A program made the position numbers and the translations under genes. Below are positions 1 through 64,000 of a stretch of 64,000 bases of DNA, in pieces. The notes beneath the pieces are model-generated. The model was given only the letters and a program-made list of their open reading frames with translations, was not told where the DNA came from and did not search any database. The first letter of the stretch is position 1; every line of letters starts with the position of its first letter. Source of the stretch: Colwellia sp. 20A7. Lineage in GTDB: Bacteria; Pseudomonadota; Gammaproteobacteria; Enterobacterales; Alteromonadaceae. The stretch covers positions 2,480,001-2,544,000 of the forward strand of contig NZ_CP047130.1 of assembly GCF_009832865.1 (NCBI RefSeq), given 5' to 3'.

Positions 1-802
1 CAATACCTTCAAGTGATAAATTCATTTCCATTTGAAAACGTTCAGCATTACGAGGAGATAAATATGAAGTATGTGGCTCTACAACACGAGCAAAGCTATT
101 CATAAGAAGTTGAAAAACATCCTCACTTTCACTTTGTTTAATGCGTTTTATTGCATATTTGTAACGTTTGGTAAGTACTTTTTGTGTATCTGGCCACTCT
201 TTACCTGCTAGTAACAAGTTCAATACGTCTGACTTAACCTTGATTCGCCATAGTTCATCTAGTTCAGCGGTAGAAGTTGGCCAAGCAGCTTCTTCACGAT
301 CATAAGCGTAAACATCATCTTTATTAAAATCAAAAGGTGATTTTTGAGCTTTCTCATCGTCCGAATCAACAGCAACTCCTTCAGAGTTAATTAAATCAAG
401 GGCATATTGATAACGCTCTAAACGACGTTGCATATTTAAATTATAAATATCATAAGCAGCGGATAACTGTCCACGAGCAAATACATCATCGAAATCTAAA
501 CTCTGTTTTTGAAGTTCTGTAATATCAGATGCTAAAAAAACATTCCTAGAGTAATCAAGTTGTTTAATAAAACGATCGAAAACATCTTGAGAAAGAGCTT
601 CATCAATTTTTACTTTCTTGTAATGGCCTCGCGTAAACCTTGCCGTAATACGTTTTGTTGCGGTAACATGCTGAGATTCAGGTGCAAGTACCGGCAGTGT
701 TAATTCTTTAGCTGTATCTTCAAATGCAAAAGCACTATAGCTACCTATTGAAAAACTTACCGATAAAGATACGGCAAGTGCTATACGACAAAATTTTTGC
801 AT
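1..802 (-). CDS. prc: Tail-specific (C-terminal processing) protease Prc/Tsp, N-terminal part
   Basis: Partial gene; about 267 N-terminal residues are visible and the rest lies beyond base 1. The product is a periplasmic serine protease that degrades proteins from their C-terminus and trims lipoproteins and cell-wall hydrolases. I translated it by hand: a signal peptide (hydrophobic stretch ending in SAFA) is followed by the conserved Prc N-terminal helical region, with motifs such as RFTRGHYKK, LDYSRNVFLASD and RRLERYQYAL that closely match E. coli Prc. The PDZ and catalytic Ser/Lys regions are not in the window. The ATG at 802 is preferred over the ATG at 808 because GGAG lies 8 bases before it. 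proQ is immediately upstream on the same strand, the same order as in E. coli. Confidence 0.93.
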   Translation of the reverse strand, partial: MQKFCRIALAVSLSVSFSIGSYSAFAFEDTAKELTLPVLAPESQHVTATKRITARFTRGHYKKVKIDEALSQDVFDRFIKQLDYSRNVFLASDITELQKQSLDFDDVFARGQLSAAYDIYNLNMQRRLERYQYALDLINSEGVAVDSDDEKAQKSPFDFNKDDVYAYDREEAAWPTSTAELDELWRIKVKSDVLNLLLAGKEWPDTQKVLTKRYKYAIKRIKQSESEDVFQLLMNSFARVVEPHTSYLSPRNAERFQMEMNLSLEGI

Positions 803-869
803 GCACATTACTCCAAACTATAATTAACCAAACTATGACTAATATTCAAACTAAATAACCAAGATTTGA

Positions 870-1550
870 TTACGAATATATATTTTGCATTTGTGTTTTA
901 ATGGTCATGCCTGAGTCAAGTTGAACACTAATATCTTTCCCTGCAATTTCAGTAATAGTTGCATTCATAGGCGAATTACCTAGTTGAACTTTTACTTTGT
1001 TACCTACCTTTATTGTAGCTGAATCTACTTTTTTCAATGGTGGTAATTCTTTTTTTACTTCTTTGCGTTTAGCTGATTTAACTGACTTAAATTTAGCTGA
1101 ATCACGCTTTGTATCATCAGAAGCTTTATCATTACTTTTAAATGAGCTAGCTTTTGCTGAATTAGTTTTAGGAGCTCTTTTATCACCTTGATCTTTTTTA
1201 TTAGATGTAGGTGTTTTACCAAACTTTTCTTGGCTTTCTTTTAATGTTTTGCTCGCATAATTTGCTTGCTCTTCATCAATTTCAGCAACGTCCTTTCCAT
1301 CAATATCAACACGGAAAGCACCGGTTTTTATCGCTTTAAGATAACGCCAACTACTCGTGTAATGTCTTAATGCTTGACGTAAACGAGTTTTGCTAACCGT
1401 TTCATCATCACTTAGCTTTTCAGCTAAATCTTGGAATATCCCCACTTTTAATGGTTTTACTGGACCTTTAATAGAAAAACATTCTGGAAATTTTTCTGTT
1501 AAATAGGTAATGATATCTTTAGTGCTTATACGTTTAATTTCAGTTTCCAT
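870..1550 (-). CDS. proQ: RNA chaperone ProQ
   Basis: 226 residues, close to E. coli ProQ (232). The FinO/ProQ RNA-binding domain covers about residues 5-120 (YLTEKFPECF, LRQALRHYTSSWRYL). A Lys/Ser-rich disordered linker follows to about 178, then a small Tudor-like C-terminal domain (VGNKVKVQLGNSPMNATI). It binds structured sRNAs and mRNA 3' ends; in enterobacteria it also affects ProP osmolyte transport. It sits between a 96-residue gene and prc on the minus strand with short gaps, so co-transcription from msrC through prc is plausible. Identification rests on domain order, sequence motifs and synteny. Confidence 0.95.
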   Translation of the reverse strand: METEIKRISTKDIITYLTEKFPECFSIKGPVKPLKVGIFQDLAEKLSDDETVSKTRLRQALRHYTSSWRYLKAIKTGAFRVDIDGKDVAEIDEEQANYASKTLKESQEKFGKTPTSNKKDQGDKRAPKTNSAKASSFKSNDKASDDTKRDSAKFKSVKSAKRKEVKKELPPLKKVDSATIKVGNKVKVQLGNSPMNATITEIAGKDISVQLDSGMTIKTQMQNIYS

Positions 1551-1589
1551 AAATACAACTTTTATACAGTTTCAGTTAAATAGTTTAAA

Positions 1590-1880
1590 TTAATAATCTT
1601 GTGTTTGTAGGTGCTGGTCTCGATTCTCTAAGATATTACGACACCAATCATAAATATCATCAGATTCTACATCAGGTAATTCATCTTGCCCAATCCAGTA
1701 ATCCCATATTAAAGCCAATAGCTGCTCTAATACTTCAGTCTCTATATCTTCTTCTGCTAAGTCATAGAATGTATGGTAAATTTCATTGATTTTCTCAACA
1801 GCCATCTCTTCTTGACCATCCCAGTCACCGACAATTTCCTCAGTGACTAGATAGTCATGTATAACTACAAATTCTTTCAT
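1590..1880 (-). CDS. Small conserved acidic protein coupled to msrC
   Basis: 96 residues, strongly acidic, with several tryptophans (GDWDGQEEM, LIWDYWIGQDELPD, DDIYDWCRNILENR). No signal peptide, membrane segment or catalytic motif is visible and I do not recognise the family. Its ATG overlaps the msrC stop codon by four bases (ATGA), a sign of translational coupling, and proQ follows 39 bases downstream. The position suggests a cytoplasmic protein made together with MsrC and ProQ; function unknown. Confidence 0.8.
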   Translation of the reverse strand: MKEFVVIHDYLVTEEIVGDWDGQEEMAVEKINEIYHTFYDLAEEDIETEVLEQLLALIWDYWIGQDELPDVESDDIYDWCRNILENRDQHLQTQDY

Positions 1881-2401
1881 CGTGTTACTTTTTCATCACA
1901 GGCTAATAAAGATTGCTCAAATACTTTTACTATCGCTTCTAAACCATTTTGGTCTTCTTGGTCAAAACGATCAAAGCCAGTACTGTCTATGTCCAAAACC
2001 GCTATTATATCACCGTTAACTTGAACTGGAATAACAATTTCAGAATTCGTCGTTGCATCGCAAGCAATATGACCATCAAATTGATGAACATCTTTAATAC
2101 GTTGCGTCACTTTTGTTTGTGCTGCAGTGCCACAAACACCCGTTCCAATTGGAATTCGAATACAGGCAACTTTACCTTGGAATGGACCTAAGACAAGCTG
2201 TTCATCAATCACACGATAAAACCCAAGCCAATTAACTTGATCTAACGCATCAAAGAGTAAAGCAGATATATTTGCCATGTTGGCGATAGGGTCTATTTCA
2301 TCACAAATTAACGATTTAGTTTGCGCTAATAGTTCCTGGTAAAACTCAATTTTATTAACCAATGATATTTTCCAAAGATTTAAAGAGGGCTTAAAAGGCA
2401 T
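1877..2401 (-). CDS. msrC: Free methionine-(R)-sulfoxide reductase (GAF-domain fRMsr)
   Basis: A cytoplasmic enzyme that reduces free L-methionine-(R)-sulfoxide using thioredoxin. The GAF fold carries the family signature: LVLGPFQGKVACIRIPIGTGVCGTA supplies two conserved cysteines and FDGHIACDATTNSEIVIP the third, followed by VLDIDST. It aligns along its whole length with E. coli MsrC (YebR), which also lies next to proQ. The reading frame is open back to 2422. I chose the ATG at 2401, which has AAGG six bases upstream. Alignment to E. coli would also allow a TTG start at 2362. The stop codon overlaps the next gene's ATG. Confidence 0.92.
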   Translation of the reverse strand: MPFKPSLNLWKISLVNKIEFYQELLAQTKSLICDEIDPIANMANISALLFDALDQVNWLGFYRVIDEQLVLGPFQGKVACIRIPIGTGVCGTAAQTKVTQRIKDVHQFDGHIACDATTNSEIVIPVQVNGDIIAVLDIDSTGFDRFDQEDQNGLEAIVKVFEQSLLACDEKVTR

Positions 2402-2471
2402 AACATACCTTGAAAGCCACATAAATTAAAGCTTTTATCTATCGGAAGCTTTAATTTAACTAAATAATTAA

Positions 2472-3287
2472 CTAATCTATGGAGTATTTAACTAAAACGC
2501 TCGCATTAATTGCTTGATTACCTACTTGTGAGCTATGTTCGAAAGAATCACTCATTTTCATTGAAGCATTATAGACGGGTCTATAATGATTATTACTTGT
2601 CTCTTGAACATAAATCAATTTCCCTAACGGTTGTTCAGTTTGTTTAGCAATTTGTACTGCTTTTGCTTTTGCTTGGTCAATCGCTAATGATAAAGCCTGC
2701 TGATAATATTTATCACTATTTCCGATAGACATACTCAAAGGTGATATTCGATGTACACCAATTTTAATAATCGAATTTAAAAACTGGTCATAATCTTTAA
2801 TATCTGAAAAATTAATCGTAATATTTCTACTCAACTCAAAATACTGAGGTTTAGTAGTGGTAAAATTGTTAGACGAGTTGGTATCAATGGTTAATTTACT
2901 TTTTTGATGATTTGGTAGTGTTTGTATAACTTCAACGCCCTGAAGGTTAACACCAACCTCTTCTTTAATAACACGTAAAGAAACTCTGGCTGAATTTATA
3001 TTACCTGATTTGATACCTAGATTTGTTGCAACATCGACTACTTGATTGCTTTTATGATCAACAATAGCTCGGATTTTATCAGTGAAGTGCCCTTTTTCGA
3101 TTATCGATACGGATAAAGAAAACACATCAGGCTCTGCCAATACACTACCTTGCCCTCTTACTTCTATCCCTGAGGCTTGAGTATTTGCGAAGCTTTGTTG
3201 AGGTAAGGTAAAAAGAAGAATTGCACTCATAGCAATCCCACGGGTAACAACTGCACTGGTAAAAGGTATTGTTAACGATTTAAACAT
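2472..3287 (-). CDS. SIMPL-domain (DUF541) periplasmic protein
   Basis: 271 residues with an N-terminal hydrophobic signal sequence (SAILLFTLPQQSFA) and then a SIMPL/DUF541 domain. The hallmark opening is a conserved GIEVRGQGSVLAEPD strand followed by alternating strands and helices, with ALSLAIDQAKAKAVQIAKQ near the C-terminus. Homologues such as E. coli YggE are periplasmic and linked to lowering oxidative stress, but their biochemical role is unsettled. It is a single minus-strand gene between msrC and a DUF2057 gene; no operon partner is obvious. Confidence 0.85.
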   Translation of the reverse strand: MFKSLTIPFTSAVVTRGIAMSAILLFTLPQQSFANTQASGIEVRGQGSVLAEPDVFSLSVSIIEKGHFTDKIRAIVDHKSNQVVDVATNLGIKSGNINSARVSLRVIKEEVGVNLQGVEVIQTLPNHQKSKLTIDTNSSNNFTTTKPQYFELSRNITINFSDIKDYDQFLNSIIKIGVHRISPLSMSIGNSDKYYQQALSLAIDQAKAKAVQIAKQTEQPLGKLIYVQETSNNHYRPVYNASMKMSDSFEHSSQVGNQAINASVLVKYSID

Positions 3288-3354
3288 TTTTTATCCTACT
3301 GTTGCCGAACATAAATTTACAGTGTTCAGCATAAATTAAAATATGATAGGAAAA

Positions 3355-4035
3355 TCATTCGTTGCTATTCATGTATTGCGTAAAATGATTTCGTTCTTCA
3401 TCTGAAGCATTTTGCCACCAATATTTTAACATAGTCAATGAATTAACTTGTATCAAAGTGTTACTAGCGCGATTAACGACAGTAGTTGTATCGCTTACTT
3501 GGGTAATAGGTTTCGCTACTACACTATTTTTTACTACTGCTGGCACTGTATTATTTTGAGTACTTTGTTTTGCTACATAGGAATTGACCGCTAAATTAAC
3601 CTGTTGCGCTATTCGATAGTCGTCTATATTTTCTAATGTAATATTTAAGCGTTGATTTTTTTCATCTTTTAATATCAATTCAGGCGATTGAGAAAAAGAC
3701 TCTGCTTGGGCTAAATTTTTGATGGCGACAGTAGCAAGTTTAAGTTCACTCTCTTCTTTAACAACAAGATTAACAACAAAGTCTTTTGATTTAACCACTC
3801 TATTTTCAGCAAAATCTAAATCTTCAAATACATCTTTATAATACATGATCAGCGTATAATTACCGGAATTAAGTTCAAAGGTAGATTTTTTATTAAGTAA
3901 GCCGTGTTCAACTGCTTTATTATCAATTTCAGAGACGATAAGGTTATCTGAAATAGTCAATGTTGTCGCTGACAAGTTCATTGAAACCGCTGATGTAAAT
4001 AAAACACAACCGAGTGTGTAAATAAGCCTAGTCAT
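3355..4035 (-). CDS. DUF2057 (YccT/CsgI-like) exported protein
   Basis: 226 residues with a signal peptide (CVLFTSAVSMNLSA) followed by a DUF2057 domain: an early beta segment (TTLTISDNLIVSEIDNK), a Y-rich strand (GNYTLIMYYKDVFEDL), then LATVAIKNLAQAESFSQSPEL and an ITLEN segment. E. coli YccT (CsgI) is a periplasmic relative that inhibits curli formation; no curli genes are visible here, so that role should not be transferred. The C-terminal third is Thr/Val-rich and poorly conserved. Confidence 0.75.
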   Translation of the reverse strand: MTRLIYTLGCVLFTSAVSMNLSATTLTISDNLIVSEIDNKAVEHGLLNKKSTFELNSGNYTLIMYYKDVFEDLDFAENRVVKSKDFVVNLVVKEESELKLATVAIKNLAQAESFSQSPELILKDEKNQRLNITLENIDDYRIAQQVNLAVNSYVAKQSTQNNTVPAVVKNSVVAKPITQVSDTTTVVNRASNTLIQVNSLTMLKYWWQNASDEERNHFTQYMNSNE

Positions 4036-4199
4036 AATAAAAGTCCTTAAATCATTAATATAAGTTCTTTTATAAACGGACTAAGCGATAATGCAAAGTA
4101 ATATTTCACGTAACTAGGCTAAAGTACTAGATTAATGATTATAATTACCATTATCTTCAGTACGTTAATTAGCTCTGCACAATAAAGTAATCTTTAGCT

Positions 4200-5378
4200 T
4201 TAAAAACTGTCCCCAGGAATTCGTACCCAACCTTCCATAAGTACCCTAGCACTTCGACTCATGATGGCTTTTGTTACTTGCCATTTACCGTCAACTTCAA
4301 TCGCTTGGGCACCCACTTTTAAAGTGCCTGATGGATGACCAAAAATAACTGATTCACGCTTACCGCCACCCGCAGCTAAATTAACTAAAGTACCAGGTAT
4401 TGCGCCTGCTGTACCAATAGCAACAGCAGCAGTTCCCATCATTGCATGATGTAATTTACCCATAGATAAGGCACGAACATGTAAATCTATTTCTGTCGCA
4501 CTCACTTGTTTAGCACTTGAGGTCGTATAATCTTGCGCCTTTGAGACAAAAGCAACCTTTGGCGTATGTTGACGATCTTTGGCCTCTGAAATATCGTTAA
4601 TTAACCCCATTTTAATCGCACCATACGCACGAATAATCTCAAAGCGTTCTAGTGCTGCCTCATCATTATTTATCGCGTCTTGTAATTCGGTACCGGTATA
4701 ACCGATTTCATCTGCATTTAAAAATATGGTCGGGATTCCAGCAGTGATCATGGATGCGGTAAATGTACCAACACCAGGAACCTCTAGCTGGTCAACAACA
4801 TTACCCGTTGGAAACATCGCTTCAGAAGGGTCAACAGGTGCTAAAAACTCTACTGGTACTTCAGCTGCCGGAAAAGTCACGCCATCTAGTTCAAAATCAC
4901 CTGTTTCCTGTACTTCACCATTAGTCATAGGCACTTTAGCGATAATAGTTTTTGAAATGTTTTTTTGCCAAATACGTACTGTACAGATACCATTTTTTGG
5001 TACACGTTCAGGATCAACTAACCCAGACATAATGGCAAATGAACCAACCGCGGCGGTTAAATTGCCACAATTACCAGACCAATCAACGAATGCCTTATCG
5101 ATAGCTACTTGCCCAAATAAGTAATCAACATCATGATCTATATCACTACTTTTTGCCAAAATAACTGTTTTGCTGGTTGAGGATGTAGCGCCCCCCATGC
5201 CATCAGTTTGTTTGCCGTATGGATCTGGACTACCAATAACACGCAATAGCATATTGTCACGAGGTTCACCTGCAACCTGGCAACGTTCTGGTAAATCCGT
5301 TAAATTAAAAAAGACACCTTTAGACGTGCCACCACGAATATACGTAGTAGGAATTTTTACTTGAGGAACTGAAGACAT
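4200..5378 (-). CDS. prpF: 2-methylaconitate cis-trans isomerase PrpF
   Basis: 392 residues, full length for the family. It isomerises the 2-methylaconitate made by AcnD so that the methylcitrate cycle can continue in species using AcnD instead of PrpD. Seen motifs: N-terminal TYIRGGTSKGVFF, WSGNCGNLTAAVG and the glycine-rich MMGTAAVAIGTAGAIPG. It is the last gene of the minus-strand series prpB-prpC-acnD-prpF, with a 209-base gap after acnD in which no convincing terminator was found. Probably repressed by the GntR regulator upstream of prpB. Confidence 0.95.
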   Translation of the reverse strand: MSSVPQVKIPTTYIRGGTSKGVFFNLTDLPERCQVAGEPRDNMLLRVIGSPDPYGKQTDGMGGATSSTSKTVILAKSSDIDHDVDYLFGQVAIDKAFVDWSGNCGNLTAAVGSFAIMSGLVDPERVPKNGICTVRIWQKNISKTIIAKVPMTNGEVQETGDFELDGVTFPAAEVPVEFLAPVDPSEAMFPTGNVVDQLEVPGVGTFTASMITAGIPTIFLNADEIGYTGTELQDAINNDEAALERFEIIRAYGAIKMGLINDISEAKDRQHTPKVAFVSKAQDYTTSSAKQVSATEIDLHVRALSMGKLHHAMMGTAAVAIGTAGAIPGTLVNLAAGGGKRESVIFGHPSGTLKVGAQAIEVDGKWQVTKAIMSRSARVLMEGWVRIPGDSF

Positions 5379-5587
5379 TATTTTACCTTTTGCTATTTAA
5401 CTTATTTATGAAAAAATGGCACATTATTTTTTAGAACCTATGTACCATTTTCATTAAACTCAACATACTGAATCAATTTGATACAAGCAGTTTTCTAGTC
5501 TTACTCTTAGCGTTGACTAAAGGCAGAAGTATTAAATTGACCAACATCAATAAACATTTCCAGCCTGCAAGAAGACTATAAAAGCGA

Positions 5588-8191
5588 TTAAGTATTTGAT
5601 TCTAAGAAGTCATTGGCAAATTTCTGTAATACCCCACCAGCGGCATAAACCGACACTTCTTCTGCTGTATCTAAACGACATTTAACCGGTATATTAACAA
5701 CTTCGCCGTTACGACGTGTCATCACAACTGTCATGGTTGCGCCAGGAGCTGTTGAGCCCTCAACATCATAGGTTTCAGTACCATCAATACCATAAGTATG
5801 ACGTGTTTCACCCTGAGTAAACTCTAAAGGTAATACCCCCATACCAACTAAGTTAGTACGATGTATACGCTCGAAGCCTTCAGAAACAATAACTTCAACA
5901 CCCGCTAAGCGCACACCTTTTGCAGCCCAATCACGTGAAGAGCCTTGACCATAGTCAGCTCCGGCAATAATAATTAATGGCTGCTTGCGCTCCATGTAGG
6001 TTTCTATCGCTTCCCACATCCGTGATTCAGTGCCTTCTGGCTCAATACGGGCTAAAGAGCCTTGTTTTACTTCACCGTTATCGTCTTTACACATTTCATT
6101 GTAAAGTTTTGGGTTAGCAAAAGTTGCACGTTGAGCCGTTAAATGATCGCCCCGATGCGTTGCGTATGAGTTAAAGTCTGCTTCAGGTAACCCCATTTTA
6201 TGTAAGTAAGCCCCTGCTGCACTGTTTAACTGGATAGCATTTGATGGTGATAAATGATCCGTTGTGATGTTATCGCCAAGCACAGCTAGTGGAACCATAC
6301 CTTTCATCGTACGTTTACCTGCTAATGCTCCTTCCCAATAAGGTGGACGACGAATATAAGTACTGGTTTCATCCCACGCATATAATGGACTTTCGGCAGG
6401 TTCAAACGCACCCAAATCAAACATAGGCGTGTAAATTTTCTTAAATTGCTCAGGTTTAACACAAGAAGCCACAATTGAATCAATTTCTTCATCTGATGGC
6501 CAGATATCTTTTAAAGTAATATCGTTACCGTTTTGATCTTGACCTAACACGTCTCTTTCAATATCAAAACGAATTGTACCCGCAATCGCATAAGCAACAA
6601 CTAATGGTGGCGATGCTAAAAAGGCTTGTTTAGCGTACGGATGAATTCGACCATCAAAGTTACGGTTACCTGATAATACAGCGGTAGAATATAAATCACG
6701 GTCGATAATTTCTTGCTGTATTTTAGGGTCTAAGGCCCCTGACATACCATTACACGTAGTACATGCGTAACCAACAATACCAAAACCTAATTTTTCCATC
6801 TCAGAAAGAAGCCCTGCTTCCTCTAAATAAAGTTTGGCAACTTTTGAACCCGGTGCAAATGACGATTTAACCCAAGGCTTACGTATTAAACCTAATTCAT
6901 TCGCGCGTTTAGCAATAAGACCTGCAGCAACAACGTTACGAGGATTAGATGTATTAGTACACGAAGTGATTGCCGCAATAATTACCGCACCATCAGGCAT
7001 TTCACCATTAGCTTCTTGCGCTTTACAAGCATCTAAATTTTTAGCTATATCTTTCGACACTAAGTCGGCCGTAGCTAAACGACGATGTGGATTAGAAGGC
7101 CCTGCTAAATTACGAGTAACTGTAGATAAATCAAATTCGATAACACGTGGGTATTCTGCTTCAAGTAAATCATCAGCCCATAAACCAGTATGTTTAGCGT
7201 AATTTTCAACTAATGCGACTTGTTCGGGCTCTCGACCGGTCATTTTTAAGTAATCAATGGTTTGTTCGTCAATATAGAACATACCAGCAGACGCACCATA
7301 TTCTGGTGTCATATTTGAAATTGTTGCACGGTCACCAATAGTTAATAATTTAGTACCTTCACCAAAAAATTCTAAGTAACTAGAAACAACTTTCTGATTA
7401 CGTAAAAATTCAGTAATTGCCAATACCATATCAGTAGCGGTAATACCTGGATGACGTTTACCTGTTAACTTAACACCAATAATATCCGGTAGACGCATCA
7501 TCGATGGGCGGCCAAGCATAACAGTTTCAGCTTCTAAACCACCAACACCAATAGCAATAACACCTAAGGCATCAATATGTGGCGTATGTGAATCGGTACC
7601 TACACACGTATCAGGGAAAGCAACACCGTCACGGGATTGAATCACTGGTGACATTTTCTCTAAGTTAATTTGATGCATAATACCGTTGCCGGCAGGGATA
7701 ACATCAACGTTTTTAAACGCTGTTTTAGTCCACTCAATGAAATGAAAACGTTGTTCATTACGACGATCTTCAATCGACCGGTTTTTATCAAAGGCTTCAG
7801 GATCAAAACCTGCTGATTCTACGGCAAGCGAGTGATCAACAATTAACTGAGTTGGTACAATCGGGTTTACTTTGGCGGGATCACCACCTTGCTCAGCAAT
7901 AGCGTCTCGAAGGCCAGCTAAATCAACTAAAGCTGTTTGGCCTAAAATATCATGACAAACTACTCGAGCAGGATACCAAGGAAAGTCTAAATCCTGTTTT
8001 CCTTCGATAATTTGCTTTAATGAGTCTGTTAATGCCTCAGGAGCACAACGACGTACTAGTTGTTCAGCTAATACACGTGAAGTGTAAGGTAATTTAGCGT
8101 AAGCGCCGGGTTTAATTGTTTCGACAGCTTCACGAGTATCGAAAAAATCTATATTCCCACCTGGTAGTGGTTTGCGGTAATCATAATTCAT
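5588..8191 (-). CDS. acnD: Fe/S-dependent 2-methylisocitrate dehydratase AcnD
   Basis: 867 residues, an aconitase-family [4Fe-4S] enzyme that dehydrates 2-methylcitrate to 2-methylaconitate. Cluster-ligand cysteines are visible in AAITSCTNTSNP and GYACTTCNGMSG. The C-terminal swivelling domain has GADYGQGSSRDWAAKG, with the conserved SSRDWAAKG substrate-binding segment. Its position between prpC and prpF favours AcnD over the TCA-cycle aconitase AcnA, which is similar in length. A hairpin lies in the gap between prpC and this gene. Confidence 0.95.
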   Translation of the reverse strand: MNYDYRKPLPGGNIDFFDTREAVETIKPGAYAKLPYTSRVLAEQLVRRCAPEALTDSLKQIIEGKQDLDFPWYPARVVCHDILGQTALVDLAGLRDAIAEQGGDPAKVNPIVPTQLIVDHSLAVESAGFDPEAFDKNRSIEDRRNEQRFHFIEWTKTAFKNVDVIPAGNGIMHQINLEKMSPVIQSRDGVAFPDTCVGTDSHTPHIDALGVIAIGVGGLEAETVMLGRPSMMRLPDIIGVKLTGKRHPGITATDMVLAITEFLRNQKVVSSYLEFFGEGTKLLTIGDRATISNMTPEYGASAGMFYIDEQTIDYLKMTGREPEQVALVENYAKHTGLWADDLLEAEYPRVIEFDLSTVTRNLAGPSNPHRRLATADLVSKDIAKNLDACKAQEANGEMPDGAVIIAAITSCTNTSNPRNVVAAGLIAKRANELGLIRKPWVKSSFAPGSKVAKLYLEEAGLLSEMEKLGFGIVGYACTTCNGMSGALDPKIQQEIIDRDLYSTAVLSGNRNFDGRIHPYAKQAFLASPPLVVAYAIAGTIRFDIERDVLGQDQNGNDITLKDIWPSDEEIDSIVASCVKPEQFKKIYTPMFDLGAFEPAESPLYAWDETSTYIRRPPYWEGALAGKRTMKGMVPLAVLGDNITTDHLSPSNAIQLNSAAGAYLHKMGLPEADFNSYATHRGDHLTAQRATFANPKLYNEMCKDDNGEVKQGSLARIEPEGTESRMWEAIETYMERKQPLIIIAGADYGQGSSRDWAAKGVRLAGVEVIVSEGFERIHRTNLVGMGVLPLEFTQGETRHTYGIDGTETYDVEGSTAPGATMTVVMTRRNGEVVNIPVKCRLDTAEEVSVYAAGGVLQKFANDFLESNT

Positions 8192-8220
8192 AACTTAATC
8201 CACAATATTTTGTAAAAATA

Positions 8221-8249
8221 AAGGTATTAACTCTAAGAGCAAATACCTT
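8221..8249 (-). promoter_or_regulatory. Intercistronic hairpin between prpC and acnD
   Basis: An inverted repeat AAGGTATT (8221-8228) / AATACCTT (8242-8249) with a 13-base loop, followed on the minus strand by a T-rich stretch. It lies in the 165-base gap between prpC and acnD. It could act as a partial terminator or RNA-processing/stabilising hairpin giving unequal expression of the two halves of the operon. Direct sequence observation; role inferred. Confidence 0.45.
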
Positions 8250-8356
8250 TTTATTATTTATCTCTCTCAATATTTTCTTATGCTCAGCAGCCAGCAAAGT
8301 ACACAACTGACTTTGCATGATTTTACTAACTGAGCCACAGAAAAAAATACGTTAAA

Positions 8357-9481
8357 TTATCGTTGCGCGATTGGCGTTACGGTACGTGGTTCAGAGCCAG
8401 TATAATCAGCACTTGGACGAATAATGCGGTTATTAGAACGCTGTTCCATTACATGAGCAGCCCAACCTGTTAAGCGCGAGCACACAAAAATAGGTGTAAA
8501 CAATTTAGTTGGAATACCCATATAGTTATAAGTAGAAGCATGGAAAAAATCAGCATTACAGAATAACTTTTTGGTGTCCCACATGAATTCTTCACAAGCA
8601 ACTGAAATATCGTATAAAGACGTATCTCCATTTTCAGCCGCTAATTTTTCAGACCATGCCTTAATCACTGTGTTACGAGGATCTGAAGTACGATAAATCG
8701 CATGACCAAAACCCATGATTTTTTCTTTACGCTCTAACATACCTGCCATTTGCTCTTTTGCATCAGCAGGTGACTTAAATTTTTCAATCATATCCATTGC
8801 TGCTTCGTTAGCACCACCATGAAGTGGACCACGTAACGTACCAATAGCACCAGTAACACATGAAAACATATCTGATAATGTTGACGCACAAACACGTGCG
8901 GTAAATGTTGATGCGTTAAATTCATGCTCGGCATATAATATTAATGAAACATCCATTACACGCTTATGTTGCTCTGACGGCTCTTCTTGGTTTAATAAAC
9001 GTAAAAAATGACCACCTAAAGAATCTTCATCAGTCATACAGTCAATTTCAACACCGTCATGTGAAAATTTATACCAATAACACATGATTGCAGGGAAAGC
9101 CGCTAATAAACGATTTGCAGCCTCTTTTTCCTCAGAAAAATCATTTTCAGGTTCAATATTACCTAGCATAGAACACCCCGTACGCATTACATCCATAGGG
9201 TGTGTATCTTTAGGAATAAGCTTTAATACTTCTTTTACAGCATCAGGTAAATCACGTAATGCTTTTAATTCTGATTTATAAGTATCTAATTGTGTTTGGT
9301 TTGGTAACTCACCGTTAAAAAGTAAGTAGGCTACTTCTTCAAATGTTGAGTTTTCAGCTAGATCTGCCACATCATAACCACAATATGTTAACCCACTGCC
9401 TGATTTCCCTACAGTACAAAGTTTAGTTTCGCCTGCGCTTTGGCCTCTAAGGCCTGCACCACTTAATTTTTTTTCAGTCAT
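8357..9481 (-). CDS. prpC: 2-methylcitrate synthase
   Basis: 374 residues, a citrate-synthase-fold enzyme condensing propionyl-CoA with oxaloacetate. Active-site signatures: RGPLHGGANE (first His), MGFGHAIYRTSDPR (second His) and CNADFFHAS (catalytic Asp). The compact size and prp context distinguish it from the larger allosteric TCA citrate synthase GltA. It is 73 bases downstream of prpB on the same strand, so very likely co-transcribed. Confidence 0.96.
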   Translation of the reverse strand: MTEKKLSGAGLRGQSAGETKLCTVGKSGSGLTYCGYDVADLAENSTFEEVAYLLFNGELPNQTQLDTYKSELKALRDLPDAVKEVLKLIPKDTHPMDVMRTGCSMLGNIEPENDFSEEKEAANRLLAAFPAIMCYWYKFSHDGVEIDCMTDEDSLGGHFLRLLNQEEPSEQHKRVMDVSLILYAEHEFNASTFTARVCASTLSDMFSCVTGAIGTLRGPLHGGANEAAMDMIEKFKSPADAKEQMAGMLERKEKIMGFGHAIYRTSDPRNTVIKAWSEKLAAENGDTSLYDISVACEEFMWDTKKLFCNADFFHASTYNYMGIPTKLFTPIFVCSRLTGWAAHVMEQRSNNRIIRPSADYTGSEPRTVTPIAQR

Positions 9482-9554
9482 AATCTCATCCTCAATTATT
9501 TATACATTTATCAGACTTAAAAGCTGATCATTTGATAGTTATTGTTTATTATTA

Positions 9555-10460
9555 TTATTTGTTTTTACCTTCAGAAAAAAGCGCATCTAACTTTTGTTCA
9601 TAATCGTGATACCCAAGGTAATCATATAAGTCCATACGCGTTTGCATGTTCTCTATCTCAGCTTTTTGATCGCCGTCAGCTAATAAGGTTTTATAAACCG
9701 ATTCTGCTGCTTTATTCATTGCACGAAAAGCTGATAATGGGTAAAGCACCATGGCACAGCCCCACTCGCCTAACTGTTCTTTGTTCCATAACTCGGTTTC
9801 ACCAAATTCAGTGATATTGGCTAATACAGGCACATCTAAGGCTTCAGTAAAAGCACGATAATGCTCTTCTGTTTTAACGGCTTCAGCAAAAATACCATCA
9901 GCACCTGCTGCAACATAAGCTTTTGCACGTTCAAGTGCTGCTTCTATGCCTTCTTGAGCAAACGCATCAGTACGCGCCATAATGAAAAAATCAGGATCAA
10001 TACGTGCATCTACCGCTGCGCGAATACGATCTGCCATTTCTTCAGTTGATACAATTTCTTTATTTGGTCGATGGCCACAACGTTTTTGTGCCACTTGATC
10101 TTCTATATGAACAGCGGCAGCACCAGCTTTTTCCATATCACGTACGGTTTTAGCTATATTAAATGCTCCACCCCAACCTGTATCGATATCAACTAATAAT
10201 GGTAAAGAGGATGCACTGGTAATTCGTGCTACATCAGCCACTACGTCGTTTAAAGAAGTCATTCCTAAATCAGGTAAGCCATAAGAAGCATTAGCGACAC
10301 CACCACCTGATAAGTAAATAGCTTGGTGGCCCAATTGTTCAGCCATCATTGCGCAATAGGCATTGATAGTACCAACAACTTGAAGTGGTTTATTATTCAT
10401 TAATGCTTGGCGAAATTTAGCGCCAGCAGACTTTGGTTTATCGAGTGAATGCTTAATCAT
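9555..10460 (-). CDS. prpB: 2-methylisocitrate lyase
   Basis: 301 residues, a PEP mutase/isocitrate lyase superfamily enzyme cleaving 2-methylisocitrate to pyruvate and succinate. The catalytic cysteine motif is [11 protein letters not shown], with DIDTGWGG and HIEDQ acidic metal-binding segments and [10 protein letters not shown] further on. It begins 10 bases after the stop of the GntR-family regulator, so the regulator and prp genes form one transcription unit. Length is usual for PrpB. Confidence 0.96.
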
Positions 10461-10470
10461 AATATTTCCT

Positions 10471-11175
10471 CTACTTATTTTCGTTAACTTCTGACAACGC
10501 TTGTTGCATTATTTTGTTTTCAATATTTTTTCTTGATGCAGCGATATGACGACGCATTAACATTTCAGCCAATTCACCATCTCTATCACTAATTGCTTGA
10601 ATAATTTGATAATGTTCATTAAAAGCACGACTTGCTCTTGGGCTATTCATACCAAACTGACAACGATACATTCGAACTAAGTGATACAATTGGCCACAAA
10701 TCAAATCGATTAGCTGCTTATTATGACTACCTAGAATGACCTTATAATGAAAGTCGAGGTCACCCTCTTCTTGATAATAAGCAATACCATCTTTTAATTC
10801 TTGCGTTTGGCTGTGCGCTTTAAGCATTTCTTTCATCTCTTCAATTTCTTGATCAGACATATTTAGTGCTGCTTGACGACAAGCCATACCTTCAAGCGCT
10901 TCTCTTGTGATGTAAAGCTCAAGTAAACCTTCAATAGAACAGTTTACAACTCTAGAGCCCACATTTGCTTTACGCTCAATCAAATGACACTTCTCTAAAC
11001 GATTTAACGCTTCACGCAAAGTAGAACGACTAATTTGGTAACGCTTTGCTAATTCCGGCTCACTTATTTTACTTCCTGCTGGAATGTCACCTTCAACAAT
11101 AGCGTACTGCATTTGTTCAAATACTTTATCTGCTGTTGTTACTGCTGTAGTCTTTGTAGGGTTTATTAAATGCAT
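10471..11175 (-). CDS. GntR-family (FadR subfamily) regulator of the prp operon
   Basis: 234 residues. The N-terminal winged helix (about 15-80: [29 protein letters not shown] then [13 protein letters not shown]) is typical GntR. The C-terminal all-helical FCD-type ligand domain ([29 protein letters not shown]) places it in the FadR/VanR subfamily. It is the first gene of the prp operon, and two perfect TTGTCGACAA palindromes lie just upstream, so autoregulation and repression of prpBC-acnD-prpF, relieved by a methylcitrate-cycle intermediate, is likely. It fits the regulator called PrpQ in Shewanella regulon reconstructions, from memory, so I leave the symbol blank. The sigma-54 activator PrpR of enterobacteria is not present here. 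Confidence 0.88.
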
Positions 11176-11203
11176 ATGGGTTAAATCTTAATTATATTTA
11201 AAA

Positions 11204-11213
11204 TTGTCGACAA
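11204..11213. promoter_or_regulatory. GntR-type operator 1 (TTGTCGACAA)
   Basis: Perfect 10-bp palindrome TTGTCGACAA, 29 bases before the regulator's start codon. The FadR subfamily recognises GT-N(2-3)-AC palindromes of this kind. Close to the start codon, it would block initiation or early elongation of the operon. Confidence 0.75.
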
Positions 11214-11274
11214 ACTTGAAATCATACAAGCATAATAGCTGAGTTAAATTATATTACAAGTGAACAAAACAAAA

Positions 11275-11286
11275 ATTGTCGACAAT
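11275..11286. promoter_or_regulatory. GntR-type operator 2 (ATTGTCGACAAT)
   Basis: Perfect 12-bp palindrome containing the same core as the site at 11204-11213. The two centres are 72 bp apart, about seven helical turns, so repressor dimers would lie on the same DNA face with the probable promoter between them. Confidence 0.75.
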
Positions 11287-11316
11287 ATATTTTCATTTAA
11301 ATTTTTTAGACGCAAA

Positions 11317-11352
11317 AAAGCCCACGCAATACTTAACTATTGCGTGGGCTTT
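11317..11352 (-). terminator. Terminator of the tRNA operon
   Basis: A 15-bp perfect stem (11317-11331 with 11338-11352) around a six-base loop, containing AGCCCACGCAATA. Minus-strand transcripts from the tRNA genes end here, followed by a T-rich run (TTTTTTGCG). It also insulates the prp regulator promoter from tRNA read-through. Confidence 0.85.
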
Positions 11353-11396
11353 CTATACTTCACTTTTTTGTACACTTTATTTAAAGTTAAATAAAG

Positions 11397-11472
11397 TGGC
11401 ATCCCTAAGGGGATTCGAACCCCTGTTACCGCCGTGAAAGGGCGGTGTCCTAGGCCTCTAGACGATAGGGAC
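11397..11472 (-). tRNA. tRNA-Glu (TTC anticodon)
   Basis: 76 bases with encoded CCA. Reverse complement begins GTCCCTATCGTCTAGAGG and has the CCCTTTCACGG anticodon loop (TTC) and GGTTCGAATCC T-loop; all stems pair, with a G-U at the first acceptor pair. Last of four tRNAs in the operon. Confidence 0.97.
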
Positions 11473-11676
11473 ACTGAATTAACAATTATAATTAATTATT
11501 AATAAAAACTATCTACCAGATCACTCTGGTGAATTAACTGACAAATCAGTACATGATTAGACAATTAAAACTCTAAACTCTTATTTGCTATTCCTTAAAG
11601 ATTACTCTTTGAGAAAAAACTCAGTATAAGAAACTGATTCACTTTTTATATGCACTTTCTTAAATAAAAGAGAAAG

Positions 11677-11752
11677 TGGCATCCCTAAGGGGATTCGAAC
11701 CCCTGTTACCGCCGTGAAAGGGCGGTGTCCTAGGCCTCTAGACGATAGGGAC
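11677..11752 (-). tRNA. tRNA-Glu (TTC anticodon)
   Basis: Same 76-base gene as the copy at 11397-11472, with encoded CCA and TTC anticodon. Flanking spacers differ, so the duplication is limited to the tRNA unit. Confidence 0.97.
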
Positions 11753-11861
11753 ACTAAAACTGGTAAATCACCAATTCTGAACAGTGCTTATTATTTTATA
11801 AGTATAAGCAAACTTAATATTTTAACACTCTATTTATAACAAACAGACTATTAAAAAATAG

Positions 11862-11937
11862 TGGCATCCCTAAGGGGATTCGAACCCCTGTTACCGCCGT
11901 GAAAGGGCGGTGTCCTAGGCCTCTAGACGATAGGGAC
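11862..11937 (-). tRNA. tRNA-Glu (TTC anticodon)
   Basis: Third copy of the TTC tRNA-Glu gene, CCA encoded, 72 bases downstream of tRNA-Ala in the direction of transcription. Confidence 0.97.
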
Positions 11938-12009
11938 ACTAAAACTTGTAAACAAGTTAAAACTATCTATTCTCTGTTGATAAAACCCGTCAACAAAAAA
12001 CCTAAATAT

Positions 12010-12085
12010 TGGTGGAGCTATGCGGGATCGAACCGCAGACCTCTTCGCTGCCAGCGAAGCGCTCTCCCAGCTGAGCTATAGCCCC
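12010..12085 (-). tRNA. tRNA-Ala (GGC anticodon)
   Basis: 76 bases including CCA. Reverse complement starts GGGGCTATAGCTCAGC and has the anticodon loop CGCTGGCAGCG (GGC) and GGTTCGATCCC T-loop. First gene of the tRNA operon. Confidence 0.97.
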
Positions 12086-12536
12086 GCTTGTTTAAAACAT
12101 AACTCTTTAAGAGAAATAATTCAAACGGTTATATTTAATACCTGGCCTAATAGCTATTCAATATATTTTCTTTCTTACTATAAATAGTTAGAAAGAACAT
12201 TCTCTTTCGTCATCAATTTTGTTAATTGAAGTCTTCCTGAAAACGAGGCGCATTCTAAGCAGCGACCTCGAAAGTGTCAACACTTTTTTTTAAAAAACAT
12301 CGAAAATATTGAAAAAAAGTGTTTGAGTGATTAGATAAAGAGCAAGTTGATTGTTTTTTGCTTAACTAGTTGTTTGAATGTGTAATTTGCGCTCGAAGAT
12401 GATATTAAACTCTAACGCTCATTTACAACGTAAATATTCCCTACATCCCCTTCTACTTTCTTTTTTTAACGATTAAAGGTATTGTTCACACACAAAAAAT
12501 GTCAATTAATCCCCCATTAGAGTTTAAAATTATAGA
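12086..12536. other. Intergenic region between tRNA operon and yvcK-like gene
   Basis: 451 bases holding the tRNA leader and promoter (12253-12281) and, for the plus strand, the AT-rich upstream region of the CofD-like gene. I see no further gene or clear repeat. Confidence 0.6.
12253..12281 (-). promoter_or_regulatory. Stable-RNA promoter of the tRNA operon
   Basis: On the minus strand there is a perfect -35 box TTGACA (12276-12281), a 17-base spacer and a -10 box TAGAAT (12253-12258). It is followed at once by a GC-rich discriminator (GCGCCTCG), typical of promoters under stringent (ppGpp) control. It faces the tRNA genes across a leader of about 160 bases. Confidence 0.8.
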
Positions 12537-13442
12537 ATGCAGTTAAATCAATTAAATATTGTTGCTATTGGTGGTGGCCATGGTTTGGGTAGAGTGCTAT
12601 CTACTCTTTCATTTATGGGTGACAAACTGACAGGTATAGTAACAACAACCGATAATGGTGGTTCAACAGGTAAATTAAGAAAGCGCAGTAGCTCTATTGC
12701 CTGGGGTGACTTAAGAAACTGTTTAACTGAACTTGTCGACAATGACTCTATAGGTAGTCAACTTTTTAATTTTCGCTTTGATGGCGATGATGAATTGGGC
12801 GGTCATAATTTAGGTAACCTTATTTTATACGGGTTAGGAGAAGTACAATCTCGACCTTTAGACTCAATTAAACTCGTTAGGCGAATGTTAAGAGTTCGTA
12901 CACAAGTATTACCAATGTCTGAGACACCAACCGACTTAATGGCGTTTTATCCAGAAGGCCGTTGCCGCGTTGGAGAGCTTTCTGTTGATGAAATGTCAAT
13001 TATGCCTAAAAACTTAATGCTAGCGCCTTTAGTGAAGTCTATTAAGCCTTGTATTGATGCTATTAACAATGCTGATCTAATTATCTTAGGTCCAGGTAGT
13101 TTTTTAACTAGTATAGTGCCGCCATTGCTAATAAGAGATATTAGTAACGCTCTTGCCAATAGAAAAGGTCACTGTGTTTTTATTGATAATGTAGTGTTGG
13201 AAAACAGTCCTGCAGCTAAACTGTCGATCGATGAGAGACTAAGTTGGATCAATGATAATATTGGCTGTTTACCAATAGATAGTGTTATTTGTCAGGACCC
13301 AGAAGTGAAATCAGATAAAGTGAATATTATTTGCCGGGATTTAGCGCATAATAAAGTTCCTCATCATCATGATAAAAAGAAACTCATTAGCGCACTTGAA
13401 GATTGTTTAGCGAGTGTTGATTACAAAAAAAGAGTAAGTTGA
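12537..13442 (+). CDS. YvcK/CofD-family gluconeogenesis-factor-like protein
   Basis: 301 residues, related to Bacillus YvcK (GlmR) and E. coli YbhK, UDP-sugar-binding proteins needed for growth and wall synthesis on gluconeogenic carbon sources. Seen motifs: IVAIGGGHGLGRVL (nucleotide-binding glycine loop), TTTDNGGSTGKLR, WGDLRNCL, GHNLGNLILYGL and DLIILGPGSFLTSI. It is not a true CofD because the F420 pathway is absent and the length fits YvcK. It ends 10 bases from the convergent dcd gene. Confidence 0.87.
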   Translation: MQLNQLNIVAIGGGHGLGRVLSTLSFMGDKLTGIVTTTDNGGSTGKLRKRSSSIAWGDLRNCLTELVDNDSIGSQLFNFRFDGDDELGGHNLGNLILYGLGEVQSRPLDSIKLVRRMLRVRTQVLPMSETPTDLMAFYPEGRCRVGELSVDEMSIMPKNLMLAPLVKSIKPCIDAINNADLIILGPGSFLTSIVPPLLIRDISNALANRKGHCVFIDNVVLENSPAAKLSIDERLSWINDNIGCLPIDSVICQDPEVKSDKVNIICRDLAHNKVPHHHDKKKLISALEDCLASVDYKKRVS

Positions 13443-13452
13443 GTCAGTCGCC

Positions 13453-14058
13453 CTATTCTTCTTTGTTGGTAGATTGCTTATCTTCACTAATTCTACTCGC
13501 TACAGCACCCTTTTGATCTCTGTACTTAGCATCAGTTCTTTTATTGTAAGGACGCAAAGCACTTGACGACATAGTTTCAAAGTTAAGTGCTGCTATTTTC
13601 ATTTTTGGGCGAAGCGCCAATGGTAGCTTTCCTGAATTGTAAAATTCTAAAACAATTTGTCCTGACCAACCAGGATCAATTCTATGTGCGGTAACGTGCA
13701 CCATTAAACCAAGTCTAGCCAGTGAAGAACGGCCATCTAACCAACCAACTATATTATCAGGTAAAGTAACCGACTCATAAGTAACGGCTAATGCAAGTTC
13801 CCCAGGGTGTAGAAAAAAAGCATCGCCATCTGCAATATTAATTTCATCACTCATTACTGAGTTCATTGCTTCTTGCATTTCAATTTTTGGGCCACTTAAG
13901 TCAATATAAGGTGCTGCATGGGCTTGAAAAACACGAAATTCATTACCTAAACGAATATCAACACTAACCCCTGAAATCATTGAGCTATCAGGTTTTGGTA
14001 AAATAATTATTTCTTCATCTGCTAGGTATTGTTCTATATCTTTATCGCTTAATCTCAT
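13453..14058 (-). CDS. dcd: dCTP deaminase
   Basis: 201 residues (E. coli 193). It deaminates dCTP to dUTP for dTTP synthesis. The trimeric dUTPase-fold core shows [33 protein letters not shown], which includes the catalytic glutamate and nucleotide-binding residues. The C-terminal [18 protein letters not shown] is a typical flexible tail. Next to mrp on the same strand with a 67-base gap. Confidence 0.96.
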
Positions 14059-14125
14059 AATGGTTTTTCTTGTATTATTAATTTATATTATTGAAGTGTA
14101 TTAAGTTGCGTATATTAACGTTCAG

Positions 14126-15301
14126 TTAGTCTGTATATTTAACCGTTGCCGTTAGTGGGCTAGCATTATCAAGTTGCAGAAAAAGTTGCCCTGTAATATT
14201 ACGCGCTATTCTACGGTACAAAGATGCTATATCACCAGTGCTATTTTCAATGATATCTGATTCACCAAAATCAGCATCTTGACGGATATTAATATCAAGC
14301 GGTAATTGACCAAGTAACTGTGTTTTTTTTGATTTTGCCATTTTCTCTCCACCTGCTTCACCAAACACATGACTCTTATGGCCACAGTTTTCACATAAGT
14401 GATAACTCATGTTCTCAATAATACCTAAAACAGGTACTTGCACCTTATCAAACATAGCAATTCCTTTTTCAGCATCAATCAAGGCAATATCTTGTGGCGT
14501 AGTGACAATTACGGCAGCGGCTACAGGTACTTTTTGCGCTAACGTTAATTGAATATCACCAGTTCCTGGTGGCATATCAATTAATAAATAATCTAATTCA
14601 GGCCACGCCGTTTCATTAAGTAATTGATTAAAAGCACCACTAGCCATAGGGCCTCGCCAAACTGTTGCATCTCCCTCATCAACAAGAAAGCCTATCGACA
14701 TAGCATGTAAACCATGTGCTTCTAACGGAATCATTAACTTGCCATCTTTAGAGCTTGGTTTAGCATTTTTTAGTCCTAACAATGTAGGAATAGAGGGACC
14801 ATATATATCCGCATCTAAAATACCAACCTTAGCCCCTTCCGCTATTAGCGCATAAGCAATATTTACCGCGGTAGTCGACTTACCTACTCCACCTTTACCA
14901 GAAGCAATAGCAATAATATTTTTAACCTTACCGCCATTAAGAGAAGATGAGCGTACTGCATTGATAGCAAGTGTTATTTTAAAATCAACTTGCTGAGCAA
15001 AGGAATTAGATAAGGTAACTGCCAAAATATCTAACTCTCCCTGACAAGGAAAAGGCATGGTTAACTCAACAAGTATTTTATTTGATTTTTTGGTGTTTAC
15101 TTCAAAATGGGTACAAACAACCAGAACACCTTGAGGGAAATTTATTGATTGATACGTTGTTAATGTTTCTTCTATTACTTGAATTTTTTCTGCTATTGTT
15201 AAGTTTAGAACAGGTAAAGCACTTTTAGAATCGTTAAAAAGTGGCGACTTAGTAGGTGATTTTTTATTTTCACTTTTATTATTGAAGAATTTACCGAACA
15301 T
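14126..15301 (-). CDS. apbC: Iron-sulfur cluster carrier ApbC/Mrp
   Basis: 391 residues. A cytoplasmic P-loop ATPase that carries and delivers [4Fe-4S] clusters. A poorly conserved N-terminal region including a divergent MIP18-like segment precedes the deviant Walker A ([15 protein letters not shown]). Then come [21 protein letters not shown] (Walker B) and CENCG (the CxxC cluster-binding pair). The gene is divergent from metG, as in many gammaproteobacteria; only 83 bases separate the two start codons. Confidence 0.94.
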
Positions 15302-15384
15302 ATTGTCACATTAATTATTTGAGTATAAACGTTAAATTCTGTACTATTGCAGCCATTATTACCATCAAAAAACACTATTTATTC

Positions 15385-17511
15385 ATGTCTATAGCTACTT
15401 CTTCGCAAACATTACCAAAAAAGCGCAAAATATTAGTTACTTGCGCATTACCTTACGCCAATGGTTCAATTCATTTAGGTCATTTACTTGAGCATATTCA
15501 AACAGATATTTGGGTAAGATTTCAACGAATGCGCGGGCATGAGACTTATTTTGTTTGTGCCGATGACGCTCATGGCACGCCTATTATGCTTAAAGCTCAA
15601 GAATTAGGTATAACACCAGAAGAAATGATTAACGCAGTTCGTGATGAACATATGGCTGATTTTGCTGATTTCCATATTAGTTTTGATAACTATCACACAA
15701 CACATTGTGATGAAAACCAGGCTTTATCAAGTGATATATATAGTAAATTACATGCTAAAGGCCATATAAAAACACGTACTATTTCTCAACTTTACGATCC
15801 AGAAAAAGGCATGTTTTTACCTGACCGTTTTATCAAAGGCACCTGCCCTAAATGTAAATCAGAAGATGAAAATGGTGATAGCTGCGATAAATGTGGCGCA
15901 ACTTATTCACCTACAGAAGTTATTAATCCTCGTTCAGTAGTTTCGGGGGCAACACCAGTATTAAAAGATTCTGAACATTACTTCTTCGACTTACCAGCCT
16001 TTGAAGGCATGTTGAAGGAATGGATTCGCAGTGGCGCATTACAAGAAGAAATGGCCAACAAACTATCTGAGTGGTTTGAACAAGGTTTAAAACAGTGGGA
16101 TATTAGCCGTGATGCACCTTACTTTGGTTTCGAAATTCCAAATGCCCCAGGTAAATTTTTCTATGTATGGTTAGATGCTCCTATTGGTTACATGGGTAGC
16201 TTTAAAAATCTATGTAATAAAAAGCCAGAAATTGATTTTGACAGTTTTTGGGCTGAAAATTCAGACGCTGAGCTTTATCACTTTATTGGTAAAGATATTA
16301 TTTATTTCCATAGTTTATTTTGGCCAGCAGTACTTGAAGGTGCCGGTTACCGTAAACCAACAAGCGTTTTCGCTCATGGTTTTGTGACGGTAAATGGCGA
16401 AAAAATGTCTAAATCAAAAGGTACCTTTATTAAAGGTCGTACCTACTTAGATCATTTAAACCCTGAATATTTGCGTTATTACTATGCAGCTAAATTAACT
16501 AATCGCATTGATGACTTAGATTTAAATCTAGAAGATTTTGCTCAGCGTGTTAATTCTGATTTAGTCGGTAAAGTAGTAAACATTGCCTCACGTTGTGAAA
16601 GTTTTATCTCTAAACGTTTTGATGGCATGTTATCAACTAATATTGACAACCAAGCACTTGCTGATGAAGTGATGAACGCTGGTGACAGTATTGCCGCACA
16701 TTATGAGAGTCGTGATTTTGGTCGTGGTATGCGTGAAATTATGGCACTTGCTGATAAAGTTAATGAGTACATTGCTGTAAAAGAACCTTGGCAGCTAGTT
16801 AAAGACGAAACTAAACAGCAAGAAGTACAAGATATTTGCTCTTTAGGTATCAACATGTTCCGTACCTTAATGATTTATTTAAAACCTGTATTACCAGTAC
16901 TTGCCGATAGCACAGCTGCATTTTTAAATGATGAATTAATTTGGGATGGTCATAAAAAACTACTAACTGATCATAAAATTAATAAGTTTAAAGCACTGTT
17001 ACAACGTGTAGATATGGATAAAGTTAATGCAGTAACAGAAGCCTCGAAAGAAAACTTAGCGGCTATAAGCACAGACGGTAAAAAAGAAAAAACAAACGAT
17101 AAGAAAAAGAAACAAGAAAAAGTTGTCGATAATTCTGCTGCACTTGCTAATCCATTAGCTGCAGATCCTATTAGTGAAGAAATTCAGTTCGATGATTTTG
17201 CTAAAATTGATTTACGAATTGTTAAAATAGTTAATGCTGAGCATGTTGAGAAAGCCAATAAACTGCTTAAATTAACATTAGCACTTGATAATGACGGCAC
17301 GGAAACTCGTCAAGTATTTGCTGGTATAAAATCGGCTTATCAGCCTGAAGACTTAATTGGCAAGCATACGGTTATGGTAGCCAATTTAGCGCCTCGTAAG
17401 ATGCGCTTTGGCATGTCTGAAGGCATGGTGTTAGCTGCAGGCCCAGGCGGTGAAGATTTATGGGTATTGAATCCTGATGATGGTGCACAGCCTGGTATGC
17501 GAGTTAAATAA
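15385..17511 (+). CDS. metG: Methionyl-tRNA synthetase
   Basis: 708 residues from the chosen start. Class I synthetase charging tRNA-Met. HIGH-type motif HLGHLLEH and KMSKS motif [10 protein letters not shown] are both visible. The zinc knuckle has two CxxC pairs ([18 protein letters not shown]). The C-terminal dimerising tRNA-binding (EMAP-like) domain starts near [19 protein letters not shown] and is joined by a very Lys-rich linker. The frame is open from 15319, but the residues before the ATG at 15385 are not family-like and conservation begins only at [15 protein letters not shown]. Confidence 0.96.
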
Positions 17512-17566
17512 AGTAACTCCCCTTTATCATTATCAAATTCATTTAAAATGAATGAGCTTAAAACAT

Positions 17567-17597
17567 AAGGTATGGCGTAATGCGATACCTTTTTTTT
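17567..17597 (+). terminator. Terminator after metG
   Basis: Stem AAGGTAT (17567-17573) / ATACCTT (17584-17590) with inner GC pairs, then a run of T to 17597. Lies 56 bases after the metG stop. Confidence 0.75.
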
Positions 17598-17637
17598 GCT
17601 AATTAATACCAATAAAACTGATTAAAGCCTATCAAAC

Positions 17638-19782
17638 ATGAGTGTAACTATGTTCAAAAAACTAACAAGTGTACTAAGCAATACACCTGCTTCTTTGCTA
17701 ATTTTAATCTCTATGTTTATCGGTTTAGTCGTTGGTGCAACGACATCAACCGTTTATTCGGGGGTAAATGAAATAGCTGATGCCTTTGTCATGCTTTTAC
17801 AAATGACAGCGCTTCCTTATATTGCGTTATCATTAATTATTGGTATAGGTAGCCTCTCAGAGCATAGAATAAGCGGCACGATTAAAAAGAGTTTAGCTAT
17901 TCTTATTTCATTAACTGCAACCGTATTGCTCTTTATTTTAATTACGCCCATTGCCTTTCCAGACTGGGAAAGTGCTGATTTTTATAGCTTAAGCACAATA
18001 AAAACTGTACAAGAGCTCGATATTCTTAAACTTTTTATACCAACTAATCCTTTTTATTCATTTGCTAACGGTTTAATCCCAAGCGTTGTTATGTTTAGCA
18101 TTCTGGTCGGCATTGGCTTAATGAAGGTAAAAGCTAAAAAACAGACCTTAATGGCTTTAATAGGCTTAAACAAAGCCATTATTAATGTTAGCTCTATGGT
18201 AATTAAATTAGCGCCATTAGCTATTTTTTGCATAGCGTTACGTGCTGCAGCAACAATCGATAGTTCACAAATTGATGGATTACTTGTGTATATAGTTTCC
18301 GCCAGTGTTTTAGTTCTGCTTTTAGCCTTTTTGATAATACCTGCAATTATTGCCACGATTACACCTTTGGGTTATAGGGAAATACTAAAGGCCTCACGTG
18401 AAGCAATGATAACTGCCTTTGCTACCGGAAGCTTTTTTATTGTTATTCCGCTGATTGTTGAAAAAACTAAACAGTTAATTGAAAGAATGCCGGTAGATAA
18501 TGTCCATTTACGCACAGATGCTGTTATTGCCCCGAGTATCATTGTTCCAATTGGCTTTAGCCTACCTATAGGCGGTAAACTTTTAGCTTTGTTATTCGTC
18601 TTGTTTGCGGCCTGGTTTTCTGGCTCAGAAGTAAATGCCAGCCATTACCTTTATTTACTCACTGCCGGTTTACCTCAATTATTTAGTTCAAGCTCAGTGG
18701 CTATGCCAAATTTATTAGAAATATTCAATGTACCCAGCTCGATGTATGAATTGTTTTTAGTCTCTGAAAATTTAATTGTGGGTCGTCTTAGCGCGTTACT
18801 CTCTGTGGTTTTCTCATCGAGTTTAGCAATATTAATCGCGACAAGTATGCTAAAACAACTTACATTTAAATGGTCAAAATTTAATAAATACTTAATTCTT
18901 CTTCCTGTAATATCTGTTGTTGCCTTTCTCGCACTAAGGTTTACTTTTGACAGCATTAGTTATCAATACCAAGGATATACAAAGTTTATTGAACGTGACT
19001 TTATTATGTATAACACCAAAAGTAAGGTGTTAGAGGCACCTACTAACGTCAAGGCTAACTCTCAACCCAATGTTGATGTGTTAACTCGTATAAGTAATCG
19101 AGGCTTTATTCGTGTTGGTTATTTTAGAGATGACTTACCTTATGCTTTTCATAATAATGAAGGAAAACTTGTCGGTTTCGACATTGAAGTGCTCAATCTA
19201 CTTGCAGATGATCTAGAAGTAACGATTGAATTTGTACGGATTTTTCATAATGAAGCACAAAAGTTACTCTCTTCAGGTTATTTGGATATGACAACAGGCA
19301 TTCCTTTAATTCCTAACAATATGAAGAAATTCACATTAACTGTGCCATATAGCAGCCAATCTCTTGCTTTTATTGTTCCAGATGGCAGGCGTAGTGAATT
19401 TACTAACTGGGAAAATATTGTTAGTAATGAAGAATTAATTATCGGAATCCCTGAATTATACTATAGTGAAAACTTAGTGAGCCGTCATTTTGAACACGGA
19501 AAAATTTGGGAGATTTCCACACCGAGATTATACTTTAAAAAAGAATATGACCATATTGACGCCATGCTTATAGGTGCTCCAACGGCTTCAGCTTGGACAT
19601 TATTACACCCAGAATATACAGTAGTTACGCCAAAACCAGCACAAGCTCCTTTATCAATGGCATTTGCTATTAATAACAAAGATACAGCGTTTGAATTGTT
19701 TATGCGTAACTGGATACAAATAAAAAAACAAAACAACAATATTGATCGATTATTCGAATACTGGATTGCCGGTAAAGAATAG
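17638..19782 (+). CDS. Dicarboxylate/amino-acid symporter-like membrane domain fused to a solute-binding domain
   Basis: 714 residues in two parts. Residues about 1-410 have the hydrophobic pattern and loop spacing of the DAACS (GltP/DctA) symporters. After an extra membrane helix at about 417-440, residues about 478-714 form a family-3 periplasmic solute-binding domain (SNRGFIRVGYFRDDLPYAF, GKLVGFDIEVLNLLADDL, MTTGIPLIPN). The membrane part lacks usual carrier signatures: the serine-rich hairpin is replaced by FATGSFFIVIP near 261, and NMDGT by PIGFSLPIGGK near 303. It may be a binding-protein-fed carrier or a substrate sensor. Two start codons are near each other (17638 and 17650). The next gene, rcsF, is 34 bases on. 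Confidence 0.8.
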   Translation: MSVTMFKKLTSVLSNTPASLLILISMFIGLVVGATTSTVYSGVNEIADAFVMLLQMTALPYIALSLIIGIGSLSEHRISGTIKKSLAILISLTATVLLFILITPIAFPDWESADFYSLSTIKTVQELDILKLFIPTNPFYSFANGLIPSVVMFSILVGIGLMKVKAKKQTLMALIGLNKAIINVSSMVIKLAPLAIFCIALRAAATIDSSQIDGLLVYIVSASVLVLLLAFLIIPAIIATITPLGYREILKASREAMITAFATGSFFIVIPLIVEKTKQLIERMPVDNVHLRTDAVIAPSIIVPIGFSLPIGGKLLALLFVLFAAWFSGSEVNASHYLYLLTAGLPQLFSSSSVAMPNLLEIFNVPSSMYELFLVSENLIVGRLSALLSVVFSSSLAILIATSMLKQLTFKWSKFNKYLILLPVISVVAFLALRFTFDSISYQYQGYTKFIERDFIMYNTKSKVLEAPTNVKANSQPNVDVLTRISNRGFIRVGYFRDDLPYAFHNNEGKLVGFDIEVLNLLADDLEVTIEFVRIFHNEAQKLLSSGYLDMTTGIPLIPNNMKKFTLTVPYSSQSLAFIVPDGRRSEFTNWENIVSNEELIIGIPELYYSENLVSRHFEHGKIWEISTPRLYFKKEYDHIDAMLIGAPTASAWTLLHPEYTVVTPKPAQAPLSMAFAINNKDTAFELFMRNWIQIKKQNNNIDRLFEYWIAGKE

Positions 19783-19816
19783 TTTAAATAGTACATAACA
19801 ATAGAACCTAACCGAT

Positions 19817-20257
19817 ATGAAATTTAACAAAAAATTAAGTATGAAAATGACAATAAAGCTATGTGTTAGCCCTTTACTGCTTTTATTAGCAAGTTGTAGT
19901 AACAATTTTGTCTCAACAAACATTGATAAAGATAACTTTAATGATTATTTCTCTGCCGGTAAGGTTAAAATTTACCAAAGTGAAAAAGACATTGAGGCTA
20001 GTTATCAGTTAGTGGGGATTGTTGAAGGTCAAGATTGCCAAATTAAAGCCCATCACGCCGTACCTGATGAGATTAATGCACGCACTGAAGCAAGACGTCA
20101 GGCCTCTGATAAAGGTGCTAATGGTATTGTTTTTTCACAATGTGCCTTATTATCGCATGATCGACTAGTTCAGCTAAATAACAGTACCGATGCCCAACAG
20201 TGCCATGCCATTGTTATTTGTTATGCTAAAGCTTACGCTGTTGAAGTAACACAGTAA
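19817..20257 (+). CDS. rcsF: RcsF-like outer-membrane stress-sensor lipoprotein
   Basis: 146 residues. A lipobox ending in LASC puts the lipidated cysteine at residue 27. The soluble part has the RcsF pattern: VKIYQSEKDIEASYQLVGIVEGQDCQ, then ARTEARRQASDKGANGIVFSQC and a final QQCHAIVICYAKAYAV. Four cysteines correspond to the two non-consecutive disulfides of E. coli RcsF. RcsF monitors envelope integrity and activates the Rcs phosphorelay. The next gene, trmO, follows after one base; rcsF and trmO (yaeB) are also neighbours in E. coli, which strongly supports the call. Whether the rest of the Rcs pathway exists here cannot be seen. Confidence 0.83.
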   Translation: MKFNKKLSMKMTIKLCVSPLLLLLASCSNNFVSTNIDKDNFNDYFSAGKVKIYQSEKDIEASYQLVGIVEGQDCQIKAHHAVPDEINARTEARRQASDKGANGIVFSQCALLSHDRLVQLNNSTDAQQCHAIVICYAKAYAVEVTQ

Positions 20258-20258
20258 A

Positions 20259-20996
20259 ATGACTGAAACGCCTGTAAATAGTAGAGATAACATTAATATA
20301 AACCCAATAGGTATTGTTAATTCTCCTTATAAAGAGAAATTCGCAATACCTCGTCAACCAGGGTTAGTTGATGCAGCAAAAGGTACAATAGCATTACTTA
20401 ATGATGTAAATACACTTGATAGTGTTAGGGGACTAGAGCAGTTTAGCCATATTTGGCTGTTATTTGTCTTTCATGGAACACAAGCGCAAGGCTGGAAGCC
20501 CTTAGTTAAACCACCCCGCCTTGGTGGTAATAAAAAAATAGGCGTACTTGCGACCCGATCAACCTTTAGACCCAACCCTATTGGAATGTCAGTGGTAAAA
20601 CTCGATAGCATAGAAATAGTAAAACAAAATATTATTTTACATATCTCAGGTATGGATTTATTAGATCAAACACCTATTATTGATATAAAGCCCTATATTA
20701 GCTATTCAGACGCCTTACCTAATGCATGTTCAGGCTTTGCCCAACACCAGCCTCACATTAAGCTGAACATTACCTTTTCGAAGCATTCACGCCAAATTTT
20801 AACCCGATTAACACAGCAACGACCAGAATTGCCTTTATTTATCGAACAAGTATTAGCGCAGGATCCTCGCCCTGCATACAAAAAAAACAAGCTTGATGAA
20901 AAGGTTTATGGTATGCATTTGTACAACCTCAATATTCAATGGCGGATGGTGGATGTTGAAACAATAGAAGTTATTCAAATTACAGAACTACCCTAA
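20259..20996 (+). CDS. trmO: tRNA (N6-threonylcarbamoyladenosine37-N6)-methyltransferase TrmO
   Basis: 245 residues, TsaA/YaeB family. It methylates t6A37 of tRNA-Thr using SAM. Motifs: NPIGIVNSPYKEKFAIPRQPGL at the start, SHIWLLFVFHG, LATRSTFRPNPIGMSVVKL (core SAM-binding segment), DLLDQTPIIDIKPYI and a C-terminal DPRPAY. Begins one base after the rcsF stop codon, so the two are translated from one mRNA. Confidence 0.94.
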   Translation: MTETPVNSRDNININPIGIVNSPYKEKFAIPRQPGLVDAAKGTIALLNDVNTLDSVRGLEQFSHIWLLFVFHGTQAQGWKPLVKPPRLGGNKKIGVLATRSTFRPNPIGMSVVKLDSIEIVKQNIILHISGMDLLDQTPIIDIKPYISYSDALPNACSGFAQHQPHIKLNITFSKHSRQILTRLTQQRPELPLFIEQVLAQDPRPAYKKNKLDEKVYGMHLYNLNIQWRMVDVETIEVIQITELP

Positions 20997-21067
20997 GATT
21001 TAGCTTTATTACAACTAAATTTCGAACAATGCTATTCTCTTGTGTGTTCACTTATTTTTTATTTTTC

Positions 21068-22891
21068 TTATTTATTACAAGCCGTTATAGGGTGAACAAC
21101 TGCTTTGGTAATTTTACCATATTGGTATTTAACAATAGGTTGGTTTATATAACCAGTAAATTTTCTTGGCCTCCACTGAGGTAAAAAAGCATAGTCTGTT
21201 GTTAAATTAACAATTAACCCTGTCGATTTTTGACATTTTATTTTGTTCTGGTTCTTAATGTTACTCGGGCTACTCGACGCTTCATTAGCTAAAAGATCAT
21301 TAGAGAAGTTTTTCTCACGACTCCCCGCGACAACACAAATCCTATTCTCAGCAGCTAGAGACAAAATATTATACTCGACCTCGCTGGGCTCTTGAATATC
21401 AAAGGGTAGCAACAATAAATGAATGCCACTCAACGCAGCAATTTTTACTATTTCAGGTAGGTTAGCATCATCGGCTGTTAACATTGCAACAGTAATATTA
21501 CCTTGCTCTAGTGGCAACGCTATTATAGTTAATTTATCGCCTAATGATGTCCACTGATACCTATTACAAAAGTGTAATTGCTGTTGTGTTGCCAATAAAC
21601 CTTGTTGATTTATTAGAACCGCCTGATGTATTCCTTCAATAACTAAACTGGTACACACATACTGAAAAGGTCTCAGCACTGCACTAATTTGAGTTATTAG
21701 TTGTAGGCTCAAACTCGCAATTTTTTTACGTTTTTCAACATCATTCGTTATTGCTTTATCCGCGATAAAAAACAACTCTGGTAATTGGATAATATCGCTA
21801 AGGTTATTTTCAATATAATGGCAAACATCTTCGATAGCTTCTTCATTAGATTTATAGGTTGCATATATAGCAACATTAGCTGTTTTTGCAATACTTTCAT
21901 CAACCAAAGCATGCTTATGCAATGGCGATTGATTAATTTTTTCTCTTAACGCCTGATATAACTCAGGCCGTAATTGTTTAAGCACTTTAGAGCCATCAGG
22001 ACGAACTTTATTATGCAGTCCAACTTTTTTACCTGTACCTATTAAATCGATATCAGCAAAAACATAGCCCTCTTTATTATGCTTTATTTGTGCTAGTACT
22101 GAACCACTAGGACAAATAATTTGGCTATTCCCTACTCCCGAATTACTCGACTGAGCAGTTTGCGTTGTAAACTCATTAGCTTTGCTTTGAGCAATAAAAT
22201 CTTGTGATGATTCTTGATGACGTACTTTATTACTTACTTGGTGACGTACCGGATAAATTAATGCACCGACTTTATTAGCTGTCGCGATAAACACGTTATT
22301 TTCATAAGCACGAGCAGGATCATATAAACAACTTTGATCAAGCGCAAAAGTGTTAACGGAATTACACAATAACTGCGCGCCACCTAACGCTAATTTTCTT
22401 GATTTTTCAAAAGTGATACCATCGTTACCATTTAATAGGCCTAATTTTCCATATGGCGTTGTAGCTACATCTGCAGTTTCGCTTGTACAAATATAAAAGT
22501 CATGCTCATGCCCTATCAACGAGTGTTTATCTTTTTGTTGAATAAGCTCTCCTAATGGTGAAAATAAACAAGACGTTACCGCAATATTTGATTTAATAGC
22601 GCCATCTTGATGATCACGTGAAGGGTCTCTTCGTAAAGTAACATTAATAACAATATAACAATGATGTTTTATTGCTTGATCAGCAATACATTGTAAGAAA
22701 CTACCATTGATTTCTAACGCTGCATCCCATGCTTGATTATGGTCACTACACTCAATCAAAGTATTACTATATTCAGGAAGAACAATTAGCGTGGGTTTAC
22801 ACACCGCAGCTTCATTTATTATACGGATACAAGTTGCTAAATTTTCTTGTGTGCTTGAAGTGGTGGCAAACTGAGTAACGGCTACACGCAT
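21068..22891 (-). CDS. Tandem nitrilase-fold protein lacking catalytic cysteines
   Basis: 607 residues, apparently two carbon-nitrogen hydrolase folds in tandem. Domain 1 (about 1-310) keeps the catalytic Glu (LPEYS, E40) and Lys (KDKHS, K122), but the nucleophile position has Gly155 (GLLNGNDGITFEKSR) where active enzymes have Cys. Domain 2 (about 330-600) keeps the Glu (LPELFF, E372), but Leu replaces Lys and Thr472 replaces Cys (VAMLTADD). It is therefore probably not a conventional amidase or nitrilase; a binding or regulatory role is more likely. A single minus-strand gene whose upstream region holds a 19-bp inverted repeat. Confidence 0.75.
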   Translation of the reverse strand: MRVAVTQFATTSSTQENLATCIRIINEAAVCKPTLIVLPEYSNTLIECSDHNQAWDAALEINGSFLQCIADQAIKHHCYIVINVTLRRDPSRDHQDGAIKSNIAVTSCLFSPLGELIQQKDKHSLIGHEHDFYICTSETADVATTPYGKLGLLNGNDGITFEKSRKLALGGAQLLCNSVNTFALDQSCLYDPARAYENNVFIATANKVGALIYPVRHQVSNKVRHQESSQDFIAQSKANEFTTQTAQSSNSGVGNSQIICPSGSVLAQIKHNKEGYVFADIDLIGTGKKVGLHNKVRPDGSKVLKQLRPELYQALREKINQSPLHKHALVDESIAKTANVAIYATYKSNEEAIEDVCHYIENNLSDIIQLPELFFIADKAITNDVEKRKKIASLSLQLITQISAVLRPFQYVCTSLVIEGIHQAVLINQQGLLATQQQLHFCNRYQWTSLGDKLTIIALPLEQGNITVAMLTADDANLPEIVKIAALSGIHLLLLPFDIQEPSEVEYNILSLAAENRICVVAGSREKNFSNDLLANEASSSPSNIKNQNKIKCQKSTGLIVNLTTDYAFLPQWRPRKFTGYINQPIVKYQYGKITKAVVHPITACNK

Positions 22892-23295
22892 AGTTTATAT
22901 TTTTCCATAGAGCGAATGATTATTTATTTTAAAAATGTGAATTGTATAACAGAACACATTGCACATGATGGGCGTGATAGTACAACACAAAGCACATCAA
23001 AAACTATTGCTAAGCTTATATTTGCTAATTTTTAACTATATATGTTACTGCTAGCTATACTTTTATATGCGTAAACACATCAAGTGTCAAAAAATTTTAC
23101 ACTATATAAAGCGCTTTATGCTCTTGTTAATAAAAACGTCAAAAACAAAAGTAAATCACTGATATTTAATAACTAATAACTTAATTGTTAACTAGGCGTA
23201 AAAGTTGCATTAATATGTAAATTGTTGGTGTTACTAATGTAAAAGGTGATATTCAACATATAAATTAATAAAAATAAAATAAATTAGGAAGTAAC
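22892..23295. other. Divergent promoter region, nitrilase-like / PEP-CTERM genes
   Basis: 404 AT-rich bases between two divergent genes. The one recognisable element is the 19-bp inverted repeat at 23084-23102, about 200 bases from either start codon. No small open frame with a ribosome site was found. Confidence 0.6.
23084..23102. promoter_or_regulatory. 19-bp inverted repeat, candidate operator (copy 1)
   Basis: GTGTCAAAAAATTTTACAC, near-perfect dyad. A copy with a single base difference lies at 27763-27781 upstream of the subtilase gene; the shared block extends several bases on each side. Likely a binding site for a dimeric regulator, identity unknown. Confidence 0.5.
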
Positions 23296-23898
23296 ATGTT
23301 AAATAAACTTTTTTTAAAAACATTATTCATATTGTCATTGGTATTTACACTTAGTAGTACAGCGAATGCGACATTAATTACGCAAGATATATGGTTAGAT
23401 TCATGGACTACGGATGCTATAGACTATGAATATATAGGCTATATTAGTATAGATACTGAAAGTGCTATTATTGATGATATTAACAATGATGGCTCACTGA
23501 TGTTAGGCACTGTTAGCGCTTGGGTTGATTTTGAATTATTTGGTTTTAATTTTTGGACTGAAGCAGAAAGCGACGCTGCCTTAGATGCTAATCCTTTTTC
23601 TTTTCCAATGTTTGGTTTATTTGAAGCCGTATTTGATGTAAATAATTTAGCAGCAGGTATTGAATTATTACAATTTGATGTTACTGAAAATGCAATTAAT
23701 CAAATTGCTTTCAATGGTTTCATTGATACATTTGTACCTACTGGCTTTCTTGATATTTTCGATCCAACTGGTGCCTTGTACGACTTTGGTGATTTAGCTT
23801 TTGGTGAAGCTAGACTTACCGCTGTACCTGAGCCTACCAGTTTACTTCTATTTTTAGCCGCGGCAATCGGCTTAACTACACGTAGAAAAGTAAAATAA
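23296..23898 (+). CDS. PEP-CTERM sorting-domain protein
   Basis: 200 residues. N-terminal signal peptide (FILSLVFTLSSTANA), an acidic secreted middle with no recognised enzyme domain, and a C-terminal PEP-CTERM signal. The latter is AVPEPTSLLLFLAAAIGL followed by the basic tail TTRRKVK. Such proteins are cut and processed by exosortase, typically in bacteria that make exopolysaccharide; no exosortase gene lies in this window. Ribosome site AGGAA precedes the ATG. A strong terminator follows. Confidence 0.92.
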   Translation: MLNKLFLKTLFILSLVFTLSSTANATLITQDIWLDSWTTDAIDYEYIGYISIDTESAIIDDINNDGSLMLGTVSAWVDFELFGFNFWTEAESDAALDANPFSFPMFGLFEAVFDVNNLAAGIELLQFDVTENAINQIAFNGFIDTFVPTGFLDIFDPTGALYDFGDLAFGEARLTAVPEPTSLLLFLAAAIGLTTRRKVK

Positions 23899-23965
23899 TA
23901 CGATTAATACACGGTTTAACAATAAAAGAGTTATTGCATCGTAAAAAAATGATAGTTTTTAATAT

Positions 23966-23998
23966 AAGGCTAAGAGTTAACACTCTTAGCCTTTTTTT
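23966..23998 (+). terminator. Terminator after the PEP-CTERM gene
   Basis: Perfect 12-bp stem (AAGGCTAAGAGT at 23966-23977 with 23982-23993), four-base loop TAAC and a T tract to 23998. Confidence 0.9.
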
Positions 23999-24152
23999 AT
24001 GCCATCAGCTTAGTTATTCGCTATGCAATAAAACACCTAGACAGTATTAAGGCTATGGTAAACACATCATTTAATTAACTTCCTACTCCAAACAACCTGA
24101 GTTAGCTTAACGTAAACAGTCTGTATACAAGCTAATTAATCCAATCTTATTT

Positions 24153-24315
24153 AATACCAGTTTCATTAATTAGGGGAACAATTTTATACATAGAAAAAAT
24201 TGCCAAATACAAGGCATTTATTTCAATAACTAGTTGTTCTAATTATTAAATAAATAACGATGTAGTTGGTGATTTTAACAAGTAGAAATGATTACATAGT
24301 TAGTGAGATTGGTAT
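24153..24315. repeat. MITE-like element with imperfect terminal inverted repeats
   Basis: About 163 non-coding bases bounded by imperfect inverted ends: 24153-24173 against the complement of 24295-24315, both opening with ATACCA and matching at about 16 of 21 positions. Most mismatches are transitions, so an RNA copy could still fold. No transposase. The ATACCA-type ends resemble dispersed non-autonomous repeats I recall from Alteromonadales genomes. The rest of the 417-base gap around it holds nothing else apart from the subtilase terminator. Confidence 0.4.
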
Positions 24316-24326
24316 AAGAATAAATA

Positions 24327-24354
24327 AACCTCATTGAATTACACCAATGAGGTT
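24327..24354 (-). terminator. Terminator after the subtilase gene
   Basis: Stem AACCTCATTG (24327-24336) / CAATGAGGTT (24345-24354), loop of eight, flanked by A/T runs on both sides so it can act on either strand. Located 61 bases past the subtilase stop. Confidence 0.75.
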
Positions 24355-24415
24355 TTTATTTATTTTACTATTTAAACAAATAAACAGTATTGATATTTAT
24401 TTATAAAGAAAGTGA

Positions 24416-27400
24416 TTAGTTTCCTAATTCAAGTACTGTCGTACCTTCAGCTTCGCCGTCAGCATTGTAATAAGTAACTGCACCCATATAAATAATCCCC
24501 GCATCTAAACGAGAAGTAGAAATGGTTGTATAATTATAACGTCCTTCTATCGCTCTGCGACTTGATGTTATACGTGTAGTGCTTTCAACTTGATCAGCTA
24601 CCCAGCCTAATATTGTATAGTTTGTTTCAGCTGCGCCTTTTAAGTCTTTAGCATGAACAAAAGCAATATATAAATCGCCGTTGTCACCATTATTTGCTGG
24701 AGCAGGATTTGTTAAAATAATGTCTTCATCTGAATCTTCTGAAATAGCACTTTCAACGGCACTACAGCTCCATTCTACACAGTGATAGAAGTAAATATCT
24801 AAATTAGCGTCAGCTGCATCAACTAAACCACCACGTAAACTAAAGCGTGCCACTTTTGTACCTTCTGGAACAAGAAATCCATGAAAGCCTAATCCAGGTT
24901 CATTAAAGGTAAATGCACCGTCTAAATCCTGAATAACTGTGCCCCTTGAACCAAATGGCGCAACTAAACCAGTATAGTCAATAGATATAGCCCCTGAATA
25001 GTTTGTTTTTACAGGGAAACTATAACGTCCTCGCTGCAATTGAGCTGAAATTATCGCAGGTACTTCAATGTTAGTGTCTGCAACCGCTTTTATTGCAATA
25101 GGGCTACGTACACTATGACCAGCGCTATCAGTCCAAGTTATCGCACCAAATTTCCAAACATCATTCTCACTTAATGCTGTTTTTGTAAATGTTAATGCAT
25201 AACTTGCCTTACCATCCACTTCAACATCTAGTGTGTTACTAGGGTTAACAGCGCCGCTAGCATCAAATGTTTGTAACTGAACATCAATTCCTTCAGGTGC
25301 TTCAATAGTAGCCGTATAAATTGATGCACTATTGGATGCATTTGAAACGGTTCTAGTGATAGTTTCTGAGGCTTGTAATTCCGCAATACCAATAGAAGGT
25401 AAATTTAACTGACTAGGGTCAAGACTAAATCCAGCGGCAGTTAATGCATCACACTCAATGCCCATGCTTGCAACAAAAGTTTCATTACCTATGCCACATA
25501 AAAAGGCAAGATAATCAGCAGTATTCGCATCATATAGTAACCCTGGAGTTAATGAAGCAACAGGATCAACATGACCAGCACCAAAATTGAATGGGTCTGC
25601 AGGTGTTATACCATCAGGTTTCATAACATCTTGGTAAGCATTAGTCATCATCGCTGATTTTATTTGCGCTGGCGACCAAGTACTATTTGATTCTACAAAT
25701 AATGCCGCGATTCCCGCAATATGAGGAGAAGACATTGATGTACCTTGAAGGTACCTAAATGAATCACCTGCGGCACTACTGACAGGATTTTCACTATAAG
25801 CAGCTAATATTTTAACGCCTGGCGCTGTAATGTCAGGTTTAATTATATCGTAACTGGCTGTGTTTGGACCCAAAGAAGAAAAATCTCCCATTATATTACC
25901 AATCACAGGCGTTGGAGAGAATATTTCAGGAGACATTGTCACCTCAAGCACTTCGCCAGCAGTAATCGCTGTATTGATTGATTCACCATTACTTTTACTA
26001 ATCATAAAACCTGGAATTGCAAAAGTACCATCACCACCCATAACGATAGGAGTATCATCTGTGCTATAGACGATAACGGCGGTTGCACCAGCTAGTACAG
26101 CACGTTCAACTTTTTCTGAAAAAGCACAAGTACCACGGCTAATTAACGCAATATTACCTGCTATTTCAGCAGCGTTATCAAGCGCAGTAGCAAAACCACC
26201 ATCAAAACAAGCTAATAAAGGCTCAGCAACAACAACATTATCAATAATTGCGCCAGTTTCGCTTAATGGTTTAGTGATAGCGCCTTCAGCCGCCACCATA
26301 ATCTCTTGAGGATCACGTGATGAAAGTTTTATACCTTGTGTTATAGAAGTACCATCATAAGTGGACGCAGCTACACTGGTAATCCAAGGAGCAGGAGTAC
26401 CAATAGTTTCTGGCCCATCTTGACCACTATTACCAGCTGACACCGCAACAAAAACGCCCGCATCGACTGCGCGTAGCATTGCCGCTGTAGGTGGTACTGT
26501 TAAATCAGTTAAACTACCGCCAATTGAATAGTTCAAAACATTGACACCATCAGCAACTGCTTGATCTATCGCAGCCATGGTATCACCGTAAAAACAACCG
26601 GCTTCATCAGCACCTGTAATAGGATCTTTGTACGCGTCATTCCAACATACTTTATAAGCAGCAATACGTGCCCTAGGAGCCATGCCTGACACTGTACCCG
26701 TATCAGCCTGATAGCCATTAAGATTAATGGAACTTGCAACACCTTCATTACCTGCAGCAGTACCAGCCGTGTGACTACCATGACCGGCCGCATCTCTTGG
26801 TGACTCAACTTCACCTAATTCATATTGAATATCATAAACCGTTTCAAAAGAGTCTTTGAAATAGCGAGCACCGATGAGCTTATTATTACAATTAAAGGTT
26901 TCATCTAAGCCTGAATCACAAGCACCTAACCAACCGAGTGCTGAAGGGTCGCTATAGCTGCCATCATCAGAAAAACTCGGGTTTTCTGGCCAGATACCGG
27001 TATCAATAATTCCGACAACAACATCTTCACCTTTGATACCTAATGAATGCTGTCCTGTGCCTGAGGTTAGTCCTAAAAACTCAGGTGTATTTGCAGTAGA
27101 AACACGTTGAACTTTATCTTCCCAAACACCAACAACGTCGGGATGAGATTCTAATGCTGCTTTTTGTGTTGGTGACAATATGGCACTAAAACCATTGAAG
27201 GTATGCTTAAATGAATAGTTGATATCAATAGCACCTATTTCATTAGCGATAGCTTTTTGTTTTGACTCTAATGCTAATTGATAGGCAACCATTGCAGGTG
27301 TATTTGCATTGTAATTATTACCCGCAACAGCAACTTGCTGGTTACTTGGTATTAGCTCACCAAGGTTTCGAGCTTGCTCAACACCTGTTTGCCCTTTTAT

Positions 27401-27553
27401 TTGTACAATATAGCTTTTACTTTCAGTGGCCTGCTCTAAATTTTTGCCAGCAAGAACTAATCTACTGTTATCTACTATCACTTCATTAGCATTTGCTGAC
27501 GTTGCTAAAATGAGTGTAATGACACTTCCTATCATGGATCGTTTAAGTTGCAT
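24416..27553 (-). CDS. Secreted subtilisin-like serine protease (S8 family, PA domain)
   Basis: 1045 residues. Signal peptide (SVITLILATSANA), then an I9-type propeptide (YIVQIKGQTGVEQARN to about 150). The catalytic domain has Asp in VVGIIDTGIWPENP, His in GHGSHTAGTAAG and Ser in QGTSMSSPHIAGIAALF. A PA domain is inserted before the serine (LISRGTCAFSEKVERAVLAGATAVIVY). After about residue 700 come a fibronectin-III-like domain and C-terminal beta-rich domains. It resembles large exported proteases of cold marine bacteria used to degrade protein in particles. A 19-bp inverted repeat lies about 210 bases upstream. Triad and domains are complete. Confidence 0.94.
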   Translation of the reverse strand: MQLKRSMIGSVITLILATSANANEVIVDNSRLVLAGKNLEQATESKSYIVQIKGQTGVEQARNLGELIPSNQQVAVAGNNYNANTPAMVAYQLALESKQKAIANEIGAIDINYSFKHTFNGFSAILSPTQKAALESHPDVVGVWEDKVQRVSTANTPEFLGLTSGTGQHSLGIKGEDVVVGIIDTGIWPENPSFSDDGSYSDPSALGWLGACDSGLDETFNCNNKLIGARYFKDSFETVYDIQYELGEVESPRDAAGHGSHTAGTAAGNEGVASSINLNGYQADTGTVSGMAPRARIAAYKVCWNDAYKDPITGADEAGCFYGDTMAAIDQAVADGVNVLNYSIGGSLTDLTVPPTAAMLRAVDAGVFVAVSAGNSGQDGPETIGTPAPWITSVAASTYDGTSITQGIKLSSRDPQEIMVAAEGAITKPLSETGAIIDNVVVAEPLLACFDGGFATALDNAAEIAGNIALISRGTCAFSEKVERAVLAGATAVIVYSTDDTPIVMGGDGTFAIPGFMISKSNGESINTAITAGEVLEVTMSPEIFSPTPVIGNIMGDFSSLGPNTASYDIIKPDITAPGVKILAAYSENPVSSAAGDSFRYLQGTSMSSPHIAGIAALFVESNSTWSPAQIKSAMMTNAYQDVMKPDGITPADPFNFGAGHVDPVASLTPGLLYDANTADYLAFLCGIGNETFVASMGIECDALTAAGFSLDPSQLNLPSIGIAELQASETITRTVSNASNSASIYTATIEAPEGIDVQLQTFDASGAVNPSNTLDVEVDGKASYALTFTKTALSENDVWKFGAITWTDSAGHSVRSPIAIKAVADTNIEVPAIISAQLQRGRYSFPVKTNYSGAISIDYTGLVAPFGSRGTVIQDLDGAFTFNEPGLGFHGFLVPEGTKVARFSLRGGLVDAADANLDIYFYHCVEWSCSAVESAISEDSDEDIILTNPAPANNGDNGDLYIAFVHAKDLKGAAETNYTILGWVADQVESTTRITSSRRAIEGRYNYTTISTSRLDAGIIYMGAVTYYNADGEAEGTTVLELGN

Positions 27554-28119
27554 TTATTTCTCCAATTATTATTATTTATACGCTAAACATAGATATTATT
27601 ATCTTTACCCGACATTCCAGTATGTAAAAAACATCCTTTATTTCATATCAAGGTAATTAGCGATAATAAAATGAAGCAATAACAATGCCTTTGTTGCAAA
27701 ACAATGGAATATGTCACGCTAAAGTAATTAAAATGTAACAAAATTATATATACGTAAATCAAGTGTAAAAAAATTTTACACTTATAACTTATACTAAATG
27801 AGTATAAAACAAGCAAATCCAAGTTATATAGCGAAAAACACAACTCAAGGAAATTAAAAACACAAAATACGATAAAAAAAATATTTAATTCACTTTCATG
27901 CTCCGCGTATTATAGGATTTATGTAAAATAACCTGACAAACTGCTTTTATAGCTTAAATTACAGACACAAATCTTTCTTGAAATATTGATAAAAGACTAA
28001 AATATTCCAATATTCCAATATTTTAGATAGTTAAACGAGGAAAATAAAATCATATTATTTTACAAATAACGTATAACCTCGATTGTTTAAACAAATAATT
28101 ACTGTTAGTTTACCGTGCA
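27554..28119. other. Divergent promoter region, subtilase / yddG
   Basis: 566 very AT-rich bases. Contains the inverted repeat at 27763-27781 and a short microrepeat of ATATTCCA-type units around 28001-28023. No open frame with a credible start was seen. Confidence 0.6.
27763..27781. promoter_or_regulatory. 19-bp inverted repeat, candidate operator (copy 2)
   Basis: GTGTAAAAAAATTTTACAC; with two more bases on each side (27761-27783) the arms are perfect. Differs in one base from the element at 23084-23102. It lies upstream of the secreted subtilase and, on the other side, yddG. Confidence 0.5.
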
Positions 28120-28143
28120 ATGATTAAGTACAGCTTTAGGTTT

Positions 28144-29067
28144 ATGATGGAATTTGTCACCAAAAATAAATATACGCTCTTTGGAGTCGCTGCAATATTA
28201 CTTTGGAGCTGCCTTGTTGCACTTATAAGGGACGTATCTGAGCTTTTTAGTCCCATAGGTGGTGCAGCGATGATGTACTCCATCAGTGCCCTCTTTTTAA
28301 TTTTAGTAATGGGTTTACCAAAACTTAACGATTTCCCACCCCGTTACCTTATTATTGGCGCTATATTATTTGTATCTTATGAAGTTTGCCTTGCCTTATC
28401 TTTGGGGATGGCGAATACCAGACATCAAGCAATGGAAATGGCTGTTATTAATTATTTATGGCCTGCTATCACCATATTATTAACAGTATTTTCAGGCCGT
28501 AAAAAAGTAAGTCTCTGGGTTTATCCCAGTGTCTTAATTGCTTTTGTTGGTGTCGCATGGTGTATAACTGGCGATAATGATGTTTCAGTTGCTGTTTTAA
28601 TGAATAATTTTTCTGATAACCCAATAACGTATTTAATGGCTTTTTCAGCGGCATTTATCTGGGCTGTTTACTGCATACTCACCCAAAAACTGAGTAATGG
28701 TAAAAATGCTATCACTTTATTTTTTACAGCAACGGCGATTACATTATGGGTTCAGTATGCTTTTAGTGACGAGCCGCCATTAACCTTCTCAATGAGCTCT
28801 ACTGTCACTCTGTTAATTGCTGGCATTGTTATTGGTAGTGGGTATGCTTTGTGGAATAAAGCAATTATAGGCGGTAACTTAATGTTATTAGGTACAATGT
28901 CTTATTTTACACCGGTGTTTTCTACCATTATTTCATCTTTTTATTTATCTATTACGCTCAGTAAATCATTCTGGCAAGGTGTTTTTTTAGTCACACTAGG
29001 TTCACTAATTTGTTACTTTGTTACCAGAGAAAAAACAAAAAAGTGTAAAGAACCTTTACTCACGTAA
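28144..29067 (+). CDS. yddG: Aromatic amino acid exporter YddG (DMT/EamA family)
   Basis: About 307 residues with ten hydrophobic segments. Strong similarity along its length to E. coli YddG: AAILLWSCLVALIRDVSELFSPIGGAAMMYS, FVSYEVCLALSLGMANTRHQAMEM, NYLWPAITIL, SYFTPVFSTIISS and SFWQGVFLVTLGSLICY. It exports aromatic amino acids and related compounds across the inner membrane. The frame is open from 28120; the double ATG at 28144/28147 fits the E. coli N-terminus better. Single gene followed by a hairpin shared with the convergent adh gene. Confidence 0.9.
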   Translation: MMEFVTKNKYTLFGVAAILLWSCLVALIRDVSELFSPIGGAAMMYSISALFLILVMGLPKLNDFPPRYLIIGAILFVSYEVCLALSLGMANTRHQAMEMAVINYLWPAITILLTVFSGRKKVSLWVYPSVLIAFVGVAWCITGDNDVSVAVLMNNFSDNPITYLMAFSAAFIWAVYCILTQKLSNGKNAITLFFTATAITLWVQYAFSDEPPLTFSMSSTVTLLIAGIVIGSGYALWNKAIIGGNLMLLGTMSYFTPVFSTIISSFYLSITLSKSFWQGVFLVTLGSLICYFVTREKTKKCKEPLLT

Positions 29068-29092
29068 GCGTAATAAACAGGTCAAACTTTTT

Positions 29093-29122
29093 AACTGAGT
29101 AAATATAAATACTTACTCAGTT
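29093..29122. terminator. Bidirectional terminator between yddG and alcohol dehydrogenase
   Basis: Perfect 10-bp stem AACTGAGTAA (29093-29102) / TTACTCAGTT (29113-29122) with a ten-base loop, between convergent genes. Confidence 0.6.
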
Positions 29123-29204
29123 AGTGTTTTGTTTACAGTTTAGGTAAACGTTGGCTAAACTCTGATCAAACAGAATTAAAAATCACTCATTCTGCCTATC
29201 AGCT

Positions 29205-30353
29205 CTACATGGCCGCACGGAAAATATTACAAATTTCTTCGTGGCTTGCTTGTCTAGGGTTAGTTAAGCTACAGACATCTTTTAACGCGTTTTCAGCGAG
29301 TAAATTTATATCACCGTCTTTCGCACCAAGCTCTGTTAAACCAGCCGGAATACCTACTTTTTGGCTTAATGTTTCAATAGCACTAATAGCAGCGTTTGCG
29401 CCTTCTTCTACAGACATATCTCGTACATTTACCCCCATACTGTTAGCAATATCTTTCAAACGTTCAGGGCATACCTTTGCATTGTAGCGTTGTACATGTG
29501 GTAATAAAACTGCATTACAAACGCCATGAGGTAAATCATAAAAACCACCTAATTGGTGAGCCATCGCATGAACATAGCCTAATGAAGCGTTATTAAATGC
29601 CATACCTGCCATAAACTGAGCGTAAGCCATTTGTTCTCTTGCTTCAATATTTTCGCCATTTTCCACTGCTGTTGGTAAGTTTGCTTGAATAAGCTCAATT
29701 GCTTTAAGAGCAACAGCATCAGTGATTGGTGTTGCGCCTGTAGAAACATAAGCTTCAATGGCATGTGTTAAAGCATCCATACCTGTTGCAGCAGTTAATG
29801 ATGCTGGCATACCGACCATAAGAGAAGGATCGTTTACCGATAAGATTGGCGTAGCGTGTTTATCAACAATTGCCATTTTTACATGACGCGTCTCATCTGT
29901 GATAATAACAAAGCGAGTCATTTCTGATGCAGTGCCAGCGGTAGTATTAATCGCAATTAACGGTAGCTGAGGTTTTTTAGATACATCGACGCCTTCGTAA
30001 TCGGCTATTTCACCACCATTGCTCGCAACTAATGCAATGCCTTTAGCACAATCATGTGGAGACCCTCCACCTAACGAAACGACAAAATCACAATCATTTT
30101 GTTTAAGCATTGCTAATCCATCATTAACATTACTGACTGTCGGATTAGGATGTACTTGATCAAAAACAACACTCGATATTTGTTCTTTATCGAGCAAATC
30201 TGTGAATTTTTTTACCACACCTATTTGGTTTAATACGCTATCGCTAACAATTAAGCCCTGTTTAAACCCTTGATCTTTTATATAGTTAATAGCCTCGACT
30301 AAACAACCACTACCCATAACATTTAACGCTGGCATATAAAATGATGTACTCAT
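29205..30353 (-). CDS. Iron-containing alcohol dehydrogenase
   Basis: 382 residues, group III (Fe-type) NAD(P)-dependent dehydrogenase close to Zymomonas AdhB and E. coli YiaY. Nucleotide-binding [16 protein letters not shown] and [12 protein letters not shown] are present. Metal ligands lie in [44 protein letters not shown]. It interconverts primary alcohols and aldehydes; substrate cannot be told from sequence. A good ribosome site (AAGGAGAG) precedes the ATG. Single gene, no pathway neighbours. Confidence 0.92.
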
Positions 30354-30634
30354 AAAAACTCTCCTTTAGTGAATAAGGTAAAACCAATAGTTATTTGTAG
30401 CATAAAAAAAACATGAATTAATTGATCTAAAATATATCTTTAACATTCACTGTAGTTATGTCAAAAAAGCTGTGTATTCTGTTGTTTATCGTTAAAGATT
30501 CTAAAATCATTCAAACACTTATTGAAAAAATTAAAGCTTAGTTTGTAAAATATATATAGACTTACCTATTAGTTTTAAATTATCAATACAAGATTACTCA
30601 ACCAGAGTTCAGGTTAATAGCATAGGAGCACTTA

Positions 30635-32740
30635 GTGCCAAAAATTTTACTTAAATCAAACAAAAACATTGCCGCGCCAATAGCTAAGAAAATCCCACAT
30701 AAAATGGAAAATCATAATCATCAACGAGTCGATAATTATTATTGGATGCGAGATGATCAACGCAGTGATGAAAGTATTTTGGCACACCTTGAAAGTGAAA
30801 ATAGTTATGCTGATGCTATGCTGGCAGATCAAAAACCATTACAAGAGTCACTTTTTGAAGAATTAAAAGCTCGTGTGGTAAAAGATGATAATACTGTGCC
30901 TGCAAAAGATGGAAAATATTGGTATCACAGCGAAATTCATGGTGAGCAAGAATTCTCAAGTCATTACCGATCAACGAGTTTTTCAGGTGAAAACAAACAC
31001 CTATTACTAGACGTGAATGAAAGAGCTAAAGATCATGAGTTTTATGATTTAGGTGATCTATCTATCAGCCCCAATGACCAAATATTGTCGGTATCTGAAG
31101 ATACTGACAGTCGTCGTATTTATACTATTCACTTTAAAGATTTAACTAAGCCATCAGACGTTGAAAACCCATATTTAACAGATGTTCTTGTTGAAACTGA
31201 AGGACAGATCGTTTGGGCTAACGATAACCAAACCGTTTTCTATGTAAAGAAAGATCTGGAAACCTTACTGGGTACACAAGTATTCCGTCATAAGTTAGGC
31301 ACACCACAATCTGACGATATTCTTGTTTATGAAGAAGAAGATCACAGTTTTTATATGAGTTTAGATAAAAGTAGAGACGATTCACAACTGTATATCTGTC
31401 TGCACGCCACTGAGTCTACTCACTATCTATTACTCGATGCGAACGAACCAAATGGTGAGTTTACCGAATTATTGCCTTATCAAGAACAACATGAATATCA
31501 CGCTGATAAAATGGGTGAATATTTTTATATTGTCAGTAACGATCACGCTAAAAACTTTAGGTTGATGAAAGTTGCTGCCGATAAAATTAATGATATAAAT
31601 CATTGGCAGGAAGTCATCCCTCATAGAGAAAACGTATTATTAGAAGGGATTGAATTATTTCATAACTTTATTGTAATCACCGAACGAGAAAATGGCCAAA
31701 TTCGGTTTATTGTTCACACTATTAAGGGTGAAAAGTCAGGTCATCAATATCCCTTATCATTTGATGACCCCTGTTATTTTGCTTGTTTAGGTGATAATCC
31801 AGAGCCAGAAAGTACAGTGGCTCGACTATATTATTCAAGCTTAACAACACCCGGATCTTTATTTGAATTTGACTTAGCAACAGGTGAGCGAAAACTACTT
31901 AAGCAACAGAAAGTGATTGGTGATTTTAATAAAGAAGATTATCAATCAGAGCGCCTGTTTATTACAGCTCGTGACGGAGCAGAAGTACCCGTATCAATTG
32001 TATATCGTACTGATATGTTTAAAAAAGACGGTACTAATTCACTACTACAATATGGGTATGGTGCTTATGGTATTACTATCGATCCTAATTTTTCTAGCCC
32101 AACATTAAGCTTATTAGACCGAGGCTTTGTCTACGTTATCGCGCATATTCGCGGATCAGAAATGTTAGGCAGACAGTGGTATGAAACAGGGAAAATGGCG
32201 CATAAACAAAATACCTTCAATGATTTTATTGATGTTACCAAAGCATTAGTAACGGCGGGTTATGGCGCTAAAGATAAAATATTCGCCTCAGGTGGTAGCG
32301 CTGGCGGCCTATTAATGGGGGCAATAGTAAACCAAGCACCTGAATTATATTTAGGTATTGGCGCGCATGTCCCCTTTTTAGATGTATTAACAACCATGCT
32401 TGATGAAACTATTCCACTCACTACCAATGAATATGACGAATGGGGTAACCCCAACGAAGAACAAGCCTACAAAAATATTTTGGCTTATTCACCTATTGAT
32501 AATATAACGGCACAGCACTATCCCAATATACTGGTAACAACAGGGTTACATGATTCACAAGTTCAGTACTTTGAACCAATGAAGTGGGTGGCGAAAATGA
32601 GAGAGCTGAAAACAGATGATAATGTATTATTATTTAAAACCGATATGGATGCAGGCCATGGTGGTGCTTCTGGTCGCTTTAAACGCCTAAGAGAAGTGGC
32701 TTTAGAAATGAGCTTCTTTATCTCATTATTAGCAGAGTAA
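30635..32740 (+). CDS. ptrB: Oligopeptidase B (S9 family)
   Basis: 701 residues. A cytoplasmic serine oligopeptidase that cuts after Arg/Lys in short peptides. N-terminal VDNYYWMRDD and a seven-bladed propeller precede the C-terminal alpha/beta hydrolase. Nucleophile serine is in FASGGSAGGLLMGA; the catalytic histidine is in DAGHGGASGRF; the conserved acidic segment EYDEWGNP is also seen. The start is a GTG at 30635 with AGGAG nine bases upstream; no ATG fits. Two hairpins follow the gene. Confidence 0.94.
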   Translation: MPKILLKSNKNIAAPIAKKIPHKMENHNHQRVDNYYWMRDDQRSDESILAHLESENSYADAMLADQKPLQESLFEELKARVVKDDNTVPAKDGKYWYHSEIHGEQEFSSHYRSTSFSGENKHLLLDVNERAKDHEFYDLGDLSISPNDQILSVSEDTDSRRIYTIHFKDLTKPSDVENPYLTDVLVETEGQIVWANDNQTVFYVKKDLETLLGTQVFRHKLGTPQSDDILVYEEEDHSFYMSLDKSRDDSQLYICLHATESTHYLLLDANEPNGEFTELLPYQEQHEYHADKMGEYFYIVSNDHAKNFRLMKVAADKINDINHWQEVIPHRENVLLEGIELFHNFIVITERENGQIRFIVHTIKGEKSGHQYPLSFDDPCYFACLGDNPEPESTVARLYYSSLTTPGSLFEFDLATGERKLLKQQKVIGDFNKEDYQSERLFITARDGAEVPVSIVYRTDMFKKDGTNSLLQYGYGAYGITIDPNFSSPTLSLLDRGFVYVIAHIRGSEMLGRQWYETGKMAHKQNTFNDFIDVTKALVTAGYGAKDKIFASGGSAGGLLMGAIVNQAPELYLGIGAHVPFLDVLTTMLDETIPLTTNEYDEWGNPNEEQAYKNILAYSPIDNITAQHYPNILVTTGLHDSQVQYFEPMKWVAKMRELKTDDNVLLFKTDMDAGHGGASGRFKRLREVALEMSFFISLLAE

Positions 32741-32751
32741 AACCATCTCAA

Positions 32752-32780
32752 TTAGGTACTTGAATTAGTTAAGCACCTAA
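32752..32780 (+). terminator. Hairpin after ptrB
   Basis: TTAGGT (32752-32757) pairs with ACCTAA (32775-32780), with an inner CTT/AAG helix. AT-rich sequence with T runs follows. Likely ptrB terminator. Confidence 0.5.
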
Positions 32781-32825
32781 ATCAATATTACTATTTTTTT
32801 TAGTAGCTATCCTTAGTTTCATCGC

Positions 32826-32869
32826 AACTAACATTCCTTTGCTTTTTATAAGCACAAGGGATGTTAGTT
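32826..32869 (-). terminator. Hairpin after trxC
   Basis: AACTAACAT (from 32826) pairs with ATGTTAGTT (to 32869), with further near-complementary inner arms ending in GC. It lies just past the trxC stop between convergent genes. Confidence 0.6.
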
Positions 32870-32874
32870 AAAAC

Positions 32875-33321
32875 TCACACTGTGGGTAAGTTCTCAATTA
32901 ACCATTGTTTAAATTGTGCTTTAGGTAAAGCACCTGACAAACGGGTAATTTCTTTTCCATGATGAAAAATCATTAAAGTGGGGATAGAACGAATATTATA
33001 ACTACCTGCTGTACTTTGATTTTGCTCGGTATCTAACTTTAAAAAACAAGCCTGGGTATACATATCACCTGCCATCTGCTCAAATGTCGGTGCAAACTGT
33101 TTACATGGTCCGCACCATGAAGCCCAAAAATCTACAATAACGGGTAAATCATTATGTGTAATATAACGATTAAAGTTTGTATCACTACCGACAACAGGAT
33201 TTATTGAGAGCACAGGCTTCCCACATTTTCCACATGCGGGCTTATCGTTAAGCTTTGATTTAGCGAGACGATTTTTTGTACTACAATGCGAGCAAACTAT
33301 ATGAATAAATGAATCAGTCAT
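32875..33321 (-). CDS. trxC: Thioredoxin TrxC (thioredoxin 2)
   Basis: 148 residues. The N-terminal zinc ribbon has two CxxC pairs (VCSHCSTKNRL and CGKCGKP), which separates TrxC from TrxA. The thioredoxin domain carries WASWCGPCKQFAP and the cis-proline segment RSIPTLMIF. A cytoplasmic disulfide reductase, often induced by oxidants. The frame is open to 33411, but the extra 30 residues are not family-like; the ATG at 33321 aligns with other TrxC proteins and has AAAGG upstream. Confidence 0.94.
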   Translation of the reverse strand: MTDSFIHIVCSHCSTKNRLAKSKLNDKPACGKCGKPVLSINPVVGSDTNFNRYITHNDLPVIVDFWASWCGPCKQFAPTFEQMAGDMYTQACFLKLDTEQNQSTAGSYNIRSIPTLMIFHHGKEITRLSGALPKAQFKQWLIENLPTV

Positions 33322-33466
33322 ATTTAACCTTTGTAAAATAATATTGAATGTATTGCTAAGATTATCTATTTGATAAAATTCTAGCATATTAATGCAACTG
33401 ATATTACTCAACTGATATAAATTATAGAATTCTAGTCAATATTGCGTTATCAAACCAAGAAAAACA

Positions 33467-35140
33467 CTAGCTCATATGTTGTTGTTGACGCTTAAGTGCT
33501 TTATTTTTAGTTGTTGTTTCTAATTTCTTTGAATCATCTTTTGAAACAGCGTAAAGATTCAGTCCACTGAAGAGGCTTTTTAATTTAGCAGCTTCGTAAT
33601 CTTGTTCAATTTTTTCAATAACTAATGCATGTTTCTCTGGGTATAAGGATTCCACCGCTTGCGAAATTAGCTCAAACAGTTTTTTCAAATTGATTTTATG
33701 AATCTGCCCTGTTTTATTAAAAATCCATTCCGCAATGGCCATAAAATCATCAAACGGCTCATCAGACAATATATGTGGCAACGAGTATTTGAAACGCCCT
33801 GAATTACCAATCATATCCCAATATCGAGCAAAGCGATTAATACGTTGCATAGTAGTGAAACTCACCCTGTCGGTACTTAATATATTAAACGGTGGCAAAG
33901 GGTTAAAGCGTAAATCAAACGCTTCTGTATGTCGGATAATAGGACTGCCCTTCAAACGTTTTAAAATACCCATTTGAATTTCGTGTGGTCGACAATGGTA
34001 CAGCTGGTTAAAACTATCTTTAAAACTATCAAAAGTTTCCCCCGGTAAACCAAAAATAAGATCCGCATGAATATGTGCATGGGTATTATCTTTTAACCAA
34101 AGTAAATTTTCTTTTGATTTAGCATTATTTTGTTTACGGCTGATATTCTTTTGTACCTCAACATTAAACGTTTGTATGCCAATTTCAAATTGTAAACTAC
34201 CCTTAGGAAATAACGCTAGTTGCTCTTTTAGTTTTCTAGGAAGATGATCAGGCACTACTTCAAAATGTAAATACAAGTCGTCAGTCATGCGATCTAAAAA
34301 GAACTGCATAATATGCATAGTGGTATTAATGTTTAAGTTAAAGGTTCTATCAATAAATTTAAAATTTCGTGCACCGCGGTTATATAGAATTTCCATTTGC
34401 GCTAAAAATTGTGTTATTTCAAACGGTACCGATGTTTTATCTAAAGACGATAAACAAAATTCACATTTAAACGGACAACCTCGCGACGCTTCAACGTAAA
34501 GCAGACGATGAGTTAAATCTTCATCGGTGTAATACTCATAAGGCGACGCTAAGTCTTTTAGTTCGACAGGTTTAGAATGCACTATTTTTTTATCTGGTGG
34601 CGTATTATTGATCAGATCTTTACAGAGTTGATAAAAGCTTAAATCTGCCGGCCCGGTTAACACATAATCAGCACATTGGACTATGGCTTGCTGCTCAGTT
34701 TCATAACTGACTTCTGGACCACCTAAAATAATTTTAATTTCAGGTGCAATCACTTTTAATAAACTAACAACATCAGTCGTTTCAACAATATTCCAAATAT
34801 AAACACCAAAACCAACAATATCGGGTTTTGACGCTAAGATTTGTTCAACAATATCCATCGCCCGCGTTTGAATAATAAACTCTTTAATTTCACAGTATTG
34901 CTGTAATTCTTTTAAGTTAGCATAGAGGTATCGCAGTCCAAAGCTGGTATGAAAATAACGGGCATTAAGGGTCGCCAGTACAATTTTAGGAGATGCTTGA
35001 TCTATTAAACTAGACTTTGTTGTCTCAGGTTTTACTGGCTCAATTTTTATAGACTCAGGCATTGATGACAGTGAAAAATTATCGTCCGTTAAATGAATTT
35101 GCGTAACGTTGAGTTCTGGGTGATGTTTTTGCTCTGTCAT
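33467..35140 (-). CDS. B12-binding-domain radical SAM protein (DUF4080 type)
   Basis: 557 residues. An N-terminal cobalamin-binding-like domain (VLATLNARYFHTSFGLRYLYANL, ILGGPEVSYE) is followed by a radical SAM barrel with the cluster motif CPFKCEFC (CX3CX2C). A C-terminal DUF4080-like domain is rich in helices (FARYWDMIGNSGRF). It belongs to the large group of B12-dependent radical SAM enzymes; the substrate is unknown. Single minus-strand gene upstream of trxC; no modified peptide or lipid pathway lies next to it. Confidence 0.88.
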   Translation of the reverse strand: MTEQKHHPELNVTQIHLTDDNFSLSSMPESIKIEPVKPETTKSSLIDQASPKIVLATLNARYFHTSFGLRYLYANLKELQQYCEIKEFIIQTRAMDIVEQILASKPDIVGFGVYIWNIVETTDVVSLLKVIAPEIKIILGGPEVSYETEQQAIVQCADYVLTGPADLSFYQLCKDLINNTPPDKKIVHSKPVELKDLASPYEYYTDEDLTHRLLYVEASRGCPFKCEFCLSSLDKTSVPFEITQFLAQMEILYNRGARNFKFIDRTFNLNINTTMHIMQFFLDRMTDDLYLHFEVVPDHLPRKLKEQLALFPKGSLQFEIGIQTFNVEVQKNISRKQNNAKSKENLLWLKDNTHAHIHADLIFGLPGETFDSFKDSFNQLYHCRPHEIQMGILKRLKGSPIIRHTEAFDLRFNPLPPFNILSTDRVSFTTMQRINRFARYWDMIGNSGRFKYSLPHILSDEPFDDFMAIAEWIFNKTGQIHKINLKKLFELISQAVESLYPEKHALVIEKIEQDYEAAKLKSLFSGLNLYAVSKDDSKKLETTTKNKALKRQQQHMS

Positions 35141-35252
35141 TCTTAATATTGACTACTTTTGATAATATAGCGGTGATTATACGGTGATTAGTGAGATTAT
35201 TCAGTAACCTTATTTTGGGTTCGCATTGTTATTCCAAATTGATTTGGCTCTT

Positions 35253-35747
35253 TTAGCAATTAAATAGGTTAAATTTCAATGATAACTCTGCTGCCAATTT
35301 ATACTTTTCTTTCAGTTTTAAAACTTCGATTATGCATTCAATAGTGCATAATCCCCCCTTAGGTTGATTCGCTCTAAGTTTGTATAACGAATCATGTGTG
35401 GTTTTCAAGGTGAATTGCGGGGCTTTTTTTAAATAGGGACTTTGATTGAAAATTTTTTTAGATTCCTGCCACGTAGCATCAATAATAATGATATTTTCAT
35501 AGTCTTCAATATTTATAGGTATTGCAGATAAATATACTGTTGAGGGAGGTTCTGACAGTGATATCGCTTGCTTAGAATATAATAAGATCGCTTCATTATT
35601 ATTGATTAGTTGCGTAAGCATGTCATTAGGAGATAGTCTTTCCCAAAGTATCCGTTCAACAATATTGTGAGCGTTTTGTATCGCAATAGCGCCCGTGTTT
35701 GTGGCTCTGCGCAATTCACGTTCATGAGTAAGTAAAAATATTTTCAT
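35253..35747 (-). CDS. DTW-domain tRNA aminocarboxypropyltransferase-like protein
   Basis: 164 residues. DTW-domain proteins (E. coli TapT/YfiP) transfer the aminocarboxypropyl group of SAM to uridine 47 of tRNA. Seen here: NTGAIAIQ near the start, IIIIDATWQESKKIF (the DxTW signature) and NQPKGGLCTIECII close to the C-terminus. It is shorter than TapT and lacks the N-terminal zinc-binding cysteines, so it belongs to the short DTW group whose substrate is less certain. It precedes no obvious partner; the SEC-C gene ends 13 bases upstream. Confidence 0.8.
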   Translation of the reverse strand: MKIFLLTHERELRRATNTGAIAIQNAHNIVERILWERLSPNDMLTQLINNNEAILLYSKQAISLSEPPSTVYLSAIPINIEDYENIIIIDATWQESKKIFNQSPYLKKAPQFTLKTTHDSLYKLRANQPKGGLCTIECIIEVLKLKEKYKLAAELSLKFNLFNC

Positions 35748-35760
35748 TTTATCTACTCGT

Positions 35761-36750
35761 TTATTTTAAGCAGCACTTTTTATATTTTTTACCACTGCCA
35801 CACAGACAAGGGTCATTACGACCAACAGAAGGTAATGAACTAATTGGCACACTGTTGTCTATAATTGTTTGTTCGTCGTACAATATATTAGACAATAAAC
35901 CGCCCTCTCCCATTAGTGAATCAAATATATCCAGATCATCATTTTCAAGAAGTAAATCTTCTGAGCTTTCATTGTCATCCTCAATCCAAGATTGTAAGGT
36001 CTCAACTAAATTAAACTCTGTTTGAATAGTACCCGAAGCAATTAAACTCAGTGACTTAGATTTATGCCAAGCATTGACTTCGGTTTGTGTAAAACGCTGT
36101 TCATCAAATATGCTTTGATCGGTCAAGCTTTGATCGGTCAAGCTTTGATCGCACAAGCCTATAAACTGCTCTTTAAAATGATCTAATTGGTATTCAATAC
36201 AGGAATCTGCTAATGCACTAATTAAGAAACTATTAATTGAACCAGGTACCGCTAAAAATGACGCTAACCAGCGAGAAACATGCTTACTGAGTTCTGTTTT
36301 ATCAATGATAGTCAGTTCGTATTGAGCAAATACCGCTTCCATGGCAGATGCTTTGCAATACATCGCTTGATGACCATCAGCAATATAGTCAGACAACGCT
36401 TGTGTTTCGCCATTAGCAACATTATAAAATAAACTAGGGGTTAATTCTGTAAGTGCATCACCAAAAACACCTTCTATAGATGTTAAAAACGTATCACTGC
36501 GTGAAAAAAGCTGTAAACATTTTGATAACGCAGGATAATATTTTAATTCTGCTAGTAGAAATGTACCAAAAAATAAAATAGAATTTTGTTCTTCAGTAAG
36601 AGAAGTATCATCCGCAATAAATTGATCCATTAACCGTTCTAAATCAGGATAAAATACTAACCAATGGCTTTTAATTGTTTCAAGTGCTTCAACGGGTAGT
36701 TCGTTACCCTGTACATTCGCTATTACCAATAAAGCTTGTTCTAAAGTCAT
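35761..36750 (-). CDS. DUF1186-like protein with C-terminal SEC-C zinc motif
   Basis: 329 residues. Helical N-terminal region (about 1-250) resembling DUF1186 proteins, an acidic linker (DNESSEDLLLENDDLD) and a terminal SEC-C motif, GRNDPCLCGSGKKYKKCC, as at the SecA C-terminus, where it binds zinc. Function unknown. A five-residue repeat (DQSLT) near residue 200 comes from a 15-base DNA tandem repeat at 36112-36156. Thirteen bases separate it from the DTW gene, so the two may be co-transcribed. Confidence 0.75.
   Translation of the reverse strand: MTLEQALLVIANVQGNELPVEALETIKSHWLVFYPDLERLMDQFIADDTSLTEEQNSILFFGTFLLAELKYYPALSKCLQLFSRSDTFLTSIEGVFGDALTELTPSLFYNVANGETQALSDYIADGHQAMYCKASAMEAVFAQYELTIIDKTELSKHVSRWLASFLAVPGSINSFLISALADSCIEYQLDHFKEQFIGLCDQSLTDQSLTDQSIFDEQRFTQTEVNAWHKSKSLSLIASGTIQTEFNLVETLQSWIEDDNESSEDLLLENDDLDIFDSLMGEGGLLSNILYDEQTIIDNSVPISSLPSVGRNDPCLCGSGKKYKKCCLK
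36112..36156. repeat. 15-base in-frame tandem repeat inside the SEC-C gene
   Basis: Three units of GCTTTGATCGGTCAA, the third with three changes. Length is a multiple of three, so copy-number change would add or remove five residues without breaking the frame. Confidence 0.8.
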
Positions 36751-36851
36751 ATAAATTCCGCGTTATATAAAAGCGCCCAATAGTATAGATAAATTAACAG
36801 ATAAACCATCACCATTTAATACTAATTTAATACTGATTTAATATTTTATGC

Positions 36852-39203
36852 TCAAACGCTATCATCCTCTTTATAATGCTTAAAATTATTACGCCCTGCA
36901 CGTTTAACTTGGTATAGGGCAATATCTGCCTTCCTCAATAAATCTTCAATTGAGTCGCTACTCTCTGGTTCTGAAATTGCAATACCAACACTAACAGATA
37001 CTTGTTTTTGAAAAGTGCCATAGGAGAATTCCTCTTTAAGCGCTTTAAAAATATTTTTTGCTATTAAAGAAGCGTCACTCGGTGATTTTATTTCTGATAA
37101 TATTAATACAAATTCATCTCCACCTTGACGTGCTAAGGTGTCAGTTGCCCTTAAGCAATTACTTAGTTTTTCAGTAAGCCATATAAGTAATTCATCGCCT
37201 ACATCATGACCATACTCGTCATTTACTTGTTTAAAATGATCAACATCAATATACATAACTGCAAACGCTCGCCTGTATCGACGACTCAAATCAAAGGTGC
37301 GCGTTAATCGTTCTTTTAAGAAGCGGCGGTTAGGTAACCCTGTTAGCTCGTCATGACTGGCTTGATGTAATATTTGTTTTTGAAGCTCCTTACGAACAGT
37401 GATATTTTCTATTTGAGAAACAAAGTGAACAGGTTCCCCCTTAGTATCTACCACCATAGAAACACTAAGGAAAACCCAAACAGTAGAGCCATCTTTACAA
37501 AAATAACGTTTTTCCATTTGATAGCTTTTTATTTTTCCGGTCAACAATTCCGTTAAATGTTCTAGGTCTAGGTTAAGATCTTCCGGGTGAGTAATATCTT
37601 GAAAAGTTAACTTAAGAAGCTCCTCCTCACTGTATTGCAACATATTAAGCAAAGACGAATTCACTTCAATCCATTCACCTTTTAGCCCCACTAATGCAAT
37701 GCCCATTGCTGCTGTTTCAAATGCACCTCGAAAGCGTAGATGACTTTCGGTAAGAGCTAGTTCTAATTTTTTCTGTTCAGTAATATCGGTATGAGTTCCT
37801 ATACTACGGGCAACACGCCCATCGTCAGTCCAACTAACCGCGTCTCCTCGACAAAGAATCCATATCCACTTACCATCTTTCGCTTGAAGCCTTTGCTCTA
37901 GATTATAAATATTCGTTTTACCACTAACAAAATTTGCAATTGCTACTTCAGCACGTTCCCAATCTTCCGGATGAAGTAAGCGTTTCCATTCTGAAAATTC
38001 ATTTTTAATTTCATCGTCAGCATAGCCAAGCATGGACTTCCATTTAGTATCGAAAGTGACACTATTAGTAAGGTTGTTCCAATCCCAAACACCATGTTCG
38101 GCACCAGACAATGCCGACTTCCATCGAAACTCTGTTTCAGATAGCTCTTTATTCATGAACTCGGCTCTTGCTTCAGCTCTATTTTTACTAGTAGATAAAG
38201 ACCAAACAACTAATGTTATCAATATTGAAAATAAACTCCCTAACAACAAAACAGCCAACCCCTCAGTATTCACATGAGATTGAGCGAAGTCATCGTTTGC
38301 CGAAAATACAACAGTCCATGTTCGCTGAGCAATAACTAGTTGCTCCGTGTGCTGAAAAGCCATCTCCTCAAATTCTTGCTCACTTTGCATTGAAGAATAT
38401 AGTTGCGTCTTTTTATTTATGGCCGTGCCATCATATATATTTAAATTAATCTTTAGTTTATCGGATAAAATACCCTCCATCAGTATATCCATACTAAACG
38501 GAGCATAAACCCATCCATATAATTTTTTTGAGGTTACACCAACCTGCCCGTCATTATTATGGTGAACAGGAAGGTATAACAAGACGCCTGAGATAGGACC
38601 TCGTTCGACATCTTGTACCAAACTTACTTTGCCTGAAAGCGCTAGTTTATTACTCACTCTAGACTTATCCATTGCTGCTCGTCTGACTTTTTCTGAATAC
38701 ATATCAAACCCAAATGCATTCAAATTATTTCCACTAAATGGTTCAAGGTATACAATGGAAGTATATTCTTCTCGCTCTCCTTTGGGCGACATAACATAAT
38801 CGGGAAACCCTTCTGCACGAATACTTGCTATATGATCTGCCCGTTCATCGGGTGCAATAGAAAGAGCAAATCCTACACCTAATATTCCTGGATAATTCTG
38901 CTCTAATGCAAGCTCTTCAGTGTAAACTTTAAATTCATTTCGATTGACTTTATCTGAAGCAAGAAACAGCCCTTTTATACCTCTAAGTACTTGCTGATAT
39001 GTTTCCATCTGCTTTTGTATATTTAATAAGCTCTTATCAGTTTCTTGTTCAAAACGCAGTTGATCTTCCAAAAGAATCGTTTCCACTGCGTTCTGCCATT
39101 CTAAGATTGTTAATGAGAGACCTACGGTTAGAACAGCAATACTTAATGCAGTCGTTCGCGTAATACGAAGTACTCTTTCAGAAAAAGTTTTAATTTTATT
39201 CAT
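36852..39203 (-). CDS. CHASE-PAS-PAS-GGDEF diguanylate cyclase
   Basis: 783 residues. Membrane helix at about 15-35, periplasmic CHASE sensor (QYQQVLRGIKGLFLASDKVNRNEF to about 290), second helix near 320, two PAS domains with PAC motifs (about 355-480 and 480-610), then GGDEF (HDELTGLPNRRFLKERL to the end). The active site reads RQGGDEFVLIL, intact, so it should make cyclic di-GMP from GTP in response to an outside ligand. No EAL domain follows. No RxxD inhibitory site was identified with confidence. Single gene. Confidence 0.92.
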   Translation of the reverse strand: MNKIKTFSERVLRITRTTALSIAVLTVGLSLTILEWQNAVETILLEDQLRFEQETDKSLLNIQKQMETYQQVLRGIKGLFLASDKVNRNEFKVYTEELALEQNYPGILGVGFALSIAPDERADHIASIRAEGFPDYVMSPKGEREEYTSIVYLEPFSGNNLNAFGFDMYSEKVRRAAMDKSRVSNKLALSGKVSLVQDVERGPISGVLLYLPVHHNNDGQVGVTSKKLYGWVYAPFSMDILMEGILSDKLKINLNIYDGTAINKKTQLYSSMQSEQEFEEMAFQHTEQLVIAQRTWTVVFSANDDFAQSHVNTEGLAVLLLGSLFSILITLVVWSLSTSKNRAEARAEFMNKELSETEFRWKSALSGAEHGVWDWNNLTNSVTFDTKWKSMLGYADDEIKNEFSEWKRLLHPEDWERAEVAIANFVSGKTNIYNLEQRLQAKDGKWIWILCRGDAVSWTDDGRVARSIGTHTDITEQKKLELALTESHLRFRGAFETAAMGIALVGLKGEWIEVNSSLLNMLQYSEEELLKLTFQDITHPEDLNLDLEHLTELLTGKIKSYQMEKRYFCKDGSTVWVFLSVSMVVDTKGEPVHFVSQIENITVRKELQKQILHQASHDELTGLPNRRFLKERLTRTFDLSRRYRRAFAVMYIDVDHFKQVNDEYGHDVGDELLIWLTEKLSNCLRATDTLARQGGDEFVLILSEIKSPSDASLIAKNIFKALKEEFSYGTFQKQVSVSVGIAISEPESSDSIEDLLRKADIALYQVKRAGRNNFKHYKEDDSV

Positions 39204-39718
39204 AATAACTTTTATGTGCCTAAATACTGATTGAATTCAATGACTGATACCTTGGGATAAACTCAATCATCTCGCGTCACAAAATCAATAATGCTACTCA
39301 ACAAGTATTTACATGAAGAATAATTTTGCGCTGACTCTTTGAATACTAAGCTATAATTAAATATATTAACAGTATTTCGCTAATACCCACTTAGTTACTC
39401 AGTGTTTTCAAAGCTTGTACATAAACTAGATATAGATAGCTATAACAGTAGACCCTATTTAAATAATTAGCACTACAATACTTATTTTTATATAAAAATT
39501 AAAATACTTAAGCTAAGTGAAAATGATGTGATAAATAGATGAACTTGTTTTACCTAAAAAAATTTCAATTAAAATAAATATTTAACTATGTCACTACAAT
39601 TATAACTTCATTCTAAAACTTTCCTGTAAGACTGTTCTAATACCATCATAAGCAGTGTATGTTTAACAACTTAAGCATTATTGTGTACCTAATCACTCAA
39701 TTCATTAAAGGCCTATTT
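39204..39718. other. Intergenic region upstream of the GGDEF and membrane-protein genes
   Basis: 515 AT-rich bases between divergent genes. It must contain both promoters; I see no repeat, RNA or small gene I can support. Confidence 0.5.
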
Positions 39719-40186
39719 ATGTTAAAAACCATTGTGCCATTTATTTTTACTACCTTGATAGCCACTCTGCTTGTGTGTATTGTTTCTACCCAAATAATCT
39801 TAGCTGACGTGCAATCATTTGGGCTTAGTATTTCCACCGAAGTACGTTTTAATGCCACTATTCAAGATTTACTCGGACTAGCGCCTGCTTTATATCTATT
39901 AATTTCAATTGGTTTTTTAGTTGGTTTTATTATTGCGAGGTACGCTCATCAACTTATTGGGGGAAACAGAGCTATTTGGTATATTGCCGTTGGCATGACT
40001 TCTTTTCCTATAACTATGTATCTTATCCAATACTTTATGGGATTAACGCCAATCGCCTCGGCACGAACGCCTCTAGGACTCTTTTTAACGACTTGCTGCT
40101 GTATCATTTCTGCATGGCTATTTGCCTTTTTAACATCACATTCTGCTGCTAAACCTAGTTACTTGGGAAATAATAATGAACAATAA
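39719..40186 (+). CDS. Four-helix inner-membrane protein of unknown function
   Basis: 155 residues from the chosen start, with four hydrophobic segments (IVPFIFTTLIATLLVCIV, LYLLISIGFLVGFIIA, AIWYIAVGMTSFPITMYLI, LGLFLTTCCCIISAWLFAFL). I do not recognise a family. The frame opens at 39659, but the ATG at 39719 has AAAGG upstream. It overlaps the start of the sugar dehydrogenase gene by 11 bases, so the two are translated together; it may help anchor or pass electrons from that enzyme (inference). Confidence 0.8.
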   Translation: MLKTIVPFIFTTLIATLLVCIVSTQIILADVQSFGLSISTEVRFNATIQDLLGLAPALYLLISIGFLVGFIIARYAHQLIGGNRAIWYIAVGMTSFPITMYLIQYFMGLTPIASARTPLGLFLTTCCCIISAWLFAFLTSHSAAKPSYLGNNNEQ

Positions 40187-41294
40187 TACCCTTACAATAA
40201 AAAAACTCTACATGAGCTTCTTTATGTTGATTACCAGTGCTATTACTTGTGCGGAAACACAAAACAAAGAATACAACGTATCAACGATAGTCGAAAATTT
40301 GAAATACCCTTGGTCGATCGCCTTTTTGCCTAATAATGATATGTTAGTGACTGAACGTATAGGCGCCTTAAGAATAATTAGAGATGGTAAGCTACTTGAA
40401 AAAGCCATTTCTGGCTTACCTGATATTTATGTCGATGGCCCCGCATGTTTATTCGATATATTGTTAGATCCTAACTTTGAAAAAAATCAAAAGCTTTATA
40501 TCTCATACAGTGCAGGAACAGCCAGTAACAATTTTGTAGCCGTAATGAGCGCAACATTGCAAGGTATGACATTACAGCAAACAAAAGTGATATTTACAGG
40601 TTCAAGTAGAAATACGCCACATCATCATGGCGCAAGAATGACCTTTCTGCCTGATGGTACGCTTCTTATCACAGCGGGCGACGGCTTTAATTTTCGTGAA
40701 CAAGCACAATCCCTAGAAAGCATGTTAGGGAAAGTATTGAGAATTAACACTGATGGCAGTATTCCTAAAGACAATCCGTTTGTTGGTCAAAATAATGTAA
40801 GGCCTGAAATATACAGCTATGGCCATCGTAATCCACAAGCTATTTTAGTCAGTAAAACGGGAGAAGTTTGGCTCCATGAACATGGCCCTCAAGGCGGTGA
40901 TGAATTAAACTTACTTAAATCAGGCCTTAATTACGGGTGGCCTGCTATTAGTTATGGTATCGACTATTCAGGGGCGCTAATTTCTCCATTCACCCAAGCA
41001 AAAGGTATGCAGCAACCTGTTACCTATTGGATACCTTCAATTGCGCCTGCAGGAATGACTGAATATCAAGGTGACATTTTTCCACAGTGGCGAGGAAACT
41101 TATTTATCGCCGCGCTCGCAGGAAAAAGTGTGAGGCGTTTAAGCTTAGTTGATAATTCAGTGGTCAAAGAAGAAACGATGTTGGTTGAGCGCCAACAACG
41201 AATACGAGATATAAGAACCAGCCCTGATGGCTACCTTTATGTTTTAACGGACAGTAAACAAGGACAACTATTAAAGTTATCCCCTGCTCTATAA
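40176..41294 (+). CDS. PQQ-dependent aldose-sugar dehydrogenase-like protein
   Basis: 372 residues. A signal peptide (MLITSAITCA) puts it in the periplasm. The six-bladed propeller of the GSDH/YliI family is visible through KYPWSIAFLPNNDMLVTERIG, a histidine in TPHHHGARMTFLPDG, GDGFNFREQAQ, YGHRNPQAI, and EHGPQGGDELN with LNYGWP. Family members oxidise aldose sugars using PQQ. No PQQ synthesis genes are here. The preceding membrane-protein gene overlaps it by 11 bases. Confidence 0.88.
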   Translation: MNNNTLTIKKLYMSFFMLITSAITCAETQNKEYNVSTIVENLKYPWSIAFLPNNDMLVTERIGALRIIRDGKLLEKAISGLPDIYVDGPACLFDILLDPNFEKNQKLYISYSAGTASNNFVAVMSATLQGMTLQQTKVIFTGSSRNTPHHHGARMTFLPDGTLLITAGDGFNFREQAQSLESMLGKVLRINTDGSIPKDNPFVGQNNVRPEIYSYGHRNPQAILVSKTGEVWLHEHGPQGGDELNLLKSGLNYGWPAISYGIDYSGALISPFTQAKGMQQPVTYWIPSIAPAGMTEYQGDIFPQWRGNLFIAALAGKSVRRLSLVDNSVVKEETMLVERQQRIRDIRTSPDGYLYVLTDSKQGQLLKLSPAL

Positions 41295-41449
41295 AATTAA
41301 CTTTTCACTCGCCTTTATCATTCTGGCGGTAATCCACACAATTTAACAAGCTTTGTCCAAAATGATGTAGCTATATCTGTTTCACCTGGCAATGCTAGGT
41401 GCACTACCAGTATATTACTCGTTAATTGTAAAACGTTTATAAAGCTCGT

Positions 41450-43072
41450 CTAAATTTTGAATTTCGTTACATGATCATTTAGCTGAACAGCAAACTGAGC
41501 AAGCGCTTGTGTTGCCATTTTAATTTCTTCAGCGCCAATACCCGTTTGGTATGACAACTCTTTAATTTCAACAACTTGCTTACCTACCTCTGCCGCAACA
41601 CAACTTTGTTCTTCTGCTGCACTGGCAATTTGTGAATTCATATCAATAATTTGATAAACAGCACTTTTTATCTCTGCTAGTGCCTGTTGCACATCCATTG
41701 TTTGAGATACGATAGTTCCGGCTTGACGACGGCCAATTTTCATTGACTCTACAGAAGCTTTTGCACTTTCTTGTACTTTACTTATTTTTTCTTCAATTTC
41801 TGCAGCCGACTTTTGCGTATTAGATGCTAAGATACGTACCTCATCAGCAACGACTGAAAAACCTCGACCAAATTCACCTGCACGAGCAGCTTCAATAGCG
41901 GCATTAAGCGCCAGTAAATTGGTTTGATCTGAAATACCTTTTATAACAGCAAGTATTTCAGTAATCTCTTCTGTGTTGTCAGCAAGCTCAGAGATAATAA
42001 TAGATGTGTTGTCTAGATCTGTTTCTAATCCCTTCACACCTATCGAAGATTGCTCTGCTTTCAAAGTACCTTCATCAACAAGTAAGCGAGCAGCTTCAGT
42101 TGCTTCAGCAGCAACATTTGTATTTTTAGCAACATCTTCTGCGGTAGCATGCATTTGACTGATCGCTGTTGCAATTTGTTCTGTTGATTGACCTTGCTCT
42201 GAAATATTATTTTTTGTTTGAACTGAAATGGATGCTAACTCCTCAGAGGCAGTTGCCTGAGAATCAGCAGAATCTGATATTTGTTTCATCATGGTCTTAA
42301 GTTTATCAACCATGAGTTGCATTGCTAAATAAATACCGGTCTCTTTTCCTGTATGTTCAAACTTAATACTCAAATCGCCACCAGCAATTTTACGTGTGAG
42401 TATTTCTATATCTCTCGGTTCGCCCCCAATAGGCTTTAAAATTGATAAAGTAATCTTCCAACTCAGTAATATCGCCAAAATCACGGCTATTGCGACCAGT
42501 ATGATCAAGTTATTAATTGCTGATTTACCTTGTGCTAATGAATTCTTGGTAAATTCGTTCGCTTTATTTGAAGCAAAATCCTCAAGCTTTAATAGTCGAC
42601 TATGTAAATCGCGAATATGCGCCGCACCTTCATTTACTGTAATCTTTCTAGCTTTGACTCTTTTACCCTCTTTCATCAAAGCAATCACTTCATTTCTGAT
42701 TGGTTTCCACTTAATGAAATTTTCTTTAAGTGCTTTTATCTCAGATTGATCACCTAGAAAACGTTCATTTAATACTGAAAAATACTGCAGTGCTTCTTTT
42801 TCAATGTCAGCAACATCTGCAACCGCGCTATTAATTTGCTCTAGTGAGTTTGCAAGTGCTACATCTTTCATTGATCGATGCATACCAGTTATAGAGCCTT
42901 CTACTTTTGCAATAGCAACACTAACTGTGAAGGGATGTTTGTAAAGTAATTCTGTGTAACTAGAGAGTGATTGCATCTGCTTAACAGCTATGGCTGTCAT
43001 AATTAATAAAATAATAATAACGATAGAAAAAGCAGCCGCTAATCGTTTTCCTAGTGACAAATTGTCAAACAT
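41450..43072 (-). CDS. Methyl-accepting chemotaxis protein
   Basis: 540 residues. Membrane helix near 10-33, a periplasmic four-helix-bundle ligand domain (about 34-190), second helix about 187-208 ([22 protein letters not shown]), HAMP domain ([22 protein letters not shown]) and the long cytoplasmic coiled coil. The signalling tip is [22 protein letters not shown], which contacts CheA/CheW. It lacks a C-terminal CheR-tethering pentapeptide. Ligand unknown. Single gene, minus strand. Confidence 0.93.
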
Positions 43073-43303
43073 AAAAATTCCTTCTGTTTATAAATTAAAT
43101 AACAATCGATTTGAAATAAAGTTCAGATGCTAAGTATCTTGTTAATATGCATACATTCATTGAGATATATTAGTATTCCCTATTGGGTATTTCTTATAAA
43201 ATTTTTAAATTATAGTAATTGATAAAAAACCAACACAAGTATCTGCATTAATTTTTAAGTTTGATCATTAACTTTTGTTTAAAAAATAATTTAAAGGTTA
43301 ATA

Positions 43304-43846
43304 CTATATTGTTCGCTTAGCATCTAAGCCAAGAAATTTATCTACTGATAAAAAGCCTGGTCCTCGTGCAAAAATTACTAATAATGAAGCTGCCCACCAA
43401 GATGCAGGATTAATCCAATGATCTAATGTTGGAAAAACCGCAAGCTGAATAAACATTGTCATACCAATCAAGCCTAATGCTGCAAAGCGAGAAAACAAAC
43501 CGATAATCAATAAAATTGGTAGTACTACTTCAACAACACCCGCCACAACAGCAAGTAATTCAATTATTGTTACCGTAAGTGAACCATCAACATAATCTAA
43601 TGTTTGAGGATCACAAAGAAGTAATGCTCCGTCTCTTATTGGATCTGGACAAAAGAACTCATATTTAAATAGGTCATATTTATCAACATTAAATTGTAAA
43701 AAGCCATCCCATTTACTTAACCCTGAATCGAGAAATACCTTAGCCACCATAAAGCGAATGGATAATAACGCCAAAGGCTCTAGAAACCGTGATAACTGCT
43801 CACCCATTTGTACATACAATAATTGTAATTTTTTAATCATGGTCAT
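43304..43846 (-). CDS. DoxX-family membrane protein of the bufferin operon
   Basis: 180 residues with about four membrane helices. DoxX features include PLALLSIRFMVAKVFLDSGLSKW near the start and GVVEVVLPILLIIGLFSRFAALGLIGMTMFIQ. It is the last gene of the bufA-bufB-bufC group, 46 bases after bufC, with ribosome site AAGGA before the ATG. DoxX proteins commonly close DUF692/DUF2063 operons (Hvf, bufferin), possibly for redox or export support; their exact job there is not settled. Confidence 0.88.
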   Translation of the reverse strand: MTMIKKLQLLYVQMGEQLSRFLEPLALLSIRFMVAKVFLDSGLSKWDGFLQFNVDKYDLFKYEFFCPDPIRDGALLLCDPQTLDYVDGSLTVTIIELLAVVAGVVEVVLPILLIIGLFSRFAALGLIGMTMFIQLAVFPTLDHWINPASWWAASLLVIFARGPGFLSVDKFLGLDAKRTI

Positions 43847-43892
43847 GCTATTTCCTTATTTTATTTATTATTTATGTTTTTAATTTATTTTT

Positions 43893-44735
43893 TTAATTAA
43901 TGTTAATTTCTAATAACTCATTTTGTAAGCAAGCAGTAAAAGCATCACTTACTTCAAAGTTTTCATCTAGCGCAATAGCGGCATCAAAAGCCTCCCCCAA
44001 CGTTCTACCGGTACCTTGCAAAGCCTGCATAAGTGCAACCTCAGCAATAGAAAGTAAACGGGCTTGTACAGCACCTTGCAAACGCCATAACATCACAAAA
44101 CCATCGGCTAATGATTCAGTTGTCACAGCATCATTATTATTTGTTTTTAACGAAACCCATTCAGAAAAGGCATTTTCTCTTACACTCAGCAATAACACAC
44201 TTGGGTTAAGTTTTACTTTAAGATCAGTAAACTCAACTTCTTGCTCAATTAAGTGTGTAACATACTCTATGGTTAATGTTTCGCTTGAATCGGCACTCAT
44301 CAAACTCATTAACCACGCATAATCTAAACGTGCGATATCAGCTAAGCTAACGTATAAATTAGCAAAATTTTTCTGAGCTACAACCAGGCTAAAAGTATCA
44401 TTATCTTCAAGCTCACTACCTTTAACTTCAATATCTTTAATTAGCTCTGTAATAAAATCAGGAAAGTTCTTTCCATATCCAACCAAGGTGCCTTGCTCTG
44501 GTGGAAAATGGTCAACATAAAGTCGTGCCATTTTTCTAAAGTCATCACTACCTAGCTTTTTTTCGCACATAGGAAAATTAGCAGCTAAAGCATCAACACA
44601 GCCTTTATAAAACCCGTTGCGATAAACAGCCATTCGCTCTAAATGAGATGAATTTTCACAAAAAGGTGCCATTACACTAAGATCACCATGGCGTAAATAG
44701 CGAGTAAAAGCATCAATGTATTGAGTAGTACTCAT
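43893..44735 (-). CDS. Bufferin-type MNIO partner protein (DUF2063, BufC/HvfC-like)
   Basis: 280 residues. The N-terminal DUF2063 domain (FTRYLRHGDLSVMAPF, RMAVYRNGFYKGCVDALAANFPMCEKKLG, YVDHFPPEQGTLVGYGKNFPDFI) is called putative DNA-binding in databases. In MNIO systems it acts as the recognition partner that brings the precursor peptide to the enzyme. The frame is open upstream to 44786, but the ATG at 44735 shares its A with the bufB stop (TAATG), which fits coupled translation and gives the usual N-terminus. The C-terminal half is less conserved. Confidence 0.88.
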   Translation of the reverse strand: MSTTQYIDAFTRYLRHGDLSVMAPFCENSSHLERMAVYRNGFYKGCVDALAANFPMCEKKLGSDDFRKMARLYVDHFPPEQGTLVGYGKNFPDFITELIKDIEVKGSELEDNDTFSLVVAQKNFANLYVSLADIARLDYAWLMSLMSADSSETLTIEYVTHLIEQEVEFTDLKVKLNPSVLLLSVRENAFSEWVSLKTNNNDAVTTESLADGFVMLWRLQGAVQARLLSIAEVALMQALQGTGRTLGEAFDAAIALDENFEVSDAFTACLQNELLEININ

Positions 44736-45688
44736 TAGCGAATCATTTCTTGATGAGGCATATTTAAATTTTTTTGTCCTGTGCATTGGTCTAAATAATC
44801 TTGAGCTGTTTTACGTTCGCTCATCAGATCAGCAAACGACGGAATATTCGCATCTCGCTCAACCAATACAGGTGTTTGACCAAATAACCCTAACGCTTGT
44901 TCCAATAATTTCCAGACTGGTGGTGCAACTGCTGCTGCATGGCTGTCAATTAATAGTGACTGACCAAGGGTAGGATCGGGATCATGCCCAGCAATATGTA
45001 TTTCTCCAACAAGATCAGCGGGTATCTGCTTTAGGTAGTTCAGCGCATCAATGCCTGTATTTTTACTGCTGATATATAAATTATTAATATCAATCAACAA
45101 ACCACAACCTGATCTCCTAGCAGCCTCAACTAAAAATTGAGGTTCGTCCATATCACTTATAAAATCTAAATAGTTACTTGGGTTTTCAATTAAAATAGAC
45201 CGACCAATACCTGACTGGTAACAATCAACACCATCAATTAATGATTGCAATGCATCTTGTGTTCGAGGTAAAGGCATTAAATCTGCAAAATATTTACCCT
45301 CTGATTTAGACCATACCGCATGCTCAGATACTAACACTGGTTGAAATTCATCAATCAGTGTTTTCACTTGCTTAGTATGATCAGTCATGGCTTTATGATC
45401 AGAGCCTAGCGAACCACCAACACCATGAAAACTGATATTATGATTTTCACGAACCGCTCTCAAATAATTTAGTCGAGGGCCACCGACAACAAAATAATTT
45501 TCAGTATGTACTTCAAACCAAAGATTATTATTTGAGGATGAAGTTTGCACAGGTAGTGATAAAATATCGTCAAGGTGTTCAGGTTTTAAACTTAAACCGG
45601 CACCTAATTTATCCACAGCAATAACTTGCTGAGGATAATTATTTTGGGAATAATGTAAATTATTAACCTTCAAGTGAACCTGTGCCAT
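44735..45688 (-). CDS. MNIO peptide-modifying enzyme (DUF692, BufB/HvfB-like)
   Basis: 317 residues. A multinuclear non-heme iron oxygenase with TIM-barrel fold (DUF692). It converts cysteines in the partner peptide to heterocycles such as 5-thiooxazole in bufferins. Metal-binding and conserved segments seen: [71 protein letters not shown] and [11 protein letters not shown]. Its start overlaps the precursor gene by 26 bases and its end overlaps bufC by one base, so all three are tightly coupled. Confidence 0.92.
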
Positions 45689-46010
45689 TAGGTGTTACAA
45701 TTGATTCACATGTGCCTTTAGGTGAATATGTCCACGCATTCGCTTGGAAATCTGATGTTGAAGTGCCCTCACAACTAGTACCAGCACCTGCTTTACAATC
45801 ATTCTCACCCGCTAAAGCAATGCCAAAACATTTATCTTTACGTCCACGAACTTTGTCACCCGCTATCCAGTTAGTAATTTGTTCTTGTACTTTTGGTGAT
45901 GCCCCTTCTGCAACCGTTAATTGGTTATTAGGACCTGCCATTGCACCTGTGCTTAACGCTGCAACTGATGCACCAACTAATAAAGCTTTAGTTAAATTTA
46001 CTTTTTTCAT
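45663..46010 (-). CDS. Bufferin-type RiPP precursor (DUF2282, BufA1-like)
   Basis: 115 residues. Signal peptide residues 1-25 ([16 protein letters not shown]), then a soluble part with four cysteines at 61, 72, 80 and 101 in the family pattern [24 protein letters not shown] and PKGTCES. Members are post-translationally modified and exported proteins that bind copper or other metals and protect cells. Ribosome site AGGAG lies seven bases before the ATG. First gene of the operon; the promoter should lie in 46011-46276, where I see no clear operator. Confidence 0.9.
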
Positions 46011-46276
46011 TTGTATACTCCTGATTAAAATATTATTTCTTGTTTCATCGAGGGTTATTAATGAAAAAAGTTAATAACAGTCACATTCTCAAAACAAGTA
46101 CATTAAGGATAAGTCATATCCCTGTATTAGCAATTTAAGAGACCTATACTTATAATAAATCATTTCAAAGTAATTTTAATTAGTTGAAATTACTTGAAAA
46201 TAATCAGTAATTATTATTCATTATCACTATTAATTTATAATTAAACAAAACTTTGCTCTATGTTACCTACCCTTGT

Positions 46277-46587
46277 TCACCCTTTATCAGTTTGTTTTTC
46301 TACTAACGCTTTAAAGGCGAGTATTTCTTTAGCACAATATTTCATCGTAAGTTCAAATTGTTTTTTTGAATCATCACTTATTGTAGTTTTAATGGTGTGG
46401 TCAACAATACTTGGTAAGAACAACAATGACTTAGCCGTTCTATCCTCGGGGTTTTTAATAGCACTATTTGGGATTTTCACATCAAGGCAGGTTAATAATT
46501 TAATATTTATATCAATACCTTGCTCAACTTCATCACAAAAGCAAAGAATGAAAATAATACCGCAGTAAAAAAAACAGATAATTTCAT
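46277..46587 (-). pseudogene. Small exported protein gene broken by a one-base change in a homopolymer
   Basis: A good start (ATG at 46587-46585 with GAGG upstream) begins a signal-peptide-like sequence, but the frame stops after 26 codons. A -1 shift at the T8 run (A8 on plus, 46567-46574) joins it to an open frame that runs to the TGA at 46277. The joined product is about 103 residues: hydrophobic leader, then DEVEQGIDINIKLLTC and a helical C-terminus (FELTMKYCAKEILAFKALVEKQ). One extra T would restore it. It may be a sequencing error, a real pseudogene or a phase-variable gene. Family unknown. It lies between bufA and the TonB receptor. Confidence 0.5.
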
Positions 46588-47131
46588 TAGAACCTCAATA
46601 AAGCTTCGTAGCACAGTAAAGGTGTAGATAAGCGTTAACTAACACTCGCAATAGTGACGTTAATTGGATGGTATGGGTGATTTGATTAGTAGAAGTAGTT
46701 GGTAAAATATATTTAATCAATTTAAACCTTACATTATATTTCTGACAGTTATATTTCTGATAGTTATGTTCATTATATTAACCTTGCATTGTTAATAAGC
46801 TCTTTATTTCTTTAGATTATTACTTAGATAAAAATAATTAAACTTCTTTTAATATTTGTTATGTTCAATAATAAAAAATAAAAGTATACATATAAAACAA
46901 TAATAATCATTTAGTTAGAGCGTATCACTGAACAAATAAAGCACAACAGCAGGATAAATTTTAATCCAACGATAAACTTACCTCAGCATATTGAACTTTA
47001 TTCACATATTTTGAATAAATAATTACGATTTATCGTTTCTTTTTATTCGTATATATTGCTAGGATGTTGGCAACATACTGTGATTAACACAACTATAAAA
47101 AATATAATAAAACACAAACAGGGGCATTATT
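46588..47131. other. Intergenic region upstream of the TonB receptor
   Basis: 544 AT-rich bases holding the receptor promoter. A 15-base direct repeat occurs at 46736-46765. A weak Fur-box-like AT stretch near 46910 is not good enough to call. Confidence 0.5.
46736..46765. repeat. 15-base tandem direct repeat
   Basis: ATATTTCTGACAGTT (46736-46750) followed at once by the same unit with one C-to-T change (46751-46765), in non-coding DNA upstream of the TonB receptor. Could be a pair of binding half-sites or a simple slippage duplication. Confidence 0.6.
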
Positions 47132-49672
47132 ATGCAACATTACCGTATAAACACATTAGCACTAGCCATTACTTTAGCTGTTAGCGCTCCAAGCATTGTA
47201 AGTGCACAAGAATCACAAGAAACAACCGCTGAAAACCTTGAACGCATTTCTGTATTAGGCTCACGTGTATCTAACCGTACTTCTACAGAGTCTTCTTCTC
47301 CTATCGATTTAATTGACGCAGATGATTTAAATAAAGGTGGTTTTACTGAACTTGGTCAAAGTTTACAAGCAACAGCACCGTCATTTAACTTTACGCGTAC
47401 ACAAGTTTCTGATGGCTCTGATTTATTCAGACCGGCAACACTGCGTGGCTTGCAACCTGATCAAACATTAGTGTTAATTAATGGTAAACGTCGTCATAAT
47501 CAATCTATCTTTGGTCTGAACGGTACTGTTGGCGCAGGCGCTGCAGGCACTGATATGAACGCTATTCCACTAACTGCATTGAAAGGTGTTGAAGTATTAC
47601 GAGATGGCGCTGCAGCACAATATGGCTCAGATGCTATCGCGGGTGTTATTAACTTATCGCTTAATAACTCTACTGGCGTTACCACTGGTTATGTTCAATA
47701 CGGCGGTACAAGTGAAGGTGACGGAGATACCCTTTCTACCGGTTTAAACCGTGGTTTTGAGCTAGGTGATAATGGCGGATTCATTAACTTATCACTTGAA
47801 TACCGTGATGCCGATGGTACTAACCGTGCTGAGCGCGATACTGGTGGCTCACTTGACGTAGAGCCTGGCACATTATCTGATGAAGTACGTTGGGGCCAAG
47901 GTAATTCAGCGAGTGAATTCACTTCGCTGTTTTATAATATGGCAATTCCTTTTGGTGATAACGAGCTATATTCATTTGGTGGCTACTCTGAGCGCACCGC
48001 GTTAGGGAATGGCTTTTACCGTAACTTTAACGAAGCGTCTAAAAACGTAACACAAGTATACAGCGATGGTTTTTTACCACGCATTTATAATGAAGCAGAA
48101 GATACGTCTGTTGCGGTAGGTTTAAAAGGTGATATTAACCCTGAATGGACTTACGATGTTTCAGCAGTATATGGCGAGAACCAATATGATTTCTCTTCTC
48201 GTAATACGTTAAATGCCTCTTACGCTGCTGAGTATTTATTTAATAACCCAGAAGCAAGCGATACTGAAATTGCCGCGAACTCAGGCCCATCTGGCGGTTA
48301 TTCTGGTGGTTTCAGATTCGATCAAACAACGGTTAATCTTGATATTAACGGTATCGTGGATATTGGTCGTAGTGAACCGCTTTATGTGTCAGTAGGCGCT
48401 GAATATCGTAAAGAAAACTACGAAATCGTTGCAGGTGAAGAATCTTCATATGCGTGTGGTTTAGCCAATATGGATACCTCATATCCTTCGGTTAACGACC
48501 CTGAGCAATTCGCTGAATGTGGTTTTCAGGCTTATAACGGTTTACGTCCAGAGGCAACCAACGACAGTGACCGTAACAGCTACGCATTCTATACAAACGT
48601 TGAAACTATGATTAACGATGCTTGGAATGTTAGCGGTGCACTTCGTTATGAAGATTTCTCTGATGCAGGTGATGACATCATTGGTAAGTTAGCCACTCGT
48701 TATGAATTTAACGATGATTTTGCGGTACGTGCAGCGGTATCAACTGGCTTTAGAGCGCCTTCTCTTCAACAAAGTGGCTACACAGCGTTCACAACGAACT
48801 TAGGCTCAGACGGAACACTAACGCAATCATTCACAGCGACAACAGGCTCAGCATTCCCAAGTGCATTAGGCGTTGATAGTTTAGAACTTGAAACATCTAA
48901 AAACTTAAGTGCTGGTTTTGTTTATGATGTGAGTAGCGAATTATCATTAACCGTAGACTTTTACCGTGTAGAGATTAAAGACCGTATCAACTTAGGTAGT
49001 TTACTATCCGCTGACGATGTTGCCTTTAGTGCTGACGCTGTAACCGCTCTTCAAGCAACTGGTGCTGTACAAGCCAACTACTTTTCAAACTCAGTAGATT
49101 CAACAACACAAGGTGTTGATATTATTGCGTCATATCGTACCGAGCTTGATGGTGCTAACGTAGCAGTAACATTTGCAGGTAATATCAACGATACAACCAT
49201 TGATAATGTTAACGCTTCTGAAGGTATTCCTGAAAGTGTTGCCTTAGATGACCTACAACGTAGCTTCTTAACTGACGGACAACCGGGCGAACGTGCAACA
49301 CTAACCTTCGATTATGGACGTGACGCATACATAGCAACGCTACGCTTTAATTATTTTGGCGAAACTGATGTTAAATATTTCGGTAATGACCATATTTCAT
49401 TACCTGGAGAGTTGTCACCAACAGGATCATTTAAACCAACAAGTACTGTAGAGTCTGCTGTGTTAGTTGACTTAAATGTAAGTTACAAAATTAACGAAAT
49501 ATTGTCACTTTCTGTCGGTGCTGATAATTTATTTGATCAAACACCAGATGAATTAGGTGACGACGAAGTACTTAACTTTATTACCAATGGAGCCTTTAAA
49601 TACCCTGTACGTGCATTGCCTTACGGCTTTGACGGCAGAACGTATTATGCTAAATTAAGCTTTAGTTTTTAA
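47132..49672 (+). CDS. TonB-dependent outer-membrane receptor
   Basis: 846 residues. Signal peptide (LAITLAVSAPSIVSA), TonB-box-like region (LERISVLGSR), plug domain (about 45-190) with RPATLRGLQPDQTLVLINGKRR, LKGVEVLRDGAAAQYGSDAIAGVINL, then a 22-strand barrel ending in YYAKLSFSF with the terminal phenylalanine typical of outer-membrane proteins. Substrate unknown; the sequence groups with receptors of marine bacteria that import large organic or siderophore-like molecules. Strong SD AGGGG precedes the ATG. Divergent from the bufferin operon. Confidence 0.93.
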   Translation: MQHYRINTLALAITLAVSAPSIVSAQESQETTAENLERISVLGSRVSNRTSTESSSPIDLIDADDLNKGGFTELGQSLQATAPSFNFTRTQVSDGSDLFRPATLRGLQPDQTLVLINGKRRHNQSIFGLNGTVGAGAAGTDMNAIPLTALKGVEVLRDGAAAQYGSDAIAGVINLSLNNSTGVTTGYVQYGGTSEGDGDTLSTGLNRGFELGDNGGFINLSLEYRDADGTNRAERDTGGSLDVEPGTLSDEVRWGQGNSASEFTSLFYNMAIPFGDNELYSFGGYSERTALGNGFYRNFNEASKNVTQVYSDGFLPRIYNEAEDTSVAVGLKGDINPEWTYDVSAVYGENQYDFSSRNTLNASYAAEYLFNNPEASDTEIAANSGPSGGYSGGFRFDQTTVNLDINGIVDIGRSEPLYVSVGAEYRKENYEIVAGEESSYACGLANMDTSYPSVNDPEQFAECGFQAYNGLRPEATNDSDRNSYAFYTNVETMINDAWNVSGALRYEDFSDAGDDIIGKLATRYEFNDDFAVRAAVSTGFRAPSLQQSGYTAFTTNLGSDGTLTQSFTATTGSAFPSALGVDSLELETSKNLSAGFVYDVSSELSLTVDFYRVEIKDRINLGSLLSADDVAFSADAVTALQATGAVQANYFSNSVDSTTQGVDIIASYRTELDGANVAVTFAGNINDTTIDNVNASEGIPESVALDDLQRSFLTDGQPGERATLTFDYGRDAYIATLRFNYFGETDVKYFGNDHISLPGELSPTGSFKPTSTVESAVLVDLNVSYKINEILSLSVGADNLFDQTPDELGDDEVLNFITNGAFKYPVRALPYGFDGRTYYAKLSFSF

Positions 49673-49710
49673 TGGCTAACACCACTCACTAAGTCAATAA
49701 GGCTCTCTGA

Positions 49711-49738
49711 AAAACGCAGTTAATTACTGCGTTTTTTT
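49711..49738 (+). terminator. Terminator after the TonB receptor gene
   Basis: Stem AAAACGCAGT (49711-49720) / ACTGCGTTTT (49726-49735), loop of five, continuing T run to 49738. Confidence 0.9.
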
Positions 49739-49925
49739 ATGCTATTTTTTTGTCCTTTAGTGACAATATTTATTTTGCTAAAACAGACTAAATTACAATA
49801 ATAATGCTTGCATGCTTGTAAATTGAGCATACAATCGCCATCTTAATAGTAAGCTGATTTGAAGCAGTAAATTATTAAAAATATTTTAATCTCTTAAAAA
49901 CGTATAAGTAACATATAGGACTGAC

Positions 49926-50126
49926 ATGACTAAAAAATCTAAAGCAAAAAACACGGTTAATTCAACCGTAGATACTGGCAGAGGTGTTGTCAAACACAAT
50001 GCACTAGCAGCGATGGTAACGTCTAAATTATTTAGACCGCAAGTAGTAAAAGCGAAGAAAGGCAAAGGTTCATTTAAGCGTAACAGTAAACATTCAGGAC
50101 AAGAGTCCTATTTAATCGCCGCTTAA
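49926..50126 (+). CDS. arfA: Alternative ribosome-rescue factor ArfA
   Basis: 66 residues. ArfA enters ribosomes stalled on broken mRNA and recruits RF2. The conserved block GRGVVKHNALAAMVTSKLFRPQVVKAKKGKGSFKRNSKH closely matches E. coli ArfA in the residues that fill the mRNA channel (KGKGS, R..KH). The C-terminus is short and ends ESYLIAA. SD AGGA precedes the ATG. As in enterobacteria, an RNA hairpin overlaps the gene end (50105-50154), suggesting control by tmRNA through a truncated message. Confidence 0.88.
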   Translation: MTKKSKAKNTVNSTVDTGRGVVKHNALAAMVTSKLFRPQVVKAKKGKGSFKRNSKHSGQESYLIAA

Positions 50127-50154
50127 AAAGTTGTGATCAAATAGGGCTTTTTTT
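50105..50154 (+). terminator. Hairpin terminator straddling the arfA stop codon
   Basis: 5' arm 50105-50117 lies inside arfA and pairs, with one mismatch, with 50135-50147; seven T follow to 50154. The stop codon (50124-50126) is in the loop. Cleavage of the stem by RNase III would give a stop-less arfA mRNA, the known switch by which tmRNA keeps ArfA low. Confidence 0.75.
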
Positions 50155-50386
50155 CAAAGCTAGTAAAACTAGTTCAGAGCAGGACAACAGAGCATTTATT
50201 TAAGGCAAAATGTTTCTTATAACGCTTTGCCTTTTTTGAATTAAATGAATGTTAATTAGCAACATGGCTTATTTAAACTAATATGAAAATATATGGATAG
50301 GTGATTACGTTGTTCGTTTAAAATTAATAAACGACAAAGAGAAAAAGCCAACAATAATCCTTCATTAAGATATGCCTTTAATTGGC

Positions 50387-50758
50387 TTATGTAGCTATTG
50401 TGCCATGAAAATTTAGATATAACGTTTTTAATTTGGTAGGTATAAGTGGCCAACCAATTTCTTTCGTTGCCCTACTCGCCTGCCAAAATAAGTGTTCGAC
50501 ATAATACACATCAATAAATTCAAATTCTTTAGGATGAACATCAATTAACTTTTGTTCCATGTAAGATAAATATTTTTGTGCTAATCCAATATTTCCGTTA
50601 GCAAATGCGGTACAGGTTGCATCAGCGAAGGCTTCCATTTTTGATGTAGTCATAGATTCGTCTTGATCATCCATCAATAGTTTTATCTCAGGAAATGTAC
50701 AACAAATTTCATTAAGAAAACTTTGTACCACGTCATCATCATTCATTACTAATACCAT
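50387..50758 (-). CDS. Small conserved hypothetical protein (DUF7674-like)
   Basis: 123 residues, mostly helical and acidic, ending FWQASRATKEIGWPLIPTKLKTLYLNFHG. I believe this is the DUF7674-type family, function unknown. ATG codons at 50758 and 50746 are both possible and neither has a strong ribosome site. It lies 11 bases downstream of a broken small membrane-protein gene on the same strand. Confidence 0.7.
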   Translation of the reverse strand: MVLVMNDDDVVQSFLNEICCTFPEIKLLMDDQDESMTTSKMEAFADATCTAFANGNIGLAQKYLSYMEQKLIDVHPKEFEFIDVYYVEHLFWQASRATKEIGWPLIPTKLKTLYLNFHGTIAT

Positions 50759-50769
50759 TACTGAAAACT

Positions 50770-50912
50770 TTAGAGCGCTTTACCTATAAATGAGCCTATA
50801 GTAACGCCAAAAGCCATAATAAAAACCAACCCAATCAATGATGCTAGTACGATTAAGCCAGTTTTTGGTTTTTTGGTACCGAGTTCCACCAGTTTTTAAA
50901 TTCATTAATCAT
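50770..50912 (-). pseudogene. Small single-helix membrane protein gene with a one-base frameshift
   Basis: ATG at 50912-50910 has an excellent ribosome site (AAGGA). The first frame reads MINEFKNWWNSVPKNQKLA then stops. One extra A in the A6 run (about 50869-50876 as T6 on plus) would join it to an open frame encoding a membrane helix, TGLIVLASLIGLVFIMAFGV then TIGSFIGKAL, stop at 50770. The restored protein would be 47 residues. Either a sequencing indel or a recently broken gene. Confidence 0.55.
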
Positions 50913-51562
50913 TTTATTTCCTTATGATATCTAAACATGAAATTATTAATTCGAAAAATATTACTTAGAGACAAACAATAGTTGGTTATAATTAACGACT
51001 AAAGTGGAAACAGCAACTATTTTTTGTCCTGTTTTATTATATGAAATTTTAGAAAGATATGTAACAACTTCCATTTTGTAACAGCATACTCAAATAATTC
51101 AGGCGGAATGAAACCTGCTTGACCAGTTAAAAAAATTTGAAATTTATCATGTATAACTTCTGCTACTTTTTCTCGACATTGGTCTTTAAAGCCGATGACA
51201 ACAGTTACATTTAAAAGTTACTTGCACTTGCCTAACATACCCACTTTTAAGTTTACGTTATTAGTAGTAAATAACGTAAGACATTGCCATTGAAAGATTT
51301 TATTTAATAAAAATTTTTATATCATTAAAACTAACAACACCGTATTTCTTTTAATATGAACAAGAACCGGAGTACTGTATAAATAAACTGATCACATAAT
51401 AAAAGGCACTTAAAGTAGTAATAAATGAAAAAATGCCAATAACCTTGTAACCTTTTTGAAAATAAGGACATCTAAATAGTATGTTAGATAATTTAAATCA
51501 CTCCATTAGGTAATGTTTATATACCTAAAGTGGCACTAGTGTAGTAGTAATAGAGGTGATAT
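50913..51562. other. Gene-poor region with a coding remnant and hairpins
   Basis: 650 bases before the next intact gene. Contains a minus-strand coding remnant (51017-51225), a perfect 10-bp inverted repeat (51253-51262 with 51270-51279, no T tract) and a 7-bp inverted repeat (51506-51512 with 51522-51528) just before the next gene. Nothing else seen. Confidence 0.5.
51017..51225 (-). pseudogene. Possible remnant of a small protein gene
   Basis: An open frame of about 66 codons on the minus strand ending at TAG (51017-51019). It reads TVVIGFKDQCREKVAEVIHD, then QAGFIPPELFEYAVTKWK, protein-like in composition, but has no ATG, GTG or TTG start near its 5' end. Likely the 3' part of a decayed gene; family unknown. 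Confidence 0.3.
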
Positions 51563-51877
51563 ATGTGTAGTACGCCAAGACCAAAAACAAGCGTAAAAGG
51601 TAAAACCGGTAGTTCGGGTAGTGTGTTATCGAATTTAAATACTGAGTCTAGAAGCCTTTTTGCTGATCGGGCTAATATAGCTCAAGAACGACGTCATCAA
51701 ATGGCAATGAAACAAAGAAATGATCAACGTCAATATGATGCTTCGATAAAAAAAGCTACAAAAGCGGTAAATAGCGATGTTAATAATTCTCAAAACAGCT
51801 TAAGCTATTGGTTACTAAAGGCAAACTTAAAAGACCTTTTTATTATGTTATTCTTCGGTACGTCAATACGAACATAG
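51563..51877 (+). CDS. Small basic hypothetical protein
   Basis: 104 residues, rich in Ser, Gln, Asn and basic residues. N-terminal MCSTPRPKTSVKGKTGSSGS is disordered in character, the middle (RANIAQERRHQMAMKQRNDQRQYDASIKKA) looks like a charged helix or coiled coil, and the C-terminal third contains a short hydrophobic patch (LKDLFIMLFFGTS). No family recognised. SD-like GAGGTGAT precedes the ATG, which supports a real gene. It lies 56 bases before the acyltransferase gene on the same strand. Confidence 0.6.
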   Translation: MCSTPRPKTSVKGKTGSSGSVLSNLNTESRSLFADRANIAQERRHQMAMKQRNDQRQYDASIKKATKAVNSDVNNSQNSLSYWLLKANLKDLFIMLFFGTSIRT

Positions 51878-51933
51878 TTTATGTACTATTAACCCCTTAT
51901 AAAATTTAACTACGTTACGTAATATACACCGTT

Positions 51934-53706
51934 ATGACAAATACAGATAAAACACCTTCAGACTTACGAATAGCATCAATGGCACCTAATTCCTTCGCTG
52001 GGTCAGTGCTTAAGTTATTTGCTCCCTTGCTTGATAAATTGTTAGGTATTAGACGCTTACGCAGCATTTACGAATCCTCTGATTTACCCGGTTTAGATAA
52101 ACAAGCATTCTCTGAAAAGTTATTGAAATTGTTAGGCGTTCAGGTGTTGGGTGGCGAAGATATAATAGCTAAAATCCCAAAGACAGGTCGATGTATTGTC
52201 GTATGTAATCATCCTTACGGTATGATTGAGGGTGTTATTATTGCCCATTTACTCACCGCCTTTCGTGCTGACACCAAAATAATGGCCAATGTTGGTTTAC
52301 AAATATTTAAAGAAATTAAAGACTATTTTATCTTTGCTAATCCGTTAGTACCTAAAGCACCCATTAATACTTCTGCGATAAAACAGTGTTTTAGTCATAT
52401 TAATCAAGATGGATTATTAGTTATATTTCCTGCAGGTCGCGTGTCTTTTTTCAATTCAGATAAAAAAATAATAACGGACGGTGATTGGAACCGACTTGCG
52501 GTTAAAATTGCGAATAAAACTAACACCCCTATTTTGCCTGTTTTTATTTCAGGTACTAATAGCGCTTTATTCCACCGCATGGGACGCATTTATTATCGTT
52601 TTCGTTTATTAATGCTAATTCGTGAAATGCTTAAATTACAGCAACACCGCATAACCCTAACAACAAAAAACTTAATTGAGCCTAAGCAGCTAAAAGAACT
52701 TGGTAGTATTGAAAAAATTAATGATTTTATACGATTACAGTGTTATTTAAATGACGAAGATTATCTCAGCCAATGGCCTGAAGACGATGAACAAGGATCT
52801 TTTAAAGACGTTATTCCTCAGGCTGACAGTGAATTAATAAAAGCGGAATTATCTCGCTTACCGGCTAAACAGCACTTGTTAGATTTTAAATCATATTCTG
52901 TCTACTACGGTTATCAACATCAAATACCTACTTGTGTTCAAGAAATTACGCGTTTACGAGAAATTACGTTTCGGACACTAAACGAAGGCAGTGGTGAATC
53001 TTGTGATACCGATAAATTTGATGCTACTTATATGCACTTATTTGTTTTTGAAAATAACAATGAAGAAATTATAGGTGCTTATCGCGTTGGTCAAACAGAT
53101 CTTTTACAAAAAGACGGTGATATTTCACAGCTCTACCTTTCACAAATGTTTGATTTTCAACCTGAGTTTATTAATCAGCAGCAACCTTGTTTAGAAATGG
53201 GGCGCTCTTTTATTATAGAAGCGTATCAAAATAGCTTATATGGCTTATTATTATTGTGGAAAGGTATTGGCGCATTTGTTTGTCAGAACCCGCGTTATAG
53301 AACGTTATATGGCACGGTATCGTTAAGTAAATTATATGACCCACGTTCAGTCGCTTTAATTAATGATATTATGGTAACAGACGCTCATGGCGTTCAGCCT
53401 AAAGCCGCGTTTGTTGGTAAGCTTCATCCGGAAGTAAAAGATTTTGTGAATAATGACTCAGTAGGTATTTCGCAACTATCGTCGCTAGTTAAAGCGATTG
53501 AAGAAGACGGTAAAGATATTCCTATATTACTGAAAAAGTACCATAAACTTGGCGCTAAATTTCATTGTACGGGCATTGATTTAAACTTCAATCAAACCCC
53601 CGGCTTACTGCTTAGTGTTGATTTTCCTCGATCACCTGACAAACTATTAAAGATTTATCTTGGTGACGGTAAAGATGAGTACGTACAATATAGCGACGTT
53701 GATTAA
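51934..53706 (+). CDS. Two-domain acyltransferase, OlsF-like (ornithine lipid synthesis)
   Basis: 590 residues. The N-terminal half (about 60-300) is a lysophospholipid/O-acyltransferase domain with NHPYGMIEG (the HX5D/E catalytic segment, here Glu) and FPAGRVSFF. The C-terminal half (about 330-530) is a GNAT-like N-acyltransferase of the OlsB type (REITFRTLNEGSGESCDTDKFDATYMHLFVF, EMGRSFIIEAYQ). This order matches OlsF, which N-acylates ornithine then O-acylates it to make phosphorus-free ornithine lipid. A hemolysin-like label is an older alternative. The substrate is inferred from architecture only. Confidence 0.78.
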   Translation: MTNTDKTPSDLRIASMAPNSFAGSVLKLFAPLLDKLLGIRRLRSIYESSDLPGLDKQAFSEKLLKLLGVQVLGGEDIIAKIPKTGRCIVVCNHPYGMIEGVIIAHLLTAFRADTKIMANVGLQIFKEIKDYFIFANPLVPKAPINTSAIKQCFSHINQDGLLVIFPAGRVSFFNSDKKIITDGDWNRLAVKIANKTNTPILPVFISGTNSALFHRMGRIYYRFRLLMLIREMLKLQQHRITLTTKNLIEPKQLKELGSIEKINDFIRLQCYLNDEDYLSQWPEDDEQGSFKDVIPQADSELIKAELSRLPAKQHLLDFKSYSVYYGYQHQIPTCVQEITRLREITFRTLNEGSGESCDTDKFDATYMHLFVFENNNEEIIGAYRVGQTDLLQKDGDISQLYLSQMFDFQPEFINQQQPCLEMGRSFIIEAYQNSLYGLLLLWKGIGAFVCQNPRYRTLYGTVSLSKLYDPRSVALINDIMVTDAHGVQPKAAFVGKLHPEVKDFVNNDSVGISQLSSLVKAIEEDGKDIPILLKKYHKLGAKFHCTGIDLNFNQTPGLLLSVDFPRSPDKLLKIYLGDGKDEYVQYSDVD

Positions 53707-53853
53707 TTTGAATATGAATGCAGTTTAGTGGGTGATCATGAACTTGGTTTTACCAAAATAGTGAGTTAAACAAAGTTCAGTGCGCCCTATTCTTTCAAAA
53801 AAATTGAGCGGTTAGCACTATCCTTATCACCACATTGCACAGATAACGAAAAT

Positions 53854-54345
53854 TTATCTTGCTCTCATATAACTTACCGTGGCGGGGGCTAAACCAAATG
53901 TTTGAGGCAGCGCTTTTGTTTGGGCAAACGATATTTGAGCGATCATAGCATAGTGATGAACGGCATGACTACCAGCAAACACTAATTCTCGGGCGATTGA
54001 GGTTTGTACATTTTTACTGGTCATCGACACTTCAGTTTTTAGTGGCAATAACGTGTTTAATTGCCTTTCACTAAGGTGGTTAATCCAATCTGATATTTCA
54101 TTTAACTTATCTATCGCAAGTGCTGGATGTAACTCTAAAGAGGTACCTCGTCCTCTTTTATCATAATCAATTTCGTTATTATGCAAGCCTGATATTAGTG
54201 CAAGGTAATGATCAATGATATGTCGAATATGGGAGCCAGCCGAACTAATGAAGTTAGGAGATATGATAGCGGTGTAATCCTCTTGGGATACTTGATTGAG
54301 GTATAACTGGGCTTGTTCAATAATTTCTAACTGGCTTTTTATCAT
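53854..54345 (-). CDS. DinB-family four-helix protein
   Basis: 163 residues. DinB/YfiT-like metal-binding fold: histidines in SAGSHIRHIIDHYLAL (residues 42 and 46) and in GSHAVHHYAMIAQI fit the three-His metal site. Homologues include thiol-dependent transferases and damage-induced proteins; the specific activity is unknown. It follows the zinc anti-sigma gene by 34 bases on the same strand, so it may belong to the ECF sigma operon. Confidence 0.78.
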   Translation of the reverse strand: MIKSQLEIIEQAQLYLNQVSQEDYTAIISPNFISSAGSHIRHIIDHYLALISGLHNNEIDYDKRGRGTSLELHPALAIDKLNEISDWINHLSERQLNTLLPLKTEVSMTSKNVQTSIARELVFAGSHAVHHYAMIAQISFAQTKALPQTFGLAPATVSYMRAR

Positions 54346-54379
54346 TTTTATTTATTTCCAATGTTTAAATTAACTAATA

Positions 54380-54661
54380 CTATTTTTTCTTTCGACTTTT
54401 TAATATCGCTTTAATAAGGTCTTCGGGTACTTTTTTAGCTGACTCGGTGTTCGTAAACTCACCTTGAGAAATGCGAATGATATTTTCGTATTTACGCACA
54501 TAATTTTTACACTCTTTACACATACTTAGATGCAGTTTAAATTTCAAGCATTCTATATAGGATAATTGATTTTCATGAAAATCATATAAAAAACCGTCAA
54601 TTTCTTTGCAAGTGAGCATACCAGGAACATATTTAGACATTAATCGTCTGATCGTTAACAT
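54380..54661 (-). CDS. Soluble zinc-binding anti-sigma factor (zf-HC2/ZAS)
   Basis: 93 residues with the zinc-finger anti-sigma signature: an early cysteine (MLTCKEIDGFL) and HLSMCKECKNY (HX3CX2C). There is no membrane helix, so it acts in the cytoplasm; ZAS proteins of this type (RsrA, ChrR) release their sigma factor when zinc or thiols are disturbed. It lies 24 bases after the ECF sigma gene. The Lys-rich C-terminus (KAILKSRKKK) is unremarkable. Confidence 0.82.
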   Translation of the reverse strand: MLTIRRLMSKYVPGMLTCKEIDGFLYDFHENQLSYIECLKFKLHLSMCKECKNYVRKYENIIRISQGEFTNTESAKKVPEDLIKAILKSRKKK

Positions 54662-54685
54662 GCTAATTCACCTTCCAATTATCAT

Positions 54686-55363
54686 CTAAATTGTCTTTGT
54701 TTTTTCCGCTAAAATAGCCTTCAACAGCAGTCTTGCTCTATGGAGTTGAGTTTTTACTGAAACTTCAGATATACCTAATATATTCGCGGTTTCTTTAGTA
54801 CTTACTTCTTGGATGTCTCGAAGCAAGATAACGTTACAATATTTATCAGGCAGTTGTAAAATAAGTTCATTAAGCGACAGTTTTAGTTCATTTTGTTCAA
54901 ATAACTGCTCAACATTATGCCCTATTCCTCCCACTCCCCCATGTACAGACCCTTGCTCAGAATTAGCACTAAAAACAGTACGCTCACCATATTCATTATA
55001 ATGCTGAGTAAAGCTTTCAAAGGGTAAAGTGTTTTGTCTTTTTCTCTGTCTTATCAACATTAATGCTTCATTGACTGTTATACGGTGCAACCACGTTATT
55101 AAGCTTGAACCTTTTTTAAAAGCAGCAATATTTTTGAATACTTGAATAAAGGCTTTTTGCAAGGTTTCTTGTGCATCATCATCTGAAGTAAAAAAACGAC
55201 GAGCTACAGCATACATTCTTTCACTGTATTGCCGCACCAATATTTCATAAGCTAAATCATCATTATTAATTAGCTTCTCAATAAGTTCATTTTCTTTCGC
55301 TTGCTCAAAAATTATAGAGGTGTGTACTTTCAACAATGTATAACCTTTTAAATTAATGAGCAT
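54686..55363 (-). CDS. ECF-type RNA polymerase sigma factor
   Basis: 225 residues. Region 2 (EILVRQYSERMYAVARRFF, DDAQETLQKAFIQVFKNIAAF, TWLHRITVNEALMLIRQRKR) and region 4 (LNELILQLPDKYCNVILLRDIQEVSTKETANILGIS, VSVKTQLHRARLLLK) are complete. The linker between them is unusually long and Gly/Ser-rich (NSEQGSVHGGVGGIGHN). A TTG near residue 10 has a better ribosome site than the ATG and may be the real start. The next gene encodes its likely zinc anti-sigma factor. Confidence 0.9.
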   Translation of the reverse strand: MLINLKGYTLLKVHTSIIFEQAKENELIEKLINNDDLAYEILVRQYSERMYAVARRFFTSDDDAQETLQKAFIQVFKNIAAFKKGSSLITWLHRITVNEALMLIRQRKRQNTLPFESFTQHYNEYGERTVFSANSEQGSVHGGVGGIGHNVEQLFEQNELKLSLNELILQLPDKYCNVILLRDIQEVSTKETANILGISEVSVKTQLHRARLLLKAILAEKTKTI

Positions 55364-55507
55364 AAAAATAACTATTGAAATAGAACGATTAAAGCCGAGT
55401 TTTATTTCATATAGATGAAAATTAATAAAAAATATAACTAAATGTTCATTAAATGCACTATTTTACTTAGATTTTATTGGCTTAACTACGCTGTGCCTAG
55501 TTTATCC

Positions 55508-56668
55508 TTATTTGAGCGCGCTATTTTCTGCTAATAGCGACAAGCTCTTTTTGGGTTTGAGGCCAAATAGAAAGCGTAATAAATTAAATGGTTTAATGAT
55601 AAAAAGACAAATTGCACTGGTAATAGTAAATGATAGAACGAATAGCAGTATGATTTTAACCGCTATTGATGCTTCCAACCCAATGACATGATAGCCAACA
55701 ACCACGATAACTGTTTGATGAAAGATATAAAAAGGATAAATTAATTCATTACTAAGGCGTAACCATTGAGGGGTTTTACATAAATAAAACTGTCCATAAC
55801 CTAAAATAGTTAGCAGTGCCGACCATGCAACCAAACAACAAACTAACCACCAAATAGACCAACGTGCATCTAAGGATAAATACTCACTAAGATCGGGTGA
55901 ATAGTAATACGCATAAAAAATAATGGTAGTGATCAGTAATATCATTAAGTTATAAAGTCGCTGTTCGCCTATCGCTTGCCAAATGCTTTTATTTTGAATG
56001 AAAACCATACCTGCGATAAAAAAGAAAAAGTAATAGCTAGAAGATGATAAGTTTTCAATTTTATTATCGTCGCTGGTAAAAGTTAAAGAAAAGTATATTT
56101 TTATCACAATAAGTAAACAAACAAGTAAAAACAAACCGGCTTTATATTTACTCAGTTTTACGACATTATTGATAATTAGCGCCCCAAATTTAGCGCTCAA
56201 AATTTTATTAATTGGAATGGCAAGCAAAGCAAAAATAATGAGATATTCGATGAACCAAAGGTGGTTAGTTTCAAATTTAAGCGCAAGTTTAGGAAATTCC
56301 TGCCAGTAAGATTGCAGTTGTGTAATATTTTCAATGTAAGTCTGTGGAGGTACCACTAATAATACCCCTACGATCAAAGGGATAAAAAGCCTTGTTATCT
56401 TGTTTAAGGCAAACGCTTTAGCACTTACTTTCGATAATAAAATTACACTACCTACACCAGAAATAAAAAATAAGATCGGTAATCTAAATTGCTCAAAATA
56501 GACCATAATATCATCAAGAACTTTACTTGAATCATTATTCATAATATGCCAATTATCACCATTAAAAGGCATACAAACATGATGAAGGAACACGGCAAAG
56601 ATCAAAATTACTCTTAACCAATCTAATTCTGATAACCTTACACTGCTGTTAAATTTCATTGTGAACAT
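55508..56668 (-). CDS. Acyltransferase-3 family membrane protein
   Basis: 386 residues with about ten membrane helices. Acyltransferase_3 features: LSELDWLRVILIFAVFLHHVCMPF (with the catalytic His after the first helix), FRLPILFFISGVGSVILL, NHLWFIEYLIIFALL and YPFYIFHQTVIVVVGYHV. Members acylate sugars of polysaccharides or glucans (OafA, OpgC types); the substrate is unknown. Start may be the ATG at 56668 or 56659. A heptanucleotide tandem repeat lies just upstream (56711-56748). Confidence 0.87.
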   Translation of the reverse strand: MFTMKFNSSVRLSELDWLRVILIFAVFLHHVCMPFNGDNWHIMNNDSSKVLDDIMVYFEQFRLPILFFISGVGSVILLSKVSAKAFALNKITRLFIPLIVGVLLVVPPQTYIENITQLQSYWQEFPKLALKFETNHLWFIEYLIIFALLAIPINKILSAKFGALIINNVVKLSKYKAGLFLLVCLLIVIKIYFSLTFTSDDNKIENLSSSSYYFFFFIAGMVFIQNKSIWQAIGEQRLYNLMILLITTIIFYAYYYSPDLSEYLSLDARWSIWWLVCCLVAWSALLTILGYGQFYLCKTPQWLRLSNELIYPFYIFHQTVIVVVGYHVIGLEASIAVKIILLFVLSFTITSAICLFIIKPFNLLRFLFGLKPKKSLSLLAENSALK

Positions 56669-56710
56669 TTCAACTTAGATCGTATTAATTGGTATGGTGT
56701 TGGGTTTAGT

Positions 56711-56748
56711 GATTATTGATTATTGATTATTGATTATTGATTATTGAT
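56711..56748. repeat. Heptanucleotide tandem repeat (GATTATT)n
   Basis: 5.4 copies of GATTATT, 43 bases upstream of the acyltransferase start codon. Such tracts change length by slippage; in the promoter or leader this could vary expression. Confidence 0.85.
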
Positions 56749-56858
56749 AAACGAAAACATCATTAACAACACAAGTTAAAGATAGACAATAATTGGTTAA
56801 ATTTTCGGGCTAAATAAAATAATCAACAGTACTTTTGTTAACTACCCTGTTGGCTATA

Positions 56859-57209
56859 TTAAAACACCATAGCATGGTCAACTAAAAACCGACCATTTTG
56901 GTGCGTTAACACTATTTCAGCCACATACTCACCTTCAACTTTAGAGCAAAGCTGTTTCCAGATAATAGCGGCTGAATCAGGACGTTTAAGCACAGCAATA
57001 AGCTCTCGCTTCCCCCATGTGCCTTTTTCAGATTGATATTTTTCACATACCCAAGCTAGGTGCTCTTTGGTAACAATTGCTTTCGCTCTATCAGTAAAGT
57101 CTTGAACATGTTTTGCATGATTAATATCTGTCGATGCTTGCATCAAGTTATCCATAATAGGAGTCGCTATCGCTAATATTTCTTGATCCGACATTTTCAT
57201 AAAATTCAT
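56859..57209 (-). CDS. Small hypothetical protein (possible NTF2-like)
   Basis: 116 residues, no signal or membrane segment. Helical N-terminus (DQEILAIATPIMDNLMQAS) and a beta-rich C-terminal half (GEYVAEIVLTHQNGRFLVDHAMVF) suggest an NTF2-like fold, but this is only a visual guess. Strong SD AAGGAGC supports the start. A decayed membrane-protein frame lies directly upstream. Confidence 0.7.
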   Translation of the reverse strand: MNFMKMSDQEILAIATPIMDNLMQASTDINHAKHVQDFTDRAKAIVTKEHLAWVCEKYQSEKGTWGKRELIAVLKRPDSAAIIWKQLCSKVEGEYVAEIVLTHQNGRFLVDHAMVF

Positions 57210-57234
57210 TTAAGCTCCTTAGTACGATTAATCA

Positions 57235-57441
57235 CTATTTAACGATGCTTTGCTGTACTATTTTTTTAATACGTCTTTTAATTATCTTTTGTTCACAATA
57301 AAGCTCCACAAAACCACCAACACCAAATGAAGCAATAACTAACAACCAATACAAAAGCCTATCAAATGAGTGAATATCAGAAATATAAAGGTATAGGTTA
57401 AATGGAATAACAAAATACCTGAGAGATAAATAAATTCACTT
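57235..57441 (-). pseudogene. Small membrane protein frame without a start
   Basis: An open minus-strand frame ending at TAG (57235-57237). It reads LRYFVIPFNLYLYISD, then FDRLLYWLLVIASFGVGGF with one or two hydrophobic segments and a basic tail (KIIKRRIKKIVQQSIVK). No ATG/GTG/TTG begins it; a GTG just upstream is out of frame by one base, so a one-base change could have broken it. The rest of the 365-base gap holds the lipoprotein terminator. Confidence 0.4.
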
Positions 57442-57463
57442 CAATTAGTGTAAAAAATAGCGC

Positions 57464-57506
57464 AAAAAAAGCATTGCAACTTTTATCGTTTTAAAAATGG
57501 CAATGC
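57464..57506 (-). terminator. Terminator after the lipoprotein gene
   Basis: On the minus strand GCATTGC (57506-57500) pairs with GCAATGC (57477-57471), followed by seven T (57470-57464). Loop about 22 bases. It lies 69 bases after the lipoprotein stop codon. Confidence 0.7.
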
Positions 57507-57574
57507 TATTAAGTTTATTCAATGTTTCGTGCTTAGCTCAAAGTTTACCGTTTATAGTAAACCCTTAGTGCTAA

Positions 57575-58663
57575 TTATTGTCTATCGTCAATGGTATAAC
57601 CATTTGGAATATTAAATTGACTATCATGGATTTGTTTTTCAGAAACTGATGTTACTTCATAAATATATCGAACACGCGCATCTTTTTTCCATTCTTCAAC
57701 AACACCATCAACAATTTTATCCGCTTCATCTTTTATTATATTACCCAAAAAGCTACTTGCAGCATTACCTAGACCTTGAGAGAAATCCAGTGGTGTATCT
57801 GCACGTTTTTTCTTCGCAACAGGGCAAGCTTCACTTTTTTGAAACCACTCCATTTTGACAGATAGCGGATAACCTTCAATGGTTGATAACTTTTGAGTTA
57901 TGCTATTAAACTGCATTTTGTCTGTTTTTTCTACATCACCACTAAACGCGCTAATAGCTTTATAACCATCTTTACCCAGTAACCGTACTAAAGCATTATT
58001 GTCACCAACAGTATCAAGGTAGTTATCAGTCGCTTTTTCATGCACTTTCCAAGCATGAGTCATTTCTGCTGTCGGGGTTGTCGTCCAAAATACAAATTGT
58101 AAGAGGTTAAGATCAACTTTACCTGCAGAATCTTTAAACTCTGTGACCCAAGTAGCCGTATATTCTTGAGCAGGCAAACCGCCTATTTGGCGCGTGCTGT
58201 TTGTTGCAACTACGGTAAAGTCATTTTTATCTAATGTTACTGCACAACCACGTTCTTCATAGGTTTCATATTCTTCTTCCTCTTCTGAAGACGCTTGAGT
58301 TTTCGCCATAAAATTTTCAAAGAGATCAGCACAGCCACTTAACTTACATTCACGATAAGTTTCTCTATCATGATCAACTTCCCACAGTAAATTTTCAGTC
58401 ATACGGAAAATATTCGTAATATCGTAATCGGCCCACCCCATATAAAAGCTATCAAACTCTGCTTTTTGGTCTATTGCTCGCATATTCTCACGTGTATATA
58501 CAGTTTGTTTACCCGTATGGTCTGGAAGATATAAGCCATTAACGCTAAATTTTGCTGTAACAACAGAGGTAGGATTTTTTGGTGTGGTATCAACTGGTGG
58601 CGCAGCACATGAAGCCAGAACACTTGCTACAGCTAAAGTAATAAGTTTACGGTTAAAAGTCAT
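57575..58663 (-). CDS. Hypothetical lipoprotein
   Basis: 362 residues. Lipobox LASC puts the lipidated cysteine at residue 19 (VASVLASCAAPPV). The soluble part has no family I recognise; it includes an acidic stretch (SSEEEEEYETYEE), four further cysteines that may pair, and a beta-rich central region (LPAQEYTATWVTEF). Probably attached to the outer membrane facing the periplasm. Stands alone, with its own terminator. Confidence 0.8.
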   Translation of the reverse strand: MTFNRKLITLAVASVLASCAAPPVDTTPKNPTSVVTAKFSVNGLYLPDHTGKQTVYTRENMRAIDQKAEFDSFYMGWADYDITNIFRMTENLLWEVDHDRETYRECKLSGCADLFENFMAKTQASSEEEEEYETYEERGCAVTLDKNDFTVVATNSTRQIGGLPAQEYTATWVTEFKDSAGKVDLNLLQFVFWTTTPTAEMTHAWKVHEKATDNYLDTVGDNNALVRLLGKDGYKAISAFSGDVEKTDKMQFNSITQKLSTIEGYPLSVKMEWFQKSEACPVAKKKRADTPLDFSQGLGNAASSFLGNIIKDEADKIVDGVVEEWKKDARVRYIYEVTSVSEKQIHDSQFNIPNGYTIDDRQ

Positions 58664-58959
58664 TTTTTTTCCCTAATATGAATGAGTTAATAACATTTTC
58701 ACATAAAAGCCTAATTTTGATAAGCATTAAATTATATTTATTGTCAATACACCCCATACATTTACCAAAGATAATAGTTACAGCTAAACCAAAATAAATT
58801 AAATTAATTATAAGTGAAAATGAGCGCTTAATAGAACACATGAGTATGCGAAGAGTTAAGATGTATTCTGCTTGCTGCCATCTGGATTATTTCTTCGTTA
58901 TAAAAAATAATACCAGTGACATAGCTACTATTTTATTTTTACTTAAATATACAGCCTAA

Positions 58960-59472
58960 CTATTTTTTATTTGCTAAACGGTCAATAACAACTTTATGTT
59001 GAGGGAACTTATTGAGTAATTCTTCTCGGCTAACCTCAATCATATCTTCTTGTTCCCAACCAGGCGCAACAGCTTCGCTTACTAAACCATATGAACCAGA
59101 AGTTAGCTCTGCAGCTTTATAAGTGCCACCAGGAACGGCAAGTTGTAACTGCTGACCATTGAATATATCTGGGCCAACGACAACTTTTTCATAACGCCCA
59201 TCAGGGTAAATCATATGGTAGGTAATTGGGGATCCCATATGATAAAACTCAATACCATCCGAATACTTGGTATGAAAATGATCAATATGATTATCTTCGG
59301 TCAACATATAAAATATTGCCGACATTGTTGTTCTTTCGCCACGCACAGTACTTACTTTATCTCTATGGTTGGCCTTAAATGTCTGACGAAAATACCCTCC
59401 TTCAAAATGATGTTCTAACGATAACTTTTCAATAACTTGTGCTTTAGTTAAGTGCGAAGTGGCATTATTCAT
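58960..59472 (-). CDS. Cupin protein (DUF985)
   Basis: 170 residues, DUF985/cupin_5 family. Core motifs: HHFEGGYFRQTFKA, ERTTMSAIFYMLTEDNHIDHFHTKYSDGIEFYHMGSP, VVGPDIFNGQQLQLAVPGGTYKAAEL and VAPGWEQEDMI. The histidines in DHFH and the later Glu probably bind metal. Biological role unknown; some relatives bind sugar-like ligands. Single gene; the NUDIX gene is 57 bases upstream of its end in the same direction. Confidence 0.86.
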   Translation of the reverse strand: MNNATSHLTKAQVIEKLSLEHHFEGGYFRQTFKANHRDKVSTVRGERTTMSAIFYMLTEDNHIDHFHTKYSDGIEFYHMGSPITYHMIYPDGRYEKVVVGPDIFNGQQLQLAVPGGTYKAAELTSGSYGLVSEAVAPGWEQEDMIEVSREELLNKFPQHKVVIDRLANKK

Positions 59473-59529
59473 AACTTTTTGGTTATCCTTTAGTGGTGTT
59501 TTTAGCTAGTATTCAATCAAGGTATAAAA

Positions 59530-59931
59530 TTAATGTAGTAAACCTTTACTCTTAAGCCAATCCATCACTTTAATAGTTCCAAGTGAACAAAGATGTTTAT
59601 CTTGATAGTCAATAAAACCTATTTCTTCTATTTCTGCATCTGGACAAAGTTCACCTTGGAAATCAGCAAAATAACACGTTAGTTTAACAACAGTATCGTT
59701 ATTTTTACCGTCCGCTTGAGCTTTAAACGTTTTTGCATATTGAATCGAATTTGGCATTAAATCTACCGATATTTCTTCTTTAATTTCACGTGTAAGTGCT
59801 TGCTCATCAGACTCCCCCGCTTCTCGTTTACCGCCAGGAATATAAAACAGCAGTTTATCTTTTGAGCGAGCACTTAGTAGTTTTCCGTCTTGAATGTATA
59901 ACCAAGCGAGCTTATCAATTTCTTTTTTCAC
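59530..59931 (-). CDS. NUDIX hydrolase
   Basis: 133 residues, MutT-like. The NUDIX box reads GGKREAGESDEQALTREIKEEI, an exact match to GX5EX7REUXEEXGU apart from the last Gly region (SVDL). The preceding LLSARSKDKLLFYIPGGK is typical. It hydrolyses a nucleoside diphosphate derivative; the substrate cannot be told. Confidence 0.9.
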   Translation of the reverse strand: MKKEIDKLAWLYIQDGKLLSARSKDKLLFYIPGGKREAGESDEQALTREIKEEISVDLMPNSIQYAKTFKAQADGKNNDTVVKLTCYFADFQGELCPDAEIEEIGFIDYQDKHLCSLGTIKVMDWLKSKGLLH

Positions 59932-60056
59932 AAATATTCCTATTTATATTAACTACACTAACTATCTGATTTCCCGTTGAAAGAAATATAATTAGCTACT
60001 ATATTACAGAGTAAAACTGTAAATCACTTTTACTTTGCAATAATTTGTTATACACC

Positions 60057-60536
60057 TTACTTGTTTGAAAAATGCATTCGCTTCTTACCTTTAAAGTCGT
60101 GATATAACTTTTCATGTGCAACTTTTGAAAAGGTATCGGCTCGATCAGCGTATTGTGAAATCCAATTCACCAGCATTGCCAAATTGGCATCTTGAGCTGC
60201 CTTACTTTCATATTTATGTGGCTCCCAAGGCCGAGCTTTAGCATTTTTTATGCAAGAAGAAACAGGTAAGTTTAGAAAAATAATTTCGTCTGCTTGCTCA
60301 ATGACAAGTGCTAATAAGTCGGCATAACAACCTTCAATTACCCAGTTATTGTGGGTTATTAAAAAGTCATAAAGCAATGTACTCGACTCGGTAATAGGCA
60401 GTCGCTCTGGTGGTGTAGTCGGTTTCCAAGCAATAGTGTCTAAATCTAAATGAGCAAGATCATCGTGTAACGCTAACTGTTTTGCGAGCGTTGATTTCCC
60501 CGATCCTGAATTACCAAAAATAACAACTTTACTCAA
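60057..60536 (-). CDS. P-loop kinase-like protein (adenylate-kinase/shikimate-kinase fold)
   Basis: 159 residues. Walker A GNSGSGKSTLAKQLA at the start, then LDLDTIAWKP, NNWVIEGCYADLL and EIIFLNLPVSSCIKNAKARPWEPHKYESK, where the basic lid would close. This is the small AAA-type kinase group often annotated as DNA topology modulation kinase FlaR-like or shikimate kinase-like. Substrate unknown. Confidence 0.8.
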   Translation of the reverse strand: MSKVVIFGNSGSGKSTLAKQLALHDDLAHLDLDTIAWKPTTPPERLPITESSTLLYDFLITHNNWVIEGCYADLLALVIEQADEIIFLNLPVSSCIKNAKARPWEPHKYESKAAQDANLAMLVNWISQYADRADTFSKVAHEKLYHDFKGKKRMHFSNK

Positions 60537-60604
60537 TATTATTCCTTAGCGCCTAAACACTGCTAAATGATTTACTCTGATTTTTTTGCAATATTACATC
60601 TAAC

Positions 60605-61180
60605 TTATTTGGGCTTCTCTTCATTAATTAACATATTAATAAATTTTATAAAACGCCTTGATCTAGTTTCGGTTTTTTTCGCACTTATTAAACCATGAGC
60701 TATAACATAGCGACTTGATTTAGTTAGTTTTTCAAAAAATATTTTTGCGCTTGGGTTACGATCTAGTGCAACTAGAAAATCGGTGGGAACTTCTATTTCA
60801 CTGACAACATAAGCATTTTCCCAACGACCATCCGCTTTTGCCGCGCGAATATGCACAAGACCTGGCTCCATCATTAAGTTTTCACGTATCAAACGTTCTG
60901 CATGCTCGGTATTCCTCTTAGACCAGTTACTTCGTGCGGTTCTTGGCGTAATACGTTGAAGATAAGCTTGCGCATCAATTGATTTTTTAACACCATCAAT
61001 CCAACCCCAACATAGCGCCTCGATCACGATATCATTCCAAGTGACACTCAAAATACCCGTGTTTTTCTTATATACCTTAACCCAAAGTTCGCTTTCAGAC
61101 GCGTGATTAGCCTTAAGCCATTGGTTTAAATCTTTTGGTATTAAGAATGTTTTTATTTTTAGCAGATCAGGCTCTGGCAT
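60605..61180 (-). CDS. YdeI/OmpD-associated family protein
   Basis: 191 residues. Family signatures: LNQWLKANHASESELWVKVYKKNTG, VIEALCWGWIDGVKKSIDAQAYLQRITPRTARSNWSKRN, and EVPTDFLVALDRNPSAKIFFEKLTKSSRYVI. Related proteins (OmdA, YdeI) are reported to give resistance to antimicrobial peptides, but the mechanism is unknown. Cytoplasmic, no signal. Confidence 0.85.
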   Translation of the reverse strand: MPEPDLLKIKTFLIPKDLNQWLKANHASESELWVKVYKKNTGILSVTWNDIVIEALCWGWIDGVKKSIDAQAYLQRITPRTARSNWSKRNTEHAERLIRENLMMEPGLVHIRAAKADGRWENAYVVSEIEVPTDFLVALDRNPSAKIFFEKLTKSSRYVIAHGLISAKKTETRSRRFIKFINMLINEEKPK

Positions 61181-61295
61181 CTCGTAATAACCTCTTTGGG
61201 GTATAGCCTTGCGTAGTGGTTAAAGTAACTCGTTATATCAACAAATAGTGATTATCGCTAGCTTCTATTTGTTTAAAAAAATAAGCTTATTGAAG

Positions 61296-61610
61296 TTAAT
61301 AATTTAATGAATGTATCGCTTCAGAAACGGTTAAAAAATTGATTTTCGTAAGACAAACTGAGACCTTGTTGAATTCATGCGCCCGGATCAAGTTTACAGC
61401 TTCGTTGGTTGACAAAGTTTTGTCTTGTGCAATTAAATCAAGCTTCCCTGAAGTAGACTTCATTAGGTAGCAGTTACCTGATGCATCTATTACATAATCA
61501 TCATCAGTAAAAATAAGTGCACTACACTCTAAACTGAATTTTTCAAATGAATCTAAGTAAATAAGTTCATCATCACCATCAAGTTTCAACATGCATGGCC
61601 ACGAAATCAT
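61296..61610 (-). CDS. Hypothetical protein (DUF4144-like)
   Basis: 104 residues from the ATG at 61610, which has AAGG eight bases upstream; an earlier ATG at 61640 is less likely. Core ISWPCMLKLDGDDELIYLDS then FEKFSLECSALIFTDDDYVIDASGNCYLM resembles the DUF4144 family of marine gammaproteobacteria, with a C-terminal helical half. Function unknown. Confidence 0.68.
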   Translation of the reverse strand: MISWPCMLKLDGDDELIYLDSFEKFSLECSALIFTDDDYVIDASGNCYLMKSTSGKLDLIAQDKTLSTNEAVNLIRAHEFNKVSVCLTKINFLTVSEAIHSLNY

Positions 61611-61914
61611 AGCAATTACCTTAATATATTTTACAGCCAAAATAGGCTAAATTAGTGGTTTAAATGTAACACTCAATAAAACGCTTTCACTATGTTAAAT
61701 TTTCTTATCTACTTAACCTGAACTCGGTTTAAGATGTTTTTAATCCATTGAAATAATTACTAATAAAATTTAACTTTTACTCTAGCTTGATAGTTTTTCT
61801 TTCTTCAAGACAAATTTCGCATCAATAGCTAGTCTATTGCAAGTAAATTTAACGATGAAGCAAGTAAAAGTAACTGTTAGAGAAGAATATATTAAGCCGA
61901 GCTCAGGTTACTTA

Positions 61915-62607
61915 TTATTCAATTGCCCATTCGACTGCTTTTTGAGCATGAATAGCGGTAGTATCTAGCAAGGTAACATTTGTATCACTTTGCTCGATTA
62001 ACATACCAATTTCAGTACAGCCAAGAATTACCGCCTCGGCGCCACGATTAGCTAAAGAGTTAATAATTCTGAGATATTCATCTTTAGAAGATGAAATGGT
62101 ATTTCCAAGGCAAAGTTCTTTATAAATAACATGATGAATAATTTTTCTATCTGTTTCATCAGGAACTAACACAGTTAAACCATAATTATCTTTTAGTCGC
62201 CCTTTGTAGAAATCTTGCTCCATAGTAAAAGCCGTGCCTAATAGGCCAACCGTTTTAATTCCTTTTTTAACCAAAACTTCAGCGGTAGCATCAGCTATAT
62301 GCAATAAAGGGATATTAATCGCTTCTTCTATCTGGGGAGCAACTTTATGCATGGTATTTGTGCAAATAAGTAAAAAATCGGCACCAGCACATTGAACATT
62401 AATAGCAGCTTGTGAGAGTATTTTTGCAGTACCGTCCCAATCACCAGTGTGTTGTAACTTCTCAATGGAATCAAAATCAACACTATACATAGCAATTTTT
62501 GCAGAATGCAGGCCTCCTAAAGCCTCTTTAACGCCTTCATTAATCTTTCGATAATATCCAACTGAGCTTTCCCAACTCATACCACCTAAAAGACCAATTG
62601 TTTTCAT
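61915..62607 (-). CDS. Aspartate/glutamate racemase family protein
   Basis: 230 residues. The two-domain Asp/Glu racemase fold: MKTIGLLGGMSWESSVGYYRKIN, FLLICTNTMHKVAPQIE with the first catalytic cysteine (CTNTMH) and AVILGCTEIGMLI with the second (GCTEI). It is close to E. coli YgeA, a broad-specificity amino-acid racemase. The ATG at 62607 has GAGG five bases upstream and gives the normal N-terminus; the longer frame would need a TTG start. Confidence 0.92.
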   Translation of the reverse strand: MKTIGLLGGMSWESSVGYYRKINEGVKEALGGLHSAKIAMYSVDFDSIEKLQHTGDWDGTAKILSQAAINVQCAGADFLLICTNTMHKVAPQIEEAINIPLLHIADATAEVLVKKGIKTVGLLGTAFTMEQDFYKGRLKDNYGLTVLVPDETDRKIIHHVIYKELCLGNTISSSKDEYLRIINSLANRGAEAVILGCTEIGMLIEQSDTNVTLLDTTAIHAQKAVEWAIE

Positions 62608-62669
62608 GCGACCTCTCAAAATACGTTAACAATATAACGAAACTATACAGTTTCTCACTTAGCCAAATA

Positions 62670-62990
62670 TCAATGTGACATGCCAGATTCAATTTTTAAA
62701 TACTTACCTTTACCGAAAGTAATGTAATACAAGGGTAATAAAAGCAATGTTATTATATTACTCGCAAAGGAATTTTTAATAGCAATGCCATTTTCAGTTA
62801 TAGCGTGTACCGGAAAAGCTTGACTTGAACACCAATCAATTTTTGCCTGAAGGTTTTTAGTATCATCGGGAATTTCAATCGATTGTACAGACCCTCTTGT
62901 AATTGTTGCTACCTCTACACCATCTGCAAATAACTTATAGTCTCGCACCATATCTGCAAGCTGCTTTGGTCTAAAAACTTGGATAATCAT
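62670..62990 (-). CDS. Hypothetical membrane-anchored protein
   Basis: 106 residues from the ATG at 62990 (GGAG upstream). An N-terminal soluble domain with beta strands (YKLFADGVEVATITRGSVQSIEIP, LQAKIDWCSS) is followed by one membrane helix (IITLLLLPLYYITF) and a short tail. Resembles small bacterial proteins displaying a carboxypeptidase-like or PEGA-type domain in front of a helix, but I cannot name the family. Confidence 0.65.
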   Translation of the reverse strand: MIIQVFRPKQLADMVRDYKLFADGVEVATITRGSVQSIEIPDDTKNLQAKIDWCSSQAFPVHAITENGIAIKNSFASNIITLLLLPLYYITFGKGKYLKIESGMSH

Positions 62991-63095
62991 TTGTGCTCCA
63001 TATTGGCTATATACTCCATAAAATAGCAAGGATAATTAGTTATAACAAACAACGACTAAGCAAGAGCCAACGCTTTTCACATTTTACATAATTTG

Positions 63096-63872
63096 TTAAG
63101 CCGCTTTTTCTTCATCTCGAAGCGTTAATACTTCAAAACCAGTCTCTGTCACTAAAATAGTATGTTCCCATTGTGCAGATAGTTTCTTATCTTTAGTCAC
63201 TACGGTCCAGCCATCATTTTTAATTTTTACTTTTTGCGAACCCTGATTAATCATTGGCTCTATGGTAAATGTCATTCCCGCTTCAAGCACTAAGCCTGTA
63301 TGTGGTGTTCCATAGTGAAGTACTTGAGGAGCTTCGTGCATTTCTTTACCGATTCCATGACCACAATATTCTCGAACGACACTATAACCAGAAGCTTCGG
63401 CATGTTTTTGTATCGCATGACCAACATCACCCAGTGTTGCTTTTGGTTTTACTACCTGAATACCTTTCCACATAGCTTCATACGTTGTTTTAACTAAACG
63501 TTTAGCTTCAGGACTAGCGGTGCTAAGTACATACATTTTGCTTGAATCACTGATATAACCATTTTTCTCTAAGGTAATATCAATATTTACAATATCTTTG
63601 CTTTTTAATTGAGAGATATTATTAGGTACACCATGACAGACAACATCATTTACCGATGAGTTAAGTGAATATTGATAACCATACTGGCCCTTACTCGCAG
63701 GGCGAGCATGTAATACATTAACAATATAACTATCGACTTTAGCATCAATCTCTAATGTTGTTATCCCTTCACAGATAAAATCATCAAGCATTTTAAATAC
63801 TTGAACTAAAAGTCTGCCTGACTCTCTCATAAACTCAATTTCTGCATCAGTTTTTAACATTGATTTATTCAT
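63096..63872 (-). CDS. map: Type I methionine aminopeptidase
   Basis: 258 residues. It removes the initiator methionine. Metal ligands: Asp in IVNIDITLEKNGYISDSSKM, His in YCGHGIGKEMHEAP, Glu in FTIEPMI and QWEHT. The start is the ATG at 63872 (GGAG upstream), overlapping the preceding ParD-like gene by eight bases; an earlier in-frame ATG at 63887 lies within that gene. It is not next to rpsB and tsf, so it may be a second MetAP, whose partner is the antitoxin-like gene. Confidence 0.92.
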   Translation of the reverse strand: MNKSMLKTDAEIEFMRESGRLLVQVFKMLDDFICEGITTLEIDAKVDSYIVNVLHARPASKGQYGYQYSLNSSVNDVVCHGVPNNISQLKSKDIVNIDITLEKNGYISDSSKMYVLSTASPEAKRLVKTTYEAMWKGIQVVKPKATLGDVGHAIQKHAEASGYSVVREYCGHGIGKEMHEAPQVLHYGTPHTGLVLEAGMTFTIEPMINQGSQKVKIKNDGWTVVTKDKKLSAQWEHTILVTETGFEVLTLRDEEKAA

Positions 63873-64000
63873 GTAAAAGCTCCGCAATAGTAAGTTTTTC
63901 TTTCAATAATTGCTTTTTAATGACTTCATGATAAGTAAGTGTTGGGTTTAACTCAGCTAGCATACCTAGTTTTATCCAGAATTCTGCTTGTGAATTGATA
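63865..64000 (-). CDS. ParD-like antitoxin-type protein, C-terminal part
   Basis: Partial: 44 C-terminal residues are visible and the gene continues past base 64000. The sequence contains NSQAEFWIKLGMLAELNPTL then TYHEVIKKQLLKE, which matches the ParD_like family (PF11903 as I recall) found upstream of type I MetAP genes in related bacteria. It overlaps map by eight bases, so the two are translated together. No ParE-type toxin is visible in its usual place. Confidence 0.72.
   Translation of the reverse strand, partial: INSQAEFWIKLGMLAELNPTLTYHEVIKKQLLKEKLTIAELLHE

Follow-up and report, generated by a model that had tools for sequence, protein, structure and literature searches.

Several described systems resemble the locus analysed here, among them the Caulobacter operon that extends up to CC3255-CC3257, which we take to be the characterised bufferin-1 (Buf1) operon. 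Its genes for DUF692, DUF2063 and DoxX proteins stand in a row, as they do in Colwellia sp. 20A7 (excerpts of PMC3511200; all papers given by PMC number are cited from excerpts), and Caulobacter vibrioides was the only one of 14 control genomes with a DUF2282 match. Bufferins are described as chelators of excess copper; in Buf1 precursors the central cysteines are the targets of posttranslational modification and the outer pair forms a disulphide (PMC12452194). The modifications are 5-thiooxazoles introduced by a complex of the MNIO (DUF692) enzyme and a partner protein; as a rule the products bind copper (PMC12452194, PMC13097082). For 5-thiooxazoles an absorbance close to 305 nm is given (PMC13097082).

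The GIG operons, gigPABT of Cupriavidus metallidurans and lpg2105-2108 of Legionella pneumophila, consist like the present one of four genes with DoxX-like and DUF2063 members, and both respond to copper and gold, the Legionella operon at 37°C (PMC5413113, PMC10304878). The oxazolin hvf system of Haemophilus influenzae likewise has an MNIO enzyme, an RRE-bearing partner and a Sec signal on the precursor, and the excerpted literature groups it with the EGKCG precursors. Fontiphorin and bulbicupramide, for which the class captophorins has been proposed, share the MNIO/DUF2063 pair and thiooxazoles (PMC13097082, PMC12538549), those of bulbicupramide being tentatively assigned, whereas their precursors are of other types. 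A sequence-only reading of the present DNA had supposed that few examples from marine Alteromonadales were likely to have been studied. The group is in fact present in the literature, with Cognaticolwellia aestuarii (Buf2) and Pseudoalteromonas byunsanensis (EGKCG type) in the legend of Figure 3 of PMC12452194, but no Buf1 of the group is named in that legend.

Here we analysed a stretch of 64,000 nucleotides (hereafter the window) of the Colwellia sp. 20A7 genome, a single contig of 4,580,615 bases. The operon at positions 43304-46010 is very probably a bufferin-1 RiPP operon, whose peptide should, by analogy, bind surplus copper in the cell envelope.

Layout and family assignment of the operon

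The complete four-gene unit reported in the sequence-only reading was recovered, with all open reading frames in the claimed place on the minus strand: a bufA-type precursor gene (45663-46010, 115 aa), a bufB-type MNIO gene (44735-45688, 317 aa), a bufC-type gene for a DUF2063 partner protein (43893-44735, 280 aa), and a gene for a long-form DoxX-family membrane protein (43304-43846, 180 aa). The proposed placement in DUF2282, DUF692 and DUF2063 was borne out by HMM searches, in which the precursor (DUF2282, PF10048; 76.6 bits against a curated Pfam cut-off of 22.4), the enzyme (MbnB_TglH_ChrH, PF05114; 283.4 against 25) and the partner (DUF2063, PF09836; 78.7 against 27.2) all scored above threshold, as did DoxX (PF07681; 42.6 against 23.6). 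The precursor matched no NCBIfam model, and the complete genome contains no second MNIO or DUF2282 match besides this operon.

The earlier label 'bufferin/Hvf-type' held in its first half and not in its second. BufB narrowly passed the NCBIfam equivalog model for the bufferin maturase (NF050167, MNIO_BufB; 315.1 bits, cut-off 310) and failed the HvfB model (201.1 of 360 bits), and therefore we assign the operon to bufferin-1 and not to the Hvf type. An oxazolin/Hvf-type system would share the general gene set and would account for the sub-threshold matches to HvfB, HvfC (25.7 of 142 bits) and HvfX (37.9 of 80 bits), but all three scores are far under their cut-offs, and the precursor belongs to DUF2282, has four cysteines and lacks an EGKCG repeat, which makes that assignment extremely improbable. 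The bufferin-1 assignment draws on the curated HMMs, the gene order, the MNIO residues and the fold of the partner.

The 1-base overlap of bufB and bufC (TAATG) stands with a bufC start at 44735 and is common to 13 of the 17 loci (window included) that have a bufC, although the longest open reading frame of this gene begins farther upstream, at 44786. The 26-base overlap of bufA and bufB depends on the start chosen, since it applies if bufB starts at the ATG at 45688, and an in-frame TTG at 45673 is a rival candidate. With the TTG the overlap would be 11 bases, and its counterpart gives 14 in two loci. Among the window and its relatives L063-L078, an ATG or GTG start at -26/-29 was listed in 14 of 17 loci, and the TTG candidate occurred in all 14 loci whose candidate list extended that far.

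Precursor, enzyme and partner protein

The four cysteines named for the precursor (Cys61, Cys72, Cys80 and Cys101) are exactly placed. Their columns hold cysteine in 96, 97, 97 and 97 of 97 extracted precursors, the sole exception being a precursor truncated by the end of its contig (L098). This set comprised the window, 80 precursors from 79 of the 80 named loci (two from L082, none from L101) and 16 precursors from the same-family loci L003-L032, for which only matches on the plus strand of the stored locus were kept and minus-strand ones were dropped. Residues 1-25 (46010-45936, minus strand) form a predicted Sec signal peptide ending in GAMA|GPN, with a KK N-terminus, a hydrophobic core and an AxA site, a typical shape as read by eye and from a hydropathy scan. 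A sequence search of the PDB with the precursor gave no match at E 1. One relative, Leucothrix arctica (L082), has tandem DUF2282 precursors; the first (open reading frame from 4897) ends in a tail of NPCAA(K) repeats, the spacing of which is CxxxxC-like, and may have arisen by fusion of two types of MNIO precursor.

BufB is a relative of 3BWW. In 84 MNIO rows (the window and 83 rows from named loci), 17 charged or polar residues are kept in at least 97%, D248 and H250 among them. These two align to D241 and H243 of 3BWW, and from the alignment they are the putative counterparts of D242 and H244 of HvfB, whose alanine variants are inactive (PMC13419390). HvfB N175 would correspond to one of the two asparagines in the DINN motif of the window; N203 is invariant across the 84 rows.

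At E 1, a PDB sequence search with BufC was negative. Its predicted model (pLDDT 90.8) returned three matches at E ≤0.001 in a fold search, 8hi7_A and 8hci_A of the TglHI complex, in which chain A is TglI as judged by length, and 3dee (NGO1945). It is these structures, TglHI and NGO1945, that PMC12452194 names for MNIO partners. Together, PF09836 and the model indicate the DUF2063 partner with a predicted RRE-type fold (PME-type 1) that belongs to Buf1.

Lineage and genomic neighbourhood

A scan of public genomes with the window MNIO yielded 104 relatives, of which the best 80 were kept. In 76 of these best 80 loci the four genes lie in the same order on one strand, and in the remainder (L075, L088, L097, L101) the order is incomplete, a member being missing at a contig end. 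One of the 76 ordered loci, that of L. arctica, has the two precursors. In three further loci of the 76 (L086, L090, L092) the buf operon is preceded upstream by a second MNIO-DUF2063 pair, and the MNIO of this pair groups with another type in the tree.

A tree of 142 MNIO rows, built by a quick maximum-likelihood method (SH-aLRT support only, long branches flagged), places the window in a clade of 17 rows with an SH-aLRT of 100, comprising the window, Colwellia sp. C2M11, Pseudocolwellia sp. AS88, Paraglaciecola polaris, two Pseudoalteromonas and eleven Neptunomonas/Amphritea. The clade thus unites the window with Oceanospirillaceae across family lines. Among 28 rows from DUF2282 loci of the window's own family, which are only part of the same-family set (L003-L032), 24 form a separate clade, three belong to another group, and one (L032) lies in the wider 36-row clade of the window. 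At 28 of the 30 loci L003-L032 blastp found an MNIO, 29-47% identical to that of the window; two genomes (G046 and G054) have MNIOs that are 81-83% identical. Because the window MNIO clade crosses families and stands apart from most of the sampled bufferin-1 MNIOs of its own family, these results suggest horizontal transfer. Horizontal spread among marine Gammaproteobacteria is the best reading of the pattern, repeated loss being the alternative.

Colwellia sp. C2M11 (L063; L166 in genome G170) carries the operon in the same slot, between a methyl-accepting chemotaxis protein (MCP) gene and a TonB receptor gene. DNA identity to the window is 94% on the TonB side, 88% in the MCP gene and 86% in the operon, and protein identities are 98% for DoxX, 93% for BufA, 87% for BufB, 82% for BufC, 92% for MCP and 98% for the TonB receptor. 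In a search for an empty site, both flanks were strongly matched together only in this genome, where the operon is present. After the C2M11 operon come genes for a Na+/H+ exchanger, a glutamate-synthase-domain protein and a sulphur-transport protein, and then a second copy (L166:2690-3208) of an intact bufA and about 165 bases of bufB, separated from the full operon by these three genes. Such a reduced copy, together with the patchy occurrence of DUF2282 (47 of 147 same-family genomes, MNIO being found in 108, and 20 of 39 genomes of the genus), is what one would look for if the buf genes of Colwellia sp. 20A7 had been acquired and were now silent or in decay. We consider this very unlikely, given that its four frames are intact, the conserved MNIO residues are retained, and DoxX and BufA remain as close to their C2M11 counterparts as stated above.

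In L063-L067 the DoxX gene is directly followed by the gene for a close relative of the exchanger (L063:8548-9789), which was not found at the remaining 75 of the 80 loci in the sequence examined. The window lacks it, and the only relative in the Colwellia sp. 20A7 genome is 28% identical and lies elsewhere. Since 82 bases of the window are 77% similar to the stretch after DoxX in L063, the exchanger may have been lost from the window.

The TonB receptor gene (47132-49672, plus strand) had been described as divergent from the operon; it is so in orientation, though 1.1 kb away. As a part of the system it was rejected, for among 17 relatives (L063-L079) it occurs only in C2M11, with little flank available in L075. 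Two further TonB-like regions (L167 in G161 and L168 in G176) are similar to the window in the TonB gene alone (69-70%). No regulator was found among the scanned neighbours, which comprise MCP, a GSDH-domain protein and the TonB receptor. In this the window differs from Caulobacter and from the Buf1 clusters that can contain sigma and anti-sigma factor genes (PMC12452194), no such gene being present among those neighbours, and from C. metallidurans, whose gig operon is divergent from an ECF sigma factor gene (PMC10304878).

A candidate promoter region, read by eye, lies upstream at 46106-46145 (minus strand), and consists of the box AGGTCTCTTAAA followed by TTGCTA, 16 bases and TATCCT. A promoter-like block can be aligned in the window and in L063, L064, L065 and L067. 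In 52 upstream regions of 250 bases, a related pattern was found only in the window, L063, L064 and L065; L067 aligns at the box and differs in the last base of the pattern, and L066 was left out of the judgement as the start used is probably too far upstream. The upstream regions of Oceanospirillaceae look different from that of the window. In the genome, the 14-letter box pattern had one exact match, at the operon, and two sites with one mismatch. A regulon defined by the box was rejected and none is inferred, because the pattern in reverse had four matches.

The DoxX cysteine loop and expected function

In the predicted model of DoxX (pLDDT 91.0), an extra stretch spanning residues 44-89 separates the first two long helices. 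This stretch holds Cys66 and Cys78 in a motif CPx10C, and the protein, at 180 aa, is longer than Caulobacter CC3257 with 150 aa (PMC3511200). The motif was counted in DoxX proteins with a summed score above 100, clade membership being taken from the MNIO tree and DoxX and the other genes being detected with HMMs iterated from the window's own proteins. All 33 DoxX proteins found at the 35 loci in the MNIO clade of the window carry CPx10C. The 46 loci outside that clade gave 45 DoxX proteins, none with the motif; 8 of the 45 have some other C-x8-16-C in the part examined. Three of the 81 loci had no DoxX match (L075, L088, L097), all at contig ends. A narrower loop pattern divided the proteins into 30 with and 48 without, missing L095, L096 and L112, which have other residues after the loop.

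Within the window's own family, eight of 16 loci had a DoxX match, which in L172 lies on the opposite strand, and the loop was seen only in L178, which is from the same genome as L032. Strong DoxX matches (E <1e-40) occurred in nine of 147 same-family genomes, each near a DUF2282 and MNIO match, and all nine have CPx10C. In a database search, C-x11-C was found in all of the best 120 of 311 DoxX matches, which are by selection the nearest relatives, and CPx10C[DN]P in 100 of these. One DoxX match (L188, G065:C34:245070-245582) is reported with one internal TAA, yet the same place (L195) yields a frame of 177 aa that includes the loop.

A manual reading of the charges favours a periplasmic position of the loop. 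A fold search of the PDB with the DoxX model gave no match below E 3.2. In literature searches that paired DoxX with bufferin, or combined it with cysteine, copper and MNIO, no such loop stood in the titles and beginnings of abstracts listed, and for HvfX only unrelated titles stood among the matches listed. We offer only as speculation, and as an unlikely one, that this DoxX is a dedicated envelope partner in a transferable marine bufferin-1 subtype, and that its CPx10C loop binds or hands over copper or forms the bufferin disulphide.

For the peptide of Colwellia sp. 20A7 we infer modification, export, copper binding and the roles of each cysteine pair by analogy with the described systems, and regulation of the operon likewise. 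BufA would be produced with a Sec signal peptide, which, going by the title of a 2026 paper, reportedly doubles as the leader. In the cytoplasm, the complex of BufB, an iron enzyme, and BufC, the DUF2063/RRE partner, would oxidise Cys72 and Cys80 to 5-thiooxazoles. After modification the peptide would be exported and a disulphide would join the outer Cys61 and Cys101. Once mature, the peptide would chelate excess copper in the periplasm, with DoxX as a presumed inner-membrane accessory.

A bufferin-type peptide could instead serve another stress, be it other thiophilic metals, oxidative or sulphur stress. Dichromate and cadmium elicit a response of the sigmaF-dependent homologues in Caulobacter (PMC3511200), gold likewise acts on the Legionella gig promoter (PMC5413113), and a DoxX homologue elsewhere protects against oxidative or sulphur stress (PMC12452194). 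Nevertheless, two homologous operons are copper-responsive (PMC5413113, PMC10304878) and bufferins as such are described as copper chelators (PMC12452194), and we regard another stress as rather unlikely. A strong or uniform phenotype is not to be expected. In the excerpts cited, deletion of gig alone left the copper resistance of C. metallidurans unaffected (PMC10304878), in Caulobacter, mutants in sigF, CC2906 or CC3255 (a DUF692 gene) showed no added sensitivity to dichromate or cadmium (PMC3511200), and copper lowered the gig promoter response of Legionella in planktonic culture at 26°C (PMC5413113). In Microbulbifer, the mmr proteins were undetected under copper (excerpt of PMC12538549).

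The operon is an ordinary, typical member of the published bufferin family (PMC12452194), and one more bufferin-1 operon changes little about that family. The DoxX loop and the apparent mobility are modest extras to a known operon type. The operon is a candidate example of the movement of a copper-stress peptide system from one family of marine bacteria to another, and the restriction of the loop to one MNIO clade among the loci examined offers a handle on the role of DoxX in bufferin-1 operons. If the proposal for the loop is true, DoxX would have a definite task, either in the maturation of the bufferin or in the handling of copper.
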